From positions 1,617,001-1,681,000 of the forward strand of contig JAGUCH010000008.1 in NCBI GenBank assembly GCA_019096065.1: DNA of 64,000 nt, in the 5' to 3' direction. How positions within the stretch are numbered: the first letter of the stretch is position 1; each line of letters begins with the position of its first letter. This stretch comes from Paracyclopina nana. Its lineage: Eukaryota > Arthropoda > Copepoda > Cyclopoida > Cyclopettidae. Made by a program: the position numbers and the translations under genes. Of this stretch, positions 1 through 64,000 are shown piece by piece. The notes below the pieces were generated by a model that saw only the letters and a list, made by a program, of their open reading frames with translations, did no database searches and was not told where the DNA came from.

Positions 1-75
1 TCCAATTATTGAGTTTCAAGGGATTATGTATTAAAAAAAAGCACATTTATAACCGTATTTTTATTTTTTTAATAG

Positions 76-648
76 ATTTACTACATGGGACGATGGAAAG
101 TGAATGCTGGCATCTTCAAGAGGATCTGGCTTGTATATGTCAATGATGTTCGGGCTGTCATTGGAGGCAACTGGAGAGGCCTGAAGCCCATGTATGTGGA
201 CCGGTTAATCCTGTTGCTGGTGCTGAATGCAGCCAATTGGGGCCTATCCGGGTACGGATTGGCCTACTTGTCAGACAAAGGGGCAGATTTCGCCTCTTTC
301 CTCTTGGCCATTTTCATTGCCAATGTCATGCTCTACACCGCTTTCTACATTGTCATGAAACTCCGCTACAGGGAGCGGATAGGTGCCCAACCAGCCACCT
401 ACATTTTCATTTCCACCTTCACCTGGTTGGGATCTCTGTACTTTTTCCTCAACAAGTCAACCTCATGGACCAAAACACCTGCAGAATCCAGGGAGTTGAA
501 CCAGGACTGCAAGCTCTTCCACTTCTATGACAACCATGACATTTGGCACTTTTTGTCAGCCATGAGCCTGTTCTTGTCCTTCATGATCCTGCTCACCCTG
601 GATGATGACCTGGAGGCTGTGCCAAGGGACAAAATTCCAGTTTTTTAG
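76..648 (+). CDS. SID1 transmembrane family (SIDT) protein, C-terminal exon (5' part outside window)
   Basis: This is the last exon of a SID1/SIDT family multi-pass protein, linked to dsRNA uptake or to lipid and nucleic-acid transport in endosomes and lysosomes. A splice acceptor (TTTTTTTAATAG) ends at 75. The frame then runs IYYMGRWKVNAGIF, and upstream exons lie outside the window. About 191 residues are visible, with four hydrophobic segments (around LILLLVLNAANWGL, FLLAIFIANVMLY, YIFISTFTWLGSLYFF and FLSAMSLFLSFMILLTL). The motifs KTPAESRELN, HDIWHF, LTLDDDL and the terminal RDKIPVF are hallmarks of the SIDT C-terminus. Diptera have lost this family, so its presence argues against a fly. 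Identity is firm, and only the missing N-terminal part is unknown. Confidence 0.93.
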   Translation: MYYMGRWKVNAGIFKRIWLVYVNDVRAVIGGNWRGLKPMYVDRLILLLVLNAANWGLSGYGLAYLSDKGADFASFLLAIFIANVMLYTAFYIVMKLRYRERIGAQPATYIFISTFTWLGSLYFFLNKSTSWTKTPAESRELNQDCKLFHFYDNHDIWHFLSAMSLFLSFMILLTLDDDLEAVPRDKIPVF

Positions 649-1385
649 CAACTTGGTCGCAAATCATGTCACATTTCCTAATATGTCCTTTATTCCATCT
701 CAAAATGCTTGCTTGTATTTTTTAAGTACTTTAAAAAGCAGGAAAATGAAAAAATTGCAATTTCTATTAAGTTAAAAGAATAATAATCCTTGTTGAGCTG
801 TCAATTTGAATTGTCTTTACTTTTTTATTGCATAACTTGAGTAACCTGAAAAATCCTTTAAAAAATTCTTTAAAATTATTTTGCTATTTGTAGCATATGA
901 TGTGAAACTACAAATAGTATAGAAAATTACTAGCATATTTTTTTAAAGCTGAGATTTTGAGTTTTGCAGTAGCATAAAATTCACTTGAGTAATCAAGATT
1001 ATTTTTGTAGAAATCCATCCAGGTTTTTTTCGCTCAGACCCTAGCTTTTAGACTAGTTTAGCGGGTCTAGTTGAAACTACCCCTATTTTGTGTAAAGCTG
1101 AGGTCAACAACATTGAGTGTTGTGCATGGCAAGTTAGCAGCACTAAGAGCGCTGGCTGCACTAGCAAGCTTTCAGCATTGCAGCTGCTCACAAAGTCGGA
1201 CCGGTCCCATCAGTGGTACATAACACACAGTAGCTTCTTACTGTAGCACAATAATTCTATATCTTGTTGTAGTAGTTCAGAGTGCTGCAGCTGTTTTTAT
1301 TGGCTTCTAATATGCGCATTGTTGTGCCATGATCATTGACTAAACTCCATAGGAATCAAAGGTATGCAGGTAACAGCACTCCTCA
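649..1385. other. Intergenic: SIDT 3' flank and nuclear-receptor leader
   Basis: The first half is AT-rich SIDT 3' flank with no clear AATAAA. From about 1090 the sequence becomes mixed in composition and probably holds the promoter and 5' UTR of the downstream nuclear receptor. I see no open reading frame of note and no repeat. Confidence 0.4.
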
Positions 1386-2861
1386 ATGAAAATCATCAGC
1401 ATGGAGGAAGAAGATTGTCCCATCATAAAAACTGAACAGCCAGACTCAAGCGAAAGAGACTCACCGGATAATGGGATAGACATCAAGGAGGAACTCCTAG
1501 AGACCCACAATGATCACAACCAGGAGGAGGAGGAGGAAGAAGAGTCCTTGTCACCAACCGCTTCCATGGAAGAAGAGGAACAGCAAAAGGTCAACCGAAG
1601 AAAGCGAAAAGTCCCAATGAAGTATTCGAATGGTGACAGCAATGGCAGCCAAAATCCTATGACAAGTATGCTGCCCACTGAGGCCAAAAGGATGCTTGAC
1701 AACAAGGCCAAGTTTTCAGTCATGACCGAGGAGAGGGCAAGGAATCAGGCCATCAATTCGGTGCCCAGGTCATCGTGTCCCATTTGTGGGGACAAAGCGA
1801 ATGGACTCCACTATGGAATCTACACTTGTGAAGCGTAAGCATATTCTTCAATTTCAATGGCTTGCTCCTTGTTGAGCACATCAGCCTTGAGGTAATGTTG
1901 CTTGAGCATGGAAACTAGTTTTGCTTTTTGTTCCAGGTGCAAGAACTTCTTTAAGCGGTCAGTAGCCATCGATGTCGTCAAGACCTACATTTGTAAGTAT
2001 AACAATGCTTGCAATGTCAACATCACTGAGGTGGATGGTGTCAAGATGAAGGGACCCAGGTGCCAAGCTTGTCGATACCAGGCTTGCTTGGATGCCGGTA
2101 TGTACCACAGCGGAGTCCAGAGGACCAGAGGTGGTCGACATGGCTACAGCCCGGTTAAACAGAGGAGTAACAGTGTGGAGCAAAGGTACCCAACCATCCA
2201 ACCACCCAACATCTCAGCTGTCATGGCTGCTGCTGTGGCAGCCTCAAACAACAATTCCACAACCTCATCAACCGCGATGAACGAGGACCTCAACCAGAGC
2301 TTTGAACCCGCTGATGTGGTGTCTGTATCCATGTCCCCTCCATCATCGGAACACAATGACCAATCCCTGTATGACTTGGACCAATTCAACTTTCTCCAGA
2401 AGAACCAGCTTTGGGAGCAGTTTGTCGCTGACAATGTACGCAATGAGGTGGAGCTGCTCAAGAGTCGAACAACCATAGCGGAAACTCTTTTGGCGGAGAA
2501 GAGCAAGCAGTTGGATGTGGTGCAGCGACAAGTTTCCATGCTCAAGCAACATTTACTCCAGGCTGATCAGCTCAACAAGGAGCAAGCCATTACGATTGAA
2601 TCTCTGAAACGAAGGCTCAGCAATGGGGGCACAAGCCACCACTTGCGCAATGGCCAAGCTACATTAGAAAGAGTCTCAGACTATGACAAAGTCCGGCTGT
2701 TTGAAAATGGAGGTGTCACAATCACACCTGTCAATGCTTCGACAACTTCCTCAGTGACAACCTCAAGTACGAACCTGTTAAGTAGCCTGTTGACGTCAAC
2801 AAAGTGTGACATGGCTACCATTGAGCCCATTCGACATGAAGGCAGTCGCAATAAGTCATAA
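1386..2861 (+). CDS. Atypical nuclear receptor: C4 zinc-finger DNA-binding domain plus coiled coil, no ligand-binding domain
   Basis: Two exons, 1386-1834 and 1937-2861, are joined across a 102-bp GT-AG intron and give 457 residues. The N-terminal 130 residues are acidic. The DNA-binding domain covers about 131-205. Finger 1 has Cys131, Cys134, Cys148 and Cys151 (CPICGDKANGLHYGIYTCEA|C), and finger 2 has Cys169, Cys175, Cys192 and Cys195. The P-box reads CEACKNFFKR instead of the usual CEGCKGFFKR. Finger 2 has 16 residues between its second and third Cys, where 9 is usual. After the domain come a basic RTRGGRHG stretch, a Ser/Asn-rich linker and a leucine-rich coiled coil (about 305-378) where a ligand-binding domain would normally be. 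The C-terminal tail is Thr/Ser-rich. I cannot place it in a named subfamily. A stop at 2859-2861 and AATAAA at 3493 close the gene. Confidence 0.85.
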
Positions 2862-2999
2862 CAGTCCTCCCCCAATTACTTTTGTAATACTTGATGACCA
2901 AGTCATGTAGCTTGTATAATTTCTTACCAACCCCTAATGTATCAAGTCATAAGCAACCAAGTGTGAAACACATTTGGTATGAATGAAGTCTCACTTGGA

Positions 3000-3120
3000 T
3001 AAAGTTCAGCAACTAGTTTCCATGCTCAAGTCACATTTACTCGAGGCTGATCAACTCGACAATGAGCAAGCCAACACAATTGAATTTCTCAAGTCAAGGC
3101 CAAGCAAAGGTCATCGCTAA
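3000..3120 (+). repeat. Degenerate partial duplication of nuclear-receptor coiled-coil exon
   Basis: About 110 bp match the coding sequence near 2520-2630 with many substitutions and without a usable reading frame. It sits downstream of the stop codon, in the probable 3' UTR. It is best read as a tandem-duplication relic. Confidence 0.75.
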
Positions 3121-3492
3121 GTGAAAAGGGCATTCTACTTTAGATTCTGCTAATTGTATGGCCTTGAGTCCAATTTGTTGTTGTTTGGCCTCGAGGCTGT
3201 GAATTGCTGATGACCTCATTCAATTGCTTCAGCTTATCAAATCAGTCATCTCATGTCCTCCCAAATGATGTTTACTACTGTTTTTCTACCACTTTACTTA
3301 TATCATACTGACCAAGTCAACCAATTTTTGTGCAATGTACTGTAACAATTCTGCTACTTAATTGGGGCATTAATAATATTTCCTATTGAGTTGTCTCATA
3401 TAGCTGCTCTCAAGTACCTGTGTACATACCAAGAAGTGAAGAAACACATTTTTTATTACCAATTTTTGTACTACAACCACAACAGTCAGCTG

Positions 3493-3498
3493 AATAAA
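3493..3498 (+). terminator. Poly(A) signal AATAAA, nuclear receptor gene
   Basis: Canonical AATAAA in the downstream AT-rich region. It is the first convincing signal after the stop at 2861. Confidence 0.5.
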
Positions 3499-3545
3499 CA
3501 TTGAAGAGAAAAAAAGAGGTCACCTTCTTATCATCATCCTCTTCT

Positions 3546-4282
3546 TCATCCAGTGTTTGCATAGGGAAAATTGGCAATTAAGGATCTGGGGTCTTTGGCA
3601 TTATAATAATTGTAGTTTTCCTTGGTGCCACTAACACTTCTGCCTGTGGCTCCAATTGCATTTCCTGTGGCATTCAAGTAATTGTAGATGAGGTAGAAGA
3701 GAAACACCAGAAAGCCAAACATTGCCATCACTCCATAAGGGTCCAAAACAGTACTGCAAAGAAAAAGGAGAAAATGTCTGATTTCCAAGTTGAAATGGGG
3801 GGAAAAAGTCATTAAAACTTTTTCTCCTCTTTTGATTTTCCAACTTTCTGATGATGTTTTGTACTCTGAAGAATCAACAGCCTGTGAACTTTTTCATCAA
3901 AAGAAGAACCAAAAGCGACACATCAAGCTATAGATATTATTTGCTTGCTGCTTGAGATTAATTTACCCATGGACAATCCCATTATATGATCCATAGTGAA
4001 GGTCTGACTCAAGGGCAAACTTGTCATGGTCAAAGTTTGGCAAAAAAGTTAGCTGTTGGGCTGATGCTGTCGTCAAGCCAATCCCATCTTGTTTCTTCTC
4101 AGCTTCTTCCACCTTGGTCAAAGCCCTAAGGAGTTGAACTATCACCTTTGATGTAGCATCAGGTTCAGTAGCATCTTCTTTGATGTCATCAACATTCATT
4201 TTCCACGGTGTCTTGAACACATCCAACCAAAGACTGTTTTCACGACAGATGTTTCCTAGTATTTGTATCATAAAGGGTGATG
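3546..4282 (-). CDS. Unrecognised single-pass membrane protein, C-terminal two exons (partial)
   Basis: Two minus-strand exons are visible. The upstream one, 4282-3967, follows acceptor CTTTTTTCAG. The terminal one, 3753-3546, follows acceptor TTTTTCTTTGCAG. They are joined across a 213-bp intron with donor GTAAAT, in matching phase. Together they give about 173 residues: an acidic, charged region (KMNVDDIKEDATEPD), then VHGTVLDPYGVMAMF, one strong transmembrane segment (GVMAMFGFLVFLFYLIYNYL), and a short polar tail ending NFPYANTG. I do not recognise the family. The 5' exon or exons were not found: the frame stays open to about 4466, but the extra residues look random. One transmembrane segment close to the C-terminus suggests a type I or tail-anchored protein. 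Confidence 0.6.
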
Positions 4283-6335
4283 CTGAAAAAAGATGTGGAG
4301 AAAAGTGAAATCGACTATTTTTTGCCAAATCTAGAACATCCCTAGTTTTTTCATGATCAGAGCCTTTGCTATGGATGCTGCAATGAGATTTTCTAATTGA
4401 AAATTGATTACAAGTGGCAAGCATAAATTGCCAATTGCTTGCAGGTACATCGAAAAGATAAGTCACAGATTAAGCAAAGCGCCCTCTGGTGACTACGTTC
4501 ATTAATGCAACCAACCTCATTTCCTTTCCCAAAGCTCTGTGAAATGACATTTTTGATTATGTGGTGTGTCAGCACCAGATTAAGACTGACAAAAAATCAA
4601 TTCTGGCAGAGACACATTTCTAATTATAATGAAAACAATTTTTGAAACAATAATCAGATTACCATCTACTTCTCATGCCATGGATTATCCCTTTTTAATC
4701 CAAATTGTCTTTTTTTCCACTGCTAAGGATTACAGAGAAACTATTCTGGAACAAATTTCTCCTTCTTTTTGCAGCCATTATTGATGTGGTTAAAAGTGTT
4801 TTTGCTTAGAGTGTAGTCATCAAGTATTTGATAGCTGTTTGGCAGATCTGGCCAAATATTTACTTTATTGAGCCCACATCATGAGTTGCTAGTGAAATAT
4901 CATCATTGAATTTCAATATGGCTGAAAATAGCCAAATAAAAAAACTGATACTTTCAGTCATCCACCAGCTGACATTTCCAAACTTTAGGAAAACAATGCA
5001 AGCCAAATCATGAAAAAAATATGCTCTAAATAAGGCATGACTACACTGATTACAAAAATACAGCTGAATACTGAGAAATACGCTAATTGGAGGAAATGAC
5101 CTAATAAGCATGAGTCATCATTTTATGGGTGCAAATGAATACATGCTTACAGCTAGTAGTGAAATGTGTATTTAGAGTGGCTTGAAGTGGAAGTTATATG
5201 AAGAATAATGTGTGTGTCTCTTGTGTCAACCTCCTGCAAGTCCTGCATATTTTACGGTTCACAGCTAGCTGATGGTTATGTATGATACATTTAGCTTAAC
5301 AATATCAATTTATTTTGTTGCATCATCAGAGTATCAAATAACACAGGAAAATGCTCTTCCAATTGATCTCATCATATAAAGATGATGGATAGCATCAACA
5401 ACGCAATAAAATACAGTTTTACTACAGTAATACATGTGTACTAGAATACATTTGACATTTTTAGTCAAATGGCATCGGATCCTTTGCACTTTTATGTCTT
5501 TTGTCACGAAAATTGCAGAATACTGCCAATTTAAACATGGTTGCCAGAAATAATAATGTAAAATTCCTTTCTATTAAAAAATAAGTAGCAATATATGTAT
5601 CAAAATGCAAAGGAATAAAGTAAAATACATTTTAGCTTCATTAAACAATTTACAATTTGAAACTTGTTAAAAATACATTTCAAAGCCTCAACTAGAGTTT
5701 ATGTTTGTGATTATACTTTTTTGTTTTTGGTAAATACAGCATACTCTCATAACATATATTTCAGTAATATCAAAATTCAAATGAACGTTTGAAAACGATG
5801 CATTTAATCAAAGACTAAAAATACAATTGAGTACAATCATTAAACAATACAGACATAAATACAGCTGAATACAGTCACGCAAGCAAGGCTATCAAGTGAG
5901 AAAACATTAATGATCAAAAAATATTATCAACTGTACCCTTATCATAAATGTATTCTAGTACTTTTAAGGTGTAATTGTAGCAGCTCATTTAAAAGGGGTA
6001 ATTTTTGGATTACATTACTGGAATGTAATGAAAACACATCAAACAGTGTCCATGCAACCATAATGAACATACCTTAATAGCGCTTTTGCTCTCCCACAGC
6101 CACACTGGGGATGATAACACACAAAAAAACATATCACAAGCAAAATACACCTTAAATACATCCAATTATTTTCATGAATGAAAACTGGTCCCAGTTTTCA
6201 GTAAAGCAGGTCCCCCAGTGTGGCTTTTTTCACTACCTTTAGTAGTGTAGTGAAAAAAACCTCTCAGTTAAGTGAAAGCCACTCTCCTTACAGGATACAG
6301 AAAAGCTACTGAATAAAGTATTACAGTACTTCACC
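4283..6335. other. Intergenic AT-rich region ending in a hairpin cluster
   Basis: About 2 kb of AT-rich DNA contains no supported coding region. It may hold the missing 5' exon of the minus-strand gene below 4282, but no phase-compatible exon could be chosen. Positions 6098-6258 hold three inverted repeats, listed separately, just upstream of the plus-strand gene at 6336. Confidence 0.4.
6098..6258. repeat. Cluster of three perfect inverted repeats upstream of the 6336 gene
   Basis: The outer arms are AGCCACACTGGGG (6098-6110) and CCCCAGTGTGGCT (6213-6225), 13 bp each and perfect. Nested inside is TGAAAACTGG-TC-CCAGTTTTCA (6179-6200). Abutting the right arm are TTTTTTCACTAC (6225-6236) and GTAGTGAAAAAA (6247-6258), 12 bp arms with a 10-nt loop. 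They end 77 bp before the start codon at 6336. They could be a small foldback element or a structured promoter/5' UTR. Confidence 0.8.
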
Positions 6336-8368
6336 ATGAAATTGGACTCGAATTCAACTGATGACTCCTCTTCCCAATCAGCACATGATTTGGCCTTTGA
6401 TGAGGATGATGAGGATGAAGATGAGCTGATGTTTCAAGACCAGGAAATCCTGGCTCCAATTGATGGAGACATCACCATTGCCACACCAAAAAAAGGCTGG
6501 GATGAAGTGGATGCCATTTTTATCTGCTCTCTCGTGGTCTTATTTCTCATCATAGTTGCTGTGGTCTGCAAGTAAGTCCATTTTTACAAAAAAGTATGCT
6601 TAAAATCAGCTGTTGTCAACACTTAACCAGTCAGAGAGCTTCTTTTTCATTTTATGTTTATGTGGCACTTTATGGTAGCTTTTGGTGGTTTTTAAGCCAA
6701 GCGTTGTATAATAATCTGTTTCTAGTTGACTCCTGAAATGTAAACAGCTGTAAATTGTGCCTAACCAGTTACAGAGTTGTATAAATTGGTTTAAATAATG
6801 GTTATGTGGCACTTAATGGCAACATTAGGCCGATTTCATTTAAATTTCCTTTCCATTCCAAAATTTTCATTTTAAAGCCGGCTTTTTTCAAAATCAGCTG
6901 ATTTTTTTTTTTTTGACAACTATTCAAAATCACAGTTTTTTTTAGATGAAAAAGCAGTTTTAGGTGGATTCTTTTTTAATAGTAGCTAGTTACTACCTTC
7001 ACTGGCTTTTAAGAACTTTTTACGCAAGTTTTTGTAGTTTCATAAAGCTTTAATTTTGTGCATCCTTTTAAAGTAGGGCCTGCTTTCTCTCAGTTTCTCC
7101 TAGAAGTAAATATTTAGAGCCTGCAGCAGCAACAAATCTGGACATTATCATTCCCTTTTCCCATTCTTTTTCCACTCTCCAACTTAGGCTCATGAAAGCA
7201 TAATGTGTCTTTTTCGGCTAGTTAACTTGCGTGACATCACTGTCATCCTTTCCATCATTATATTAAATATCATTTGTGCTGGATACAGCCACTATGAAAC
7301 TAGATGTCCAAATTCAAGATAAAAAATATGATACAATAGGAACAATGTAAAAGCCTTTTAAAAATGGTTTTTATTACATATTTCATAGCGTAGCGCTATG
7401 CTACGCTACACTCGCTACACTACGCTTCCCGTCGCTACGAAACGATACGCAACGCTACACTTTACTACGCAACACTACAGTTCGCTACGCAACACTACAC
7501 TTTGCTACGCAACACTACAGTTCGCTACGCAACGCTACACTTTGTAACGCAACGCTACACTTTGCAACGCAACGCTACACTTTACTCCGCAACGCTACAC
7601 TTTGCAACGCAACGCTACACTTTGCTACGCAACGCCACACTTAGTTACACTATACTACTACGCAACGCTACACTTAGTTACAATCTAATATGCAACGCTA
7701 CACTTCTCTACGCTATGCTAAACTTTGCAACGATACGCTTCACTTCGCTAGACAACGCTTCACTTTGCTATATGCATCGCTACACTCTGCTACGCAGCGC
7801 TACACTCTGATACATTGCGCTACACTTCGCTACGCAACGCTTAACTTCGCTACGCAACGCTACACTTTGCTATGCAACGCCACACTTAGTGACACTGAAC
7901 TACTACGCAACGCTACACTTCTCTACGCTATGCTACACTTTGCAACGCTACGCTTCACTTCGCTACACAACGCTACACTTTGCTAGGCAACGCTACACTC
8001 TGCTACGCAGCGCCACACTCTGATACGCTGCGCTACACTTCGCTACACTTCGCTACTCAACGCTACACGTCGCTACGCAACAATACACTTCACTAAAGAG
8101 CCATTTGTCCTTCACACTCTGTTCCGCTCCGCTCTATATTTAACTTGAAAACAATGATTTTTGTCTACTTTGAGCAACTTTTTGTACAGTGCATTTATTG
8201 GCTCTTTTCAGATTTACCATCCGGATGGCCACGCCCGCTAATTCAAGGATGACCACGCCCAGGTCAAATTCGTTGCTGGAATTCCGCGAAAATCAGTGCA
8301 CGTGGGCAGACCGAGAACTGCTTTACCTGCAACGTGGCCCTTTACTTGCCAATGATTCAAGATATTGA
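6336..8368 (+). CDS. Small single-pass membrane protein, two exons across a satellite-filled intron
   Basis: Exon 1 is 6336-6571 (donor GTAAGT) and exon 2 is 8212-8368 (acceptor GGCTCTTTTCAG). The phases fit exactly (2 then 1 nt, forming a Lys codon), and the joined frame runs 130 residues to TGA at 8366-8368. The N-terminus is Ser- and Asp/Glu-rich (residues 1-40). A transmembrane segment covers about 57-77 (DAIFICSLVVLFLIIVAVVC). The cytoplasmic-like tail is basic and ends in QRGPLLANDSRY. The start sits in TCACCATGA. I do not recognise the family. The 1640-bp intron contains a 20-bp tandem array. The gene model is inferred from splice sites and phase only. Confidence 0.6.
7387..8098. repeat. 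Tandem array of about 20-bp units (GCTACGCAACGCTACACTTT)
   Basis: About 700 bp are built from variants of CTACACTTTGCTACGCAACG, roughly 35 copies with 5-20% divergence. Every third word is CGCTAC or CGCAAC, which makes it locally CpG-rich in an AT-rich intron. Open frames inside it (repeated TLRNAT-type peptides) come from the repeat and are not genes. Confidence 0.95.
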
Positions 8369-9146
8369 ACTTCCTCAACACTTCTTTAATACTAATTTAT
8401 TAATATGCATGTTTTCTGCTACTGAATATCTCTCTACTGCATTTTCCCGCTCAAATTTTGGGGAAATGCTTTCATGGCTGTGATCAATTCCATTTCTTCA
8501 ATACTGAAATAAATCCTTAAAAATGATTTTCTCAGTTTGCTTTTAATATGAAAATTAAAGCATGTCAACATCAACTTCCTGAAATAGGATGGTCCTCTAT
8601 TTAAGCTGATGTGACTAAAATTACTTCCAATAAAAAAATGAATGAAATCCCGTTTTATTAACTACTAGTTTTAGATGTCCAAGGCGTGAAGCGGTGCTTC
8701 TCCGTCTCAGATGAGTTGAGCACAGCATTATACACTGCTGCATAAATTGTATAAATAAACTGCATAAATTATTCTGCTGTGCATCATTGTGGGGAAAGTG
8801 GAATTAATTTAAGGAATAAGTCTTAGCTAAACAATATGCTCAAATTATTTAAAATTTAAAATCCTTCATTTTTCAAGATCCAGAATTAAAAAAAATTCAC
8901 TTGAAACCTGTTTCAAGCTTCATATGGTGTTTTTTTTTACTATTGTTATTGTAAAAGTAAGTTGTCTAAAAAAGAAAGTGCTGCGCTTTTACGCATTTAA
9001 TGCTAGCACTAGCTCACAGTATACAAGCTTGTTGAGCTAGCTGAATTGTCAACATAGTACAAATTCACAGTTGAACATATTTGAGAGTCTACATCTGGAA
9101 GATATTAGTTAAAAACTGGATTGGAGTCTTTTGAAAAAAGCAAAAG
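8369..9146. other. Intergenic, no gene seen
   Basis: AT-rich flank between the small membrane-protein gene and glycerol kinase. It must contain the glycerol-kinase promoter, but I see no confident core-promoter element. Confidence 0.4.
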
Positions 9147-11025
9147 ATGGACTCCCTGATTTTAGCCATAGATCAAGGCACTTCCAGCTCAAGAGTGATC
9201 ATTTTTTCAGCAACCCAAAATTGGGCTGTCATTTGCCAACATCAAGTGGAATTTGAGTCCTTTTACCCTGAAGAAGGTTGGTGTGAACAAGACCCTCTTT
9301 TACTATTGGACACTGTCAAAAAAGTGAGTTGGTTTCTCATTTCTTTTTCAAAAAATCCAGTTTTGACATTTCTTGATAATAGTGCATAATTGGGGCTGTG
9401 GAAAAGTTGGTGGAGAAAGGAGGCACAGTGGACCAAATCAAGGCTGTGGGGATCACAAATCAGAGAGAAACCACAGTGGCCTGGGACAAATCGACTGGAA
9501 AGCCATTGCATAATGCACTTGTATGGCATGATGCTAGGACCAAGCATATAGTGGATGAAATCATTGCTGGCCATCCAGACCTAGGCCAGGATTTGTTCAA
9601 GGACAAGTGTGGATTGCAAGTGTCCACCTATTTCAGTGCAGTCAAAGTAACGCTAAAATATGTCGCTTGAAAAAAAACAAAAAAACTTTTAATTTATCGC
9701 TTATCTGGATCAGATGAAATGGTTGTTGGAAAATGTTCCAGAGGTCAAAGAAGCAAATGAAAAAGGCCAACTGATGTTTGGCAATGTTGATGCTTGGCTC
9801 ATTTGGTAACTGTTGCCATACGTTTAAAGAAAAGTTTGAAAATGCCAATAAATCTTGCAGGAATTTAACGGATGAGCAAGTTTTTGTGACTGATGTGTCC
9901 AATGCATCAAGAACCATGCTCATGGATCTCAAGAAACTAGAGTGGAGCCAAGAGTTGTGCCACTTCTTCGGAGTCGACATGCAATCGCTTCCGGAGATTC
10001 GATCCAGTGCAGAAATCTACGGCCGGATCTCACTTTCCGGATTAAGCTGTCCCATCTCCGGATGCCTAGGAGATCAGCAAGCTGCCCTAGTTGGCCAAAA
10101 GTGTCTTCATCCTGGCATGGCCAAAAATACCTATGGCACCGGTTGCTTCTTGCTCTACAACGTGGGTCAAGATGTGGTCTATTCTACTCATGGCCTATTG
10201 TCCACAGTGGCCTATCAGCTAGGCAAGGATGAGCCACCCACTTATGCCCTAGAGTGAGTGAGATCATTCCTAGTTTTGAATACTTGTGCAACTACTTCAT
10301 TTAGGGGATCAATAGCCAATTGTGGGTCAGCGGTGGCTTGGCTCAAGTCCTTGGGCATCATCTCGAGTCCTCAAGAATCGCAAGAATTGGCTGCAAAAGT
10401 GGAAGATACTGGTGAAGTCTACTTTGTACCCGCGTATGTTGAATGCCACTCTGCATGCATGACAAAGAGCAATCGTTGTAACTAGTTTCTTGCAATGCAT
10501 GCGAATGGCCTTTGATGCATTTGACACTTGAGTCAGCAAAACTAGTGCATCCATGCAATTCCTTTCAGATTTAATGGCCTTTTTGCACCTCATTGGAGGC
10601 CAGACGCGAGGGGAACGATCGTTGGCCTCACCAATTATACGCGAAGGGAGCACATCTGCAGGGCCACTTTAGAGGCTGTGGCCTTTCAAGTTTACGAGAT
10701 CCTCTTATCGATGGCAAAGGACAGCGGTCAACACTTGAAAGGCCTTCTAGTCGATGGAGGCATGACCAGGAGCGATTTATTGATGCAGATCCAGGCAGAC
10801 TTCACTGGGATCCCAGTGAAAAGGCCAAGAATGGCAGAGACAACCTCGTTAGGAGCGGCCTTGGCTGCAGCCTCAACACTTGGCCTTTGGAAACTCGACA
10901 ATGAAAGCCAAATGAAAGACGAATATGATCTTTTTCAGCCTCAAATGGAGGCTGTCAGGCGTGACCGCAAATTTGAGAGGTGGACAGAAGCCATAGAGAG
11001 AAGCCTTAATTGGGAAAAGCAATGA
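9147..11025 (+). CDS. Glycerol kinase (FGGY carbohydrate kinase)
   Basis: It phosphorylates glycerol to glycerol-3-phosphate with ATP, in the cytosol or at the mitochondrial surface. Six exons give 503 residues: 9147-9323, 9383-9646, 9714-9805, 9861-10253, 10305-10433 and 10569-11025. All introns are GT-AG and 50-135 bp, and the phases agree. Landmarks in order are [15 protein letters not shown] (phosphate-binding start), [17 protein letters not shown] with [10 protein letters not shown] (glycerol site), [93 protein letters not shown] and the C-terminal [15 protein letters not shown]. The length fits the usual 500-560 residues. No key segment is missing. AATAAA follows at 11078. Confidence 0.96.
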
Positions 11026-11077
11026 ACTTGAAGTAACAAGTTGGATATTGGCCTTTTTCCTAATAATCCCTAATCCT

Positions 11078-11083
11078 AATAAA
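11078..11083 (+). terminator. Poly(A) signal AATAAA, glycerol kinase
   Basis: Canonical AATAAA 53 bp after the TGA stop of the glycerol kinase gene. Confidence 0.7.
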
Positions 11084-11389
11084 TGCAGCCCTTTTGAAAG
11101 TAAATAAAAACACTTGAAATCCACTTACCATTTATTTTCATTTTTCCTCTTCGGCTGGCAAATGAGTTTCTTTTCTGTTTCAGTGTAGTTATATTATCAC
11201 CAAAAATTGAACGGAAAAGCCAAAGTTAAACAATTATAGCAAACAAATGTTGATCTGGAAACTCTGTTTTAAATCGTTCCAAATAGAGTTGATCAATAAT
11301 TGACTTTGATTTTGAATAAGCAGTTTAGGTTATTCTAGCAAAAGAAATCCATGGCGACCATGAGTGTGGTCTATTGAAGTGGCGAGTTT

Positions 11390-12894
11390 GTATTTCCCGC
11401 GTTTTCATGCGTTAGTTGTGCCGCGCCCCGGGGCCGCCCGAAAACAAAAATCAGCAAACACGCCTAAAATAAATTAAATTCCTCATTCGTAAGCACAATT
11501 GTACAATTTTTGAAATTAAATTCGTTAAAAGCTGACAATTTATTTCCCTTTCGGCTTTTCCTTGTTTTCGCGTCGCCCCTCCACTAAAAGCTGCCCTTTT
11601 CAGCCTCCCGAAGTTTTTTGGCGTGAAGTTCAGCAGTGTTCACAGTTCACATTGGAGAATTTATCTTTTTCCTCGGGGAAATTCCTCTTAATGGCCGCCA
11701 TCATTGAAGTATGTCCAAAGGGCTCAGTTTTGACCCGGTGAAGCTGCAAAGTTGGATTGGTCGCACAGTGCGCGTTTTCGGCCGCTCAGGTCAGCACATC
11801 CACGTCGGCGCCTTGCTCGCTGTTGACCCCGTGTCCTCAAGGTGAGAGCTACATTGAGTATTTTCAGCTGCGGCCTAATGTGCATGAAAAAAGACTTCAA
11901 TTTTGGGGGAAAAGTTCACATTCTCAAAACTCTCGCATTTTTCGCCATGTTTTGTTTACTCCGCGAAATCTCGTCAAATGGCTGAGCGTCGGGGCGTCGC
12001 AGCCCGTGCGCGCTGCCATTTCGCGAGTTTATCTCTGTTTGTTGACAATCAATAATAATCATCTCTCGGAGAATCGACGTCGGCCCAGATTGAGTGTGCT
12101 CACGTCAGCCTCCTCCATGTTTGCGGTGTTACACACATAATACACTACAGTTGTCATAGGTCGGCGGGCCGGGTTCACCTGCTGCTGTTTCTTCGCTGTT
12201 TCATTGGAAACAACGGTTGGTGCGAAGGAAAGGAAAGATCCTTATTTTTTGCCGGCTCGACCCGTGCTATCCATAAGCTGCTCCCAGCTTGAGTAGAAGC
12301 ACAGCAGCAGCAGCAGCAGCTTTACCAAGGCTGAAAAGGCTGCTGGCTGCTCCAGTAGAGCTCGCAGTAGAGCCTTTTAAGGCCGCCGCCATCATACTAC
12401 TTATGGCTGCCTTGGCCTTAGCTATGCTCATCAGTGTGTGGTGAGGCCCTGCCCAACCAAAAGTTCTCATCACAGTTGCATTTGCAGTGTTGTCCTCAAG
12501 AGCCCGGTGGACCAGTCGATCATCCTGGTGCCTTGGATAGACCTCGAGGAGTCGATCCAGGTTGTCGAAGAAGAGAAAAGGCCATCGTCAACCCACTGCT
12601 GCCTGCTCGCTGCTCGACAAAGCGAAGAGTCGAAAGTTGGTCAGAGGGCTCCAGAGGCTGTCGTCGAGTGGCTGGCCAAGCACCAAGTCCAGGCTGAACT
12701 GCAAGGCCCAGTGGTGGTCGTTCAAGCCGGCCTTGCTCGATTGAGGCCGCCGTATACGACAGTCGAGGCCAGCAACGTGATTGTGCTCGACAGGCTGACC
12801 TCGATCCTTGGGCAGATGCCATCCTAGTTTCGCGACTGGCCCTCAGTTGGTGGTGGCCTCACCCAAAGGCTCCAAACTGTTCCTGTCAGTGGAG
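11390..12894 (+). promoter_or_regulatory. CpG-rich promoter/leader of the casein kinase 1 gamma gene
   Basis: GC and CpG content rise sharply here compared with the flanks, ending in the first CK1-gamma coding exon. A donor-like CCTCAAG|GTGAGA at about 11840 and an acceptor-like TTTGCAG at about 12487 could remove a leader intron. Open frames near 12438-12827 would be upstream ORFs or chance. I cannot fix the transcription start. The 300 bp before this region (11084-11390) hold nothing recognisable. Confidence 0.4.
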
Positions 12895-15800
12895 ATGCAA
12901 AAGGCGGCCGACAGTGGCCGAAGCAAAGAGGCTGCAGCCGCATTAGAGGCCGCCAACCGGAGAGTGAGTCAGACCTCATCGCGAACCAGAAACATGGCGT
13001 CGGCATCCAGATCGACCTCAGGATCCTCATCCGTACTCATGGTGGGGCCCAACTTCAGGGTGGGCAAAAAGATTGGATGCGGCAACTTTGGCGAGCTGCG
13101 TCTGGGCAAAAACCTCTACAACAACGAGCATGTCGCCATCAAATTGGAGCCTATGAAGTCCAAGGCTCCCCAATTGCATCTGGAGTACCGATTCTACAAG
13201 CAATTGGTAATAATTGATCGCCGCTCAATCTCAATCTAGAAACTAGGGCGGATGCGTACGCTTGCAAAGTGACCAATCTTGAAATGCTTTGTTTAGAGAA
13301 TGCTCGTTGCCCCAGCTAAGCTTGCAAGGTATTTTGTTGAGAGCAAAAAGACACACTCTTGAAATCGCAACATAATTGCAGGGCACAAGTGTTGCTGTGC
13401 TTGCGTTTCTATAGTAACCAAATAATGATAAGACTAAGCCATATCGAATCGACGAGCATTCTGCTAACGGAGACATTTGCCTCGGTGTCACTCCGCATTG
13501 CTACGCATTTGGTCTAGTTCCTGAGCCCTAATTGAATCACATGCCAATGTGGTAACCATGTTTGTTAATTATCCAGGGTTCACATGGTGGCATTCCGGAA
13601 ATCTACTACTTCGGTCCATGCGGGAAGTACAATGCCTTGGTGATGGAGTTGCTCGGTCCCAGCCTCGAAGACCTGTTTGATATTTGCGGCCGCAAATTCT
13701 CTTTGAGGACGGTCTTGCTGATTGCAATCCAGCTGCTCCACATGATGGAGTATGTCCACTCGAAGCATTTGATCTATCGAGACGTCAAGCCTGAAAACTT
13801 CCTCATTGGCCGAACCTCGATGAAGAAAGATAAAATCATCCATATTGTCGACTTTGGCCTCGCCAAAGAGTACATCGACCCTGACACCAACAAGCACATT
13901 CCATACAGGGAGCACAAAAGCCTCACAGGCACAGCTAGGTATTGAGCTAATCGAGCTTTTCTTTTCGTTTTCTACTTATGAGTGTGGGGGGACATACTTG
14001 ACTTAACTTATTAGGTGTGGGCAGCAGAAGTATTCAAGGTTGAAGTCTTGAAGTACGACACTTCATGAAAGCTCGGTCCATTTAGCATTTGCAAGCACTT
14101 TTGCTTGTCAATCCGCTTTAAAAAGTGAAAACGGCTCCATTGTCGAATAGGATGAAAATTAATCATGTCAAACTTATGTTCTACATGGAACTGGAAGCTT
14201 TTGGATTAACAGCAATTTGCTCTTGTGGCTCGAAAGCTCATTTCTAAATGTTGTTATTTCATGCATTGAACTAGATTACTGATTTGATTTTTCTTCTTGT
14301 TTGCAGGTATATGAGCATCAACACCCATTTGGGAAAAGAGCAGTCGAGAAGAGATGACCTCGAGGCCCTTGGACACATGTTCATGTACTTCCTCAGGGGA
14401 AACTTGCCATGGCAAGGACTTAAGGCAGATACGCTTAAAGAAAGGTATTCTTACATTTTCATATTACTTCGCTTAATTTCCTCAATTCAATTGTGAGCAG
14501 GTATGATCATGAAATGAAAAGGGATTAGGCCTTTCAGGCCATAAAAAGCCAGCCTTTTGCATGCATAAAACATGCCTTTTATGCTATATGGCAAACAAAG
14601 TAAAAGTTGTAGCAGCATAGGCCTATTTATGAATAATTAACTTGGATCTTCTTCTAGCCGCAGGAAAATCTATAAATCCTCAATGATACTATAGAAGTAG
14701 GAGTGACTCATGTCGAGGATATAAAATGTCGCTATTTTAATTATATTTTCCAATTATGATGCCATAAAAGTCTTAAAGGATTTGTGATATAATAATGCAT
14801 GCTGCCCAAGTTAAGCTGGGTATGATAGTGTGTGTAACCTTTATGCGCATATAAAGAGCGTGCTTTTCAAACTACGCCCCTAGTTCAACCCATGGCAAAA
14901 TAGCATGAGATTGTGGAAAATAGAGCAAAGCTTGCAATATGCTTGTAATGCTCAAGCTTTCAGCTCCATCCAAGTTCTAAGTTTGTCATGATTTCTTTTA
15001 CCGATTTTCGACATTACCTTATTGTGTCATGGCAATGTGCTTGACTGTCGATTGATCCTTGTGGCCTTCATTATTATGCATTTAAGTATTAATGTAATAT
15101 CAAAACGAACTTATTTTATAAATATTAATTGTGTTCTAATATTGCACTAAACTTGGCTCAAGAGGCATTTTTACATTTCTTTTCCACTTTAAGATTATCT
15201 TATAGCCTCAGCATTTATGAAGTTTAGCTTAAATCTTCACTGAGCCTTACTTTTAGACTTAAAAAAAAGTACTGAGTCAAGCTGTCATCATTTGGCTTTT
15301 CTCTCCCGATTCCAAGAGGAAATGGCTGAAGGGGCCTCAAACATACTTAGAGAAAGCTTCGCACTTTGCACTTACTCCATGTCATCAATGGTCTCCCATT
15401 ATCATATAAAATGCTTGTTGGCTATTAGGTTATGCAACATTACATTGCTATGTAATATTGCCAGGCTCATTTACTACCATTTTACTTCAATTAAAAATTT
15501 ATTTTTTGCTTTGCCTGAATTTAAAAATGGGCCTTGACGAGCCAACTTGAATTAACCGGCGCAACTTTTTTCTCCCATTTTTTTGTAACGGCGCTACGCA
15601 AATTAAATTCAAATTCAAAGCTTTTGAAACTTGCAAAAGTGTCAGTTGAAGCTCACATTTTCACAAAATGTCGCAAGGCACTGTCAAGTCGCAAACGCGT
15701 ATCCAATGTAACGGTAAAGTCATTCAGCTCAATAAACTTGCGCTACTTTTTTGTAGCTATTAAAAAGTTCAAAAAGCTTCCAAAACTTGCCATAGAAGCG

Positions 15801-17192
15801 CTCATTATCGCAAAAATGTCGCAAGGAGTGCTCATAGCTCAAAAGTTGCGCATTTCACTAATCTGTTTTATCACTCTAAAAATTTTTTGTAGATTTTAAA
15901 ACTTGAAAATAAAAAAAAGGGAACATTTGTCACAAAATTTTGCAAGTCGCGCTCATATACTAAGTAACAGTAACGGCGCTCCGCCCAAAAGTCGCGCATC
16001 TCATTAATCTGCGCTATTTTTATGTCACTCCAAAAAAAATTCATGTATCTTTAAAACTACTAATCTGCGAAAGCGCGCATTTATCGAAATGTCGCGCTCA
16101 TACACTAAGTAACGTTAACGGCACTCCGCTCAAAAGTCACACATCTCATTAATCTGCGCTCCTTTTTTATCGCCCCTTTAAAATTCATGTAGATTTTAAA
16201 ACTTTGAAATCGAAAAAAGCGCACATTTTCTCTAAATGTCGCGTTCACTTACTAAGTAATAGTAACGGCGCTCTGCACAAAAGTCGCGCATCTCATTAAT
16301 CTGCGCTCCTAAAAAAATCATGTTGCTTTTAAAACCTTAAAAGTCTATAACAAAAAGTCTATCTTTTCTCAAAAGTCGCAAGTCGCGCTAACAAGTAACG
16401 GTATCGGCGCTCCGCCCAAAAGTCGCGAATCGCGCATCTCATTAATCTGCGCTCCTAAAAAAATCATGTTAAAACCTTGAAAGTCTATAAAAGCGCTCCT
16501 TTTCTCAAAAGTCGCAAGTCGCGCTCATAAGTAACGGTAACGGCGCTCCGCTCAAAAGTCGCGCATCTCAAATCCGTGTCTCGTTATGTTGCAGGTATCA
16601 GAAGATCGGCGACACGAAGCGGTCCACCCCGATAGAGGTGCTATGCGAAAACTACCCGGAGGAGATGGCGACATATTTGCGCTATGTGCGCCGTCTGGAC
16701 TTTTTCGAGACGCCGGACTACGACTATTTGCGCAAGCTGTTCAGCGACTTGTGCGAGCGCAAAGGTTACGTCGACGACGGCGAGTTCGACTGGACGGGTC
16801 GCAACATGTCCACGCCGGTCGGCTCGCTGCAGGCGGCCAACAACCAGGACGTCATTTCCCCCACCAACCGTGACCGGCACCGCAGCCAAAAGGACGGTGG
16901 GGTGAAGAACGCGGCGTGGTCCGAGTCCAAGCCCTCGGGCATCGACGGCATCGGCCCCAGGATGGAGAACCGACACCCGTCCGTCCAAGTGGTGCGTGGA
17001 TCCACAAACATCGACTTGTCGCGCGCCGGTGACGAGGAAACGGCGGACAGGTCAAACGCGCCGATCGCAGGCAACGCCAACGGCGCAGACGTCGAGGTTG
17101 TCGATGAAACCAAATGCTGCTGCTTCTTCAAGCGAAAAATCAAGAAGAAGAAGTCGGCCAACCACCACGGCAACCGGAGTAGCAACAAATGA
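12895..17192 (+). CDS. gish: Casein kinase 1 gamma (gilgamesh-type)
   Basis: A membrane-anchored Ser/Thr kinase of Wnt and Hedgehog receptor signalling. Four exons: 12895-13206, 13577-13938, 14307-14444 and 16595-17192, giving about 469 residues from Met at 12895. Upstream Met 12808 and downstream Met 12994 are alternatives, and the start is uncertain. The kinase domain opens with [20 protein letters not shown]. It has the VAIK lysine (HVAIKLEP), the [13 protein letters not shown] catalytic loop, [11 protein letters not shown] as the DFG segment, and the CK1-specific [20 protein letters not shown]. Exon 4 adds the GKTR-like [18 protein letters not shown] region. The tail ends in [16 protein letters not shown], the palmitoylation/polybasic anchor that defines CK1 gamma. 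Intron 3 (14445-16594) is filled with a degenerate repeat. Coding GC is high in exon 4 (CGC, GAC and GCC codons), unlike exons 1-3. Confidence 0.95.
15590..16572. repeat. Degenerate tandem repeat (about 110-150 bp unit) in CK1-gamma intron 3
   Basis: About seven imperfect copies share GTAACGGCGCTCCGC, AAAAGTCGCGCATCTC and ATTAATCTGCGCTCC, for example at 15970, 16110, 16260, 16395 and 16535. The last copy runs to within 25 bp of the exon-4 acceptor. The repeat is CpG-rich, in contrast to the rest of the intron. Confidence 0.9.
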
Positions 17193-17211
17193 CTGCAATT
17201 CTCAACAACAC

Positions 17212-17600
17212 TTAAAACCACGTGGCTTTGTTTACATTGCTGTTCTTGCGCCCAGCAGCAACAACAACAACTTTGAAGTGTTGTGCTTGAGAGCGACAAT
17301 GATTGGGATGAGCGACAGCTGACTGCCCACATGGCTTTGTTTACAATGCTGTTCTTGCGCTCAGCAGCAACTGCGACAACTACTTTGAAGTGTTGTGCTT
17401 GAGAGCGACAATGACGGAAACAGCTGGCTGCACAGGTTGATGCTGCTGCCTCGTCCAATAACAACAACTTTGAAGTGTTGTCTTTGAGAGAGGCAAGCAC
17501 AGCTGATGGTTCAATTGGTTTGTTTATGGCAATGAGATGTCCACTAGCTTAGCACAGCAACAACTTTGAATTGCTGTTCTTGAGAGCCATGATGACAACA
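17212..17600 (+). repeat. Three to four diverged copies of an about 110-bp unit in CK1-gamma 3' region
   Basis: Copies start with CCACGTGGCTTTGTTTACA (17218) or its variant CCACATGGCTTTGTTTAC (17327). They continue with TTGCTGTTCTTGCGC and CAGCAGCAAC, and end with ACAACTTTGAAGTGTTGT plus GCTTGAGAGCGAC. Shorter copies lie at about 17450 and 17545. They follow the stop at 17192 directly, so they are probably in the 3' UTR. Confidence 0.8.
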
Positions 17601-19624
17601 AATAACTGATCACCTGCAATGTGCTGCAAATTGACAAGTGGTTTGCTTGAGAGCGACGATGTCAACAAACAGCTGACTTATATACAACAGCACTGGATAT
17701 GTAGGTGCTGCTGCTCATCAAAACAACATTGCTGTTGATGTCCTCAACAACAGCATTACAAAGCAAGTCAGAGTCATTACAGTCATGAACCATGAGGCTT
17801 ACAGATAACAAGGATGCATCAGAGCCAAAATATTGCTGTTGTTGTTGTGTTTAACAACATTTGGATGTTGCTACCTGACAGTTGTTGTTGCGTTAAGGCT
17901 GAACTGAAAACATCATTGTTGTTGTTCTCAACAACAGCATTAAAAAGCCATTACAAAGCCTTGCGATGACATGACAGTGTTGCTGTTATGGTGGTGTGCC
18001 TAAGAACAAACATGAACCAAGTGACTTTGTATACAAACAAAGGCGTAGCTCAGCCAAAAAAATGTCGCTTCTTAGCAACAACAAAAGCGTTGTTGTTGTG
18101 TCCCCAAGAACAACAGTTGACACCACGTGGCTTTGTTTTCAAACGACAACACAGCATTTTGCTTAACAACAGCAATGTTGTTGTCACTGCTGTGCTTAGG
18201 TGAAACCACGTGGGTGGCTTGTTTTCATTTGTGTTGTGGTCATCTTTGAAAAATTGTGGTGTTGTTGACATTGTTGCCAAAAAACTGAGAAAAAAAAACC
18301 AGAAGACAATTTTTACTGCTACGAGCTGTGATGAAAAAAATGAAAGATTTTGAAAACTGAGGCAAAAAAGTAAGAGAGTGTAATAGACACAAATGTGCTG
18401 ATGCTCAACCAAACAAGTGACAATTTTTGGCATAAATTCAAGAATGAAAAAAACAACAACAACAAAAGTGCTTGTGAAGAAAAATAAACATTGAGATGAA
18501 CATGGTCTTGAAAAAAAACTACATGTAAAACTACTACTACTACAATTATCATAACTATTATTAAAAACAGCAACAAGATTCCAATTTTCCTCCCCTTTTT
18601 CTCAAAGTCCTTGACGAAAAGTTATGAAAAAAAAACCTCTTTCTAAATTAGCAAAAACACAAGCAAAAAAATGCTCTCTTTTTTCAGTTGCATTTTTTAA
18701 GTTGGCAGCATGATAATTATAATTATTAATATCAAATTCACCCTTTTTAAAAAGTGTAAAAAAAGAGTTTTTTTCTTAAAAGCTGCTGCTGCTGCTAAAC
18801 TGATGAGAAGAAAAATTCATTATAAAGATGCATGAAGAATATTTCAGAAAAACAGTGAAATATCTCGTCCTGAAAATTATTGCTGCAACTTCTTTTCCTC
18901 CTAATTTTTGTGATCATAATTCGATTATCATTCATAGTAACGATTATCATCATCAACCAAAACGAATACATCAGTTTCTCGTGACTACTCATTCTTTTTT
19001 CGAAATTCAACTATTTAAAAAAGTCATTTTTCCATAAGTAAAGATTTTTTCTGCTGGCTTTTTTAAGGTTTTATGGAATCGCCAAAACACACAGGATTCT
19101 TTTTCCGAATTGGGCCAGGACCTTAAAACAACTACCAAATGGATAAATACATAATAAAGTTAAGTCTTATCTTCTCCATTTTCTGAATAATTCAGGCATA
19201 TCTAAAAAAAATCCCGTCAGTTAATTTAGTAATTGCGAGGACTATTTGCGAATTCGCCTTAAATGGCTTAATTATCAAAAGGCCAGCACAAATATTTTTG
19301 CCAGCATTTGAGGAATTAGTAAGGAGTCCAAGGCAAGAGCAAAACTGACGCCGACACGGATTATTTGAGCAGAGCACTCTTCACTATTTCAATGGGGTCG
19401 CGTTTATCAGTTTTTTTGCGAATTACGGCAATTCTTCTCGCTCCGCTCGGTTGGTTGCGCTATTCCAAAAGAAATCAACCAAAGTTTCATTTTTATCGCA
19501 CCATACTCTAGATGAATCGAAAACCTACTTTTCCTAGGCGCGAAATTGAAATATATGCATTAAGGTAGTTGTGGATTTTACGACATAAATTTATTCAGAA
19601 GGTTGATCTGATCCAAAAAGCAGC
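17600..19624. other. Probable CK1-gamma 3' UTR and intergenic DNA, CAA/TTG-rich
   Basis: From 17600 to about 18280 the sequence is dominated by CAACAA and its complement TTGTTG, so hairpins are easy to form. CCACGTGG-type motifs recur at 18123 and 18205. From 18280 on it is AT-rich with A/T runs and no supported gene. The tail after 19500 is the 3' flank of the minus-strand RpS25 gene. Confidence 0.5.
19590..19595 (-). terminator. Poly(A) signal (AATAAA on minus strand), RpS25
   Basis: TTTATT on the plus strand, 30 bp beyond the RpS25 stop codon at 19625. Confidence 0.7.
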
Positions 19625-20688
19625 TTATTCTTCTCCCTCATCCTTGGTCACACGAGTGTAGATGGTTTGGGCGCTGTGTTGCACAACTTGTTTGATGAGT
19701 CCTGCAATGAAAAAGCGGAATTAATAGGCGAAAAGTGGCAAAAATGTAAACTGAACTGTAACTGACACGGGACTAACACTAGTAGTTTAAAAAGTTGCTG
19801 AATTTCTACAATGAATAATTTTAAAACTATAAAAAAGCCTCTAAATCAAAATTGGTACCAAAAAGGCCTTGATATGACAGAGCGAAGCCGACAAAGATCA
19901 TAATTAGTAGGTAACTTCCAACAGCAATAATCCACTGTGCTCATGAACTTAATCTGTCTCAAGACATGATCTGCATTAAAACAGCGTTTTCAGTACCTAC
20001 ATTTTTTTAAAAAAAATAGCTGTCAAGTGCATTAAGTATTGTGCTGTGAATAAGAACTAAATCTTCGAAGCCAAAAGGTGTAAAATTGAAGGCTCCCAAA
20101 TGCCCAAAATGAAGTCATTGAAAAGCTTAAAATAGTACGTAATAATCCACTGGGCGCATCATAAAAGAAGAGAGAACGGAAGGAAAATCTTAAATTTATC
20201 TTCACTATGCGCGTCAATATGTTCCACTGTGCCATCTCAAGTTAAGCTTTTGTTTACCTTTTTGGACGAGCTCGTGCAGAACTTTCCTTGCGAGCGACCC
20301 GCGAACCTTCATTCTCTCGCTCACGATCGAGGGCGTGATGAGCTTGTAGGTGGGCACCTCCTTCACCAACTTGTCGTAGGTGGCCTTGTCGAAGAGCACC
20401 AAGTTGTTCAACTTGTCCCTGGTCTTTCCCTTGGACCACTTCTTCTTCTTGGCCTTGCCGCCGCCGCCGCCCTCCTTCTTCTTGGGCGCCTTCGCGGGAG
20501 CCTTCGCTCCGGCCTTCGGATCCTTCTTTGCTCCCTGCGATTTAACGAGATATTTTATGAGTTAGCGATCGCGAATTATTAGCGGGAACGCGGAGGACGT
20601 TTGAGGCCGAGAAAAAGGCCGAGAGAGGCCGGGATGAGCGAGATTGAGACGGATTTTGAGCGAAGAGAAAATTCACAGCACTCACCAT
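19625..20688 (-). CDS. RpS25: 40S ribosomal protein S25 (eS25)
   Basis: A small-subunit ribosomal protein. Three minus-strand coding exons: 20688-20686 (ATG only), 20534-20258 and 19701-19625, with 118 residues in total. The lysine-rich N-terminus ([20 protein letters not shown], then [16 protein letters not shown]) is followed by [53 protein letters not shown] and, across the last intron, [17 protein letters not shown]. This is the full eS25 fold at its normal length. The ATG lies exactly at the end of exon 1 (ATG|GTGAGT). Just upstream on the minus strand, CTTCCTTTT (20713-20705) looks like a 5' TOP tract. The gene is divergent from TFIIF beta. Confidence 0.96.
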
Positions 20689-21038
20689 TTTACGACGATA
20701 GTGTAAAAGGAAGTTGGTGGTGGCGCTGCTGTACACGTAAACAAATGCTCAAAGCGTTGCCAGATTTGGTTGAGTGATTTTGTAAAACCGCCAAATGTTT
20801 TTCCAAAAATGAATTCCAAAGCGCATTTGTCACCAAATTTAGATACTAAAAAATGTTTTTAAATCAAAATTACCTTAATAATTCATTTATCGACTTTAAA
20901 AGCCCACAGATTAAGCTAAATGGTAGAAAACGCCGGGGATTTTCAGTTGGCAGCATCTGGTAGCGCTGTTCAGCTGTCGCTTACACCACAGCGATTTGGC
21001 GAGAAAAATATTGATATACAAATAATAAAACGTAAACA
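20689..21038. promoter_or_regulatory. Divergent promoter region between RpS25 and TFIIF beta
   Basis: 350 bp separate the two start codons, which point away from each other. The region contains CACGTAAACAAA (about 20734-20745), a forkhead-type core, and no TATA box at a fitting distance. Shared bidirectional promoter use is an inference. Confidence 0.45.
20705..20713 (-). promoter_or_regulatory. Candidate 5' TOP tract of RpS25
   Basis: The minus strand reads CTTCCTTTT, 17 bases before the start codon, in a spot where ribosomal-protein mRNAs begin with a C plus a pyrimidine run. It is supported by position and composition only. Confidence 0.45.
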
Positions 21039-21986
21039 ATGGCTTCTTCAGCGACAGAGAAAGCGGAGAAGAAGAAATCGGACAAGGATGTGGACTTGTC
21101 CAATGCGAATCGCGGAGTTTGGCTCGTCAAAGTGCCCAAGTATATCGCGGAAAGGTGGGAAAATCTCCAAGGCGGGGCAGACGTGGGCAAGCTGAAAATC
21201 ATTCGAAGGCCGAACATGAAGCCTTTGGTCTCATTCTCCCTCGAAGACTCCTTGACCGTGCCCATGCCAAATGAGGCCAAAATCAGTCAGAAAACGGAAA
21301 TTCCCAAAGATCACACATTTGTCGTGTCCACAGTGGCCACGCAATCATTGGCTGTGTTTTCGCATACTTCAGGTAAAAGCGAACGTCTTTCAAAGTCTAT
21401 ATTCATGATCATTGGAAAGACATCGTGAGTCGTTTCAGTGCAGATTTCTTCATATTTGTTTTCTTTGTCAGGTGATCCCAATGCTGTTGTGCCCATTCCG
21501 GATAAACTGTCACTCGAAGGCAAAGTTGTGCAGAGGGCCGAATGTCGACCGATTAACAACTCGGTGTACATGGCTGCCAAGAAAGATGCCATCATCAGAG
21601 CTATTGAGCCTCAGCGTAAAGCTCAGACCTTGAAGGCACCTGTCAACTCCTACAAGCCAGTGTCCAATCATGCTGCCAATTTGGCCTACATCGCCAAGAA
21701 GAAGACTGAGGGCAAAAAGTCTCGCGATGACAAAGACGCCGTCATGGAAGTCCTGTTTGCTTTGTTCGAAAAGCATCAGTATTACAAGATCAATGATCTG
21801 GTCAAGCACACCAGACAGCCTGTCACCTACTTGAAGGAGATCCTCAAAGATGTCTGTGTGTACAATGTGAAAAATCCGCACAAGAACATGTGGGAACTGA
21901 AGCCAGAGTATCGACACTACAAGGCCGACGAGGAAGACAAGCCCAAAGGCGATGATGGCAATGATGACTCTTCTGATGATGAATAA
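21039..21986 (+). CDS. TfIIFbeta: General transcription factor IIF beta subunit (RAP30)
   Basis: It binds RNA polymerase II together with RAP74 and helps form the preinitiation complex. Two exons, 21039-21372 and 21472-21986, give 282 residues. The N-terminal dimerisation barrel begins around NANRGVWLVKVPKYIAERW and contains KLKIIRRPNM. The intron splits HTS|GDPNAVVPI. The linker follows with EGKVVQRAECRPI. The C-terminal winged helix (about 190-255) includes DAVMEVLFALFEKHQYYKI, RQPVTYLKEILKDV and HKNMWELKPEYRHYK. An acidic tail ends it. The stop TAA (21984-21986) lies inside an AATAAA (21982-21987), and the next gene begins about 60 bp later. Confidence 0.95.
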
Positions 21987-21987
21987 A
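21982..21987 (+). terminator. Poly(A) signal overlapping the TFIIF beta stop codon
   Basis: GAATAAAAA: the TAA stop is embedded in AATAAA, leaving a 3' UTR of perhaps 15-30 nt before the downstream gene. Confidence 0.65.
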
Positions 21988-22035
21988 AAAATAATCCAGA
22001 ATCAAGTACATAACGTAATCATAATGCAAAAGAGG

Positions 22036-22047
22036 TTTCATTTTCAG
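22036..22047 (+). other. Splice-acceptor-like site immediately before the mRpL41 start codon
   Basis: TTTCATTTTCAG followed by ATGATG. No partner donor is evident in the 61-bp gap. It could serve a leader intron that reaches into TFIIF beta, or trans-splicing of a downstream cistron. Confidence 0.45.
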
Positions 22048-22802
22048 ATGATGTCGCATGTGTCATTGTCAACTCGAGGCTTGTCAACCTCATGCCTGAG
22101 GTCCATTCGATATATTCCCCATGAACCATACCCAGTTGAGCCAGCCAGCCCATTTCGAGGCAACAAAGTGTACTCTCCAGAGGTGAGCAAATTGGAGCAT
22201 ATCAAGCTGGATTTCAAGGGTATGCGGTTCAACAACAAGCGACACTTGAGAGAACACAAAAAGTTGCTCTTCAAGCCATTCGAGGCTCGATTGCCAGAGT
22301 TCAGCGACATCGAGGAGCACAAGTATGGATGTCGAGGCTCTGGCATTCGACACCGAGCACTGTGGGAACATGTGCCTGAAATGGTGCCTCAGCTCATTGT
22401 GCCAGACCTGAAAGACTGCAAGTTGAAGCCATATGTGTCGTACACCACTAAGGAAATCTATCAGGTACCTTTCTAAGTGATAAAGTTTGCTGTGGGCACA
22501 TCTGAAAATGAGGCTCTTTATTATTTTAAGAACTCGATTCTGGAGTTCTTTTCATTGATTTTTTTTTGCTACAGGAGGAAATGACATCGAAGGACTTGTT
22601 CAACGTGATCTATGGCAAGAAGATATTGACGGATTACAAAGCGGGCAAACTAGATGAACAAGGGCAGCCTTTGGAGCCAAGTGAAGAGGAAAAGTTGTCA
22701 CCCGATGAGGCCTGGATAAAAGCCAGGCAGAGTGGCTCCGACATTTTCCAAGGTGGCAAGGAGCCCAGCAAGGAGTGGTCGCTTAACTACAGTCGTAAAT
22801 AG
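22048..22802 (+). CDS. mRpL41: Mitochondrial large-subunit ribosomal protein L41
   Basis: Exons 22048-22464 and 22575-22802 give 214 residues. The basic, Ser-rich start (MMSHVSLSTRGLSTSCLRS) fits a mitochondrial presequence. The diagnostic core is HVPEMVPQLIVPDLKDCKL with KPYVSYTTKEIYQ. Exon 2 carries MTSKDLFNVIYGKKILTDYK, again as in L41 proteins. It is longer than vertebrate L41 (about 137 residues), as in other arthropods. The first ATG is preceded directly by TTTCATTTTCAG, a good splice acceptor, only 61 bp after the TFIIF beta stop. Met at 22024 is a possible alternative start. Converges with the CUEDC1-like gene 66 bp downstream. Confidence 0.85.
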
Positions 22803-22803
22803 A

Positions 22804-22809
22804 TTTATT
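22804..22809 (-). terminator. Poly(A) signal (minus strand) of the CUEDC1-like gene
   Basis: TTTATT on the plus strand, 60 bp past the CUEDC1-like stop and starting 2 bp after the mRpL41 stop, so the two convergent 3' ends must overlap. Confidence 0.6.
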
Positions 22810-22868
22810 TCAAAGAGAAAAAAGGAGAGAGATTCTTTAAGGAAATCACATAGTGAATAGTTGAGATA

Positions 22869-23618
22869 TCATGAGAAAGACTTGTATTTCCCCTTGGTAG
22901 GAGTTTTCTGCGTGTTTTCATCATCTTCAGAGTCTTCGTCTTCGTTGACAAGCGGCTCTTTTTTGGCTCGCTGACCTTTCGAGTTGGAGAAAATGGCAGC
23001 CAATTGTGCAAACTTCTTCTTGGAGCTTTTGCCCATATTTTTCAGCTTCTCCCTGAAATGCTCCTCATTGTTGTCAGCTTTTCTGCTCGAGGTTTTCGCA
23101 CAGCTTTCCAAGTCGAGTGTTGACATGAACTCTGTGTCTCGCCGCAGTTCAGCCATGAACTCTTCATTTTGCAGCATCAATGCAAATCTCTCATCTTCCA
23201 AAACTTGTTGCTGCTGACATTTTAAGCTGGTCGAGTCATCTGACAATCTCAAGTTCTCCTCGTACATCTCGTGTAGCTCTTTTTCTGCCTCCTGCCTAAT
23301 CGGATGCGAATAGGCATGCTTTATAGCACTGTTGCTGGCGACGACAGCTCCAGCGCCTTCTTCGCTGTCATCGCCAAGGTTGATCAAGTCTTCAGTGGGT
23401 TGCTCTTCTTTGGTGGCTTGCGAGTAGCTTGGAGGTTGCCCGGAATAGGCCGGAGGCTTGTCAGCCTCGTTGTCAGCACTCATGGCCAGCAAATGGTCGA
23501 TTGTCATGTCCACAGCCCCATTGTTAGCCCTGAGAACAGCCTCGATGACATCTGCATCCACGTCAGGAAACATGACTTTGAAATCGGTCATGGCCTGCGA
23601 AAACTCCAATTGGCTCAT
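22869..23618 (-). CDS. CUE domain-containing protein 1-like
   Basis: A single coding exon, 249 residues. An N-terminal CUE domain (about 4-47) binds ubiquitin and has the typical MFPDVDADVIEAVL and NGAVDMTIDHLL helices. A Pro/Tyr linker (PPAYSGQPPSYSQ) looks like PPxY WW-domain ligands. A central LEDERFALMLQNEEFMAEL and a basic FREKLKNMGKSSKKKFAQLA match the CUEDC1 middle and C-terminal blocks. The tail is acidic, then basic. The gene is intronless here, unlike its neighbours. It is head-to-head with wdb (about 930 bp apart) and tail-to-tail with mRpL41. Confidence 0.88.
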   Translation of the reverse strand: MSQLEFSQAMTDFKVMFPDVDADVIEAVLRANNGAVDMTIDHLLAMSADNEADKPPAYSGQPPSYSQATKEEQPTEDLINLGDDSEEGAGAVVASNSAIKHAYSHPIRQEAEKELHEMYEENLRLSDDSTSLKCQQQQVLEDERFALMLQNEEFMAELRRDTEFMSTLDLESCAKTSSRKADNNEEHFREKLKNMGKSSKKKFAQLAAIFSNSKGQRAKKEPLVNEDEDSEDDENTQKTPTKGKYKSFS

Positions 23619-24549
23619 GCTGACGATTTTCCTCTGTTTTCACATGATTTTTTGTTCTTCGGACGAAAAAGCAGCTGTCGATTTCGTCTTTGTAGTTCGT
23701 GGGAGGAGACTAAATAGTAGTACAGCTTTTCAACTTGGCCAAGAAGACTTTCGTCGTCCTCAGCAAAGAATAGCAAGCTCAAGCTGCTGCTGTCACACTA
23801 CACTACATTACAGCAGAGCTATGACGTCATCAGACTCGAAAAACACTCAACATTTCACATAGTTAAACATTATCATTCATTTCCAACGGTTATTAGTTAA
23901 AAAGTTTAGAGTTTAGCAAAGAAACGCGAATTTCAAGGAGTCACGCGCGATTGTTTACTTATTTGTTGACGTTTCTCGAGCGGAATAAAAAAGTTCGTCA
24001 AATCGCTGAGCGTCACCCAGCCTCGAGTTCGCGAAACGGGCCAAGAAGTGAGCGAGCCCAAAAAGCGCGTGTCATCCGCTAAAACGAAACCAAATATTCT
24101 ATAACCAGTAAATATCACCACTTTTGAGCGTTTGCAAGCGTTTTAGCGGAAAATTTGAATTTATCGAGATTCAAGTGCGACTCTTTGCCGCCTTTTATGG
24201 CTTCTGCACTCCTTGGCCGCTTGCCTAATCGATGCCCTCCACTTCGGCCATTTTCTCGACGACGGCCGCGATCAGGAAACTGTCTGGCAGAAATCGGACA
24301 AGACAAGACAACCTCGACGACCTCGGGACCCCAGCTGGCCCACCACGTGGTTTTCGGGGCTTGAATAACAGTGCTACTTCCAGCCAGGCTTGAACTCGGG
24401 GCCAAGAAGCCTTAGAACTCTGCTATACAGCTCCCGTCACATTTTCTCCCTTCGTGCATTTACACACTCTGCTGGCATGGACTAGAGTAATTGTAATCCT
24501 CGATATTTCGTTTGTGGGTGTTGTCGAAGAAGAGAGAAAAAGCAAAAAG
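23619..24549. promoter_or_regulatory. Divergent upstream region between the CUEDC1-like gene and wdb
   Basis: The region is CpG-rich between about 23930 and 24400, consistent with promoters on both sides, and includes CCACCACGTGG at about 24340. The open frame before the wdb ATG at 24550 (from 24454) is in frame but looks like leader sequence. No other gene seen. Confidence 0.4.
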
Positions 24550-27500
24550 ATGTCGTCGGGTACGTTTGTCGACCGTATCGATCCTTTCGCCAAGAGGTCA
24601 TTGAAAAAGAAGCAAAAGAAGAGCCAGGGCTCGTCCAGATACAGATCAGGCGGTGATGTCGAGCTCACCGCTCTTCCATTGCTGAAAGGTAAGCACGAAC
24701 GTGACTTGTCATAGATTTATGCCGAGGGGAAATGCAAAGAAATCTGCACCAAGGTGACTCCGATTGGCATTGCCATGTGCGAACAAGTTCGCTTTCAACT
24801 CATCTCGCTCGTCGCTGCTTCCAATGCAAAAGAAGTGTTGAGCTGTTCCATCAAGATCACAAATGATATCTCTCCCTATTTGTACCTAACTAGTTTTTTA
24901 GCCTTTTATTGGCGCCTTTAAAAGGCATCGCGGCCATTAAAACGATGCCTATTTCGTTTCATAACATGGCATGGACAATCGGTATCGCTTCCATGCAGAT
25001 TTCCTCGGATTTCCTGCCAGTACGCATCTATGAAAAGACAGCTTTGAAAAGGTTTCACTGCTCGACATGGAGCAGGTGATAATCGCTGTAGTTGTAGTAG
25101 CCCCATTGTGCTGCTCCAGATTTTGACCTTGGGGCGTGACACTGCATCTCATCATCCGGAGTGAGATGTAGGGAGTGGAAAAACCCGTTTTGAAGTATCC
25201 CACATTTTTCATTTTTATGATGCCTTGGAACAGCAATTACTATTAGGTCCTGATTGTCTTTTCGACTACCTTTCGCATGATGGCTTGAATGCCATTCGAT
25301 CAGACCTGAAGAGGGGAAAGCTATATTATTCAGTTGGTCTGCACAGTGGACTAAAGCCACTGCCGAAAGAGTTTGTTTAAAATTCTCTCATATTTGTGCT
25401 TCAAGGCAGAGCTATTTGTTGAAGCGTACACGCCATACTTGTTTGATCAAGATACTGCTGTGAGGATTTTTAAAGGCAAAGATACACTATTTATGTTGGC
25501 AACTGAATATTGACTTTTGCTTCTTCTACTTTTTTTATCGGGAATGATTGCTTTATTGCAGCTATTAATAGCTTCAGTTGACTTACTGCCCATTTTGTTG
25601 AAATTGATTGAAAATTCCACTTCCTCAATAATTTGACTAGCAATTGCAATCATATCTGAAGTAAGCAAGAATTTCTCAATTTTACAATCTTGCAATAAAG
25701 AGACCTGCTAAGATTTGCTCTTATCTGGATTTGAAATGATGCCTTCAGTAAGTTGAATCTATGAAGCCTCAATTGTGTAGGCAGACTTGAACATTTTAGG
25801 CAACTGACATTTGAATAATCATGTCAATTGTTGAGGCTTACCTGAGACCAAAGTAGTCACAGGTCAACCAAGGCCTTTAAAAAGCTAAGTCAACCAAGAC
25901 CTGTAGAGGATATTTCAACTAAGATCTGAATAAACATAGTCAACTAAGTCTGCTGAGTCTAACTAAAGCCAATTTAAGACATATATGCAACTGAGTCAAT
26001 CAATTCAGCAATTCACATCCAAATTAGCCAAGTTTATGAACTGACTTCACTTAGAAGTAAACATGGCAGGAATAGTTTAGTTCATCTCAGTAGTTGAGTC
26101 AATTTTGACACCTAGTCCCAGAGTCATAAATCTTATCAGTGCCTTTTATTGGTCCTGTTGTCTCGGTGTGCCTAGAAAGGCCCATTCAAGGGCACAATGA
26201 GGCTGAGCAGCTGCTAGAGAAAGAGAGTGGTGAGGCTGCTCCATCGAGGCCACTGTGGAGGCCGCTTTCTCTCTCGCTCACAGCTTTCTACACTACTGTA
26301 GAAGTATACGTAAAGTGATGCTGATGCCTCCACCAGACTGGGCTTTCGATGAAGCCAGCTCAGTTTGAAGCAAGATGCCACTAGGACCAGAAGATGATTT
26401 TGCAACAATCTGCCACCTTTGAGCGCAAATCTGACGGTGCCATTGCCATTCAGTGCTCTGTGTGCTTCTTCAGTGGATTCTCCACTTGCCATTGCTCAAC
26501 CTCAGCGGTGACCTCCAATAGCCTGGTGGCCTCAGCGAAGAAAAAGGCGAAAGCGAATTGTGATACCAGCAGGAAAAAGCATTCCTTGCTATTGCCAAAT
26601 GAAACGGATTCCACCAATGACTTGGAAGCATTTAAAAGTCCATCAGTTGTGATGAAGCATGAGGAAATACTCACACTCAGATCCGGTATGGAAGTAGATG
26701 GAGAAAGCTCGAAGTTGGCTTTCGAATGATGCTGGATCATGATGACCAGCTCATGCGAAAAGTTCATTTAGGTCATTGGTGTCCCAACATTTGTTCTGGC
26801 TCCACACCAAACTCAGGAGTTTGAGTGTCATGCGTAAAGATAAAAGCGTTAGAAAGCTGTTGTATGCAGCTCTGATTTTAGAAAGCAATTAGAGCTTTCT
26901 TGACTTTGACATCTGGCCAAAGTGCAGAGAAATCAAAATACGACAATCATCATGGTATGAATTCAGCCATATTGGCTTGGCTAGCAACGATCAAGGACGC
27001 AGAGGTTCCATTCCAAGGCCAAACGCTAATTCAAGTCCGAAATGACGACAACTGTAAGAAAAAGCAACAGGCGTGATACTTTAACAAGTCTTGGCTCAAC
27101 CATGGGATTTGCCCTTGATTGCTTTTTGAACTCAATCCACTTGAGTGAAATTATTCCGTGCACAAACTCATGTGAAATGTTTTCCTTTGCAGATGTACCT
27201 TCGTCAGAGCAAGAAGAGCTGTTCATCCGAAAACTGCGGCAATGCTGTGTGGGCTTCGACTTCATGGAACCTGTGGCTGATCTCAAGGGAAAGGAGATCA
27301 AGAGAGCTACGCTCAATGAAATCGTTGATTATATCACAGCTGGACGTGGCGTCCTCACCGAGGCTGTTTATCCGGAGATTATCCGCATGGTATGTGTGTG
27401 ATTATTTTATACGCCATGCAGGTTTTTTAAAAAACACCGTACTTTTAAGGCCTCTTTTTATCCCCACACCTTATTTGCAGAACAAAAAAGCAACTCTAGT

Positions 27501-30500
27501 GTAACTTTTACAAGTCTTTGCTCAACCATGGGATTTGCCCTTGATTGCTTTGTGAGCTTTTACCACTTGAGTGAATTTGTATTGTTTACAAAGTAAGAAA
27601 AAATGTACACTCTTTCCTTATCTTCATAATTTTTATTGCTTGTGGAAGCTGGGATAAGTGTGTAAATTGCCTGAAGTAAGAGGCACCTACATTTTTTCTC
27701 TCTGTGGTATGCATGTGGCCTTGTAATGACCAATAATTACGTAACATGAATAGTACATTCAATGTCAGGCATATTTATTGATTGTGGTCAGATCTGACCA
27801 TGCATGGTTTTTATTCGGAGGAGGAAGAGAAGCCATCTATTAAATCGGATTTCTTTCTATTTTTACATAGATTGCTTGTAACCTGTTCCGGACATTGCCG
27901 CCCAGTGATAATCCTGATTTTGATCCAGAGGAAGATGACCCAACATTGGAGGCTTCATGGCCTCATTTGACGGTAAAATATTCAATGATGTGCAGTTATT
28001 AGTCGAAATCATCTGGAAAGGAGCTGACATAAAAGCATTTAATGAAGGTGGTATAGTTGGCCTAAGCTTCTTTTTCAAGGCCTTATGAATATGCCTTTAT
28101 TTCATGTCAAGAGCCTTGTTCAAGCTCTTTGTGAAATTAGCATCATTAATGAACTCGTGCAGAAATGTTATACACATGCAACTGTCCTGTTTTCAGCTTG
28201 AATCGAGTGTGCTTGAACACTGTTGATTAATCCTTCGAGTACATTGTAAAAGTTGAGCTTGGCTACCTAATCTCTTCAGTAGATGCTGCTACATGGAAAA
28301 TTACAATGACTCATATGCAATCGATGATAGCTTCAAGTACACTTGTCAAGCAGCGAAAACAGGACAGATGTCGCTGTGTAACATTGCTGCTTAGGCTCAT
28401 TAATGATGCTTTTCACAAAATATGCTTTGATGTTGCTGCCACCCAGAGTTACGTTCAATCAAACTTGTTAGTTGCCTTATTAAGCCCATTTGCGCAAAGA
28501 TTTTGAGTTTTCCTCGTCGAATGCTTTCAAGTCTGCGCCTGATTTGCTGACACTTGGGAATAACTGTCTGATATTGTTTCCTTTTCCTTCAGCTTGTCTA
28601 CGAATTCTTCTTGCGTTTTCTCGAATCGCCCGACTTCCAGCCGAGCATTGGGAAGAAAGTCATCGACCAGAAATTTGTGCTTCAGTTGCTTGAACTGTTT
28701 GACAGTGAAGATCCTCGGGAAAGAGACTTTCTGAAGACAGTTCTGCACAGGATATACGGAAAGTTCCTGGGACTGAGGGCATTCATCCGGAAGCAAATCA
28801 ACAACTTTTTCCTCAAGTGAGTTGTCGCTCAAGACATTAGCCTAATCAATCAATTAGCACCTCATTAAGTCGCTAAGCGTGGTGACTTGACGAGTGTACT
28901 CGCCAAGATCAAAGCTCATGTTCGCTTCGATTGTGAATCGAAGTTGCCATCGATGCACATGGATGGAGGATTTGGAACTAATCAAACCTGCTTTCGATTT
29001 CTCTTCCAGGTTCATCTACGAAACTGAGCACTTTAACGGAGTTGGTGAACTCCTCGAGATTCTTGGCAGCATTATCAACGGATTCGCGTTGCCGTTGAAG
29101 GCCGAGCACAAACAGTTCTTGTGCAAGGTCCTCATTCCATTGCATAAGGTTCGGTGCCTTTCTCTATACCACGCCCAATTGGCCTACTGTGTAGTACAGT
29201 TCCTGGAGAAAGATGCCACACTCACAGAGCAAGTCATCAAGGGACTGCTCAAGTTCTGGCCAAAAACTTGCTCGCAAAAAGAGGTGAGTGCTGCACATTG
29301 CGAAGAGCGATGAAGGCTGAAACCTAGCTTAATCCATCTATTTTTGATGAGCTAAGCTCTACCTGAGCTTTGACTGTGTCTGTGTGTCCTGGTGAAACAA
29401 AGGCCAGCTTCACAGCTCATCAATGATGTATCTTCCTTTCGGAGGATGTACAAGGCCATCATAGACCAACTGTCGTGATTAACGCTTTTGCCGCTCTTGC
29501 TAATCAAGTGCAGTGGAAATTTGTTCCAATTACCTGTTCCATGAGTTTTAGTGGCATTTTCCCACAACAAGTTATGCGATCATGTCCTCTGATCTTTCAA
29601 AAGACGCTATTTACGTAAAGTGGTCAAACAGGCTCTGATGTCATGCTATATTTAGAATGTTTTCCTGGCTCTGAAAATAACCCAATCAAAAACAAAAGTG
29701 ACCTTCGATGGTCTTCAGCTGAAGTGCCACAATCAAGGCCATTCGATGGTTGCCATGAAAGCTTGTTAGATAGACTTCCATTGTTCTTTCAGGTCATGTT
29801 TCTTGGCGAAATTGAGGAAATCCTTGACGTTATTGAGCCAGCGCAGTTCGTGAAAATCCAGGAGCCTTTGTTTAGGCAAATTGCAAAATGTGTTTCCAGT
29901 CCACACTTTCAGGTAACTTTTTTTGAATTATCATTTGTTGGCCCATGAAACTTTGCCTCTTGTGCACAAAAGACAATGACAAGTTTTTCAACCATATTTA
30001 TTCCAAAAATGCATCTTTAATCTGATACTTGAAATTCTACTTTTATTGCATTGTGTAGTTGTATTCCACCATTATGGACCATTCTTAATTATTTACAAGT
30101 CAAGCAGATCTTGAACATGGAATGCTCAATTATTTAATATTATTGTCCTTGAATCTAATTGGAGATCAATTCAATGCTTGATCTTGCTTTGCTCCATTGA
30201 TACCAAATGATCCTGTTTCATTCAGCCACAAATGAAGAGGCCAAAAATGTATTTATACCAACTGATGATATCGTCTCTCTTAGGTTGCAGAGCGGGCTTT
30301 GTATTTCTGGAACAACGAGTACATCATGTCTCTGATCGAGGAGAACAATCAGGTTATCATGCCCATCATGTTCCCTGCGCTTTATCGCATCTCCAAGGAG
30401 CATTGGAACCAAACCATTGTGGCCCTCGTTTACAACGTACTCAAAACCTTCATGGAAATGAACTCAAGGCTGTTTGATGACCTCACTGCTTCTTACAAGG

Positions 30501-31031
30501 CTGAAAGGCTAAAGTAAGTACATGCTAATGACCAAAATGAGGAACCTAAGGCCTATACATGGCACGAGGGAAAACTTCCCAGTTATCTTCATCCCATTTG
30601 GTGACGGGAAACTTCATGCAAAGAAGTCATGTGGCAAAAATGACCTACAACATATTGACTAGTTTTCGACAATATGTCGCGACAAGTCCTTGACAAGATT
30701 TTGATTGATTTTGCAGTAATTCTAAATGAGAGTTCTCTCTCCCTTTTGACTAACTTGATCTTGATTTGCCTTGGCAAAAACTTAAAGTTGCTATCGCAAA
30801 GGCCTAGTGAAACTTCTTGAATAGTACATTGGTACTGCTTACATCTGGATGACGTATTCATGAATAATTAATGCTCTTTTCAGGGAGAGAAAGCGGGAAC
30901 GCGAACGTGAGGATTTGTGGAAGAAACTCGAGACTTTGTCGATAACCAATGCAAAGAAAGAAGGCATTAGCTTAGATTTGATCAACCACACCGCTAACAG
31001 CTCGGGTGGATCCTTGAACATCTCCGAATAA
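24550..31031 (+). CDS. wdb: Protein phosphatase 2A B56 regulatory subunit, widerborst type
   Basis: It targets the PP2A catalytic core to substrates. Eight exons, all in phase, give 477 residues: 24550-24688, 27193-27389, 27871-27972, 28593-28816, 29010-29283, 29793-29912, 30284-30513 and 30884-31031. It starts [20 protein letters not shown] and continues [13 protein letters not shown], as I recall for insect Wdb. The HEAT-like repeats contain [125 protein letters not shown] and [15 protein letters not shown] basic helix (ERKRERERE) and Ser/Asn-rich tail close it. The alpha/epsilon-like wording of the motifs separates it from the gamma/delta (PP2A-B') class. Intron 1 is 2.5 kb. Exon 2 is flanked by a direct duplication. 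Confidence 0.96.
24689..27192 (+). other. wdb intron 1, no supported gene inside
   Basis: 2.5 kb from donor GTAAGC to acceptor TTTCCTTTGCAG. A 111-codon open frame at 26394-26729 has no family resemblance. The stretch 25800-26130 repeats GTCAACTAAG/GTCAACCAAG words irregularly. Nothing else stands out. Confidence 0.5.
27077..27168 (+). repeat. Left copy of direct repeat flanking wdb exon 2
   Basis: About 90 bp sharing CTCAACCATGGGATTTGCCC and TTGATTGCTTT plus CCACTTGAGTGAA with 27502-27592. It lies 25 bp before exon 2. Confidence 0.85.
27502..27592 (+). repeat. Right copy of direct repeat flanking wdb exon 2
   Basis: Second copy of the 90-bp segment at 27077-27168, lying 112 bp after exon 2. 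The pair brackets the 197-bp exon. Confidence 0.85.
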
Positions 31032-31564
31032 GGCGAAGATTTGAGGGCAGCGAAAAGAAAAAGGCTGTTGTGCCATATACAACAACAATTGAACTCTTAT
31101 ATGAACAGAAAAAAGTGTGTTTTAAAAATCCCTACTGCTGAAAAAATAACATCTAGTGATCTAGAGAATTCGAAGAAAAAGTACACGAAGAACAAGCCTT
31201 TTTCTAGATTAACGAATTTTGTTACTATTACACGTAATACTACTAAATAACATACACATTGATTGTCCCTTCAGAAAATCCGCAAAAACGAAGAAGAATA
31301 ATAAACAAAGCTTGTAAAAAAGCCCGCCCAATTCACCACCATCACCACCTCGCATCAGCACATTTGAATACACAATTTAAAGAAAAGGAACAGAAACACT
31401 CGATTAAAGGTCATCAAAGTTTTTGTTATCATCATGTATTAGGCCAACATCTACAAAAAACAACAGCAACACACATACAGGAAAACCATTGAAAATCATA
31501 CTATGCTATTAAACATGTGTGATAAATAATATACTATACGCAAAACTATCATGATGATTTCAGT

Positions 31565-31930
31565 AGCACAAGTTCTCAACAAATATTGTGCTGTTTTCAA
31601 CAACTTCTCAACAAGTAATGTACTTCTTCTTGTGAGCAGTTATTGGCAAATGTTGTGAAGTTTTTGACTCCTTCTCAGCAAATATTGTGCTTTTTTTTAC
31701 TAGTTCCCGACAAATAGTGTGTTGTTTTTGACTAGTTCTTGACAAATACTGGACCTTTTTTTTGACTAGTTCTCAGCAAATATTGTGTTGTTTTTGACTA
31801 GTTCTTGACAAATAGTGTGCTGTTTTTTGACTAGTTCTCGACAAATATTGTGTTGTTTTTGACTAGTTCTTGACAAATACTGTGCTGTTTTTGACTAGTT
31901 CTCAACAAATATTGTGCTGTTGTCAGCAAG
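31565..31930. repeat. Tandem array of 31-34-bp units downstream of wdb
   Basis: About ten copies of TTTTTGACTAGTTCTCGACA followed by AATATTGTGTTG, with C/T and A/G variants alternating between neighbours (TCTCGACA and TCTTGACA), which suggests a two-unit higher-order period. It lies between the convergent wdb and TBL1-like 3' ends. AATAAA for wdb is at 31300-31305 and for the minus-strand gene at 31967-31972. The rest of 31032-31991 holds no gene. Confidence 0.9.
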
Positions 31931-31991
31931 ATTTGAATGACTCTCAACTGATTGGTCATCAGTGGATTTATTCATAATAGCACCTTTAGTA

Positions 31992-34900
31992 TCATGGGTC
32001 ATTGTAAAAGCTCAACTCAAGAATCATCACCGATCCATAAGAGCCTAAGGCAAACTTGGAATCGAAATAATTGAATCCGGTTGCCATGATCCGCCCTGGT
32101 CCTTCGATCCTGTTTACAAGCAATCCAGATTTGGTATTCCAGAAGTACACATGACCATCATGGCCAGCTGAGGCCAAATAAAGGCCACTTTTACTGGAGC
32201 TGAGGCAATTCACATATCCCATGCCTTCTTGAAGGCTGAAAAGACATAGGCCTTTGATGGTATCCCAAATCTTGACTGAGCCATCAAATGAAGCTGAGGC
32301 CAGCCTCGAGGTTGTTGATAGCCAGGCCAAATCAACTACATAGCCAAAGTGGCCTTCAAGGTTTTTGGCCTTGTGAGGCTTTTTTGAGGACAAGTCCCAG
32401 ATTTTGATGAGGCAGTCAACTGAGCCAGAGGCCACAACCTCTCGGTTCACAGGATGAGGGGCAAGTTTGTACACACCACCATTGTGAGCAGACAGCCTTT
32501 TCAAAGGCCGAGTCTCTGGTATGAAATCTTCCTCGTCATACTTTTCAAGCTGAAATATTCAAATTGGCAGAGCATAAACTTGGCATTCCACAACTATTTC
32601 AAAACTTCACTCTCATCTACAATAAGGTTAACATAAACTAGGCTCAGCTAAATCAAGCATCTCAGTCAATGCTGAATTTGTGAAGCAAATTAACTGAGTC
32701 TTCTAAGCTAGTTGACACTAGTTCATGCTCAGTGACAGAGAAAAAACTTACTTTAAAGCACTAATTTCCAGAAATAAATCTACTATCATTTATCAACATA
32801 TTTAGTGTGTAGTCACCTTTGGTTTTTGAAGATATGTTATTGAACTATGTAGGTTATAGCAAGTTATCGAGAAGGGCTTTGTTATGTCATGAAACTAAGG
32901 TTTTAAATACGCTTGGTCTCAGTACAAAACTAGTGTCAACTAGCTTAAAATACTCCGTTGATTAAGAAACCAAATTTAGCATCTAATGAGTCGCTTGATT
33001 TAGCTGACTCTAGTTAAAGCCTCTTTAATGAGGCTTCTCAATTAGAAAGACTTGGTGAGTTTTTGTATTCTTTGTCAATTGACGTAGTTCGCCCAAAGAT
33101 AATTAAAGATGTAAGCAGTCTAAGGCTCTTAAGCAACAACAACAACAGTGAATGTCATTCTAGGTTGGCTTCAAAAGATCTGAGAGAGAAAAAGAGAGAG
33201 AAATGCTCAACATTGCTCAAATTAGATCTACTCTAACAGTAGCATATACACAAAGCATGCCATTCCTTTGATCCCTTTATAATCAATGCAAAAAAAGATC
33301 TAACTGCCAAGTGACATAGCCTTTTTTCACACAAAAAATGTCCTTATAAGATAGCTGAATGAATGAATCTTTAAGGCTGCTATGACGTCATCAAGGGATT
33401 TGAACTTGCTATAAAAAGAGAGTCAATATCACAGGGCTCTAGGTAATTTTAGGTCAGGATTTTCCCTCTTAGGTACCTTTTTAAACCAATCAAGATGTAT
33501 CTGGTCCATGGTGATGAGTCCAGAGGCTTCAGCTGCAATGTAAATTGCATTGTCTATCCATTGGATTGCAGTGATTGAGGCTTGGTTCCAACAAGTCAGC
33601 TGGGCTGTTTTCTCAAGCAGATTGTAGACACAAATCTCATCAGCTCCACTGAGCACAAAATCATGATTGGAATTCATTTGCACACATTTCACACTAGATG
33701 TGGCATGAGCTTGCCAAGAATGAATGAATTTCCCAGTTGAACTCCATGTAGACACTTTTCCATTGTTAGAACCTGAAAAGTTTTTAAATGACACAAACAC
33801 AAATTTTCAATTTCCCAAAGTCCTAACTCTAATTTCAGTTGAGGGAACTGAAATACAAACTTATATTTGGATTGAGTGCAAAATCTTGCCAAAATAATTA
33901 ATGAAGTCATAAATTATGATACTTTTCAAACAATTTGGCAAATTTTTTAACTTCACTAAAAAAACATGTAACTCTGCCAAAATCTAATTGCTAAATGTTT
34001 TTGCCAAATTAAGAAGGAAGGAAAATATCAACTTAAGTAGATGAACATGGCAGAAAAATTCACCTAAAATGATCATCTTGCCATTTTCTGACCAGGAAAG
34101 GCAAGAGACTGAGTCTTGACCTGGCAGCTCAATGGGCATGACATCTACAGACTTGGCATCTTGGAAAATCCTGCAATTCCACAGGAAGGCTTTTCTATCT
34201 GTGGAAGCTGTCACAAAAAGATCTTGCTTGGGGCTCCATTCACACAAGTCGACATATTGGCTGTGGTATTTGTCTAGCAGCACTGAATTGACAATCTCAA
34301 CCTCGACATTTTTCTTCTCTGCACCTGCAAAATTATCAAGACATAGAAGACTAGTTTTCCTCATCGAACATTCATGATCCTTTTTGAAGTTTTCGGCCAA
34401 CTGACAAGTCAAAAAGTGCCAACTTCATTTGTTTTGTGTACTTCCAAGTACAATCTGGATGTATCGTGCTTTTCCAAAGTAATCAAAAGTTAACTTATTT
34501 CTTAATTTAAACAGAGTAATAATTGAAAAGAAAGCTACTGCGGTTAATTACCAAACTTTGATAAATTGCTTTCTTTCATTAAGTGGTAACAAAGGGTGAG
34601 CATATAATTACTATAGCTTTGTCGACAAAACTTCAAGTTTGGAGCCAACAGTGTGCCCAAAATGTGCCACAATTTGTCAAGCGTCAACGCTTCAAAGGCT
34701 AATCTGGATTTTATATTTGATGCATATTTCACCTGAAATTGCTCTACTAAACTTGTTTTTCTCACTGAACATGTAAGTTCCTCTTTGAAGTTTACAGCCA
34801 ATTGACAAGTCAAAAAGTGCCAACTTCATTTGTTTTGTAATTTCAAAATCCCAATCCGGATGTAATATGCTTACTTTTTCTTCGCTTGTTCCTAGGGCTC

Positions 34901-35073
34901 AGGTCATCTGACAAACTTTGAGAGGAAATTGGACTAACTCTATTATGACTGGTTGTTCGCCTATGCTTCTCAGCAATGGCCTCATTGTTGTTGTTGTTTT
35001 TCTCAGCTGTAATGACAAACTTGGCTTTTTCTTCAGCTGGAGCTTGGAGTGGTGAGCTTTCGTTACAGCCCAT
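31992..35073 (-). CDS. TBL1-like WD40-repeat protein with candidate N-myristoylation start
   Basis: Four minus-strand exons: 35073-34875, 34324-34064, 33772-33477 and 32549-31992, in matching phases, give 437 residues. The WD40 repeats most resemble the TBL1/Ebi propeller (LASASFDGSVKIWDTIKGLC, then YLASAGHDGHVYFWNTKSG). They start around YVDLCEWSPKQDLFVTASTD and end in a diverged blade (GSYGSVMILEL). The N-terminus is unlike TBL1: there is no LisH domain. It begins MGCNESSPLQ, which fits MGxxxS N-myristoylation with an adjacent Cys for palmitoylation, followed by a Ser/Lys-rich linker. Another in-frame ATG lies two codons upstream (35079) in weaker context (C at -3, against A at -3 and G at +4). 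Propeller residues are less conserved than in TBL1, so it is probably a fast-evolving paralogue. Confidence 0.8.
34348..34475. repeat. Copy 1 of an about 125-bp duplication within the TBL1-like gene
   Basis: It shares TTGACAAGTC/CTGACAAGTC and AAAAAGTGCCAACTTCATTT plus GTTTTGT with 34746-34873. Both copies are in intron 1; the right-hand copy ends at the exon-1 donor. Confidence 0.8.
34746..34873. repeat. Copy 2 of an about 125-bp duplication within the TBL1-like gene
   Basis: Direct repeat of 34348-34475. The copy next to exon 1 carries the used donor (GTAAGC on the minus strand); the other has lost it. Confidence 0.8.
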
Positions 35074-35224
35074 TTTCATAAGGCAGACTGAGCTTTCTTT
35101 GTATACGAGTTTGTATAAGTCCAACTCTATGGCAACTTTGTATATGCACCAGACTGCTATATACTTCAATTATTAATTGCTCTGAAGTCACTGAAGGTCA
35201 CAAAATAAATAAATAATACAAGGC

Positions 35225-35449
35225 TTAAAGAATTTGCAATAAGGCTGCTGTTCTTTTGTGAGATGTGGACTGGTTAGTATGATTCTCTGCTGAGGATCCA
35301 GATTGACTTGAATCCGACCTGTTGTTGTTGCTAGACTGGGCAAAATTGTGGCAAGTGCCTAATAGGCAATTGACACACATGATCAAAATCACACAAAAAG
35401 CCATGGCTATCAAGACTGTTAGAATTATGGTCATGCCTGTGGGCGCCAT
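35225..35449 (-). CDS. Small membrane protein, 74 residues, unrecognised
   Basis: A single minus-strand frame from ATG in strong context (CCAAGATGGCGCC). One hydrophobic segment (MTIILTVLIAMAFCVILIMC, residues about 5-24) is followed by VNCLLGTC and a Ser/Asn/Gln-rich hydrophilic tail. It could be a type III membrane micro-protein. It sits 150 bp upstream of the TBL1-like start on the same strand. No homologue comes to mind, and composition and context are the only support. Confidence 0.4.
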   Translation of the reverse strand: MAPTGMTIILTVLIAMAFCVILIMCVNCLLGTCHNFAQSSNNNRSDSSQSGSSAENHTNQSTSHKRTAALLQIL

Positions 35450-36911
35450 CTTGGAGACTGAAAATATGCTCCACAGATGTATACTACTAAAATATATAAA
35501 GCAAAGGTGTGTGGACTTTAAAGTGGAGCACAATGGGAATGATGGGGCAAAATAACAAATGTAATCAAGCCATTTGCTTGATGAATCTAATTAACATATT
35601 TTGCCCTAATATCATGCTTTTTATTTGCTCATTACGTGGCCTCACTGTGTGCTTGTACTCACAGAAAATTGAGGCCACTTTTGGCCTCAAAGCTTTGCTG
35701 TGATACAAGTGTGTGAAAGCAAATCTCCAGCTTCTGTACTTTCATAAGAAGATTTCTTTTGTTTAGTTTGCCTGCTATTTTAAAAGAGTTTTTAAAAGTG
35801 CTGTTGCTTATTTTCAGCTAAGCCAGTTTCTTTACAATCTATGGTGATCACGTGGTTTTGTTTACTTTTAAAAATATCAGCTGATCTCCATTTCCTATTC
35901 ATTTTGGTTTACTTTTAAAAACGTTAACATTTTTAACAGTTCAATAGTGGAATTTGTGGAAAATGGTTAACTTTAATCACTTTTATGCCAAATTGGATGA
36001 GCTTTTGAGAACGGCTTATTTTGGTAACTTAAAAATGCTTTCGTTTTTCTCAGTAAAAGAGCTATTTTTGCTTTCTGCATTATTTGCTTTGTAAACCACG
36101 TGGTTTTGTTTATTTTTGCTCTTTTCGCGAACTTTTTTAAAGAAAAGCACATTGCAGATTAAAACTTCAGGTCCGTCAAGTAATTTCGCATGTTGGCTGT
36201 CTCCTTTGCAAATTAACTTTCAGCATTTTTATGGTGGGGCCTTCAAGGCCATTTCATGGCCTTTAAGGCCACATTTTTATCATTGTGTAAAAAAGAAACA
36301 GCTTCCGGTATTTTTTGCAGCCATGACAGCCATTAAAAAAATACACAGTTACATTTTTGATGTAGAATATTTAGTATTTGCCAAATAAAAATGTGTGGCC
36401 TTGAGGGGCCGGCAAAAATGGCTGCATTTGGACTTCTTTTTGATCAACAAGGTCACACTACAGCAAAAAGTTGATGTCTCGGATTGCAGTTGCAAAATTG
36501 TGCTGTGTGCATTATTATTGCATTTCTTCATCATCAGCTGAAATAAGCGAGAGTTGTTATGCTATACTGTAGCAAATTGGTGTACATTTCTAGTATAACA
36601 CACAAAAAACACCTTTGTGGCACTTTAGCTCTTATTGCGTGTCAATAAATCCGTCTTCAGATTTCCCATTCAATATCTGCACTAGGATAGCTTCCAAAAA
36701 TTGTGGCCTTGACCTGAATTAAAGTTACACTGCTTTTTACCTATTTTTGGATCCAAAATGCCATGAAAATGCAAAAAATTGAGAATCTAGGCCAAGATTA
36801 TAAGCGATATAAAGTGACCGCATTTTTAGATGATTTTAGATGCTCGTCGTAGCCAATTTGGTTATTAATTCGAGCGGAGCGGAGTGAGCCGACGAATGTA
36901 TGGGAAACAGG

Positions 36912-36982
36912 ATTTGATTGGACTCGAACCCAGGGTATTTTGCACGAGAGTTGAGTGCGCTATGAATTGCGCCATTCACAAA
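36912..36982 (-). repeat. tRNA-derived SINE head or tRNA pseudogene
   Basis: On the minus strand an A-box-like TGGCGCAATTC (36974-36964) and a perfect B-box GGTTCGAGTCC (36930-36920) are spaced as in a tRNA gene. GCGC-AATTCATA-GCGC could form the D-arm. The anticodon and acceptor stems do not pair well, so it is not a working tRNA. Confidence 0.6.
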
Positions 36983-36991
36983 CAGGTTTAT

Positions 36992-37145
36992 AGCCCGGTT
37001 CCAACAAGGAAAATCAGCATAGTCAGGAGACGTAACTTGACTTTTTAGCATAGTCAGGTCACAGCTAGCTCGCGCGCTCAGCTCGACCTGACTTAAATGG
37101 TTTACAGTACTGCACTATGCTGATATCCCGTGTTGGAACCAGGCT
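36992..37145. mobile_element. Short MITE with about 38-bp terminal inverted repeats
   Basis: The left end reads AGCCCGGTTCCAACAAGG then ATCAGCATAGT. The right end, complemented, reads AGCCTGGTTCCAACACGG then ATCAGCATAGT. No open frame. The target-site duplication is unclear. It abuts the tRNA-like element. Confidence 0.7.
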
Positions 37146-38559
37146 TAAATATTGCAATAGAAAGTGCGCTGATTTTGCTTTCTCGCTCAAATGATCCAAG
37201 TCGATATGATTCTATTCTCCGACTTGGACACCTAACTAATCAACACCTATAACATGTGCAAAAATTGCCATTGTAGGCACAAAAAAGAAATACGAAAAAC
37301 GTTGCTTTTGCCCACGTGGCCTAGCCAGTTTCCGAGTAAAATCATGACTCCATGAAAAATCTTTTTGCATTTGGCAACCTGTTTTCCCAGAAAATAAGCA
37401 GTTTTGCCTGCAATTATATAAAAGCAAAAGCATGAATATGTCTTGGCAATTAAAAAAGTTTGCTTAATTCAGTTTTCGCATGTCTACCTCCCATTTTTGC
37501 GCTCGGTTATCACTTTAATGTGGGATAGTGCCATAATCACAACAATAAAGGCCATTCAAGGTTGCTACGGTTGGTGGGGTGCACAGGCCTTAAAAATTGG
37601 CGTGTGGCAAAACATCTCAATAAGAATTTCTCATGACCACAGCCATTAGTCATCATGGAAAAAGCAGAACTTTTGAGCCTTCACGACACGAAAATGAAGG
37701 CTATAAAGGCCAAAAAGGCCGATTTTTCCGGCTTGTCATTGCTGCCTTGCAGTAATCAATTTTTTTCTTTCCATGAGTTTGCATAAGCTTGATTTTGAAG
37801 CAGTGAGAGCTAGGTGTCCAAAGCAGAGGGTATTTTTAATAGCCGTGGATTAATCGAGCGAAGCCGAGCTTAATTCATACTTAGTGGAAATGACACAATT
37901 CCTTAATCGTTATTACTTGTATTATTATTATTATCAAATACTGATGCACAAAATACACTTAAAAAGTCGTTGGGTCTTCCTGGTCGGGCTCCGCTCCGCT
38001 CGAAATCATTGTTATGAGGGTTATGCTGGTTTTATACCAAGTGTGCATTGCACAGTAGTGGTGAAGAGGCAACAAAAGTTGGTGGGACATGCGACTGTTA
38101 TGCACCAACCACGAAAATTATCCTCCTCTCTTTTGCTGGTCATGAAGTTACTCTCTCTTGTTGTATAAAGTAGCATAAAGCTCGGACTTGGGCTGAGCAA
38201 AAAGCTTGCAAAAATGTCCCACAATTATAATTAAGTACCACAATTCTACTAGCACAGCAGGAAATTGAGGAATACCATATATGGTATATGAGTAGTGAAC
38301 CATGATAAATATACCACAGCACGCATATGTCACCCTAGGTTTACCATGAGTACACACTACATTAGCTATTAGGTATACTTTTGGTAAATTGCAAATTTCC
38401 TTGAATTTTGGTAATTTGATTAAAAATCACCTTAATGTACTAAGGCATTTTTATGGTAAATCTTATAAAGATTCTAGAAATTGTCTTTGGTTTCAAGATT
38501 AAAGCTACATTCTAAAGATCGATTTTAAAGTAACTTTGAATTACATAAAAAGGTTATCT

Positions 38560-38760
38560 ATATAATATTTTACTGGTAAATTGAAGGTACACTATGGAAC
38601 TCTTAGATACACTTAGCTACACTTTGGTATAGTACTTTGGTATACTTTGGTACACTTTGGTACACTTTGGTACTCTTTGGTACACCTAGGTACACTTTGG
38701 TACACCTAGGTACACTTTGGTACACCTTGGTACACTTAGGTACATCTTGGTACATCCGGC
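38560..38760. repeat. 10-bp satellite (GGTACACTTT) upstream of the LINE-derived gene
   Basis: About 15 copies of TACACTTTGG, with CCTAGG and CTTAGG variants, end roughly 160 bp before the start codon of the next gene. Confidence 0.9.
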
Positions 38761-38918
38761 TACGTTAAAGGTATTATGTAGCTTTTCCGAGCCCAAGTGT
38801 AACCAAGTCTGTCGTGGCTTACCTGAAATGTCGTGAAAAAGGCCGGCCTTTGCTCAGTGGCTGTGGTAGCAAGGTGTGCAAGCCATAATGGTGAATAAAT
38901 AAAAGCGTGCTTTTTTGC

Positions 38919-41516
38919 ATGCATGTCTGCCACTGTGTCACCAAAGGTCTTGGAGTGAAGAAGAGAGTCAATGAAGAAGAAGACCACTATTTTCGTGACG
39001 TTTGCTATTTGGCAACTTTCTCTGGAACCAGATCCACTTTTCTGGCTACCTTTGGCCTACTTTGTGCACTGAAAATGCCACCACATGTCTCTCGCCTGCT
39101 AGAAATGTCCAACGACATAGAGAAGAATCCTGGACCTCCAAAAGTGGTCAAGAATGGACTGCTCTCCTCCAAGATGGCGCCCAATACAGTTAAAATCCCA
39201 GCAGTGAGCAATGGGGATCTTCCTGTGGAGATACTCACCTTCGAGGATCTCAAGCAGGTTGTGGAGAAGCAGAATGAGCTCATCAAGGCTCAGAAGCTCG
39301 AGTTGGAAGTGCTGAGGAAGCAGATGGAGAAGAATGTCCACCTAACGCAGGATTTTCAGTCCGAGCTCAGCGAGATCCGGAAGAACTGGCAAAACTTGAG
39401 TGACAACAAGACAGTTGTGAACAGCAGTAATCCTTCTGCAAACAAAAGTGGGGCAGCGATTGAGGATGTCGTGCTGAGACTCGATGCCTTGTCATCAGCT
39501 TACACTGATATCCAGGATCGGCTGTACGAGCTGGACAAGAGCTGGAAGAACAACCTTATGATCTATGGAGTACCATGCTGTGATGGAGAAGAAGATGATC
39601 CAATAATCACCGAAGAAAAAGTAAGTTTCTTTGTTGACACTTCCGTTTCCCTTGTGTTTTCTTTGTTTACATTTCCGTTTCCACCCACGTGGTTTTGTTT
39701 ACATTTCCATTTCCGCCCATGAGCATTTCCGTTTTCCCCAACGTGGCTCTGTTTACAACAACATAAGCACCCACGTGGCTTTGTTTACATTTCCATTTCC
39801 GCCCATGTGCATTTCCGTTTTCCCCAACGTGGCTCTGTTTTACAACTACAAATGCACCCAAATGTCTTTGTTGATTTTATCGATTCCTCGTGATTTGCAA
39901 TGTTTTAATTGATGTTTTTTCATAGGTGAAAGAAGTTTTGCACAAGAAGTTACACATTTCGCGAGAAATCATGATGAACAGAGTGAGCAGGCTCAATTAT
40001 GGCCCGGATTTCCGGGGCCACAAACCGATCCAGGTTTGCCTGGTCAACTACAGAGACAAGGAGGAAATCCTGCGAAAGGCCAGGCTTCTCAAAGGCTCCA
40101 ACATTTACATCTCCGAGGACTTTTCGCGCAAAGTCCGGGAGCATCGCAATGAGCTGATTAAGTTCATGAAAGAGGTGAAGAATCGAGATCCAGGACGTAG
40201 GATGACTCTGAGATACGACAAGTTGTACATTGGCAATGATGTCTTCTTCTTCAATGATCGATCTGGAAGAGTGGAACGACTCCATACACCTTTGGAAGTT
40301 GGATCGAGCAACTTTAGTAATCTCATGGGAGACAACAGCAGTGTAAGTGACTACTCCTTTGTTGACACTTCCGTTTCCGACCACGTGGTCTTTGTTCACA
40401 GTTCCATGATTCGACATGGCTTCGCAGACCCAGATCCCGAATGGGACCAGGAATGTCATCCGGATCAAGATGTCCCACGCCCTTGTCAAGGCAAAATTCC
40501 ATGTCAATGGAGGATTTCACCACATCAATGTCATCATCGACAAACTCAAGAGTATCCGGAAGTGCTCGATTTCCTCGGTCAGGTCATGGATCCCCTCGAA
40601 AATCCGCATCCAACGATTCCCTCCATAATCATCATTACAATGACAGTGATCATCACCAATCAACAAGGCAGAATTCTGCATCCAATCCACACAATCATTA
40701 CCCAAATTACCCGGTTGAAAGTTACTACAATTCAGAACCGGTTAGGAGCAATCCGGGGTCTCCTTCCAAGCGAGTGGCATTCAAGGGAGTGGGCAATCAT
40801 TACATCAACCATCCCATAGCTCCATACCAGCCTTATGAAGTGGCCAATGGCTCCAACAGGATGGACACTCCACATTTCATGAACAATGAGGATCTTTTGG
40901 CCATTGAGGCAGACAGCCATCACCAGCCAAGGTACATACTTCTGGCTCATGACTTTGTTTACGCTTCCGTTTCTGGCCACGTGGCTTTGTTTACATTGCT
41001 TACACTTTCAGAAACAGCTACCCTGCCTTGACAATGAACTCCAATAATGTGGTTCCGTACAAGCCCATGGATCGATCCATCATCCCCACTTCCAAGGTTC
41101 TGGTCAGCCCAAACAACCACATGGCCAACAACTTCCCTCCCTTGGACTATGTGCAGCAAGCCTTGATGGCCAGATCATCAGATGACAAGTACTTGAATGA
41201 GCCCAACCCAGTGAGAAAGTCCTCAGCTTTGCCTGCCATAATGCCACCCAACCATGGAGCCATTCAGCCCTACCAAAATGGCTATCAAAATGATACCAGT
41301 GACAATGAAGAGCAAGATGAGAAATTAGAGCTGGAATACCAAGGCCAAGAGCTGGTCAAGGCCAAAATGGCTGCCATTGAAGACAAAACTACCAACCCAC
41401 CACCACCCACTCCTGTTCCAACCACGACCACAACATCAACCACCACTAGCAATGGAGTGATAAAAGTGGCCATGGTGGCAGACATTTCCATGTCAAACTT
41501 CCATCAATGCAAATAA
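38919..41516 (+). CDS. LINE ORF1p-like protein gene with 2A-like motif and introns (candidate domesticated retrotransposon gene)
   Basis: Four exons: 38919-39620, 39926-40342, 40402-40931 and 41012-41516, in phase, give 717 residues. Near the N-terminus a hydrophobic patch (FLATFGLLCALK) is followed by DIEKNPGP (residues 66-73), the 2A-like ribosome-skipping signature found in several non-LTR retrotransposons. Then come a coiled coil (about 105-150), an RRM-like segment (KNNLMIYGVP) and a basic C-terminal domain (RKARLLKGSNIYISEDFS, ending LYIGNDVFFFNDRSGRVERL). That is the L1 ORF1p order. Exons 3-4 add a Ser/His/Asn-rich tail of about 340 residues unlike ORF1p, with polyPro/polyThr near the end. 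No reverse transcriptase or endonuclease lies nearby. Introns plus an intact frame suggest a host gene. All three introns share one repeat family. AATAAA at 41929. Confidence 0.75.
39114..39137 (+). other. 2A-like ribosome-skipping motif (DIEKNPGP)
   Basis: Eight codons match the D-V/I-E-x-N-P-G-P consensus exactly. The preceding residues are SRLLEMSN, so the usual Gly before Asp is Asn here. Skipping would occur between Gly72 and Pro73, releasing a 72-residue leader. Confidence 0.75.
39621..39925 (+). repeat. Intron 1 of the LINE-derived gene: tandem TTTGTTTAC/TTTCCGTTT/CCACGTGG units
   Basis: The intron holds two larger units, each containing CCACGTGG(C/T)TTTGTTTAC (39685, 39771), ATTTCCATTTCCGCCCATG and CAACGTGGCTCTGTTTTAC-type half units (39739, 39825). 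Before them is CTTTGTTGACACTTCCGTTT. Introns 2 and 3 carry the same blocks. Confidence 0.9.
40343..40401 (+). repeat. Intron 2 of the LINE-derived gene (59 bp), same repeat family
   Basis: Almost the whole intron is GTAAGT plus CTTTGTTGACACTTCCGTTT, then CCGACCACGTGG and TCTTTGTTCACAG. The acceptor itself (TTTGTTCACAG) falls on the repeat's TTTGTTTAC word. Confidence 0.85.
40932..41011 (+). repeat. Intron 3 of the LINE-derived gene (80 bp), same repeat family
   Basis: It contains GACTTTGTTTACGCTTCCGT, TTCTGG and CCACGTGGCTTTGTTTAC (40977-40994), with a normal GT...TTTCAG frame. Confidence 0.85.
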
Positions 41517-41971
41517 TACTACTACTTATGTTTTACTACTTTGTCAATGGCTATACATAGTGTAAACTATATTATTGTGCACTTTTAAAGAAAGGAAAAT
41601 GTCCATTTTGGATCCAGCAGAAGATATTGAGGCGCCACTGAATGAAAGGTGTCTAGACTGCATGGCGCCACCACAAATCTTCTGAGTCTAGACAAAATCT
41701 GCTTTATATTTTCAGAGTTTGATAGCACATCTAATCAAGGAGGAGACAAAAATTGCATGATATTCCAGTATGTATAGTTCAGCACAAGCTTTTAACCTGT
41801 TTATTACCAAAAAAACCATAATTGGGCATTTGCACTCAAAACACTGTTATCAAGAATTGTTAATTTTCCCTTTTTGTGAGCTAACTCCAAATTTATTCTA
41901 TTACTACTACAACTACAATTGATGATGAAATAAACTATTGACAGCAACAAAGAAAAAGAATCTTTTTGTCC
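41517..41971. other. Overlapping convergent 3' ends of the LINE-derived and SLC25 genes
   Basis: The plus-strand AATAAA is at 41929-41934 and the minus-strand AATAAA (TTTATT) at 41892-41897, so the two transcripts should overlap. A hairpin with perfect 10-bp arms, TGTCTAGACT (41650-41659) and AGTCTAGACA (41685-41694), lies here, with GGCGCCA/TGGCGCC arms partly interleaved. Confidence 0.6.
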
Positions 41972-44900
41972 TCAGTCTTCAGAATAGAAATTCCTACAAC
42001 CAGCCAAGCAATACTCATATCTGAAAGGTAAAATAAATGTTATGTACTGACATGACAAGGCTAAATATTGCTGGTCTCAAGGACCAAAGGCCGTTCAAGG
42101 CTGCAGACAAGGTCATATTTGACAAGCATTTTCATTAAACATTACTAAATATAAGCATAAAAGTCACGCACAATGAATAATATCTGTCTTATGTAACTAA
42201 ACAACGAACAATAATAAGGAAAAAGGCTGAAATATTGGCTTATTTTCAGATTGTTAGCAAAGTTTCGCAAGAACAATGCCTATCATCCTCATTTAAAATT
42301 CAAGTTTACTTTGAATTGCTTCATGCCACGTGGTTGCGCCGGAAATGTAAACAAAACTTCGCGGAAAAAACGAGCAGCAACCGGAAACGTCAACAAAGGC
42401 GGCTCAAAAGCAGGAATGAGCCCTTTTTGCCATAAATAAAAGTTGACATGCAAGAAACTATTAAAGCAAATATACCCTAAGAATGTCGCTCCATTGAGAG
42501 GGAAAGCTCTGAGAGACATGACAACCAAGCCACGACCAAAAATGCGAATTCCACCTTCTTTGTAGCACTTTTGGAATGTATCAATCATCCCATGGTATTT
42601 GGGATTGACTGGATCATCAGCCTGAATCCTAGATTTCACCACATCCAAATAAATAATGACAGCCCAGGAGATCACACCTGAAATGACAAATAATAGTAAT
42701 AGTAAAAAAAATGATGGTAAGGTGCAGGTGCACACCTGTCATGCCTCCAGCAAAGAAATTACAAGCAAAGGAGTCTTGGCCACACTGAGCAAGAAAGTTG
42801 TGGTACAGGACCATGTAAACTCCAAAAGAGTGAATGTCCCTGTAAATTAGGTTTATTAGTGAATTAATATTTTTTTTGCTGAGTCATCATTTGCTGGAGG
42901 AGACTATGACAGGAGGAACACTTGTCAGTTCAGAGTACCTGCCAGTCCTCCAGCCATCAAAATGGATTTGGCGTCCTTCTTTTCCCTAATCAGGTTGTGG
43001 TACAACAAGACGTAAACAACAGAGGCTTTCATGTCCCTGCATTAGAAAGCCATGTCATTCCTGCATTATTAGCTTTCAATAAAGCATATCTTACTGATCA
43101 CATTCGGCTGAGACTGAGAATCTTCTCAGACCCTACAGAGACTGAAATCTTCTCAAATACAACTGAGATTTTGATGAGACTAATACTTTTCTGCAACTGA
43201 GACTCTTCAGAGTCTATGACTCTACCGTTACTGATACTCAACCGAGACTGAGACTCAGCCGAGACTGAGACTCAGCCGAGACTGAGACTCAGCCGAGACT
43301 GAGACTCAGCCGAGACTGAGACTCAGCCGAGACTGAGACTCAACTGAGACTGAAACTCAACTGAGACTGAAACTCAACTGAGACTGAGACTCAACTGAGA
43401 CTGAGACTCAACTGAGACTGAGACTCAACTGAGACTGAGACTCAACTGAGACTGAGACTAAGACTCAACTGAGACTAAGACTCAACTGAGACTGAGACTA
43501 AGACTCAACTGAGACTGAGACTAAGACTCAACTGAGACTGAGACTCAACTGAGACTGAGACTCAACTGAGACTGAGACTCAACTGAGACTGAGACTCAAC
43601 TGAGACTGAGACTCAACTGAGACTGAGACTCAACTGAGACAGAGACTCAACTGAGACTGAGACTCAACTGAGACTGAGACTCAACTGAGACTGAGACTCA
43701 ACTGAGACTGAGACTCAACTGAGACTGAGACTCAACTGAGACTTAGCCTTAACTGAGACTGAGACTCAACTGAGACTGAGATTCAACTGAGACTGAGACT
43801 CAACTGAGACTGAGACTCAACTGAGACTGAGACTCAACTGAGACTGAGACTCAACTGAGACTAAGAATCAACTGAGACTGAGACTCAACTCTGACTAAGA
43901 CTCAACTGAGACTCAACTGAGGCTCATCTGTGACTGAGACTCAAATGATGCTGGGACTCAACGGAAACTTACAGAGACTTTAAAAATAGCCTGAAAATTC
44001 ATAACTGATAATTCGCAGAGCCTGGCTGAAAATCTATTTTAGTGCTGCAATTAGTGTTGAGGTTATGAAGGAAAAACACGCATAAACATAATTGGAATTA
44101 AGGGATTAATCTGTGCTCGGCAAACAAAATCAGATTATGCGGTTGCATGCTACTACAATCACAAATACCTGCAATGCCACCAACCCACACAGTTTGAAAA
44201 AGCGATGGCAATTCCCCATGCTTTTTGCTTAGAAGTGAGTCAAAGATCCACTCATAGGCAATTATATAGACGCCGTATGATGGTACATCTCTTTAAGAAA
44301 AGCGAACTAAAATTTTGTTGAATTGTATTTGAAAGTTATACAATGCAAAAAGTTGTGAAATAACCGCTCTTAATTAAAATTATTTGGGTTCAAAAGAGCT
44401 TAACAAAATAGTGTTCAAATGAGTGAAATACATTTTAAATGAGTGAAAAGGATTTCAAATTAGTGAACTAGATTTCAAATGAGTGAAAGATTATTCAAAT
44501 GTGTGAAATATTATTCAAATGTGTGAAATAGATTTCAAATGAGTGAAATATTATTCAAATGTGTGAAATAGATTTCCAATGAGTGAAACAATTTTCAAAT
44601 GTGTGAAATATCATTCAAATCAGTGAAATATAGATTTCTAATAAGTGAAATAGATTTCCAATGAGTGAAGCAGCAAATGTGGCTTAAACTTTAATTGTGG
44701 AATAGAGTTATATACCTGAATGCCATTGGTACAAGTCCTTTGTACCATCCTTTGACTCCATGTTGTCTATAAATGCTTCGTAAACAGTCATAAGGTCCCT
44801 TGTAATGCGTTTTGTCAGTGGCTTGGCCTACAAAATATCAAAATTAGATGCTTTTACAATCATAATCAAAGTTTCTTTCTTTTTGCACTTCTACTATTAT

Positions 44901-46080
44901 TATTCTTCTATAGTAGGACAACTGTGAAAGTGCATTGTATTACAACATTGAATTGGGTCAGATTTTGGCTGGAATTTGGTGTTGGTGTTTGCATGTCAAA
45001 GTGAAAGTGCTTTCACTTTTTTGGCTTCCAAGGACAAAAGAATGATCATATCCGGAGAAGACCAGACAACATTAATGCTGTGATCATCTACTACTTAATG
45101 ATTAGACCATTTCACTTAATTTCAGCATAGGCAACTCAAAGTGAAATTGAAAGAAAATAGGCAAGTCATGTAACTTTGTAATTTGAAGTTGGATTATTTC
45201 ACTTGCCAGCAAACCATATGAAATGTCAATAAGAATTAGTTAGTGTCATGAAATAGTAGATGATCAGCGCATGAGAGAAAAAGTAATCAACCAAATACTG
45301 CTGTGATTTGAGTGTGCATTTACCTGTCTGGGTTTGTAGCTTGATTTTGACTACATCAACTGGACAAGCCACTACCAATTGAGCTGCTCCACCTGCACAA
45401 CCAGCCCAAAAGATGTCCCAATTGGTGGGCTTGATGTTGACATCTGGTGACCTCATTGAGGTCAAGAATCTCAAGGTCACTCCATAGACACCAAAAAAGA
45501 GGGAATTCAAAGCTCCAGCTGACATCATTGGATACATCATTCCCTTAAACAGTCCTCTTGCCTATTAAGAAGAGATGTTTAATAATAAGGCATTAAAAAA
45601 ATTAAGTAGAACCTGTTATAAAGAAACATAACTTTTCAAAATGAGCTTCTTGTACCATTTAAACTTGAAAAAGAACCTTTGAAAATGAGATAGAACCTTA
45701 CTAAATGAAAAAGAATCTTTATGGTGAATTTCAAAATGAAGTAAATCCTTTCAAAATGAGATTGATCCACCAATATTAAGAAGGTCAAAATAAGAAATAA
45801 CTTTTCAAAATGAAATATAATCTTTCAAAGTGAAATAGGTTCTGTGACAGTGAAACTAATAACTGATACTCACTCCTTCATGTTTGAGGCAATCCCTTGT
45901 CACTTTAACTAAAGTTGTGGATTGATACAAAGCTTGCTGTCTGACCTTCAGTGTATCAAATGGGTGTCCCACAAAAAGGCCCATACAACCTAAAGAATGA
46001 AATAATTATCTAATTGACAATTATTTTTAAAATCTTAGTTTACCCCCAATCCATCCAGCTGAGAAGTCACACCAAAACAT
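41972..46080 (-). CDS. Mitochondrial carrier, SLC25A45/47/48-like, with three alternative copies of exon 5
   Basis: An inner mitochondrial membrane solute carrier. Minus-strand exons: 46080-46044, 45989-45874, 45561-45324, 44827-44716, one of 5a (44290-44169), 5b (43036-42939) or 5c (42839-42736), then 42677-42476 and 42020-41972. This gives 291, 283 or 285 residues. Carrier signatures are PFDTLKVR in repeat 1, PVDVVKIKLQ in repeat 2 and YLDVVKSRIQ in repeat 3, where the expected Pro is Tyr. WYKGLVPMAFR and FGRGLVVMSLRAFPLNGATF are the usual matrix-side motifs, and the C-terminus FLGYEYCL matches the A45/A48 group. All junctions are GT-AG and all phases agree with each exon-5 version. The substrate is unknown. 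Confidence 0.88.
42288..42400 (-). repeat. TTTGTTGAC / TTTGTTTAC / CCACGTGG repeat in SLC25 intron 6
   Basis: Read on the minus strand it runs CCTTTGTTGACGTTTCCGGT, then TTTTGTTTACATTTCCGG, then CCACGTGG. These are the same blocks, order and transcript-sense orientation as in introns 1-3 of the LINE-derived gene on the opposite strand. Confidence 0.8.
42736..42839 (-). other. Alternative exon 5c of the SLC25 gene
   Basis: Encodes DIHSFGVYMVLYHNFLAQCG, ending FFAGGMTG. Acceptor TTTACAG, donor GTGTGC, 104 bp, phases 2 in and 1 out, interchangeable with 5a and 5b. Confidence 0.85.
42939..43036 (-). other. Alternative exon 5b of the SLC25 gene
   Basis: Encodes DMKASVVYVLLYHNLIREKK, ending LMAGGLAG. 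Acceptor AATGCAG, donor GTACTC, 98 bp. It is 99 bp from exon 5c, with which it shares VY-LYHN and GG-(A/T)G. Confidence 0.85.
43200..43930. repeat. 17-bp satellite (GAGACTGAGACTCAACT) between exons 5a and 5b
   Basis: About 40 units, with CAGCC variants at the left end and ACTAAGACT variants in the middle, in the intron that separates alternative exons 5a and 5b. Confidence 0.95.
44169..44290 (-). other. Alternative exon 5a of the SLC25 gene
   Basis: Encodes DVPSYGVYIIAYEWIFDSLL, ending WVGGIAG. Acceptor TTCTTAAAG (weaker), donor GTATTT, 122 bp. It is the version closest to the standard (I/V)PSYG carrier sequence. Confidence 0.85.
44408..44672. repeat. About 21-bp tandem repeat (TTTCAAATGAGTGAAATA) in SLC25 intron 4
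   Basis: Roughly 12 variants of GATTTCAAATGAGTGAAATA and ATTATTCAAATGTGTGAAAT. It lies between exon 4 and alternative exon 5a. Confidence 0.9.
45600..45850. repeat. Degenerate repeat (CTTTCAAAATGA-ATAGAACC) in SLC25 intron 2
   Basis: About ten loose copies of AACCTTT(G/C)AAAATGAGATA. They are similar in wording to the arrays at 44.5 and 47 kb. Confidence 0.75.
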
Positions 46081-46348
46081 TGCTGTTGTCAACTTTCAGC
46101 AGCTTCTTTCTCCCATCTTTTTTGGCAATTGAACTTGAAAAAATTACTTCTTGGCAAATGTCCACAATTTAGTACTGCAAATGCTAGATTGCAAAGATCA
46201 AGATGACTTATGTCTTATCTTTGTGGGTCAAAAACCTGATTTTTTCCATAACTTTTTTTTGTCTGAAAGATAAAATTTTCTTATCTCAAAAGTCCAAAGG
46301 AGAACCAGGGTGAAAAAAGGTTGAGTGATAATAATGGTAAACTTTGCT

Positions 46349-49300
46349 TTATTTGATTCTACAGAAGCTCTCAACAGATTCAATCATGAAGAGAAGTGCA
46401 CAAAAAACAGCTCCAAAAAACAAAACTCCAAAAGCTGAAAAGCAGTTTTCAAATCCCAGGGGTTTTCCACTCAAATCTGGGCAAACTTGAGGCCCAGTTT
46501 TGTATTTATCTTCGATTTGCTTCAATGCTCCTTTTTCCCTCATTTCCTTCAAATGAAAGTTGAACAAGTCCAACCAAGGTGAGTCCTTTTGAAATCCATA
46601 TGCATAGGGCTTAAAGTCATATTTTGCAGGAATTGCAATGATTTTGCAGTCAATATATAGTTGCTTACTCCTAAAATAAACAATATACCTTCCTCACTGA
46701 AATAAAAATTTCAGAATACAATTGAACTTCAACTGTGAAATGGGACATTCACAGTGAAATGATACCTTCACGATGAAATAATACTTTCACACAGATAAAA
46801 AAAATTCAGGTTGTAATAGAACTTTCACAATGTGAAATAGAACTTTTGCATTGTGAAACAGAACTTTCATTATGTGAAATAGAATTTTTGCATTGTAGAA
46901 GTGGAACATTCACATTGTGAAATAGAACTTTCACAATGTGAAAAAGAAATTTCATATTGTGAAATAGAACTTTCACACAGTGAAGTAGAACTTTCACACT
47001 GTGAAATAGAACTTTCACAATGTGAAATAGAATTTTCACACAGTGAAGTAGAACTTTCACACTGTGAAATAGAACTTTCACACTGTGAAATAGAATTTTC
47101 ACACTGTGAAATAGAGCTTTCACACTGTGATATAGAACTTTGACACTGTGAAATAGAACATACACACTGTGAATAGAACTTTCCCATTGTGAAAAAGAAC
47201 TTTCCTGTTGTGAAATAGAACTTTCACATTGTAATATAGAACTTTCACACTGTGAAATAATGTTCACGCTATGAAATTAAACTTTCCCATGGTGATATTG
47301 AACGTTCTCTGAGTGAATTAAGGGCCTGTTCACCTGCTTATTATGGCCGTTATTTTGGCAAAATATTAGAAAGAAATACTGAGAAACTGAGAATTTTATT
47401 TTTGGTGTAGGATGGCTTTTGGTACCAATAGATCGATTCCGAAGTCAAAATCTGAAAAATGATTTTACAAATACCGGATATTTGCATAATATCGCGCGTT
47501 ATTTTGCTGATAATAATGCAGGTGAACAGGGCCTAAATCTTTCACATGCTATAATTAAGTTTGAAAAAAACTTGTTGGGAAATGGTTCTTTGATAGAGTG
47601 AAAAAGGACTTAGTCAACATTAGATGTATCGTTTTCAGGGAAACAAAACTTACTCAACAGCAAAAAAGTTGTCATAATAAGCAATGTTTTCTTCAGCAAA
47701 CATAATTTCTTCAAGATTATTGCTCGCAGTGTATGTTTCATATTTCTCTAGAAATGGCTCTGTCCTGGTTTTCCAAGCCATTTGCCAATCTGGATCAGTT
47801 GAAGTTTTAAAAGCATCCTCATACGATGTTCCAGGTGTGAGTGCAATTTTAAAGTCAGTTTTGCTAATCAGCTCTGGAATGCTGCGAAATGGTAAAATAA
47901 TTGTCCTGATTGATAAATTTGTAATCAATTGAGCCTCCCAATGATAATAAATGAGGAATCCAAACAAGACCAAGCTAAAAAAATACGAAATAGACTTTTC
48001 TGAAGATATTATTAAAAAAAAAAAAATACCTAGCAAAAGCAATTCTTGAAGCTATGTATTTAGGTGTGGCACTCCAATCTTTCATTAGAATAGCATTAAC
48101 TATGAAAATGTAAGATTTTGAAAATGTAAACAACTCCTGAATTTCTTCATCCTTCTCTTCAAACCTGATTGAACAAGTGTCAAGTATTTGAAATGCATAT
48201 CAACCTTCATTTCATACCTTATAGTGAAATAAAGGACTGGAGGAGCAAGCAGGACAAAAAGAGCCAAAACTACCCATGTCATGTAATGCAAAGTTTCCAC
48301 ATAAGCTCTGTAGTTGTAAGTTTCAGAAGGGTTCAAAATGAACAAACTGTGGTAAATTTGTGTGATTGGCTGGGCAAATGAAATGACAAAGCTTCTTGCT
48401 TCAGTCACAGTGAAATCAGTAGGAGCTGTAGAAATATGAAGTTATATAAGCTTTCAAAATGAACAGCAACTGAAAAGCTGACCAGGTTAAAAAGTGAAGA
48501 GAACTAAAGAAATGTAATAGTTCTACTTGAAAGGTTAGATCTTTGAATTCAAGTACAGTTTTAATATTTCACAGCACAGCCATGAAAGTGAAAGTGAAAC
48601 AATAACATAAAAAGTGAAGTGGAGCCATTGACTTAAAATGTGAAATGAGCCATTAACTTCAAAAGTGAAATAAGCCATTGACTTTAAGTGTGAAATAGAG
48701 CTTTTAGATGAATGATTTACTATATTTCTTTTAGTTACCAATGTCTATTTTCTTAGATGCTAACAATGCCACCATGCCGTTCCAACTGCCATCTTTTTGA
48801 ATAGCACCCCAAGCGCCATCTGGCGGCTTTATACAAGTAAAAGTGAAATTCAAAACTTCCTATTAAGAAAGAAAATGATTCTTAGGGCTCAAGCTTTGAA
48901 ATCGAACATCTCACTAAAAATTACCTGAAGGCCGTAAAAGACATCAGGGAAAAGTCCCAAGGGAATATATGAGTTATTTCCAATTGGAATCATTCCAGTT
49001 GTGTAAGGCTTAGATTCCAAGGTGGCAATTGTGAAATGGTGACCTCTTAAGTTCTGTCTTTTGTGCCATTTTGAACTTTGGCTAACAGTTTTTAGCCCAC
49101 TTGCTTCATTCCAAGTCCCATAGTCAAGAAGTATCAAATCACTCTACAAATTAGGAATTGAAATACAGATAGATTATTTATACAAGCTTTCAAAAACCTT
49201 TGGGTCAAGTTTGTAAGACTCCCAAATTCTAATGTTGTCATAATTGGATAAGAACCAGAAAATATCATCATTAATATCCAGAGGCAAATTTGCAAGTTGA

Positions 49301-49752
49301 TCTTTTGGATTGTCCAAGGTTGATAAATCAATCAGCCAAAATTCTCTATCAAAATTTTGCCTTTCTTCAAAAATGTCAAGCAAATATTGAATGCTTTCAT
49401 TTTGATTGACTGGATCAAAAATGAACACATGCAAATCCTCCTTGAGAAGCTGAAAATTCTTTTTGTGAGAATTCTGCTCCAAAAATTGACAAAAGATTCC
49501 ATTTGATCTGTAAGAAATTACAATCATCAAGCTTGAAAATCATTAAAATTGCAGTTTTTACCTGAAAGTCCTTGTTAAAGCATGGATTTGATAGAAATCT
49601 TGGTTAAGAGGTGGCAAATGGTAAATTATGGAATTCCTGTTATGAATTTTCATAAATTCCAAGACAAATTCTGGTTTTGGAAGTATCCAAGCATTTGTCA
49701 AACCAATGGTAAATATTGTTAAAATGAATACAAAAAGTATGCCTTTCATCAT
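46349..49752 (-). CDS. Ionotropic receptor (IR, variant ionotropic glutamate receptor)
   Basis: A ligand-gated cation channel of the protostome chemosensory IR family. Eight minus-strand exons: 49752-49562, 49507-49198, 49143-48925, 48859-48739, 48425-48218, 48164-48030, 47974-47654 and 46670-46349, giving 608 residues. It starts with a signal peptide (MMKGILFVFILTIFTIGLTN). An N-terminal domain of about 190 residues is poorly conserved, as in divergent IRs. S1 holds DGSWNGMVALLASKKIDI and TDFTVTEARS, with the ligand-contact Arg kept (about 291). Then come TM1 (MTWVVLALFVLLAPPVLYF), a pore-side segment (NAILMKDWSATP), TM2 (LVLFGFLIYYHW), S2 (LTPGTSYEDAF, MFAEENIAYY) and TM3 (AFGVLFFGAVFCALLFMIES). 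Donor of exon 2 is the unusual GTTTTT. The stop codon is embedded in AATAAA. A TTG-led extension upstream of 49752 is not needed. Confidence 0.9.
46725..47310. repeat. About 20-bp palindromic tandem array (GAAATAGAACTTTCACACTG) in IR intron 7
   Basis: About 28 copies. Adjacent units create TTTCACAcTGTGAAA, a near-perfect palindrome, so the transcript could fold into serial hairpins. Open frames on both strands are repeat artefacts. Confidence 0.93.
48560..48700. repeat. Short tandem repeat (AAAGTGAAATGAGCCATT) in IR intron 4
   Basis: About six variants of GTGAAAT-AGCCATTGACTTTAA. The GTGAAAT core is shared with the arrays at 44.5 and 47 kb. Confidence 0.75.
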
Positions 49753-49984
49753 GACTTTCCAGATTAAGAAATTATCAAGATTGATCAGCAAAATCTCCTA
49801 GATTAATAATGTGAGAAAAACTTGAACTTTGATGTCTTTTGCCTAATTGCTAATATTAATAATAGAAATACTGCAATACAGCCAAATGGAAAGTAATACA
49901 TCTTCAAAAATCACTATGTGTTAAAAAAAGTAAAAGCATTGAGATTAAATCAAATTCAGATTTTATTCAATTTTATTTTCTAGT

Positions 49985-51493
49985 TCAGTATTTATCAGTG
50001 AGAGCAGTCATGCCCACATACATTTGGAGTGTGACAAGTCCAAGGCTGGCAGTGGCCAAGGCTTTGTAGGCCAGGGCTGACCAAGGACCAATGCCAAAGC
50101 TGTGGACAAACCAGTCCAAGATGAGGCCCTTGTAGGAAGCCATGAGACCAATGATGACTAGGGCGGGCACAATGCTCTTGGCCAAGTCTCTCCTGGTCCA
50201 TAGCCAAACCAGACAAGCCAAGGTGACATAATGCATCAAGTTGATGTTGGCATCAAAGCTATTCTGGATGTACTTCCAATCGAATTCAATGCCTCTGGCG
50301 CCAACCCACAAGAAGATGACTCGGGTCAAGACCAACTCAGCGAAAGCCCAGCCAAGGCCAGCGACAAGGACTTTGACTTGGCCCTTACCAGCCACCCTTT
50401 GAATGACTAAATAGAGGCCTAACAAGTCAGCCAAGTCCACAGTCAACTTGAGGAATTCCTGAGAAAATACAGCCATAAAATAGATCCACTTCTTCACCCC
50501 CAAATCTATGATTTGATGGCTATAAGTGTTATGTACAAAATTCATTTAGTCAACTTTAAGTAAAAAAAAGTTGAAAAAAAAAACATCAAGTCTAGAGAGT
50601 AGAAATTAAGACTCAAGTTTTAGAACTGAAATTCAGGTGATCTTCAAGTCCATTAACTTAAATGAAATAAGCTAAAGTCAATAAACTAATAATCAAGTTT
50701 AACTTTGAATAAAAAAACTTCAATCTAATAAATTCAAGTCCAGAGCTTTCCCAGACGAGAAACTATCTTCTGATAAATCATGTTTCCAAACCAAGTCCAT
50801 AAGCTTCAAGTTTATCAACTTCAAGCATATTTACTTCAAGCTGAAGAAATTAAGCTTCAAGACTGCAAACTTCAAGTCCATGAATATAAAGACCAAAAAA
50901 ATCCATTCAATTAACTTAAGGTCAATACACTTAAACTTAACACTGAAAATCAAGTTCAGAAAGCTTTGAGCCCAGAAATTTTTTAAGTCCAGAAAGTTAC
51001 AAGTCCATGAAGTTTCAAGTCCAGAAAGCTTCAAGACCAGAAAGCTTCAAGTCCAGAAAGCTCTGAGCTCAGAAAGTTTTAAGTTTAGGAAGTTTCAATT
51101 CCTGAAAGCTTCAAGTCCCAAAAACTAAAAACTTGTATCAGATAAACGTAAACTTTAATCCAGAAAACAAGTCCACTGTTGAGTCGAATAACCTAAGGCA
51201 ATACTTACAGTCAAGAAGTCGAATTGGACGTCCTGATTCAACTCTTCATCATCATCGATGGCCACGGGGAAAAACGTGGCCAAAAAGAGCATTTTCGCCA
51301 ACTGAGTAAACATGTACAGCAGGCCAGCAGTGACACATTTCCAAAACACTCCATAATCCGACCTGAATTTCACATCATTAAGAATATTGTTTAATACTTT
51401 ATTTAGTAATACTCACAGCCCAGAAAATTTGTAGGTTAAATGGTAAGGAACATAAGCCAAAGCTAAACAATTGGCGAAATGGTAAAAAGTCAT
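49985..51493 (-). CDS. TMEM147: Transmembrane protein 147
   Basis: An ER multi-pass protein that associates with the translocon and partner nicalin. Three minus-strand exons: 51493-51417, 51362-51209 and 50458-49985, in phase, give 234 residues. It begins [20 protein letters not shown] with [15 protein letters not shown]. The middle holds [25 protein letters not shown] and [20 protein letters not shown], and the family signature [20 protein letters not shown]. Length matches the vertebrate protein (224). Intron 2 (50459-51208) carries a tandem array. AATAAA (minus) at 49962-49967, close behind the stop. Confidence 0.95.
50590..51130. repeat. About 16-bp tandem repeat (AAGTCCAGAAAGCTTC) in TMEM147 intron 2
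   Basis: Best-preserved copies lie between 50980 and 51070, with decayed copies (CTTCAAGTTTATCAA and similar) towards 50600. They occupy most of the intron. Confidence 0.85.
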
Positions 51494-52494
51494 TTTTTGT
51501 TTAGTTTCCAACAAAATGAGGAATTTTTGACACACAACGTCAGCTGCTTAAATTGACGCGAAACGGGTCGAAATTCCAAGTCGAGGCTACAATTCAATCG
51601 AGCAATAACAACTCTTGGCTTAATTTACCAACAAACGATTACAATAAACAATATTTCAATGATTTGATTGTACTGTATTTCACCATGATTTTAATTAAAA
51701 CGGCTAATTTGTCATGTGTTCTACGAGAATGTTTTGTAATATTTGCCCTAAAAAAAGAGCTCGGTTCGTACCGGTCTTTAACAACTGAGGAGCTGGATTT
51801 ACGAAAAACACGTTAGTTTGGATTTTGGCGTTTTTTGACTATTTTTGGCGATTTGTAAACTTCCTTTACTGTTCACGAAATACGAAAAACTCCGGCAACC
51901 TGGCGCTCCAGCCAGATTCATTGCTTCTATTTTTGGGCGAATTCCAGGGGAGAACCAGGATTTGGACCTACTCGGATGGATTGAGGAGTGGACCAACTTA
52001 CCTGCAAAGGTGAGTGAGCTGCGCAAATTGCTTGCAAAAACCTGCCAAAAGAGAATGAACTAAAACTAGAAATCGAGTAAAATCGTGAAAAAGTGAAAGC
52101 GAAAGTTGATTTTAATTTTCCAATAATATGAGTTTTTTATAATTGTTACAGATACTTATAGCTGAAGTTTCTAAAAGTAGGTCCTTTTAATACAAAGCGT
52201 CAAATTCTGGGTTAAGGGTTGATCTTGCAAATATCATAGTTTGCCATAATTTTGTATTTATATTGCTACTTTCAAATGTTTTTGATATTATCTGAATGCA
52301 TAACTCAATTGTTGGTCCACTACATTTAGTAGGACCATGATAGGTCCAGTCATGTTTCAATTTGAGGCTGTTGAAAGTTCATGTAAAGTTTTGCTAAAAG
52401 TTGGTCCAGAAAATTCGGAATGTCAACAGTTGGTCTAAAATGAAGAAACTCCAACTGGAAAATGACTCATTATGGTTCAGTGACCCAAACAAAA
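51494..52494. other. Intergenic, possibly with a short plus-strand gene
   Basis: A frame at 51839-52015 ends in a good donor (CCTGCAAAG|GTGAGT). It joins in phase to a piece starting at 52152 after TTGTTACAG, stopping 13 codons later (ILIAEVSKSRSF). The joined peptide (ending DLLGWIEEWTNLPAKILIAE) has no ATG of its own, so an upstream exon would be needed. Divergent from TMEM147. I cannot name it or be sure it is real. Confidence 0.25.
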
Positions 52495-52938
52495 ATGTCC
52501 TTGACTCAAATTTGCCTATTATTTCTGACAATTCTCCATTTGAGTGAAGCTTGTCATCCATTGAAGCAAGATTCAAGTGGGAACCTCAAATGCGAAGAAT
52601 TTCTGCTGAAATGGCTGCAAAATGCCAAAATACATCAGGATACATTTACTGTATTCATTTTGGATTCAGAAGCGAATCGAAATGAGCTTTGTTGGCCAGC
52701 CAGCTTTTTGAAAGGCTCTTGTGGTTGGTGGGTAACCATTTTGTTCAAATACATAACATCAAACTCAGGAGAAAAGTATTTGACCCAAAAAGGACAAGAA
52801 TACTGCGCAAAATACAGTGAACCGAGCAATTGTATCAGGAATTTAGAGCAATACATGGAGAAAATGAGACGATTGGGCCATCAATTCAAGAACAAGAAAT
52901 TGGCTGAAGAATACTGCGCTAAAAATTTCAGCTTTTGA
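52495..52938 (+). CDS. Secreted Cys-containing orphan protein, 147 residues
   Basis: A single exon. A signal peptide (MSLTQICLLFLTILHLSEAC) is followed by a mature chain with seven further Cys (in CEEFL, LCWPAS, GSCGWW, EYCAK, NCIRN and a final YCAKN, for example). The chain is otherwise charged and helix-like at the end (NLEQYMEKMRRLGHQFKNKK). An upstream in-frame ATG at 52462 would hide the signal peptide, so 52495 is preferred. AATAAA at 52987. No known family is recognised. It begins a run of plus-strand secreted-protein genes. Confidence 0.65.
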   Translation: MSLTQICLLFLTILHLSEACHPLKQDSSGNLKCEEFLLKWLQNAKIHQDTFTVFILDSEANRNELCWPASFLKGSCGWWVTILFKYITSNSGEKYLTQKGQEYCAKYSEPSNCIRNLEQYMEKMRRLGHQFKNKKLAEEYCAKNFSF

Positions 52939-52986
52939 CTAAGTTCATCAATCAAACCTTATATATGCCTTACACTATTCGATGAA

Positions 52987-52992
52987 AATAAA
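52987..52992 (+). terminator. Poly(A) signal AATAAA of the secreted orphan gene
   Basis: Canonical signal 49 bp after the stop at 52938. Confidence 0.65.
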
Positions 52993-53032
52993 GATCATTA
53001 GCGTAAAGTAGCCAGAAATGAGTCGTGTCATC

Positions 53033-53135
53033 AAAAATTATGAGGCATTTTGTCCATAAATGATCTGAGGCATTATGTCGAAAATTGAGGCATGTAGTCG
53101 AAAAATGAGGCATTTTGTCCAAATAATGAGGCTAA
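53033..53135. repeat. Short repeat (GAGGCATTTTGTCC) downstream of the secreted orphan gene
   Basis: Four to five copies of AAATGAGGCATTTTGTC(C/G)A with small changes. Confidence 0.8.
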
Positions 53136-53194
53136 AACTTCGATCAAAGCAGAAAATTAAAAATTCAGTTGTGCAGATGTAATTGTTGCAAATA

Positions 53195-53576
53195 CAGTCT
53201 GTCCATTCAAAATTGGACGGTACGGGAATCTAAACTTTTTGTTACAAGTTCAAGAAATACAGGACTTTTAAATGATATTGTTGGAAAGATTGAGCCTTTT
53301 TCCATCTTTTTTGTAAAAGTAGAAAAAATCAATTTAAAGAGGAAAAAACGGGAGAATTCAATTTTCCCAAGGCAACCCAGAAAAGTTACAGGAAAAAACT
53401 GATGCATCATTTATTTTTTGCTGTCACACGGAATTCATAAAAAATATTTTTCAGAAAACAAAAAAGATGTCCAAAGGTTCAAGCTTTCCATCGATAGCCA
53501 TTAAGCCTAAAAAATTCATGAATTCATAACACAAACTTTTGATTCCCGCACCGTCCAATTTTGAACGGTCAGACGG
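53195..53576. mobile_element. 382-bp MITE with about 50-bp inverted ends and TA target site (Tc1/mariner-like)
   Basis: The left end starts CAGTCTGTCCATTCAAAATT then GGACGGTACGGGAATC. The right end, complemented, starts CCGTCTGACCGTTCAAAATT then GGACGGTGCGGGAATC. TA dinucleotides flank both ends (53193-53194 and 53577-53578). No transposase frame. It ends 107 bp before the start codon of the PAN-domain gene. Confidence 0.85.
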
Positions 53577-53683
53577 TATATTTATGAAATAGGTAATCTT
53601 TTGTCTGAAAACTGGTTTTATAAGGAGAACGTACTCTTTATGTTGGTTACCCACCAAAGTTCAGCTGCTTCACAAGTGATAGA

Positions 53684-55133
53684 ATGGAAAAGCACCTTTA
53701 TCTCCTACTATTTTTGGTGCTGTTTTTAGCAAAAAGCATTTATACGAGTCAAGAGGCATTCTATTGCCTCAAAAATGGCTCTGAGCAAATTTGCTCAAAA
53801 TGTGCCAATTTCAATGAAGCCTGCTTAGAAGACAGCCAAGAATGCTATTGTCAAAATATTGCAGCACATATAGGTATGTTTTTCTTAGGCTGCTTTCAAA
53901 AACTTTTTGAGTTAAATTTTGTTTAGATGATCAACTTAAAGGTGGATTGGATCAGTGCGAGAAAGAAGCATGGTGTTATGTTGGTAAATATCCATTTAAA
54001 ATAATTAGGATATTGTATTGCTTTCAATAATGTTTTACAGGCAAAAATTCACCTTGTAGTGATAAACAAATATCAGACTTGGCTACACACAGCCTTCAGA
54101 TGCTATCCCCAATTCAAACTATTTTTTGGTCAGAAAATGCCTGCAACAGTCCCCTAAATGGTATGTGTAGACATAATTTCAAAGAAAATTCACGAAAAGT
54201 TCAATTTTTGCTCTCAGATTTTGGAAATGACTTTTTTCTGCCAAATGTCAAAATCATAGATGAAGAATTGACAGAAGAATTTGGAGGAGGTGGATTCAGG
54301 CTTGATTCTCCCGAAGCATGCCAAACAGAGTGTTTTTCTAGGTATATTTATCAAATTGTTCCTTTGTAAAATATTTTTCCAGGTACGTAAAGAAAAGTTA
54401 TTTCCCCGTAAAGAGTTTACCATGTAGATGAAAAATTACTCCCCTTCAAAGTTTAATTCTAGGTAAAGCAAGTCTTTTTGTAAAGTGTTTTTCACAGGTG
54501 AATCAAACAAAAATTACTTACCTGTAAGCAAAATAAAAACCACCCTGCCAACATTTCCAAGTCTTTTCCCTGGCACATAAAAAAACCAAATTGGTTTCCT
54601 TCTGAGTTCTTTTACAGTAAATGAACAAGAAGTCCATTGTAAAGTGTTTTCCCTGGTAAGTAAACAAGCTGATTTGCAGGGAAGTTATTGTATGCAATTT
54701 GTTTCAGCAGTTTTATCCCTAACTTATTCATCTTCTTTCGTCTAGGGTTGGCCTTTGTGGAGCTTGGACTTTTGATAGTTCAGAGCAAAGATGCCATTTA
54801 ATGACCACAAATGGATGTTGTGACCAATTCAGCAAAAGGGAAGACAATGAAGATTTCATTTCGGGATATTTTTGCCCTAAATGCTGGTCGACTCTCAATT
54901 ACTGTCCTTGTTCACCAATGGAAAGAAGGGAGGCTTTTCTTACCACTTTTGTGTCTGGGGGCAGAACTGCTCCCAGTTTATCAGCAACAGTAATTTACCC
55001 CATAACGTTTTATAAGTAAGTTTTCTTTTATGGTTAATGATGATTTGTTTCATTTAGGCTGCCATTGGTCAAAAGGCACTGCCAAGAGCTTACAGAAGAG
55101 CAATTTGGGTACATAATGGCCACAGATGGGTGA
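53684..55133 (+). CDS. Secreted PAN/apple-domain protein
   Basis: Six small exons: 53684-53873, 53927-53983, 54041-54160, 54218-54341, 54746-55015 and 55058-55133, all in phase, give 278 residues. A signal peptide (MEKHLYLLLFLVLFLAKSIY) is followed by a Cys-rich first part (CSKCANFNEACLEDSQECYC). A PAN/apple-like domain follows: FRLDSPEACQTECFSR, then VGLCGAWTFDSSEQRC and HLMTTNGCC, the usual C-x3-C...W-x-F...C-x-L spacing. The last part has CPKCWSTLNYCPC and KRHCQELTEEQFGY. PAN domains bind protein or carbohydrate outside the cell. AATAAA at 55188. Confidence 0.78.
54370..54680. repeat. Degenerate repeat (GTAAAGTGTTTTCCCTGGTA) in PAN-gene intron 4
   Basis: About five loose copies of a 50-70-bp unit containing TTTTCC(C/A)(G/C)GTAA and AAAGTGTTTT. 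Several contain GTAAGT or ACAG words and could act as decoy splice sites. Confidence 0.65.
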
Positions 55134-55187
55134 GAGTCAGTTCAAGAGCCAAATCTAAATCTGACAATCCTTTGACTTTTAGCTGAA

Positions 55188-55193
55188 AATAAA
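55188..55193 (+). terminator. Poly(A) signal AATAAA of the PAN-domain gene
   Basis: Canonical signal 54 bp after the stop at 55133. Confidence 0.65.
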
Positions 55194-55414
55194 TGAAGGA
55201 AAATTATGTGGTTTTTTTAGTTTTCTTTTATAAAAAGCTGAGTTGCCTTTGACAATCCTGAAAAGAGCCGAAAAATTGCCACCAAACCCAGAATAAGGCA
55301 CTTTCTTTTGCCTAAAAGTGCCAATCTGGAAAACAAGTTTGAAATGTGTATATCAGTTACTTTTTCATAAAAATAGCTGAAATTGAGTTTGAAATTATAG
55401 TGAGCATTTTCAAC

Positions 55415-55475
55415 TATAGGTGGCGCACCTGTTTGCAAGAAGCTCTACTTCATTAGTCCACCAGCGCCACCTATA
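55415..55475. repeat. Perfect 12-bp inverted repeat (TATAGGTGGCGC / GCGCCACCTATA)
   Basis: Arms at 55415-55426 and 55464-55475 around a 37-nt loop, in the intergenic space 55134-55625 where nothing else is seen. Confidence 0.85.
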
Positions 55476-55625
55476 GGCCAAATCTAACGTTTTCACCAAG
55501 TAAATTATACCGAAAATTCCCCTTTTCAAAAATTACAAAATGAAAAACTATTCAAACTTTTAGAAGAAAGGTGTCGTTTTTTGGGGTGTTTTTTGTATAG
55601 TTCATTCATTCATAGATTTTTCACA

Positions 55626-56826
55626 ATGATTTGGTTTTTTCTTTTGGGGAATTCCTTTTTTGGTGTTGATCTATTTTTTACAATCAGTCTATGGAGACCA
55701 GATTCAGATTACTGCACAGCAGTTGAAAAAATATGGCTTTTCTCCTTCCAAAGGCAAAACATGTCACTCCTAAGTGTCTCGTTAGTTAACTTTTGTTTTG
55801 AAATTGATCCAGTCACCCCAAAAAATTCTTTTGCCATCATCCCGATTAGACATTCTTCACAGTGGAACGTGACTGAGCTAGAAAAGAGAGCCCCAAATTC
55901 AGCTTTTTTCCCATATTTTTATTTCTATGCCCTGAACAAAACAAAATCTGATTATGTCCATCTTTGCTGTGTCCCAACTCATTTTATGGTAAAATTACAT
56001 TTGTAAATATAAGCCTGTTTAAACCAGTTAGAACAGATGCTATTTTGAAATTAAACCTCAAATGCAATACAATTAGCACTTTTTAATTAGAAAAAGTTTT
56101 CAAATTTGGCTTTATTGATGAATTAATGGCTCTTTCTACACATTGTTGAACAGGTAACCCTGCCTTGGAAAAGCACAGTGTTCTATGTTTCTAATGACAG
56201 TTGACATTGAAAATTCAACTAATGTGAAAAACTGATAATGAGTTTCAGCAAATTCTTCTTTAATGGTCCGACCAAGAAAAGGCTTTATTTTGGCTGAAAT
56301 AGCCAACAAGTGACTTTTTCCTTGAACGTTCTGACCGTAACGCTTTTCCAGCATAAACCATAGAGCTCAATGTTTTTCTCTGTTATCCTTCTGCGTTCAA
56401 AAGTAAACTAAGATGAAAAATCAAATTGTGCTTTTCTACTGGGACCAAGAAAGCGCTTAATCTTGCTGAAATAACTAACAAATGACTAGTAAAAACCACA
56501 GCATTCAATGACTTTTGTCTCAAGGCTTGAACATTGAAGCCTCGAAAGAGTGATAAGTCCCATCAAATTCTGCGACTTAATTATGTGAAGTAACTAACAA
56601 GTGGCTTCTTCAATAACCTAACATAATACCAAGAAAAGGATTTATTCTGGCTGAAACAGCTAACAAGTGACTTAATCGATTTGAGCTTTTTGAGTAAAAA
56701 TCATAGAGTTCAATGTTTTTTTCATGGAAAAGTCAACAAAGGTGAAAAATGGAGGCTCGAAGAAAACTTTTTTAGGTATGCAGCCAGTCTGCTCTAATTG
56801 GACTCTCCGCCCTTGTTTCTATTTGA
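55626..56826 (+). CDS. Putative small secreted or anchored orphan protein, two exons
   Basis: Exon 1 (55626-55988) starts with a signal-like MIWFFLLGNSFFGVDLFF. It then runs WRPDSDYCTAVEKIW, NFCFEIDPVTPKNSFAIIPI and SDYVHLCCVPTHFM, up to a weak donor (GTAAAA). It joins in phase to 56776-56826 (acceptor CTTTTTTAG), adding a hydrophobic end (VCSQSALIGLSALVSI). The total is 137 residues. The hydrophobic C-terminus could be a GPI signal. Without splicing, the frame would stop at 56006. Orphan; the intron holds tandem repeats, like those of its neighbours. Confidence 0.4.
56210..56720. repeat. Degenerate about 170-bp tandem repeat
   Basis: Three to four copies share ACCAAGAAAAGGCTTTATTT, GGCTGAAATAGCCAACAAGT and CATAGAGTTCAATGTTTTT (for example at about 56270, 56447 and 56630). 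It lies in the proposed intron of the 55626 gene. Confidence 0.8.
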
Positions 56827-57394
56827 ATATTCAATTCAGTGGACCCAAAATATACATGGTAATTTTAGGGGTAATGTCACAGCTCGGGCTGGGCAGTAAA
56901 TTTCCCTATTTTACGGCTCTTGTAACCACTTTTGAGGTTAAACCTGTGCCTTAAACAAATGCTTTGGCACCAGAAATTATGCTCAAGTCGTGCAGAGGAA
57001 AAAGGCTGAAATTCAATCTTTTTCTGTTTTCACAGATGAGAAAATAGAGCAGCTTAATGGCAATAATATCAAATTTGATTTTTTCCCATGGCCTATTGAC
57101 ACTCTTGCACTTGGCAGCTAGGGGTTGAAAAATTTGACAGATTCCCGCGGCTTTTGTTGGATATAAAACGGCCAGAAAATGACATGATTCCTCCCTTGGG
57201 GGCCACCATGTTGAAAAATCAGCTTCCAACTCCGAAATTCTGAAGTTTTTCTTGCCAAAAAAAGAATTGAAGCATTGAAAAAATGATTCTTAAGCTATCT
57301 TGCAGAATTATTCTTCCACAAATGTGGCCAATTAGAAAGTTTTTAAGATTTGTCAAAAGCAGCCCAAATAACCTGTCAAAATGAAGGTTTTTAA

Positions 57395-57620
57395 GTTTTA
57401 TCAAATCTTGACAGGTTTTGAAGTTTTACCAAACCTTGACAGGTTTTGAAGTTTTACCAAACCTTGACAATTGTTGTCAAATTAATAAGTTGGAAGTTAT
57501 GCCAAAAAGTTAATTGTCAAATGAAGCTTTTGAAGATAAGTTCAAAATTATCACAAATCAAAGTTTGTCAACAAAAACCTATATCAAGTTTTGAAGGTTT
57601 TGTCAAAAATTGCCCAAATG
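57395..57620. repeat. Tandem repeat (CTTGACAGGTTTTGAAGTTT)
   Basis: Three close 32-33-bp copies at 57410-57480, then diverged copies with AAGTTTTG and TGTCAAA words. Confidence 0.8.
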
Positions 57621-57840
57621 GAGGTTTTGCCAAAAATTAAAAAAGTTGTAAAACAAAAAAGAGCTTGAATTTGATGTTTTTTGAAAATTATTCAAAATGC
57701 TTTTTTTGAAATTTCATTTGAAGGGAAGAAAACAGTAAAAATGGAAATCTGCTGAAAGGGAGAGAGAGAAATGTAAAGGAGGGTTTGCAAATCTTTTACA
57801 ACAACAAGTGGAGAATGGCTTTAACAGAATTAGGACAGTA

Positions 57841-58222
57841 GCTTGTTCTCATAAACATTTCTATAAGGTAAGCAAGGCACTTTGCGCGCTTATATCTCAG
57901 CATCTACTCGTCCGACTGGAACCAAATTTGGAGGAATTCATGAGGACGTATTGAAGAATCTTCATGCCAATTTTCATCCGGATTGGAGGACGCTAAGGTC
58001 GCCTTACTGAAAGTGAGGCAAATCAGTTAAGCAAAGGAGAAAAATCAGCCACCTCCTTAGAGACCTCCGATCCGGATGAAAATTGGCATGAAGATTCTTC
58101 AATACGCTCTTACGAATCTCTCCAAATTTGGTTCCAATCGGCTCAGTACTTGCTGAGTTATGAGCTTCCAAAGTGCCTTGCTTTGCTTACTGCCTGCCTT
58201 ACTGAGTTTTATGAGAACAAGC
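57841..58222. mobile_element. 382-bp foldback element with about 165-bp inverted arms and TA target site
   Basis: Both ends read GCTTGTTCTCATAAA inward and are flanked by TA (57839-57840 and 58223-58224). The arms match over most of their length, including GGAACCAAATTTGGAG and GAAGAATCTTCATGCCAATT then TTCATCCGGAT. Only about 50 bp lie between the arms. No coding capacity. Confidence 0.88.
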
Positions 58223-60346
58223 TAGTAAAAACGGTTGACCGCCCTAAGCATTTCTCTCTCTAAGTAGTATATGCAAATACATAAAATGATGGCTACTCTT
58301 TTGCAAAAAATTAAAAGGTTGGCTGAAGCAGCAGCAGCAGCAAAAAATCTCCTTTTAATGGCCACTTTTTGAGTCACACAATAGCCCACCATTTTACTCT
58401 GCCAAACAGTAGCCAAAACTAGGGTGGGCTTTTCCACAGAAAACCTCTGGTAACGCTGGCCAAAAAAGCCCTCAGAAGCAAAAAGCTAAGAAGTTGCAAA
58501 TCTCGGTTTTTGGCACACTCTAGATATAATGAGCGTTTACCTGCACTTAATTATGAGCACTCAGACTTGACTCGCAAAAAAGGGGGAAAAAATTCGCAAA
58601 AACCCACTTTTTGCATATTTTCTGCGCCCAGAATAATACAGTTCCCACGCGAATTGCCAAAAAGTGTTCATATATTCAAGCTTGTAATGGCTACTTTTTG
58701 GGGGGAACTCGATCAGGTGAAAATGTGGAACTCTGTGGATGTTCTGGTGACCTGATGGCTCTTTTGGACTTGGTAAGGGTTGGCTCCTTTTTTACAACCG
58801 GGGTAAATGGACTGTGTAACCCATATCGCCTAGGTCCTTCTCATCTATGTCACTCTTTGAGGAAAAATCTACTTTTTCTGTCAAAAGAGTCCATTTGTAA
58901 CTCTAGATATTCTATGATTTTGTTCATCTTTTATCTATGATTGTATTTTTGCAAAAATTCTAGATTCTTTCACCTATGAAGTTTATAGCAATTACATTGT
59001 TTTGAAAAAAAGTATATGAAAAATTTCGCTTTGAATTGTCTTCTATTTTCTCATTTGCTTTTTGTAACTGCATTTTGTCAATCAAAATAAAAGTCATTTT
59101 CATTCACTTATAAATATTCCATTTAAGTCGTGACGCAGGATTTCTTGGTAAAATTGTCAGTTGTTGACTCATTTGAGTTTTTTGACATTTTCCACAAAGT
59201 GAAGAAGTGACACTGCACATTTGTCAATTCTTTGCCCTTTTTTCGCAATACAAAAAAAGGAGCAAATGATATCTTCCTATCAAGGCCACAGTGAAGACCT
59301 AATGCATTTTGACACCTGTTGCTAATTATGCAACAAGTGCATAATAATAAAGTGCATAACCTGATTTTGCTCGCACATGAGAAGGGCCACAATTGCATTT
59401 ACAACATGGACACCCAATTTTATGGCATAAAAGTAAAAGTGCTCTTTTGTGATAAGAATTCACCATTTACAATGAATTTCCAATTGGATGGTGAAATAAT
59501 CAAATCACCCAGCAATAAAATCTACAACTTGAGCGAATAATTTTATTTTCCAAAACTGAAAGCCAAATTGAAAAGTGGACGCCAAGTCTCATTAGTTGTT
59601 GTCTTGACCATTCAAACTCATTCCGTCAAAAATATGCTTTAACGACACTTTTTTGTCTTGATGGGAAATAATTAAATGCAAGCCATAAATCCACTTTAGT
59701 ATGTGGGAAAAGCAATTTTTCCTCTTAGCAAGATTTATGCTTCTTTTTTGGTCAGAAAAGTCCAACCCTTTGTTTTTCATGCGCATGTAATATTCATGCT
59801 GGAATTACACAGATTTTTCTTCAACTTGCACTCAATTGCTCGTTTGCTGGAATTTTTGTTGAAATTCAAGAATACTGCTGCTATGCAACTGATTTTCCTT
59901 CCAATCTGCAGTCTCAATTTACATGAATGCTGCTGCAAGCTTTGTATAAGGCCTGAATCTCCATCAGCAGAAATACATATAGGAATACATTTCGCAAAAA
60001 AAACAGTTTAATTGCTGAATACATGCATCATCATTGTATTCATTTAAAAAACAAATTTTCATGCATTAATCTATAATGATGATATGAATTAAAAAAAGTG
60101 TTATGAAGCTCAATTTTTTGACGGAAGAAGTGTGTCAACACAAAACAACCATTGATGAGACTTGATGTCCTCTCTCCAATTTGGCAGTCAGTTCTGGTAA
60201 ATGAAAACATACGTCCAAGTGTCAAGTTTCTTTACGTCAAGATTTTACATTAGTGCATATGTTAAGCCTCATCAGGGATCTGCGATGAAAGTCAATTATT
60301 GGCCTGATTTCCAGGCGCCTCATTATGCCAAGCCACGAGCTGTAAG

Positions 60347-60379
60347 TATATACAAGCATTTAGAGAAGAAATAATCAGC
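60347..60379 (+). promoter_or_regulatory. Candidate TATA box and initiator of the CUB-domain gene
   Basis: TATATAC at 60347-60353 and an arthropod-type initiator ATCAGCC with its A at 60377, 30 bp downstream, the normal spacing. This would give a 42-nt leader before ATG at 60419. Confidence 0.5.
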
Positions 60380-60418
60380 CCTCTTCAATTACTACCCATT
60401 GTAAATCAATCCCTCAAC

Positions 60419-61401
60419 ATGGACAGATCCTCCATAACAACACTAATCTTCCTTTTGCTCTGCTGCTCCACCAGGACTCTGGCCTCCCTGGTGGGCCTCA
60501 ATGTGGAAGAAATGGTCCTCACCAATCTGGATTTGAACCCTGTGACCAATATGAGGCTGTTTGTGGATCACCACAATGAGGCTGAGAAAGAGTCCAGAGC
60601 TTTGGACTCTGAGGTGTTGCCCAGCTTAAGGTATTTGGATGATGGCAATGCTCAAGATTATGTTGATGCTCTGGCTTGTGGATTTTGCAAAAAGAATCTC
60701 ACCATTGGTGCCACTGGTGTAATAGAATCCCCACTCTACCCTGAGCCATACACTGCCAATGTGGATTGTTTGTGGCTCCTCCAAACTGCCAACATTGAAG
60801 ACAGGATTGTCCTCAACTGTGACACAATTGAACTAGGTATCGTACTTTTTTAAAGCATGGTTTCAGAAATCTGGATGAGTTGCAATCTTGAACTTGTGAC
60901 TTGAATTTCAGTTTTAGGTAATGGAATTCAAATTGAATAAAGGCCATTAGGGCTCATTAGTTAGCTATTTGATTTCTAAGGGCATTTTCTTTTGCCTTAG
61001 AGCTGAAAAGCTCAAAATAGTTTTGAAGTACATTGAAAACAATAAGTTTACTTATCGATGAAGCAATAGTCATTAAATGTTATAAGTGTAGATGAACAGC
61101 ACATTAAATGAGGCCTGGAAGAAATATTGCCATGATTGAGGGGGAGTGTGGTGCCAAAAAACTCAACTCTTTTGATTTAGAACCCTGTGGCTCCAATGAG
61201 GGGACCTCACCTGAATGGAGGGACTATTTGGTCATCTCTCCTCTATGGAGCTTCAAGAAGAGCTGGTTGTACTGTGGCAATGCCACCAATGTGAGAAATG
61301 TGAAGCATACCTCACTGTGCCACAAGATGGCGCTCTCATTCAGAGCCAACAACAACCACAACTGCAACAAGGGATTCCACTGCACCTACCAAGTCATCTA
61401 A
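60419..61401 (+). CDS. Secreted CUB-domain protein
   Basis: Two exons, 60419-60836 and 61181-61401, in phase, give 212 residues. Signal peptide MDRSSITTLIFLLLCCSTRT. A CUB domain runs from about residue 90 (CGFCKKNLTIGATGVIESPL, then YPEPYTANVDCLWLL). It has the expected YP and C-W pair, passes through LNCDTIEL|EPCGSNEGTSPEWRDYL, and ends near ALSFRANNNHNCNKGFHCTY, where an SD/NN..KGF motif is typical. CUB domains mediate extracellular protein binding. The 344-bp intron uses acceptor TTTTGATTTAG. AATAAA at 61716. Confidence 0.82.
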
Positions 61402-64000
61402 CAAATCTTGCACAGTCACCCATCATGATTATTTAACTGAAAAAATCATGGCCAAGCTTAATTGTACAATATGCATGAAAAGTTATTTTAAAAGCACAAA
61501 AAACTAATTTCGGTTACTAAGATGTGTATGCCATTTTGGTGAGATTTTTTTTCAGTACTTGTGGCTTTTTTTGGTGAAAATTAGGGCTGCCAGATGGCGT
61601 GGCTCTGCACGATGCAGATGATGACTGGCAAAATTCACCAAAATCACTTTTTACTAAATATTTAATTGGTAGTTATTTTGTAAAAAAAGTGTATAAAGGC
61701 CATATTTAAGTTCCCAATAAAATGTACATTTCCCATCATACTTTTTTGCTGTTTTACATTTCATTTTCAGCCATTTGGGCTTCATTCCATTGTTAGTTCC
61801 ACCAACATTTTTGGGTCAGATTTAATGACCTTAAAAAAATGACTCTCAAGTAGCTTTGTTTGGAGCCTACAGCATGCAGTTTAGTGGAGACTCAGCTGCT
61901 GCAGCAGTGCTGAGAAAATGCAAGTCACGACACTCGAGAGGGAAAAGTTTTAAGAAAAGTGGGAATTACTTAGATCAAGGGAGGACACGATTTGAATTAT
62001 TGCAATCGAGCCCCTTAGGCATCTTTGGGATAAGCTCCTTTCATCTACCAAAAAAAATATCTGAGCAAATCTCAAATTCAGTGTTGCAAACTGAATGCCA
62101 AATTGAAAATTGGGACCAAGTAGCAAGACAATTGATTTGTGGTGTTATATTTGTAATAAAAACACTTACACATTTTAGTGTTGAAAAGTAGATGAACGGC
62201 GCACTTTGGATCATGGAAATCCTGATACAGTAGGAGGCGTTGCACAGTGTTCTTCTGTGGCAAAACCACCGCGTGGTTTTTCACGAGAAAAAATAATCCC
62301 AAAGTTGGGTGCTCACACACGAAAAACTTTCCAACCGACGAATTTTTTCAATTGACAATTGACACCCATAAAATTAAGCTGAAGCCGAAGCAGCTTGCAT
62401 CCAAATTCAGAAAAGGCCATAAATTCTAATCCAGGCTACTACTATTTCATTATTTTTTCCACACTCACTCCATTCTTTTCCCATTTTAAAAAATATTTTT
62501 CATTTTTGATGGAATTTTCAGTGATGTGTTTTGTTTCCAAATGAAATAAATTATGGTACTGAGTCACAATTTGCAGCTTTTAACTTGACTATCAGTAAGT
62601 TAAACTGAATTCGAAATAAATTCAGAATTTTAGGTGTATTACTGATTTACAGTTGGCCCTAAACTGACTTAAATATGGCTGCACACTTTTGGAGGGATAT
62701 TCTGTATAGAGTAATAAACAGGATTATATAATACTTTTTAAGTGATGTCTTGGCTAGTTCTCAGAGCTGAAATTGAGACATTATGTTGATGTATTTATGA
62801 GCTTTGCAGCAGCAAAGTGTGTGTGTAGCCCAGAAGTTGATTTTGGGCAATTTTTACAGCAGAGATTTGTGTGACTTTTCTCAGGATTGTCATGAGATCA
62901 AATGCAGTGATAAGATAACCAAAAAACTTATAACGAGCACAGATTTTTCATCATAATTGTAGAATTTCCAGTGGAGAGAAAATCGATGATGTTGCTGTTA
63001 TGTGTATTCAACTTTTTTAGCATCTGGTGCTGCTTCATTTTGATGCAATGTGTGCACAGTGTGGCTTGATTTCTACAGAAAGCGAAGAAGCATTTGGGCA
63101 TTATCGTGCTTTTGATTGATTCGTTTTGTTCAAATTGTAAAATGGACATTGCCTTGCACTTTGTGAAAACTAGGTAGCCAAATGAAATGACCAAGATTCT
63201 CCCTTGAAAGTTTGTTCATGTCAATTCATGTGCTTTCATTTTTTTAATCGTACCTTGAATTTTAATCATTCTATCAAGTCTGTTTGTAAGCAATGAAATC
63301 ATTAAAAGTTAATTTGATTTATGTGGTATTCTCTTACCTAAGAAACCATTGCATTGGTAACAGGATATTTTTCATTGAAACTATTTAAAAAGATAATGAA
63401 ATATGAATAGCGAACAATGCTTCATCAACAAGCTTCTGAATTGAAAAAGCATGAAATTACATTGATGAACAGTTTCTGGGGAATCTTGATCATTTCAGTT
63501 CTTGGTCCAGTTGTACCAGTGTGCATGGAGATGTCCATTTTTCAATCTTATTTTCTCGCTGCTGACACAGAGTTTGGAATCCTGACCCCATGTATATAGC
63601 ATAATGCCAAAAAATAGACGGACATGTGACTATATAGAATCATTACTAATTTCTAGATTGACAACTCGGCTGCTGCAGTTCTTCAAGGACTCTAAGGTCA
63701 GCACTATTATGAGCTGTGCAAAAATATATAGCATATAATCGCTCGTTAAGCGTCATTTTTTGTGTGAGCATTATTTCGGGAAAAAAAGCAACATTGATTT
63801 TTGCACAACTGCTCAGCAAAGATTTGCTTAACATGCAGTTTCGCTTCGATTGCTCACACCATGTATTCAAATGGGAAATGTGCACAATTTTGGTGGCACC
63901 GCTCAACTCCCAAATCTTTCATGTGCAGTTAGGAACAAATCTCGGTTTTTTTCTCCCAATCATTTGGGTTTGCGTCCCAATTTGTTTGGCTTCTTCTGCC
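61402..64000. other. AT-rich end of window, no gene seen
   Basis: AATAAA at 61716-61721 probably ends the CUB gene. A palindrome AAAACCAC-CGC-GTGGTTTT lies at about 62262. Frames at 61856-62191 and 63417-63599 have no family resemblance and poor starts. Nothing else is supported. Confidence 0.45.

Follow-up and report, generated by a model that had tools for sequence, protein, structure and literature searches.

Non-LTR retrotransposons that carry a 2A ribosome-skipping motif, CR1/L2-like elements and others, were reportedly described by Odon et al. in 2013. At the copepod locus studied here a 2A core stands just before a coiled coil and an ORF1-type core, as in tick proteins, but the locus differs from such elements in having introns, single-copy orthologs and a long tail with a conserved end, and in that no reverse transcriptase (RT) was found. 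Ribosome skipping is described as common in RNA viruses and is called rare in cellular genes (PMC12846837), cellular 2A sequences being known in sea-urchin NLR genes and retrotransposons (PMC11512398). In the sea urchin S. purpuratus, an N-terminal 2A also acts as a signal sequence and partitions proteins between the cytosol and the secretory path (PMC4981915). The copepod gene resembles these NLR genes in its cellular N-terminal 2A, with a leader of 26 residues there and probably about 20 here. The NLR genes are not LINE-derived in that account, and their leader is hydrophobic and acts as a signal sequence, whereas the leader in the clade of this copepod gene is non-hydrophobic.

L1TD1 of placental mammals has been described as unique among known genes in that nearly all of it comes from LINE-1 (PMC4161310). 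The copepod gene is like L1TD1 in being a host gene whose protein derives from a LINE ORF1, but it involves another LINE and another animal group, forms part of a multi-gene family, has a new tail and is spread over three copepod orders; the abstract on L1TD1 mentions no 2A. The EKA effectors of powdery mildew are also genes from LINE ORF1, but these are recent and exist in very many copies beside live LINEs (PMC4641428), and no ORF1 family in common is shown. Going by these sources, LINE-ORF1-derived genes and cellular 2A sequences are each already known; their combination as a gene family in copepods of three orders may be new, though part of it may be in print. Our literature search returned no paper on a copepod 2A gene, the 2025 survey of eukaryotic 2A sequences by Rao et al. 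lying outside its reach. The family represents a second animal lineage in which a LINE ORF1 protein has turned into a host gene, in this case as several genes whose introns are conserved and whose tails are new, and its recognisable orthologs in several copepods open the way to comparison and experiment on what cells use skipping for.

The window is the whole analysed stretch of 64,000 nucleotides from the Paracyclopina nana genome (positions 1617001-1681000 of contig C8), and positions below refer to it. We consider, with moderate confidence, that this copepod host gene arose from the ORF1 of a LINE that carried a 2A, and that it belongs to a set of eight intron-bearing relatives; its translation would start at M53, its leader would be split off by skipping and its main product would begin at P73. 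Four exons (38919-39620, 39926-40342, 40402-40931 and 41012-41516) join into 717 codons with no internal stop, separated by three introns that all have GT-AG ends (Table 1). A spliced alignment was made with an aligner written for this analysis, using as query P0001, an uninterrupted 718-residue ortholog from a 2603-nt contig. This alignment, which was blind to the earlier intron calls, returned the identical three introns, and thus confirmed independently that the unbroken frame and the introns given in the preliminary description are real.

Table 1. Features of the ORF1p-like gene, in positions of the window.
Feature	Positions	Strand	Basis or remark
In-frame upstream extension M1-K52, probably 5' untranslated	38919-39074	+	background-like codon score
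Exon 1, coding from likely start M53	39075-39620	+	P0001 alignment, A at -3, codon usage
Predicted 2A leader, 20 residues, M53 to G72	39075-39134	+	likely start M53, leader/ortholog comparison
2A core DIEKNPGP	39114-39137	+	predicted skip between G72 (39132-39134) and P73 (39135-39137)
Coiled-coil region, about residues 100-197	39216-39509	+	sub-cut-off Pfam matches; profile alignment to LINE-1 ORF1p
ORF1p core (RRM/CTD-like), part 1 of 2, residues 198-234	39510-39620	+	profile match
Intron 1, 305 nt, phase 0, GT-AG	39621-39925	+	full of dispersed 32-nt repeat (86-nt tandem)
ORF1p core, part 2 of 2, residues 235-356	39926-40291	+	exon 2 ends at 40342
Intron 2, 59 nt, phase 0, GT-AG	40343-40401	+	spliced alignment
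Exon 3, Ser/His-rich tail, in which WLRRPRS and SRQNSMSMED are conserved	40402-40931	+	spliced alignment, ortholog comparison
Intron 3, 80 nt, phase 2, GT-AG	40932-41011	+	spliced alignment
Exon 4, remainder of the tail, with the stop codon	41012-41516	+	spliced alignment
Conserved C-terminal motif NGVIKVAMVADISMSNFHQ, residues 695-713	41445-41501	+	ortholog comparison

When 552 bases of exon 1 were searched as DNA against the genome, which comprises 92 Mb in 10 contigs, the only match was the gene itself. Protein search gave 17 matches, of which four fall within this gene and the other 13 (25-54% identical) are spread over six further loci, and an eighth locus (C8:4297323), which ORF1-type exons adjoin, came from the motif scan described below. 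The seven further ORF1p-like loci lie on C2, C4, C7, C8 (three) and C9, and the 2A core is present in six of them. Spliced alignments placed introns in all eight family loci. The gene is single at the DNA level, but it is not a lone gene, being one of eight related intron-bearing loci.

Orthologs extend the family beyond this species. The nearest named proteins come from Lepeophtheirus salmonis, Tigriopus californicus and Eurytemora carolleeae, which belong to the Siphonostomatoida, Harpacticoida and Calanoida, respectively. In the tree with extra orthologs, the gene falls in an ortholog clade of 12 rows (support 100/99). In the tree of the ORF1p core described below, where this clade likewise has support 100/99, salmon louse proteins occur in three copepod groups, namely this clade, a group in which P0023 joins the C8b locus (98/95) and the C4 group, which includes P0022 (98/95); the paralogs predate the divergence from the salmon louse. 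P0016, the product of a Trinity transcript, belongs to a different clade from this gene and carries the 2A core.

Two intron positions are shared within the family. The phase 0 junction E-E-K|V is common to this gene and the C4 paralog, and it is at this point that the database records P0034, P0035, P0080 and P0082 either depart from the protein or contain an insert. A second junction, KFM[RK]x|, is common to C9 and C2 (there KFM[R]x|I), and P0081 and P0082 diverge at the matching KFMKE|V. Such divergence or insertion in database records is expected of read-through into introns. Other intron positions differ among the paralogs.

As tblastn queries, 30 frames of this genome that contain an RT, drawn from an RT list of 150 of the 658 scored, found nothing in the window or at the eight family loci, while a control locus gave 61 matches; the longest open stretch in the window is 321 codons. 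That the locus is a decayed or rearranged LINE copy has next to no chance of being correct and is already contradicted: a protein core and a 2A of LINE type are what such a copy would offer, but the frame is uninterrupted, the gene has three introns at positions in part common to paralogs and database records, its ortholog clade extends across copepods, and neither a second DNA copy nor a downstream RT frame was found. The preliminary description had proposed that a LINE ORF1 was turned into a host gene that keeps its 2A motif and has no RT behind it. On this point it is supported by the conserved introns, the orthologs in other copepods, the lack of RT matches and the single copy; the many near-identical copies with RT downstream that would speak against it were looked for and not found.

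The origin of the protein from a LINE ORF1 is well supported by sequence comparison. A profile search started from 14 family sequences reached 74 proteins, and the matches outside the copepod-like set include tick proteins, the nearest non-copepod hits, from Ixodes, Rhipicephalus, Dermacentor, Amblyomma and Haemaphysalis (E 6e-28 and weaker). In these tick proteins SGDVETNPGP or SGDIETNPGP is accompanied by a coiled coil and by a core starting with ENRSRRNN, the layout of a non-LTR ORF1, and from this layout and their number they presumably reside in LINEs. In a tree of the core (36 rows), a branch with support 98/98 parts the copepod rows from seven tick and three other LINE-type rows. When 44 sequences, from the family and from ticks, were combined in one profile, LINE-1 ORF1p of known structure, next after the tick proteins in closeness, supplied the four best PDB matches, 2ykp (6e-5), 2yko, 2ldy and 2w7a (E up to 0.004), in an alignment that begins in the coiled coil, with homology over coiled coil and core. 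A profile of the 14 copepod-family sequences alone had no LINE-1 ORF1p among its 39 PDB matches. Since LINE-1 ORF1p is reached only with ticks in the profile, descent from ORF1p runs via the tick-type proteins. Among single-sequence Pfam searches, no family reached the cut-off for the core, and coiled-coil matches at residues 101-162 were below it; a genome search for Transposase_22 was negative, with a control that matched only in Haloferax and below the cut-off.

The 2A core was sought throughout the genome with the exact pattern D[V/I/A/T/M]ExNPGP. Seven sites were found in 92 Mb, against none for the pattern written backwards. Each of them precedes an ORF1p-like family locus or falls at its start, which accounts for seven of the eight loci. 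When the loci were instead taken from the protein search, which is blind to the motif, six of seven had the core; the exception is C7, where the DNA examined around the locus contains none. The DIEKNPGP of this gene fits the StopGo/2A core as defined in the literature, (D/G/C/N)(V/I)ExNPGP (PMC12846837). It is preceded by the hexapeptide LLEMSN, which, set beside a known class of upstream hexapeptide that is Leu-rich and has Gly before the Asp, has two Leu but Asn rather than Gly at p11. Viral 2A sequences with Asp at p12 are described as strongly preferring Gly at p11 (PMC12846837), and the Asn suggests that skipping may be partial.

The position of the core relative to the start codon decides how long a leader would be released. 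The frame is open from 38895, upstream of M1 at 38919, and the preliminary description accordingly had a leader of 72 residues, with a hydrophobic patch, split off as a second product. We regard this as very improbable. The stretch M1-K52 scored -0.37 bits per codon, close to the mean of the flanking background (-0.43), and 222 of 579 stop-free background stretches score at least as high, while M53-G72 scored 0.30, within the range of coding windows (0.07 to 0.66). Position -3 is A for M53 (39075) and T for M1. Orthologs start near M53, with shared surroundings P-H-V-x-R-L-L-E, and no ortholog alignment covers more than 12 residues of the stretch M1-K52. The non-coding codon usage of M1-K52, the start context and the ortholog starts thus make M53 the likelier start, and the leader most likely has about 20 residues, i.e. 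it would be the 2A element itself. The hydrophobic patch (about residues 40-53) is then probably untranslated, so that of the order first proposed for the protein, a hydrophobic patch, the 2A, a coiled coil and an RRM-like core, the patch would fall away, and DIEKNPGP, the coiled coil and an ORF1p-type core stand.

Leaders are short at several loci with an in-frame Met near the core (20 residues in this gene, 21 in C8b and C2 and 28 in C4), and C8d has one of 33 residues. At C9 no in-frame Met lies in the same open stretch as the core, and at C8c the sole Met is 70 residues upstream.

The character of the leader bears on targeting, which the preliminary description had suggested as one role of the 2A. 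If the leader were both a signal sequence and a skip site, the product would be divided between cytosol and secretory path, as is known for S. purpuratus (PMC4981915), and the leaders of many paralogs are indeed Leu-rich, with a maximal 9-residue hydropathy of about 1.8 to 3.5 (C9, C8b, C2, C4, P0007, P0014 and P0023). The same measure is 0.22 in this gene and -0.74 to 0.97 in its clade (7 rows), where the leader is charged and Arg59 and Glu62 are conserved in all six core-keeping orthologs. Dual targeting is therefore improbable for this gene, and removal of the leader together with control of output is favoured over it.

Retention of the core was counted within the ortholog clade. Seven of 11 members have it (this gene, P0001, P0002, P0004, P0005, P0034 and P0035) and four predictions do not (P0006, P0080, P0081 and P0082); the count omits P0003, a second model of the salmon-louse gene with a more internal start, as well as P0008, P0083, P0084, P0085 and P0086, which are fragments of the tail alone. 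The absence in P0006, P0081 and P0082 may reflect a different 5' exon or intron read-through. The closest ortholog, P0080 (86% identity), starts with Met-Pro-Pro-Lys exactly where the skipped product is predicted to start. This speaks against a universal need for the leader, and fits a protein from P73 onward as the working form; because the tree makes this coreless protein the nearest ortholog, the odds for skipping are slightly lowered.

These data also bear on whether the core could have been kept without skipping, as an inherited N-terminal stretch that serves a different purpose or is gradually being lost, so that a single product is made. The Asn at p11, the four coreless predictions with P0080 among them, and C7 all favour this reading, which we nevertheless consider unlikely, if still deserving of weight. 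The residues that are kept are those of the viral consensus, while the position between E and N varies freely (K, L, Q, S, T, M or I), a comparison whose rows were chosen by the motif; and the core occurs at six of seven loci recognised by their ORF1 core alone, regardless of the motif. Strict conservation of the core was dropped as proof, because the rows in the leader alignment were picked by the motif and its invariance there is no test.

On the favoured reading, that of a host gene whose leader is skipped, the expressed mRNA would be spliced and translation would most likely start at M53. The leader ending in DIEKNPG would stall the ribosome from within the exit tunnel, the peptide would be released at G72, and synthesis would resume from P73. 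The main product would be a 645-residue protein beginning with proline, which, by analogy with LINE-1 ORF1p, may assemble as a trimer via the coiled coil and bind RNA via the RRM/CTD core. It would bear the new, phosphorylatable tail with the conserved C-terminal peptide. The purpose of the skip in this clade is the least certain step: it may be removal of the leader and tuning of output rather than targeting.

More tentatively, and as a possibility that we rate somewhat below even chances, ORF1-derived genes may have kept skipping since the copepod ancestor as a built-in first step of translation, with a leader of little more than the 2A and a working protein that always begins at the post-skip proline. 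One branch would have lost a signal-like leader and kept the core, and P0080 would have swapped the skip for direct initiation. If signal-like character was lost while the core was kept, selection would act to keep skipping, not targeting.

Conservation is uneven along the rest of the protein. Mean identity to the six core-keeping orthologs is 0.74 for residues 186-356 and 0.51 for the coiled coil; in the tail it is 0.71 for residues 374-400, which include WLRRPRS, 0.23 for most of the remainder and 0.51 for residues 695-713. From these values, the tail is mostly free, but its basic, Ser-rich start and its C-terminal peptide are conserved. The C-terminal peptide is also present in the tail fragments P0008 and P0083-P0086. 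Proteins of the C4-type subfamily (P0007, P0017, P0021 and P0022) end in a conserved PETIPE peptide, a further sign of selection on tails.

A dispersed 32-nt unit, TTTGTTTAC...CACGTG, recurs with one orientation in all three introns of the gene; it contains what we take to be forkhead-like and E-box-like words. Elsewhere in the window the unit occurs at 17218-18140, 35848, 36096 and 42379. Genome-wide, one half of it has 128 sites at up to two mismatches, compared with three for the reversed control, and the other half has 105 sites at up to three mismatches, compared with six. At the 12 repeat loci examined, one of them intron 1 of this gene, some copies look intronic and others lie beyond stop codons. 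As all three introns share it, the repeat was considered as an introner, an intron-making transposon whose ends would be the splice sites; these mixed contexts, and a C4 intron at the same position that lacks it, tend to speak against this.

The remainder of the window holds ordinary neighbour genes, recognised by Pfam matches, for a WD40 protein (31995-32558) and a mitochondrial carrier (42292-42738), both on the opposite strand. Part of a nuclear-receptor zinc finger (zf-C4, 1.4e-9) lies in a long open stretch at 1896-2858. Two tandem arrays were also seen, one upstream of the gene at 38586-38754 (10-nt unit GGTACACTTT, about 17 copies) and one just past the mitochondrial-carrier gene at 43230-43962 (17-nt unit, about 43 copies).
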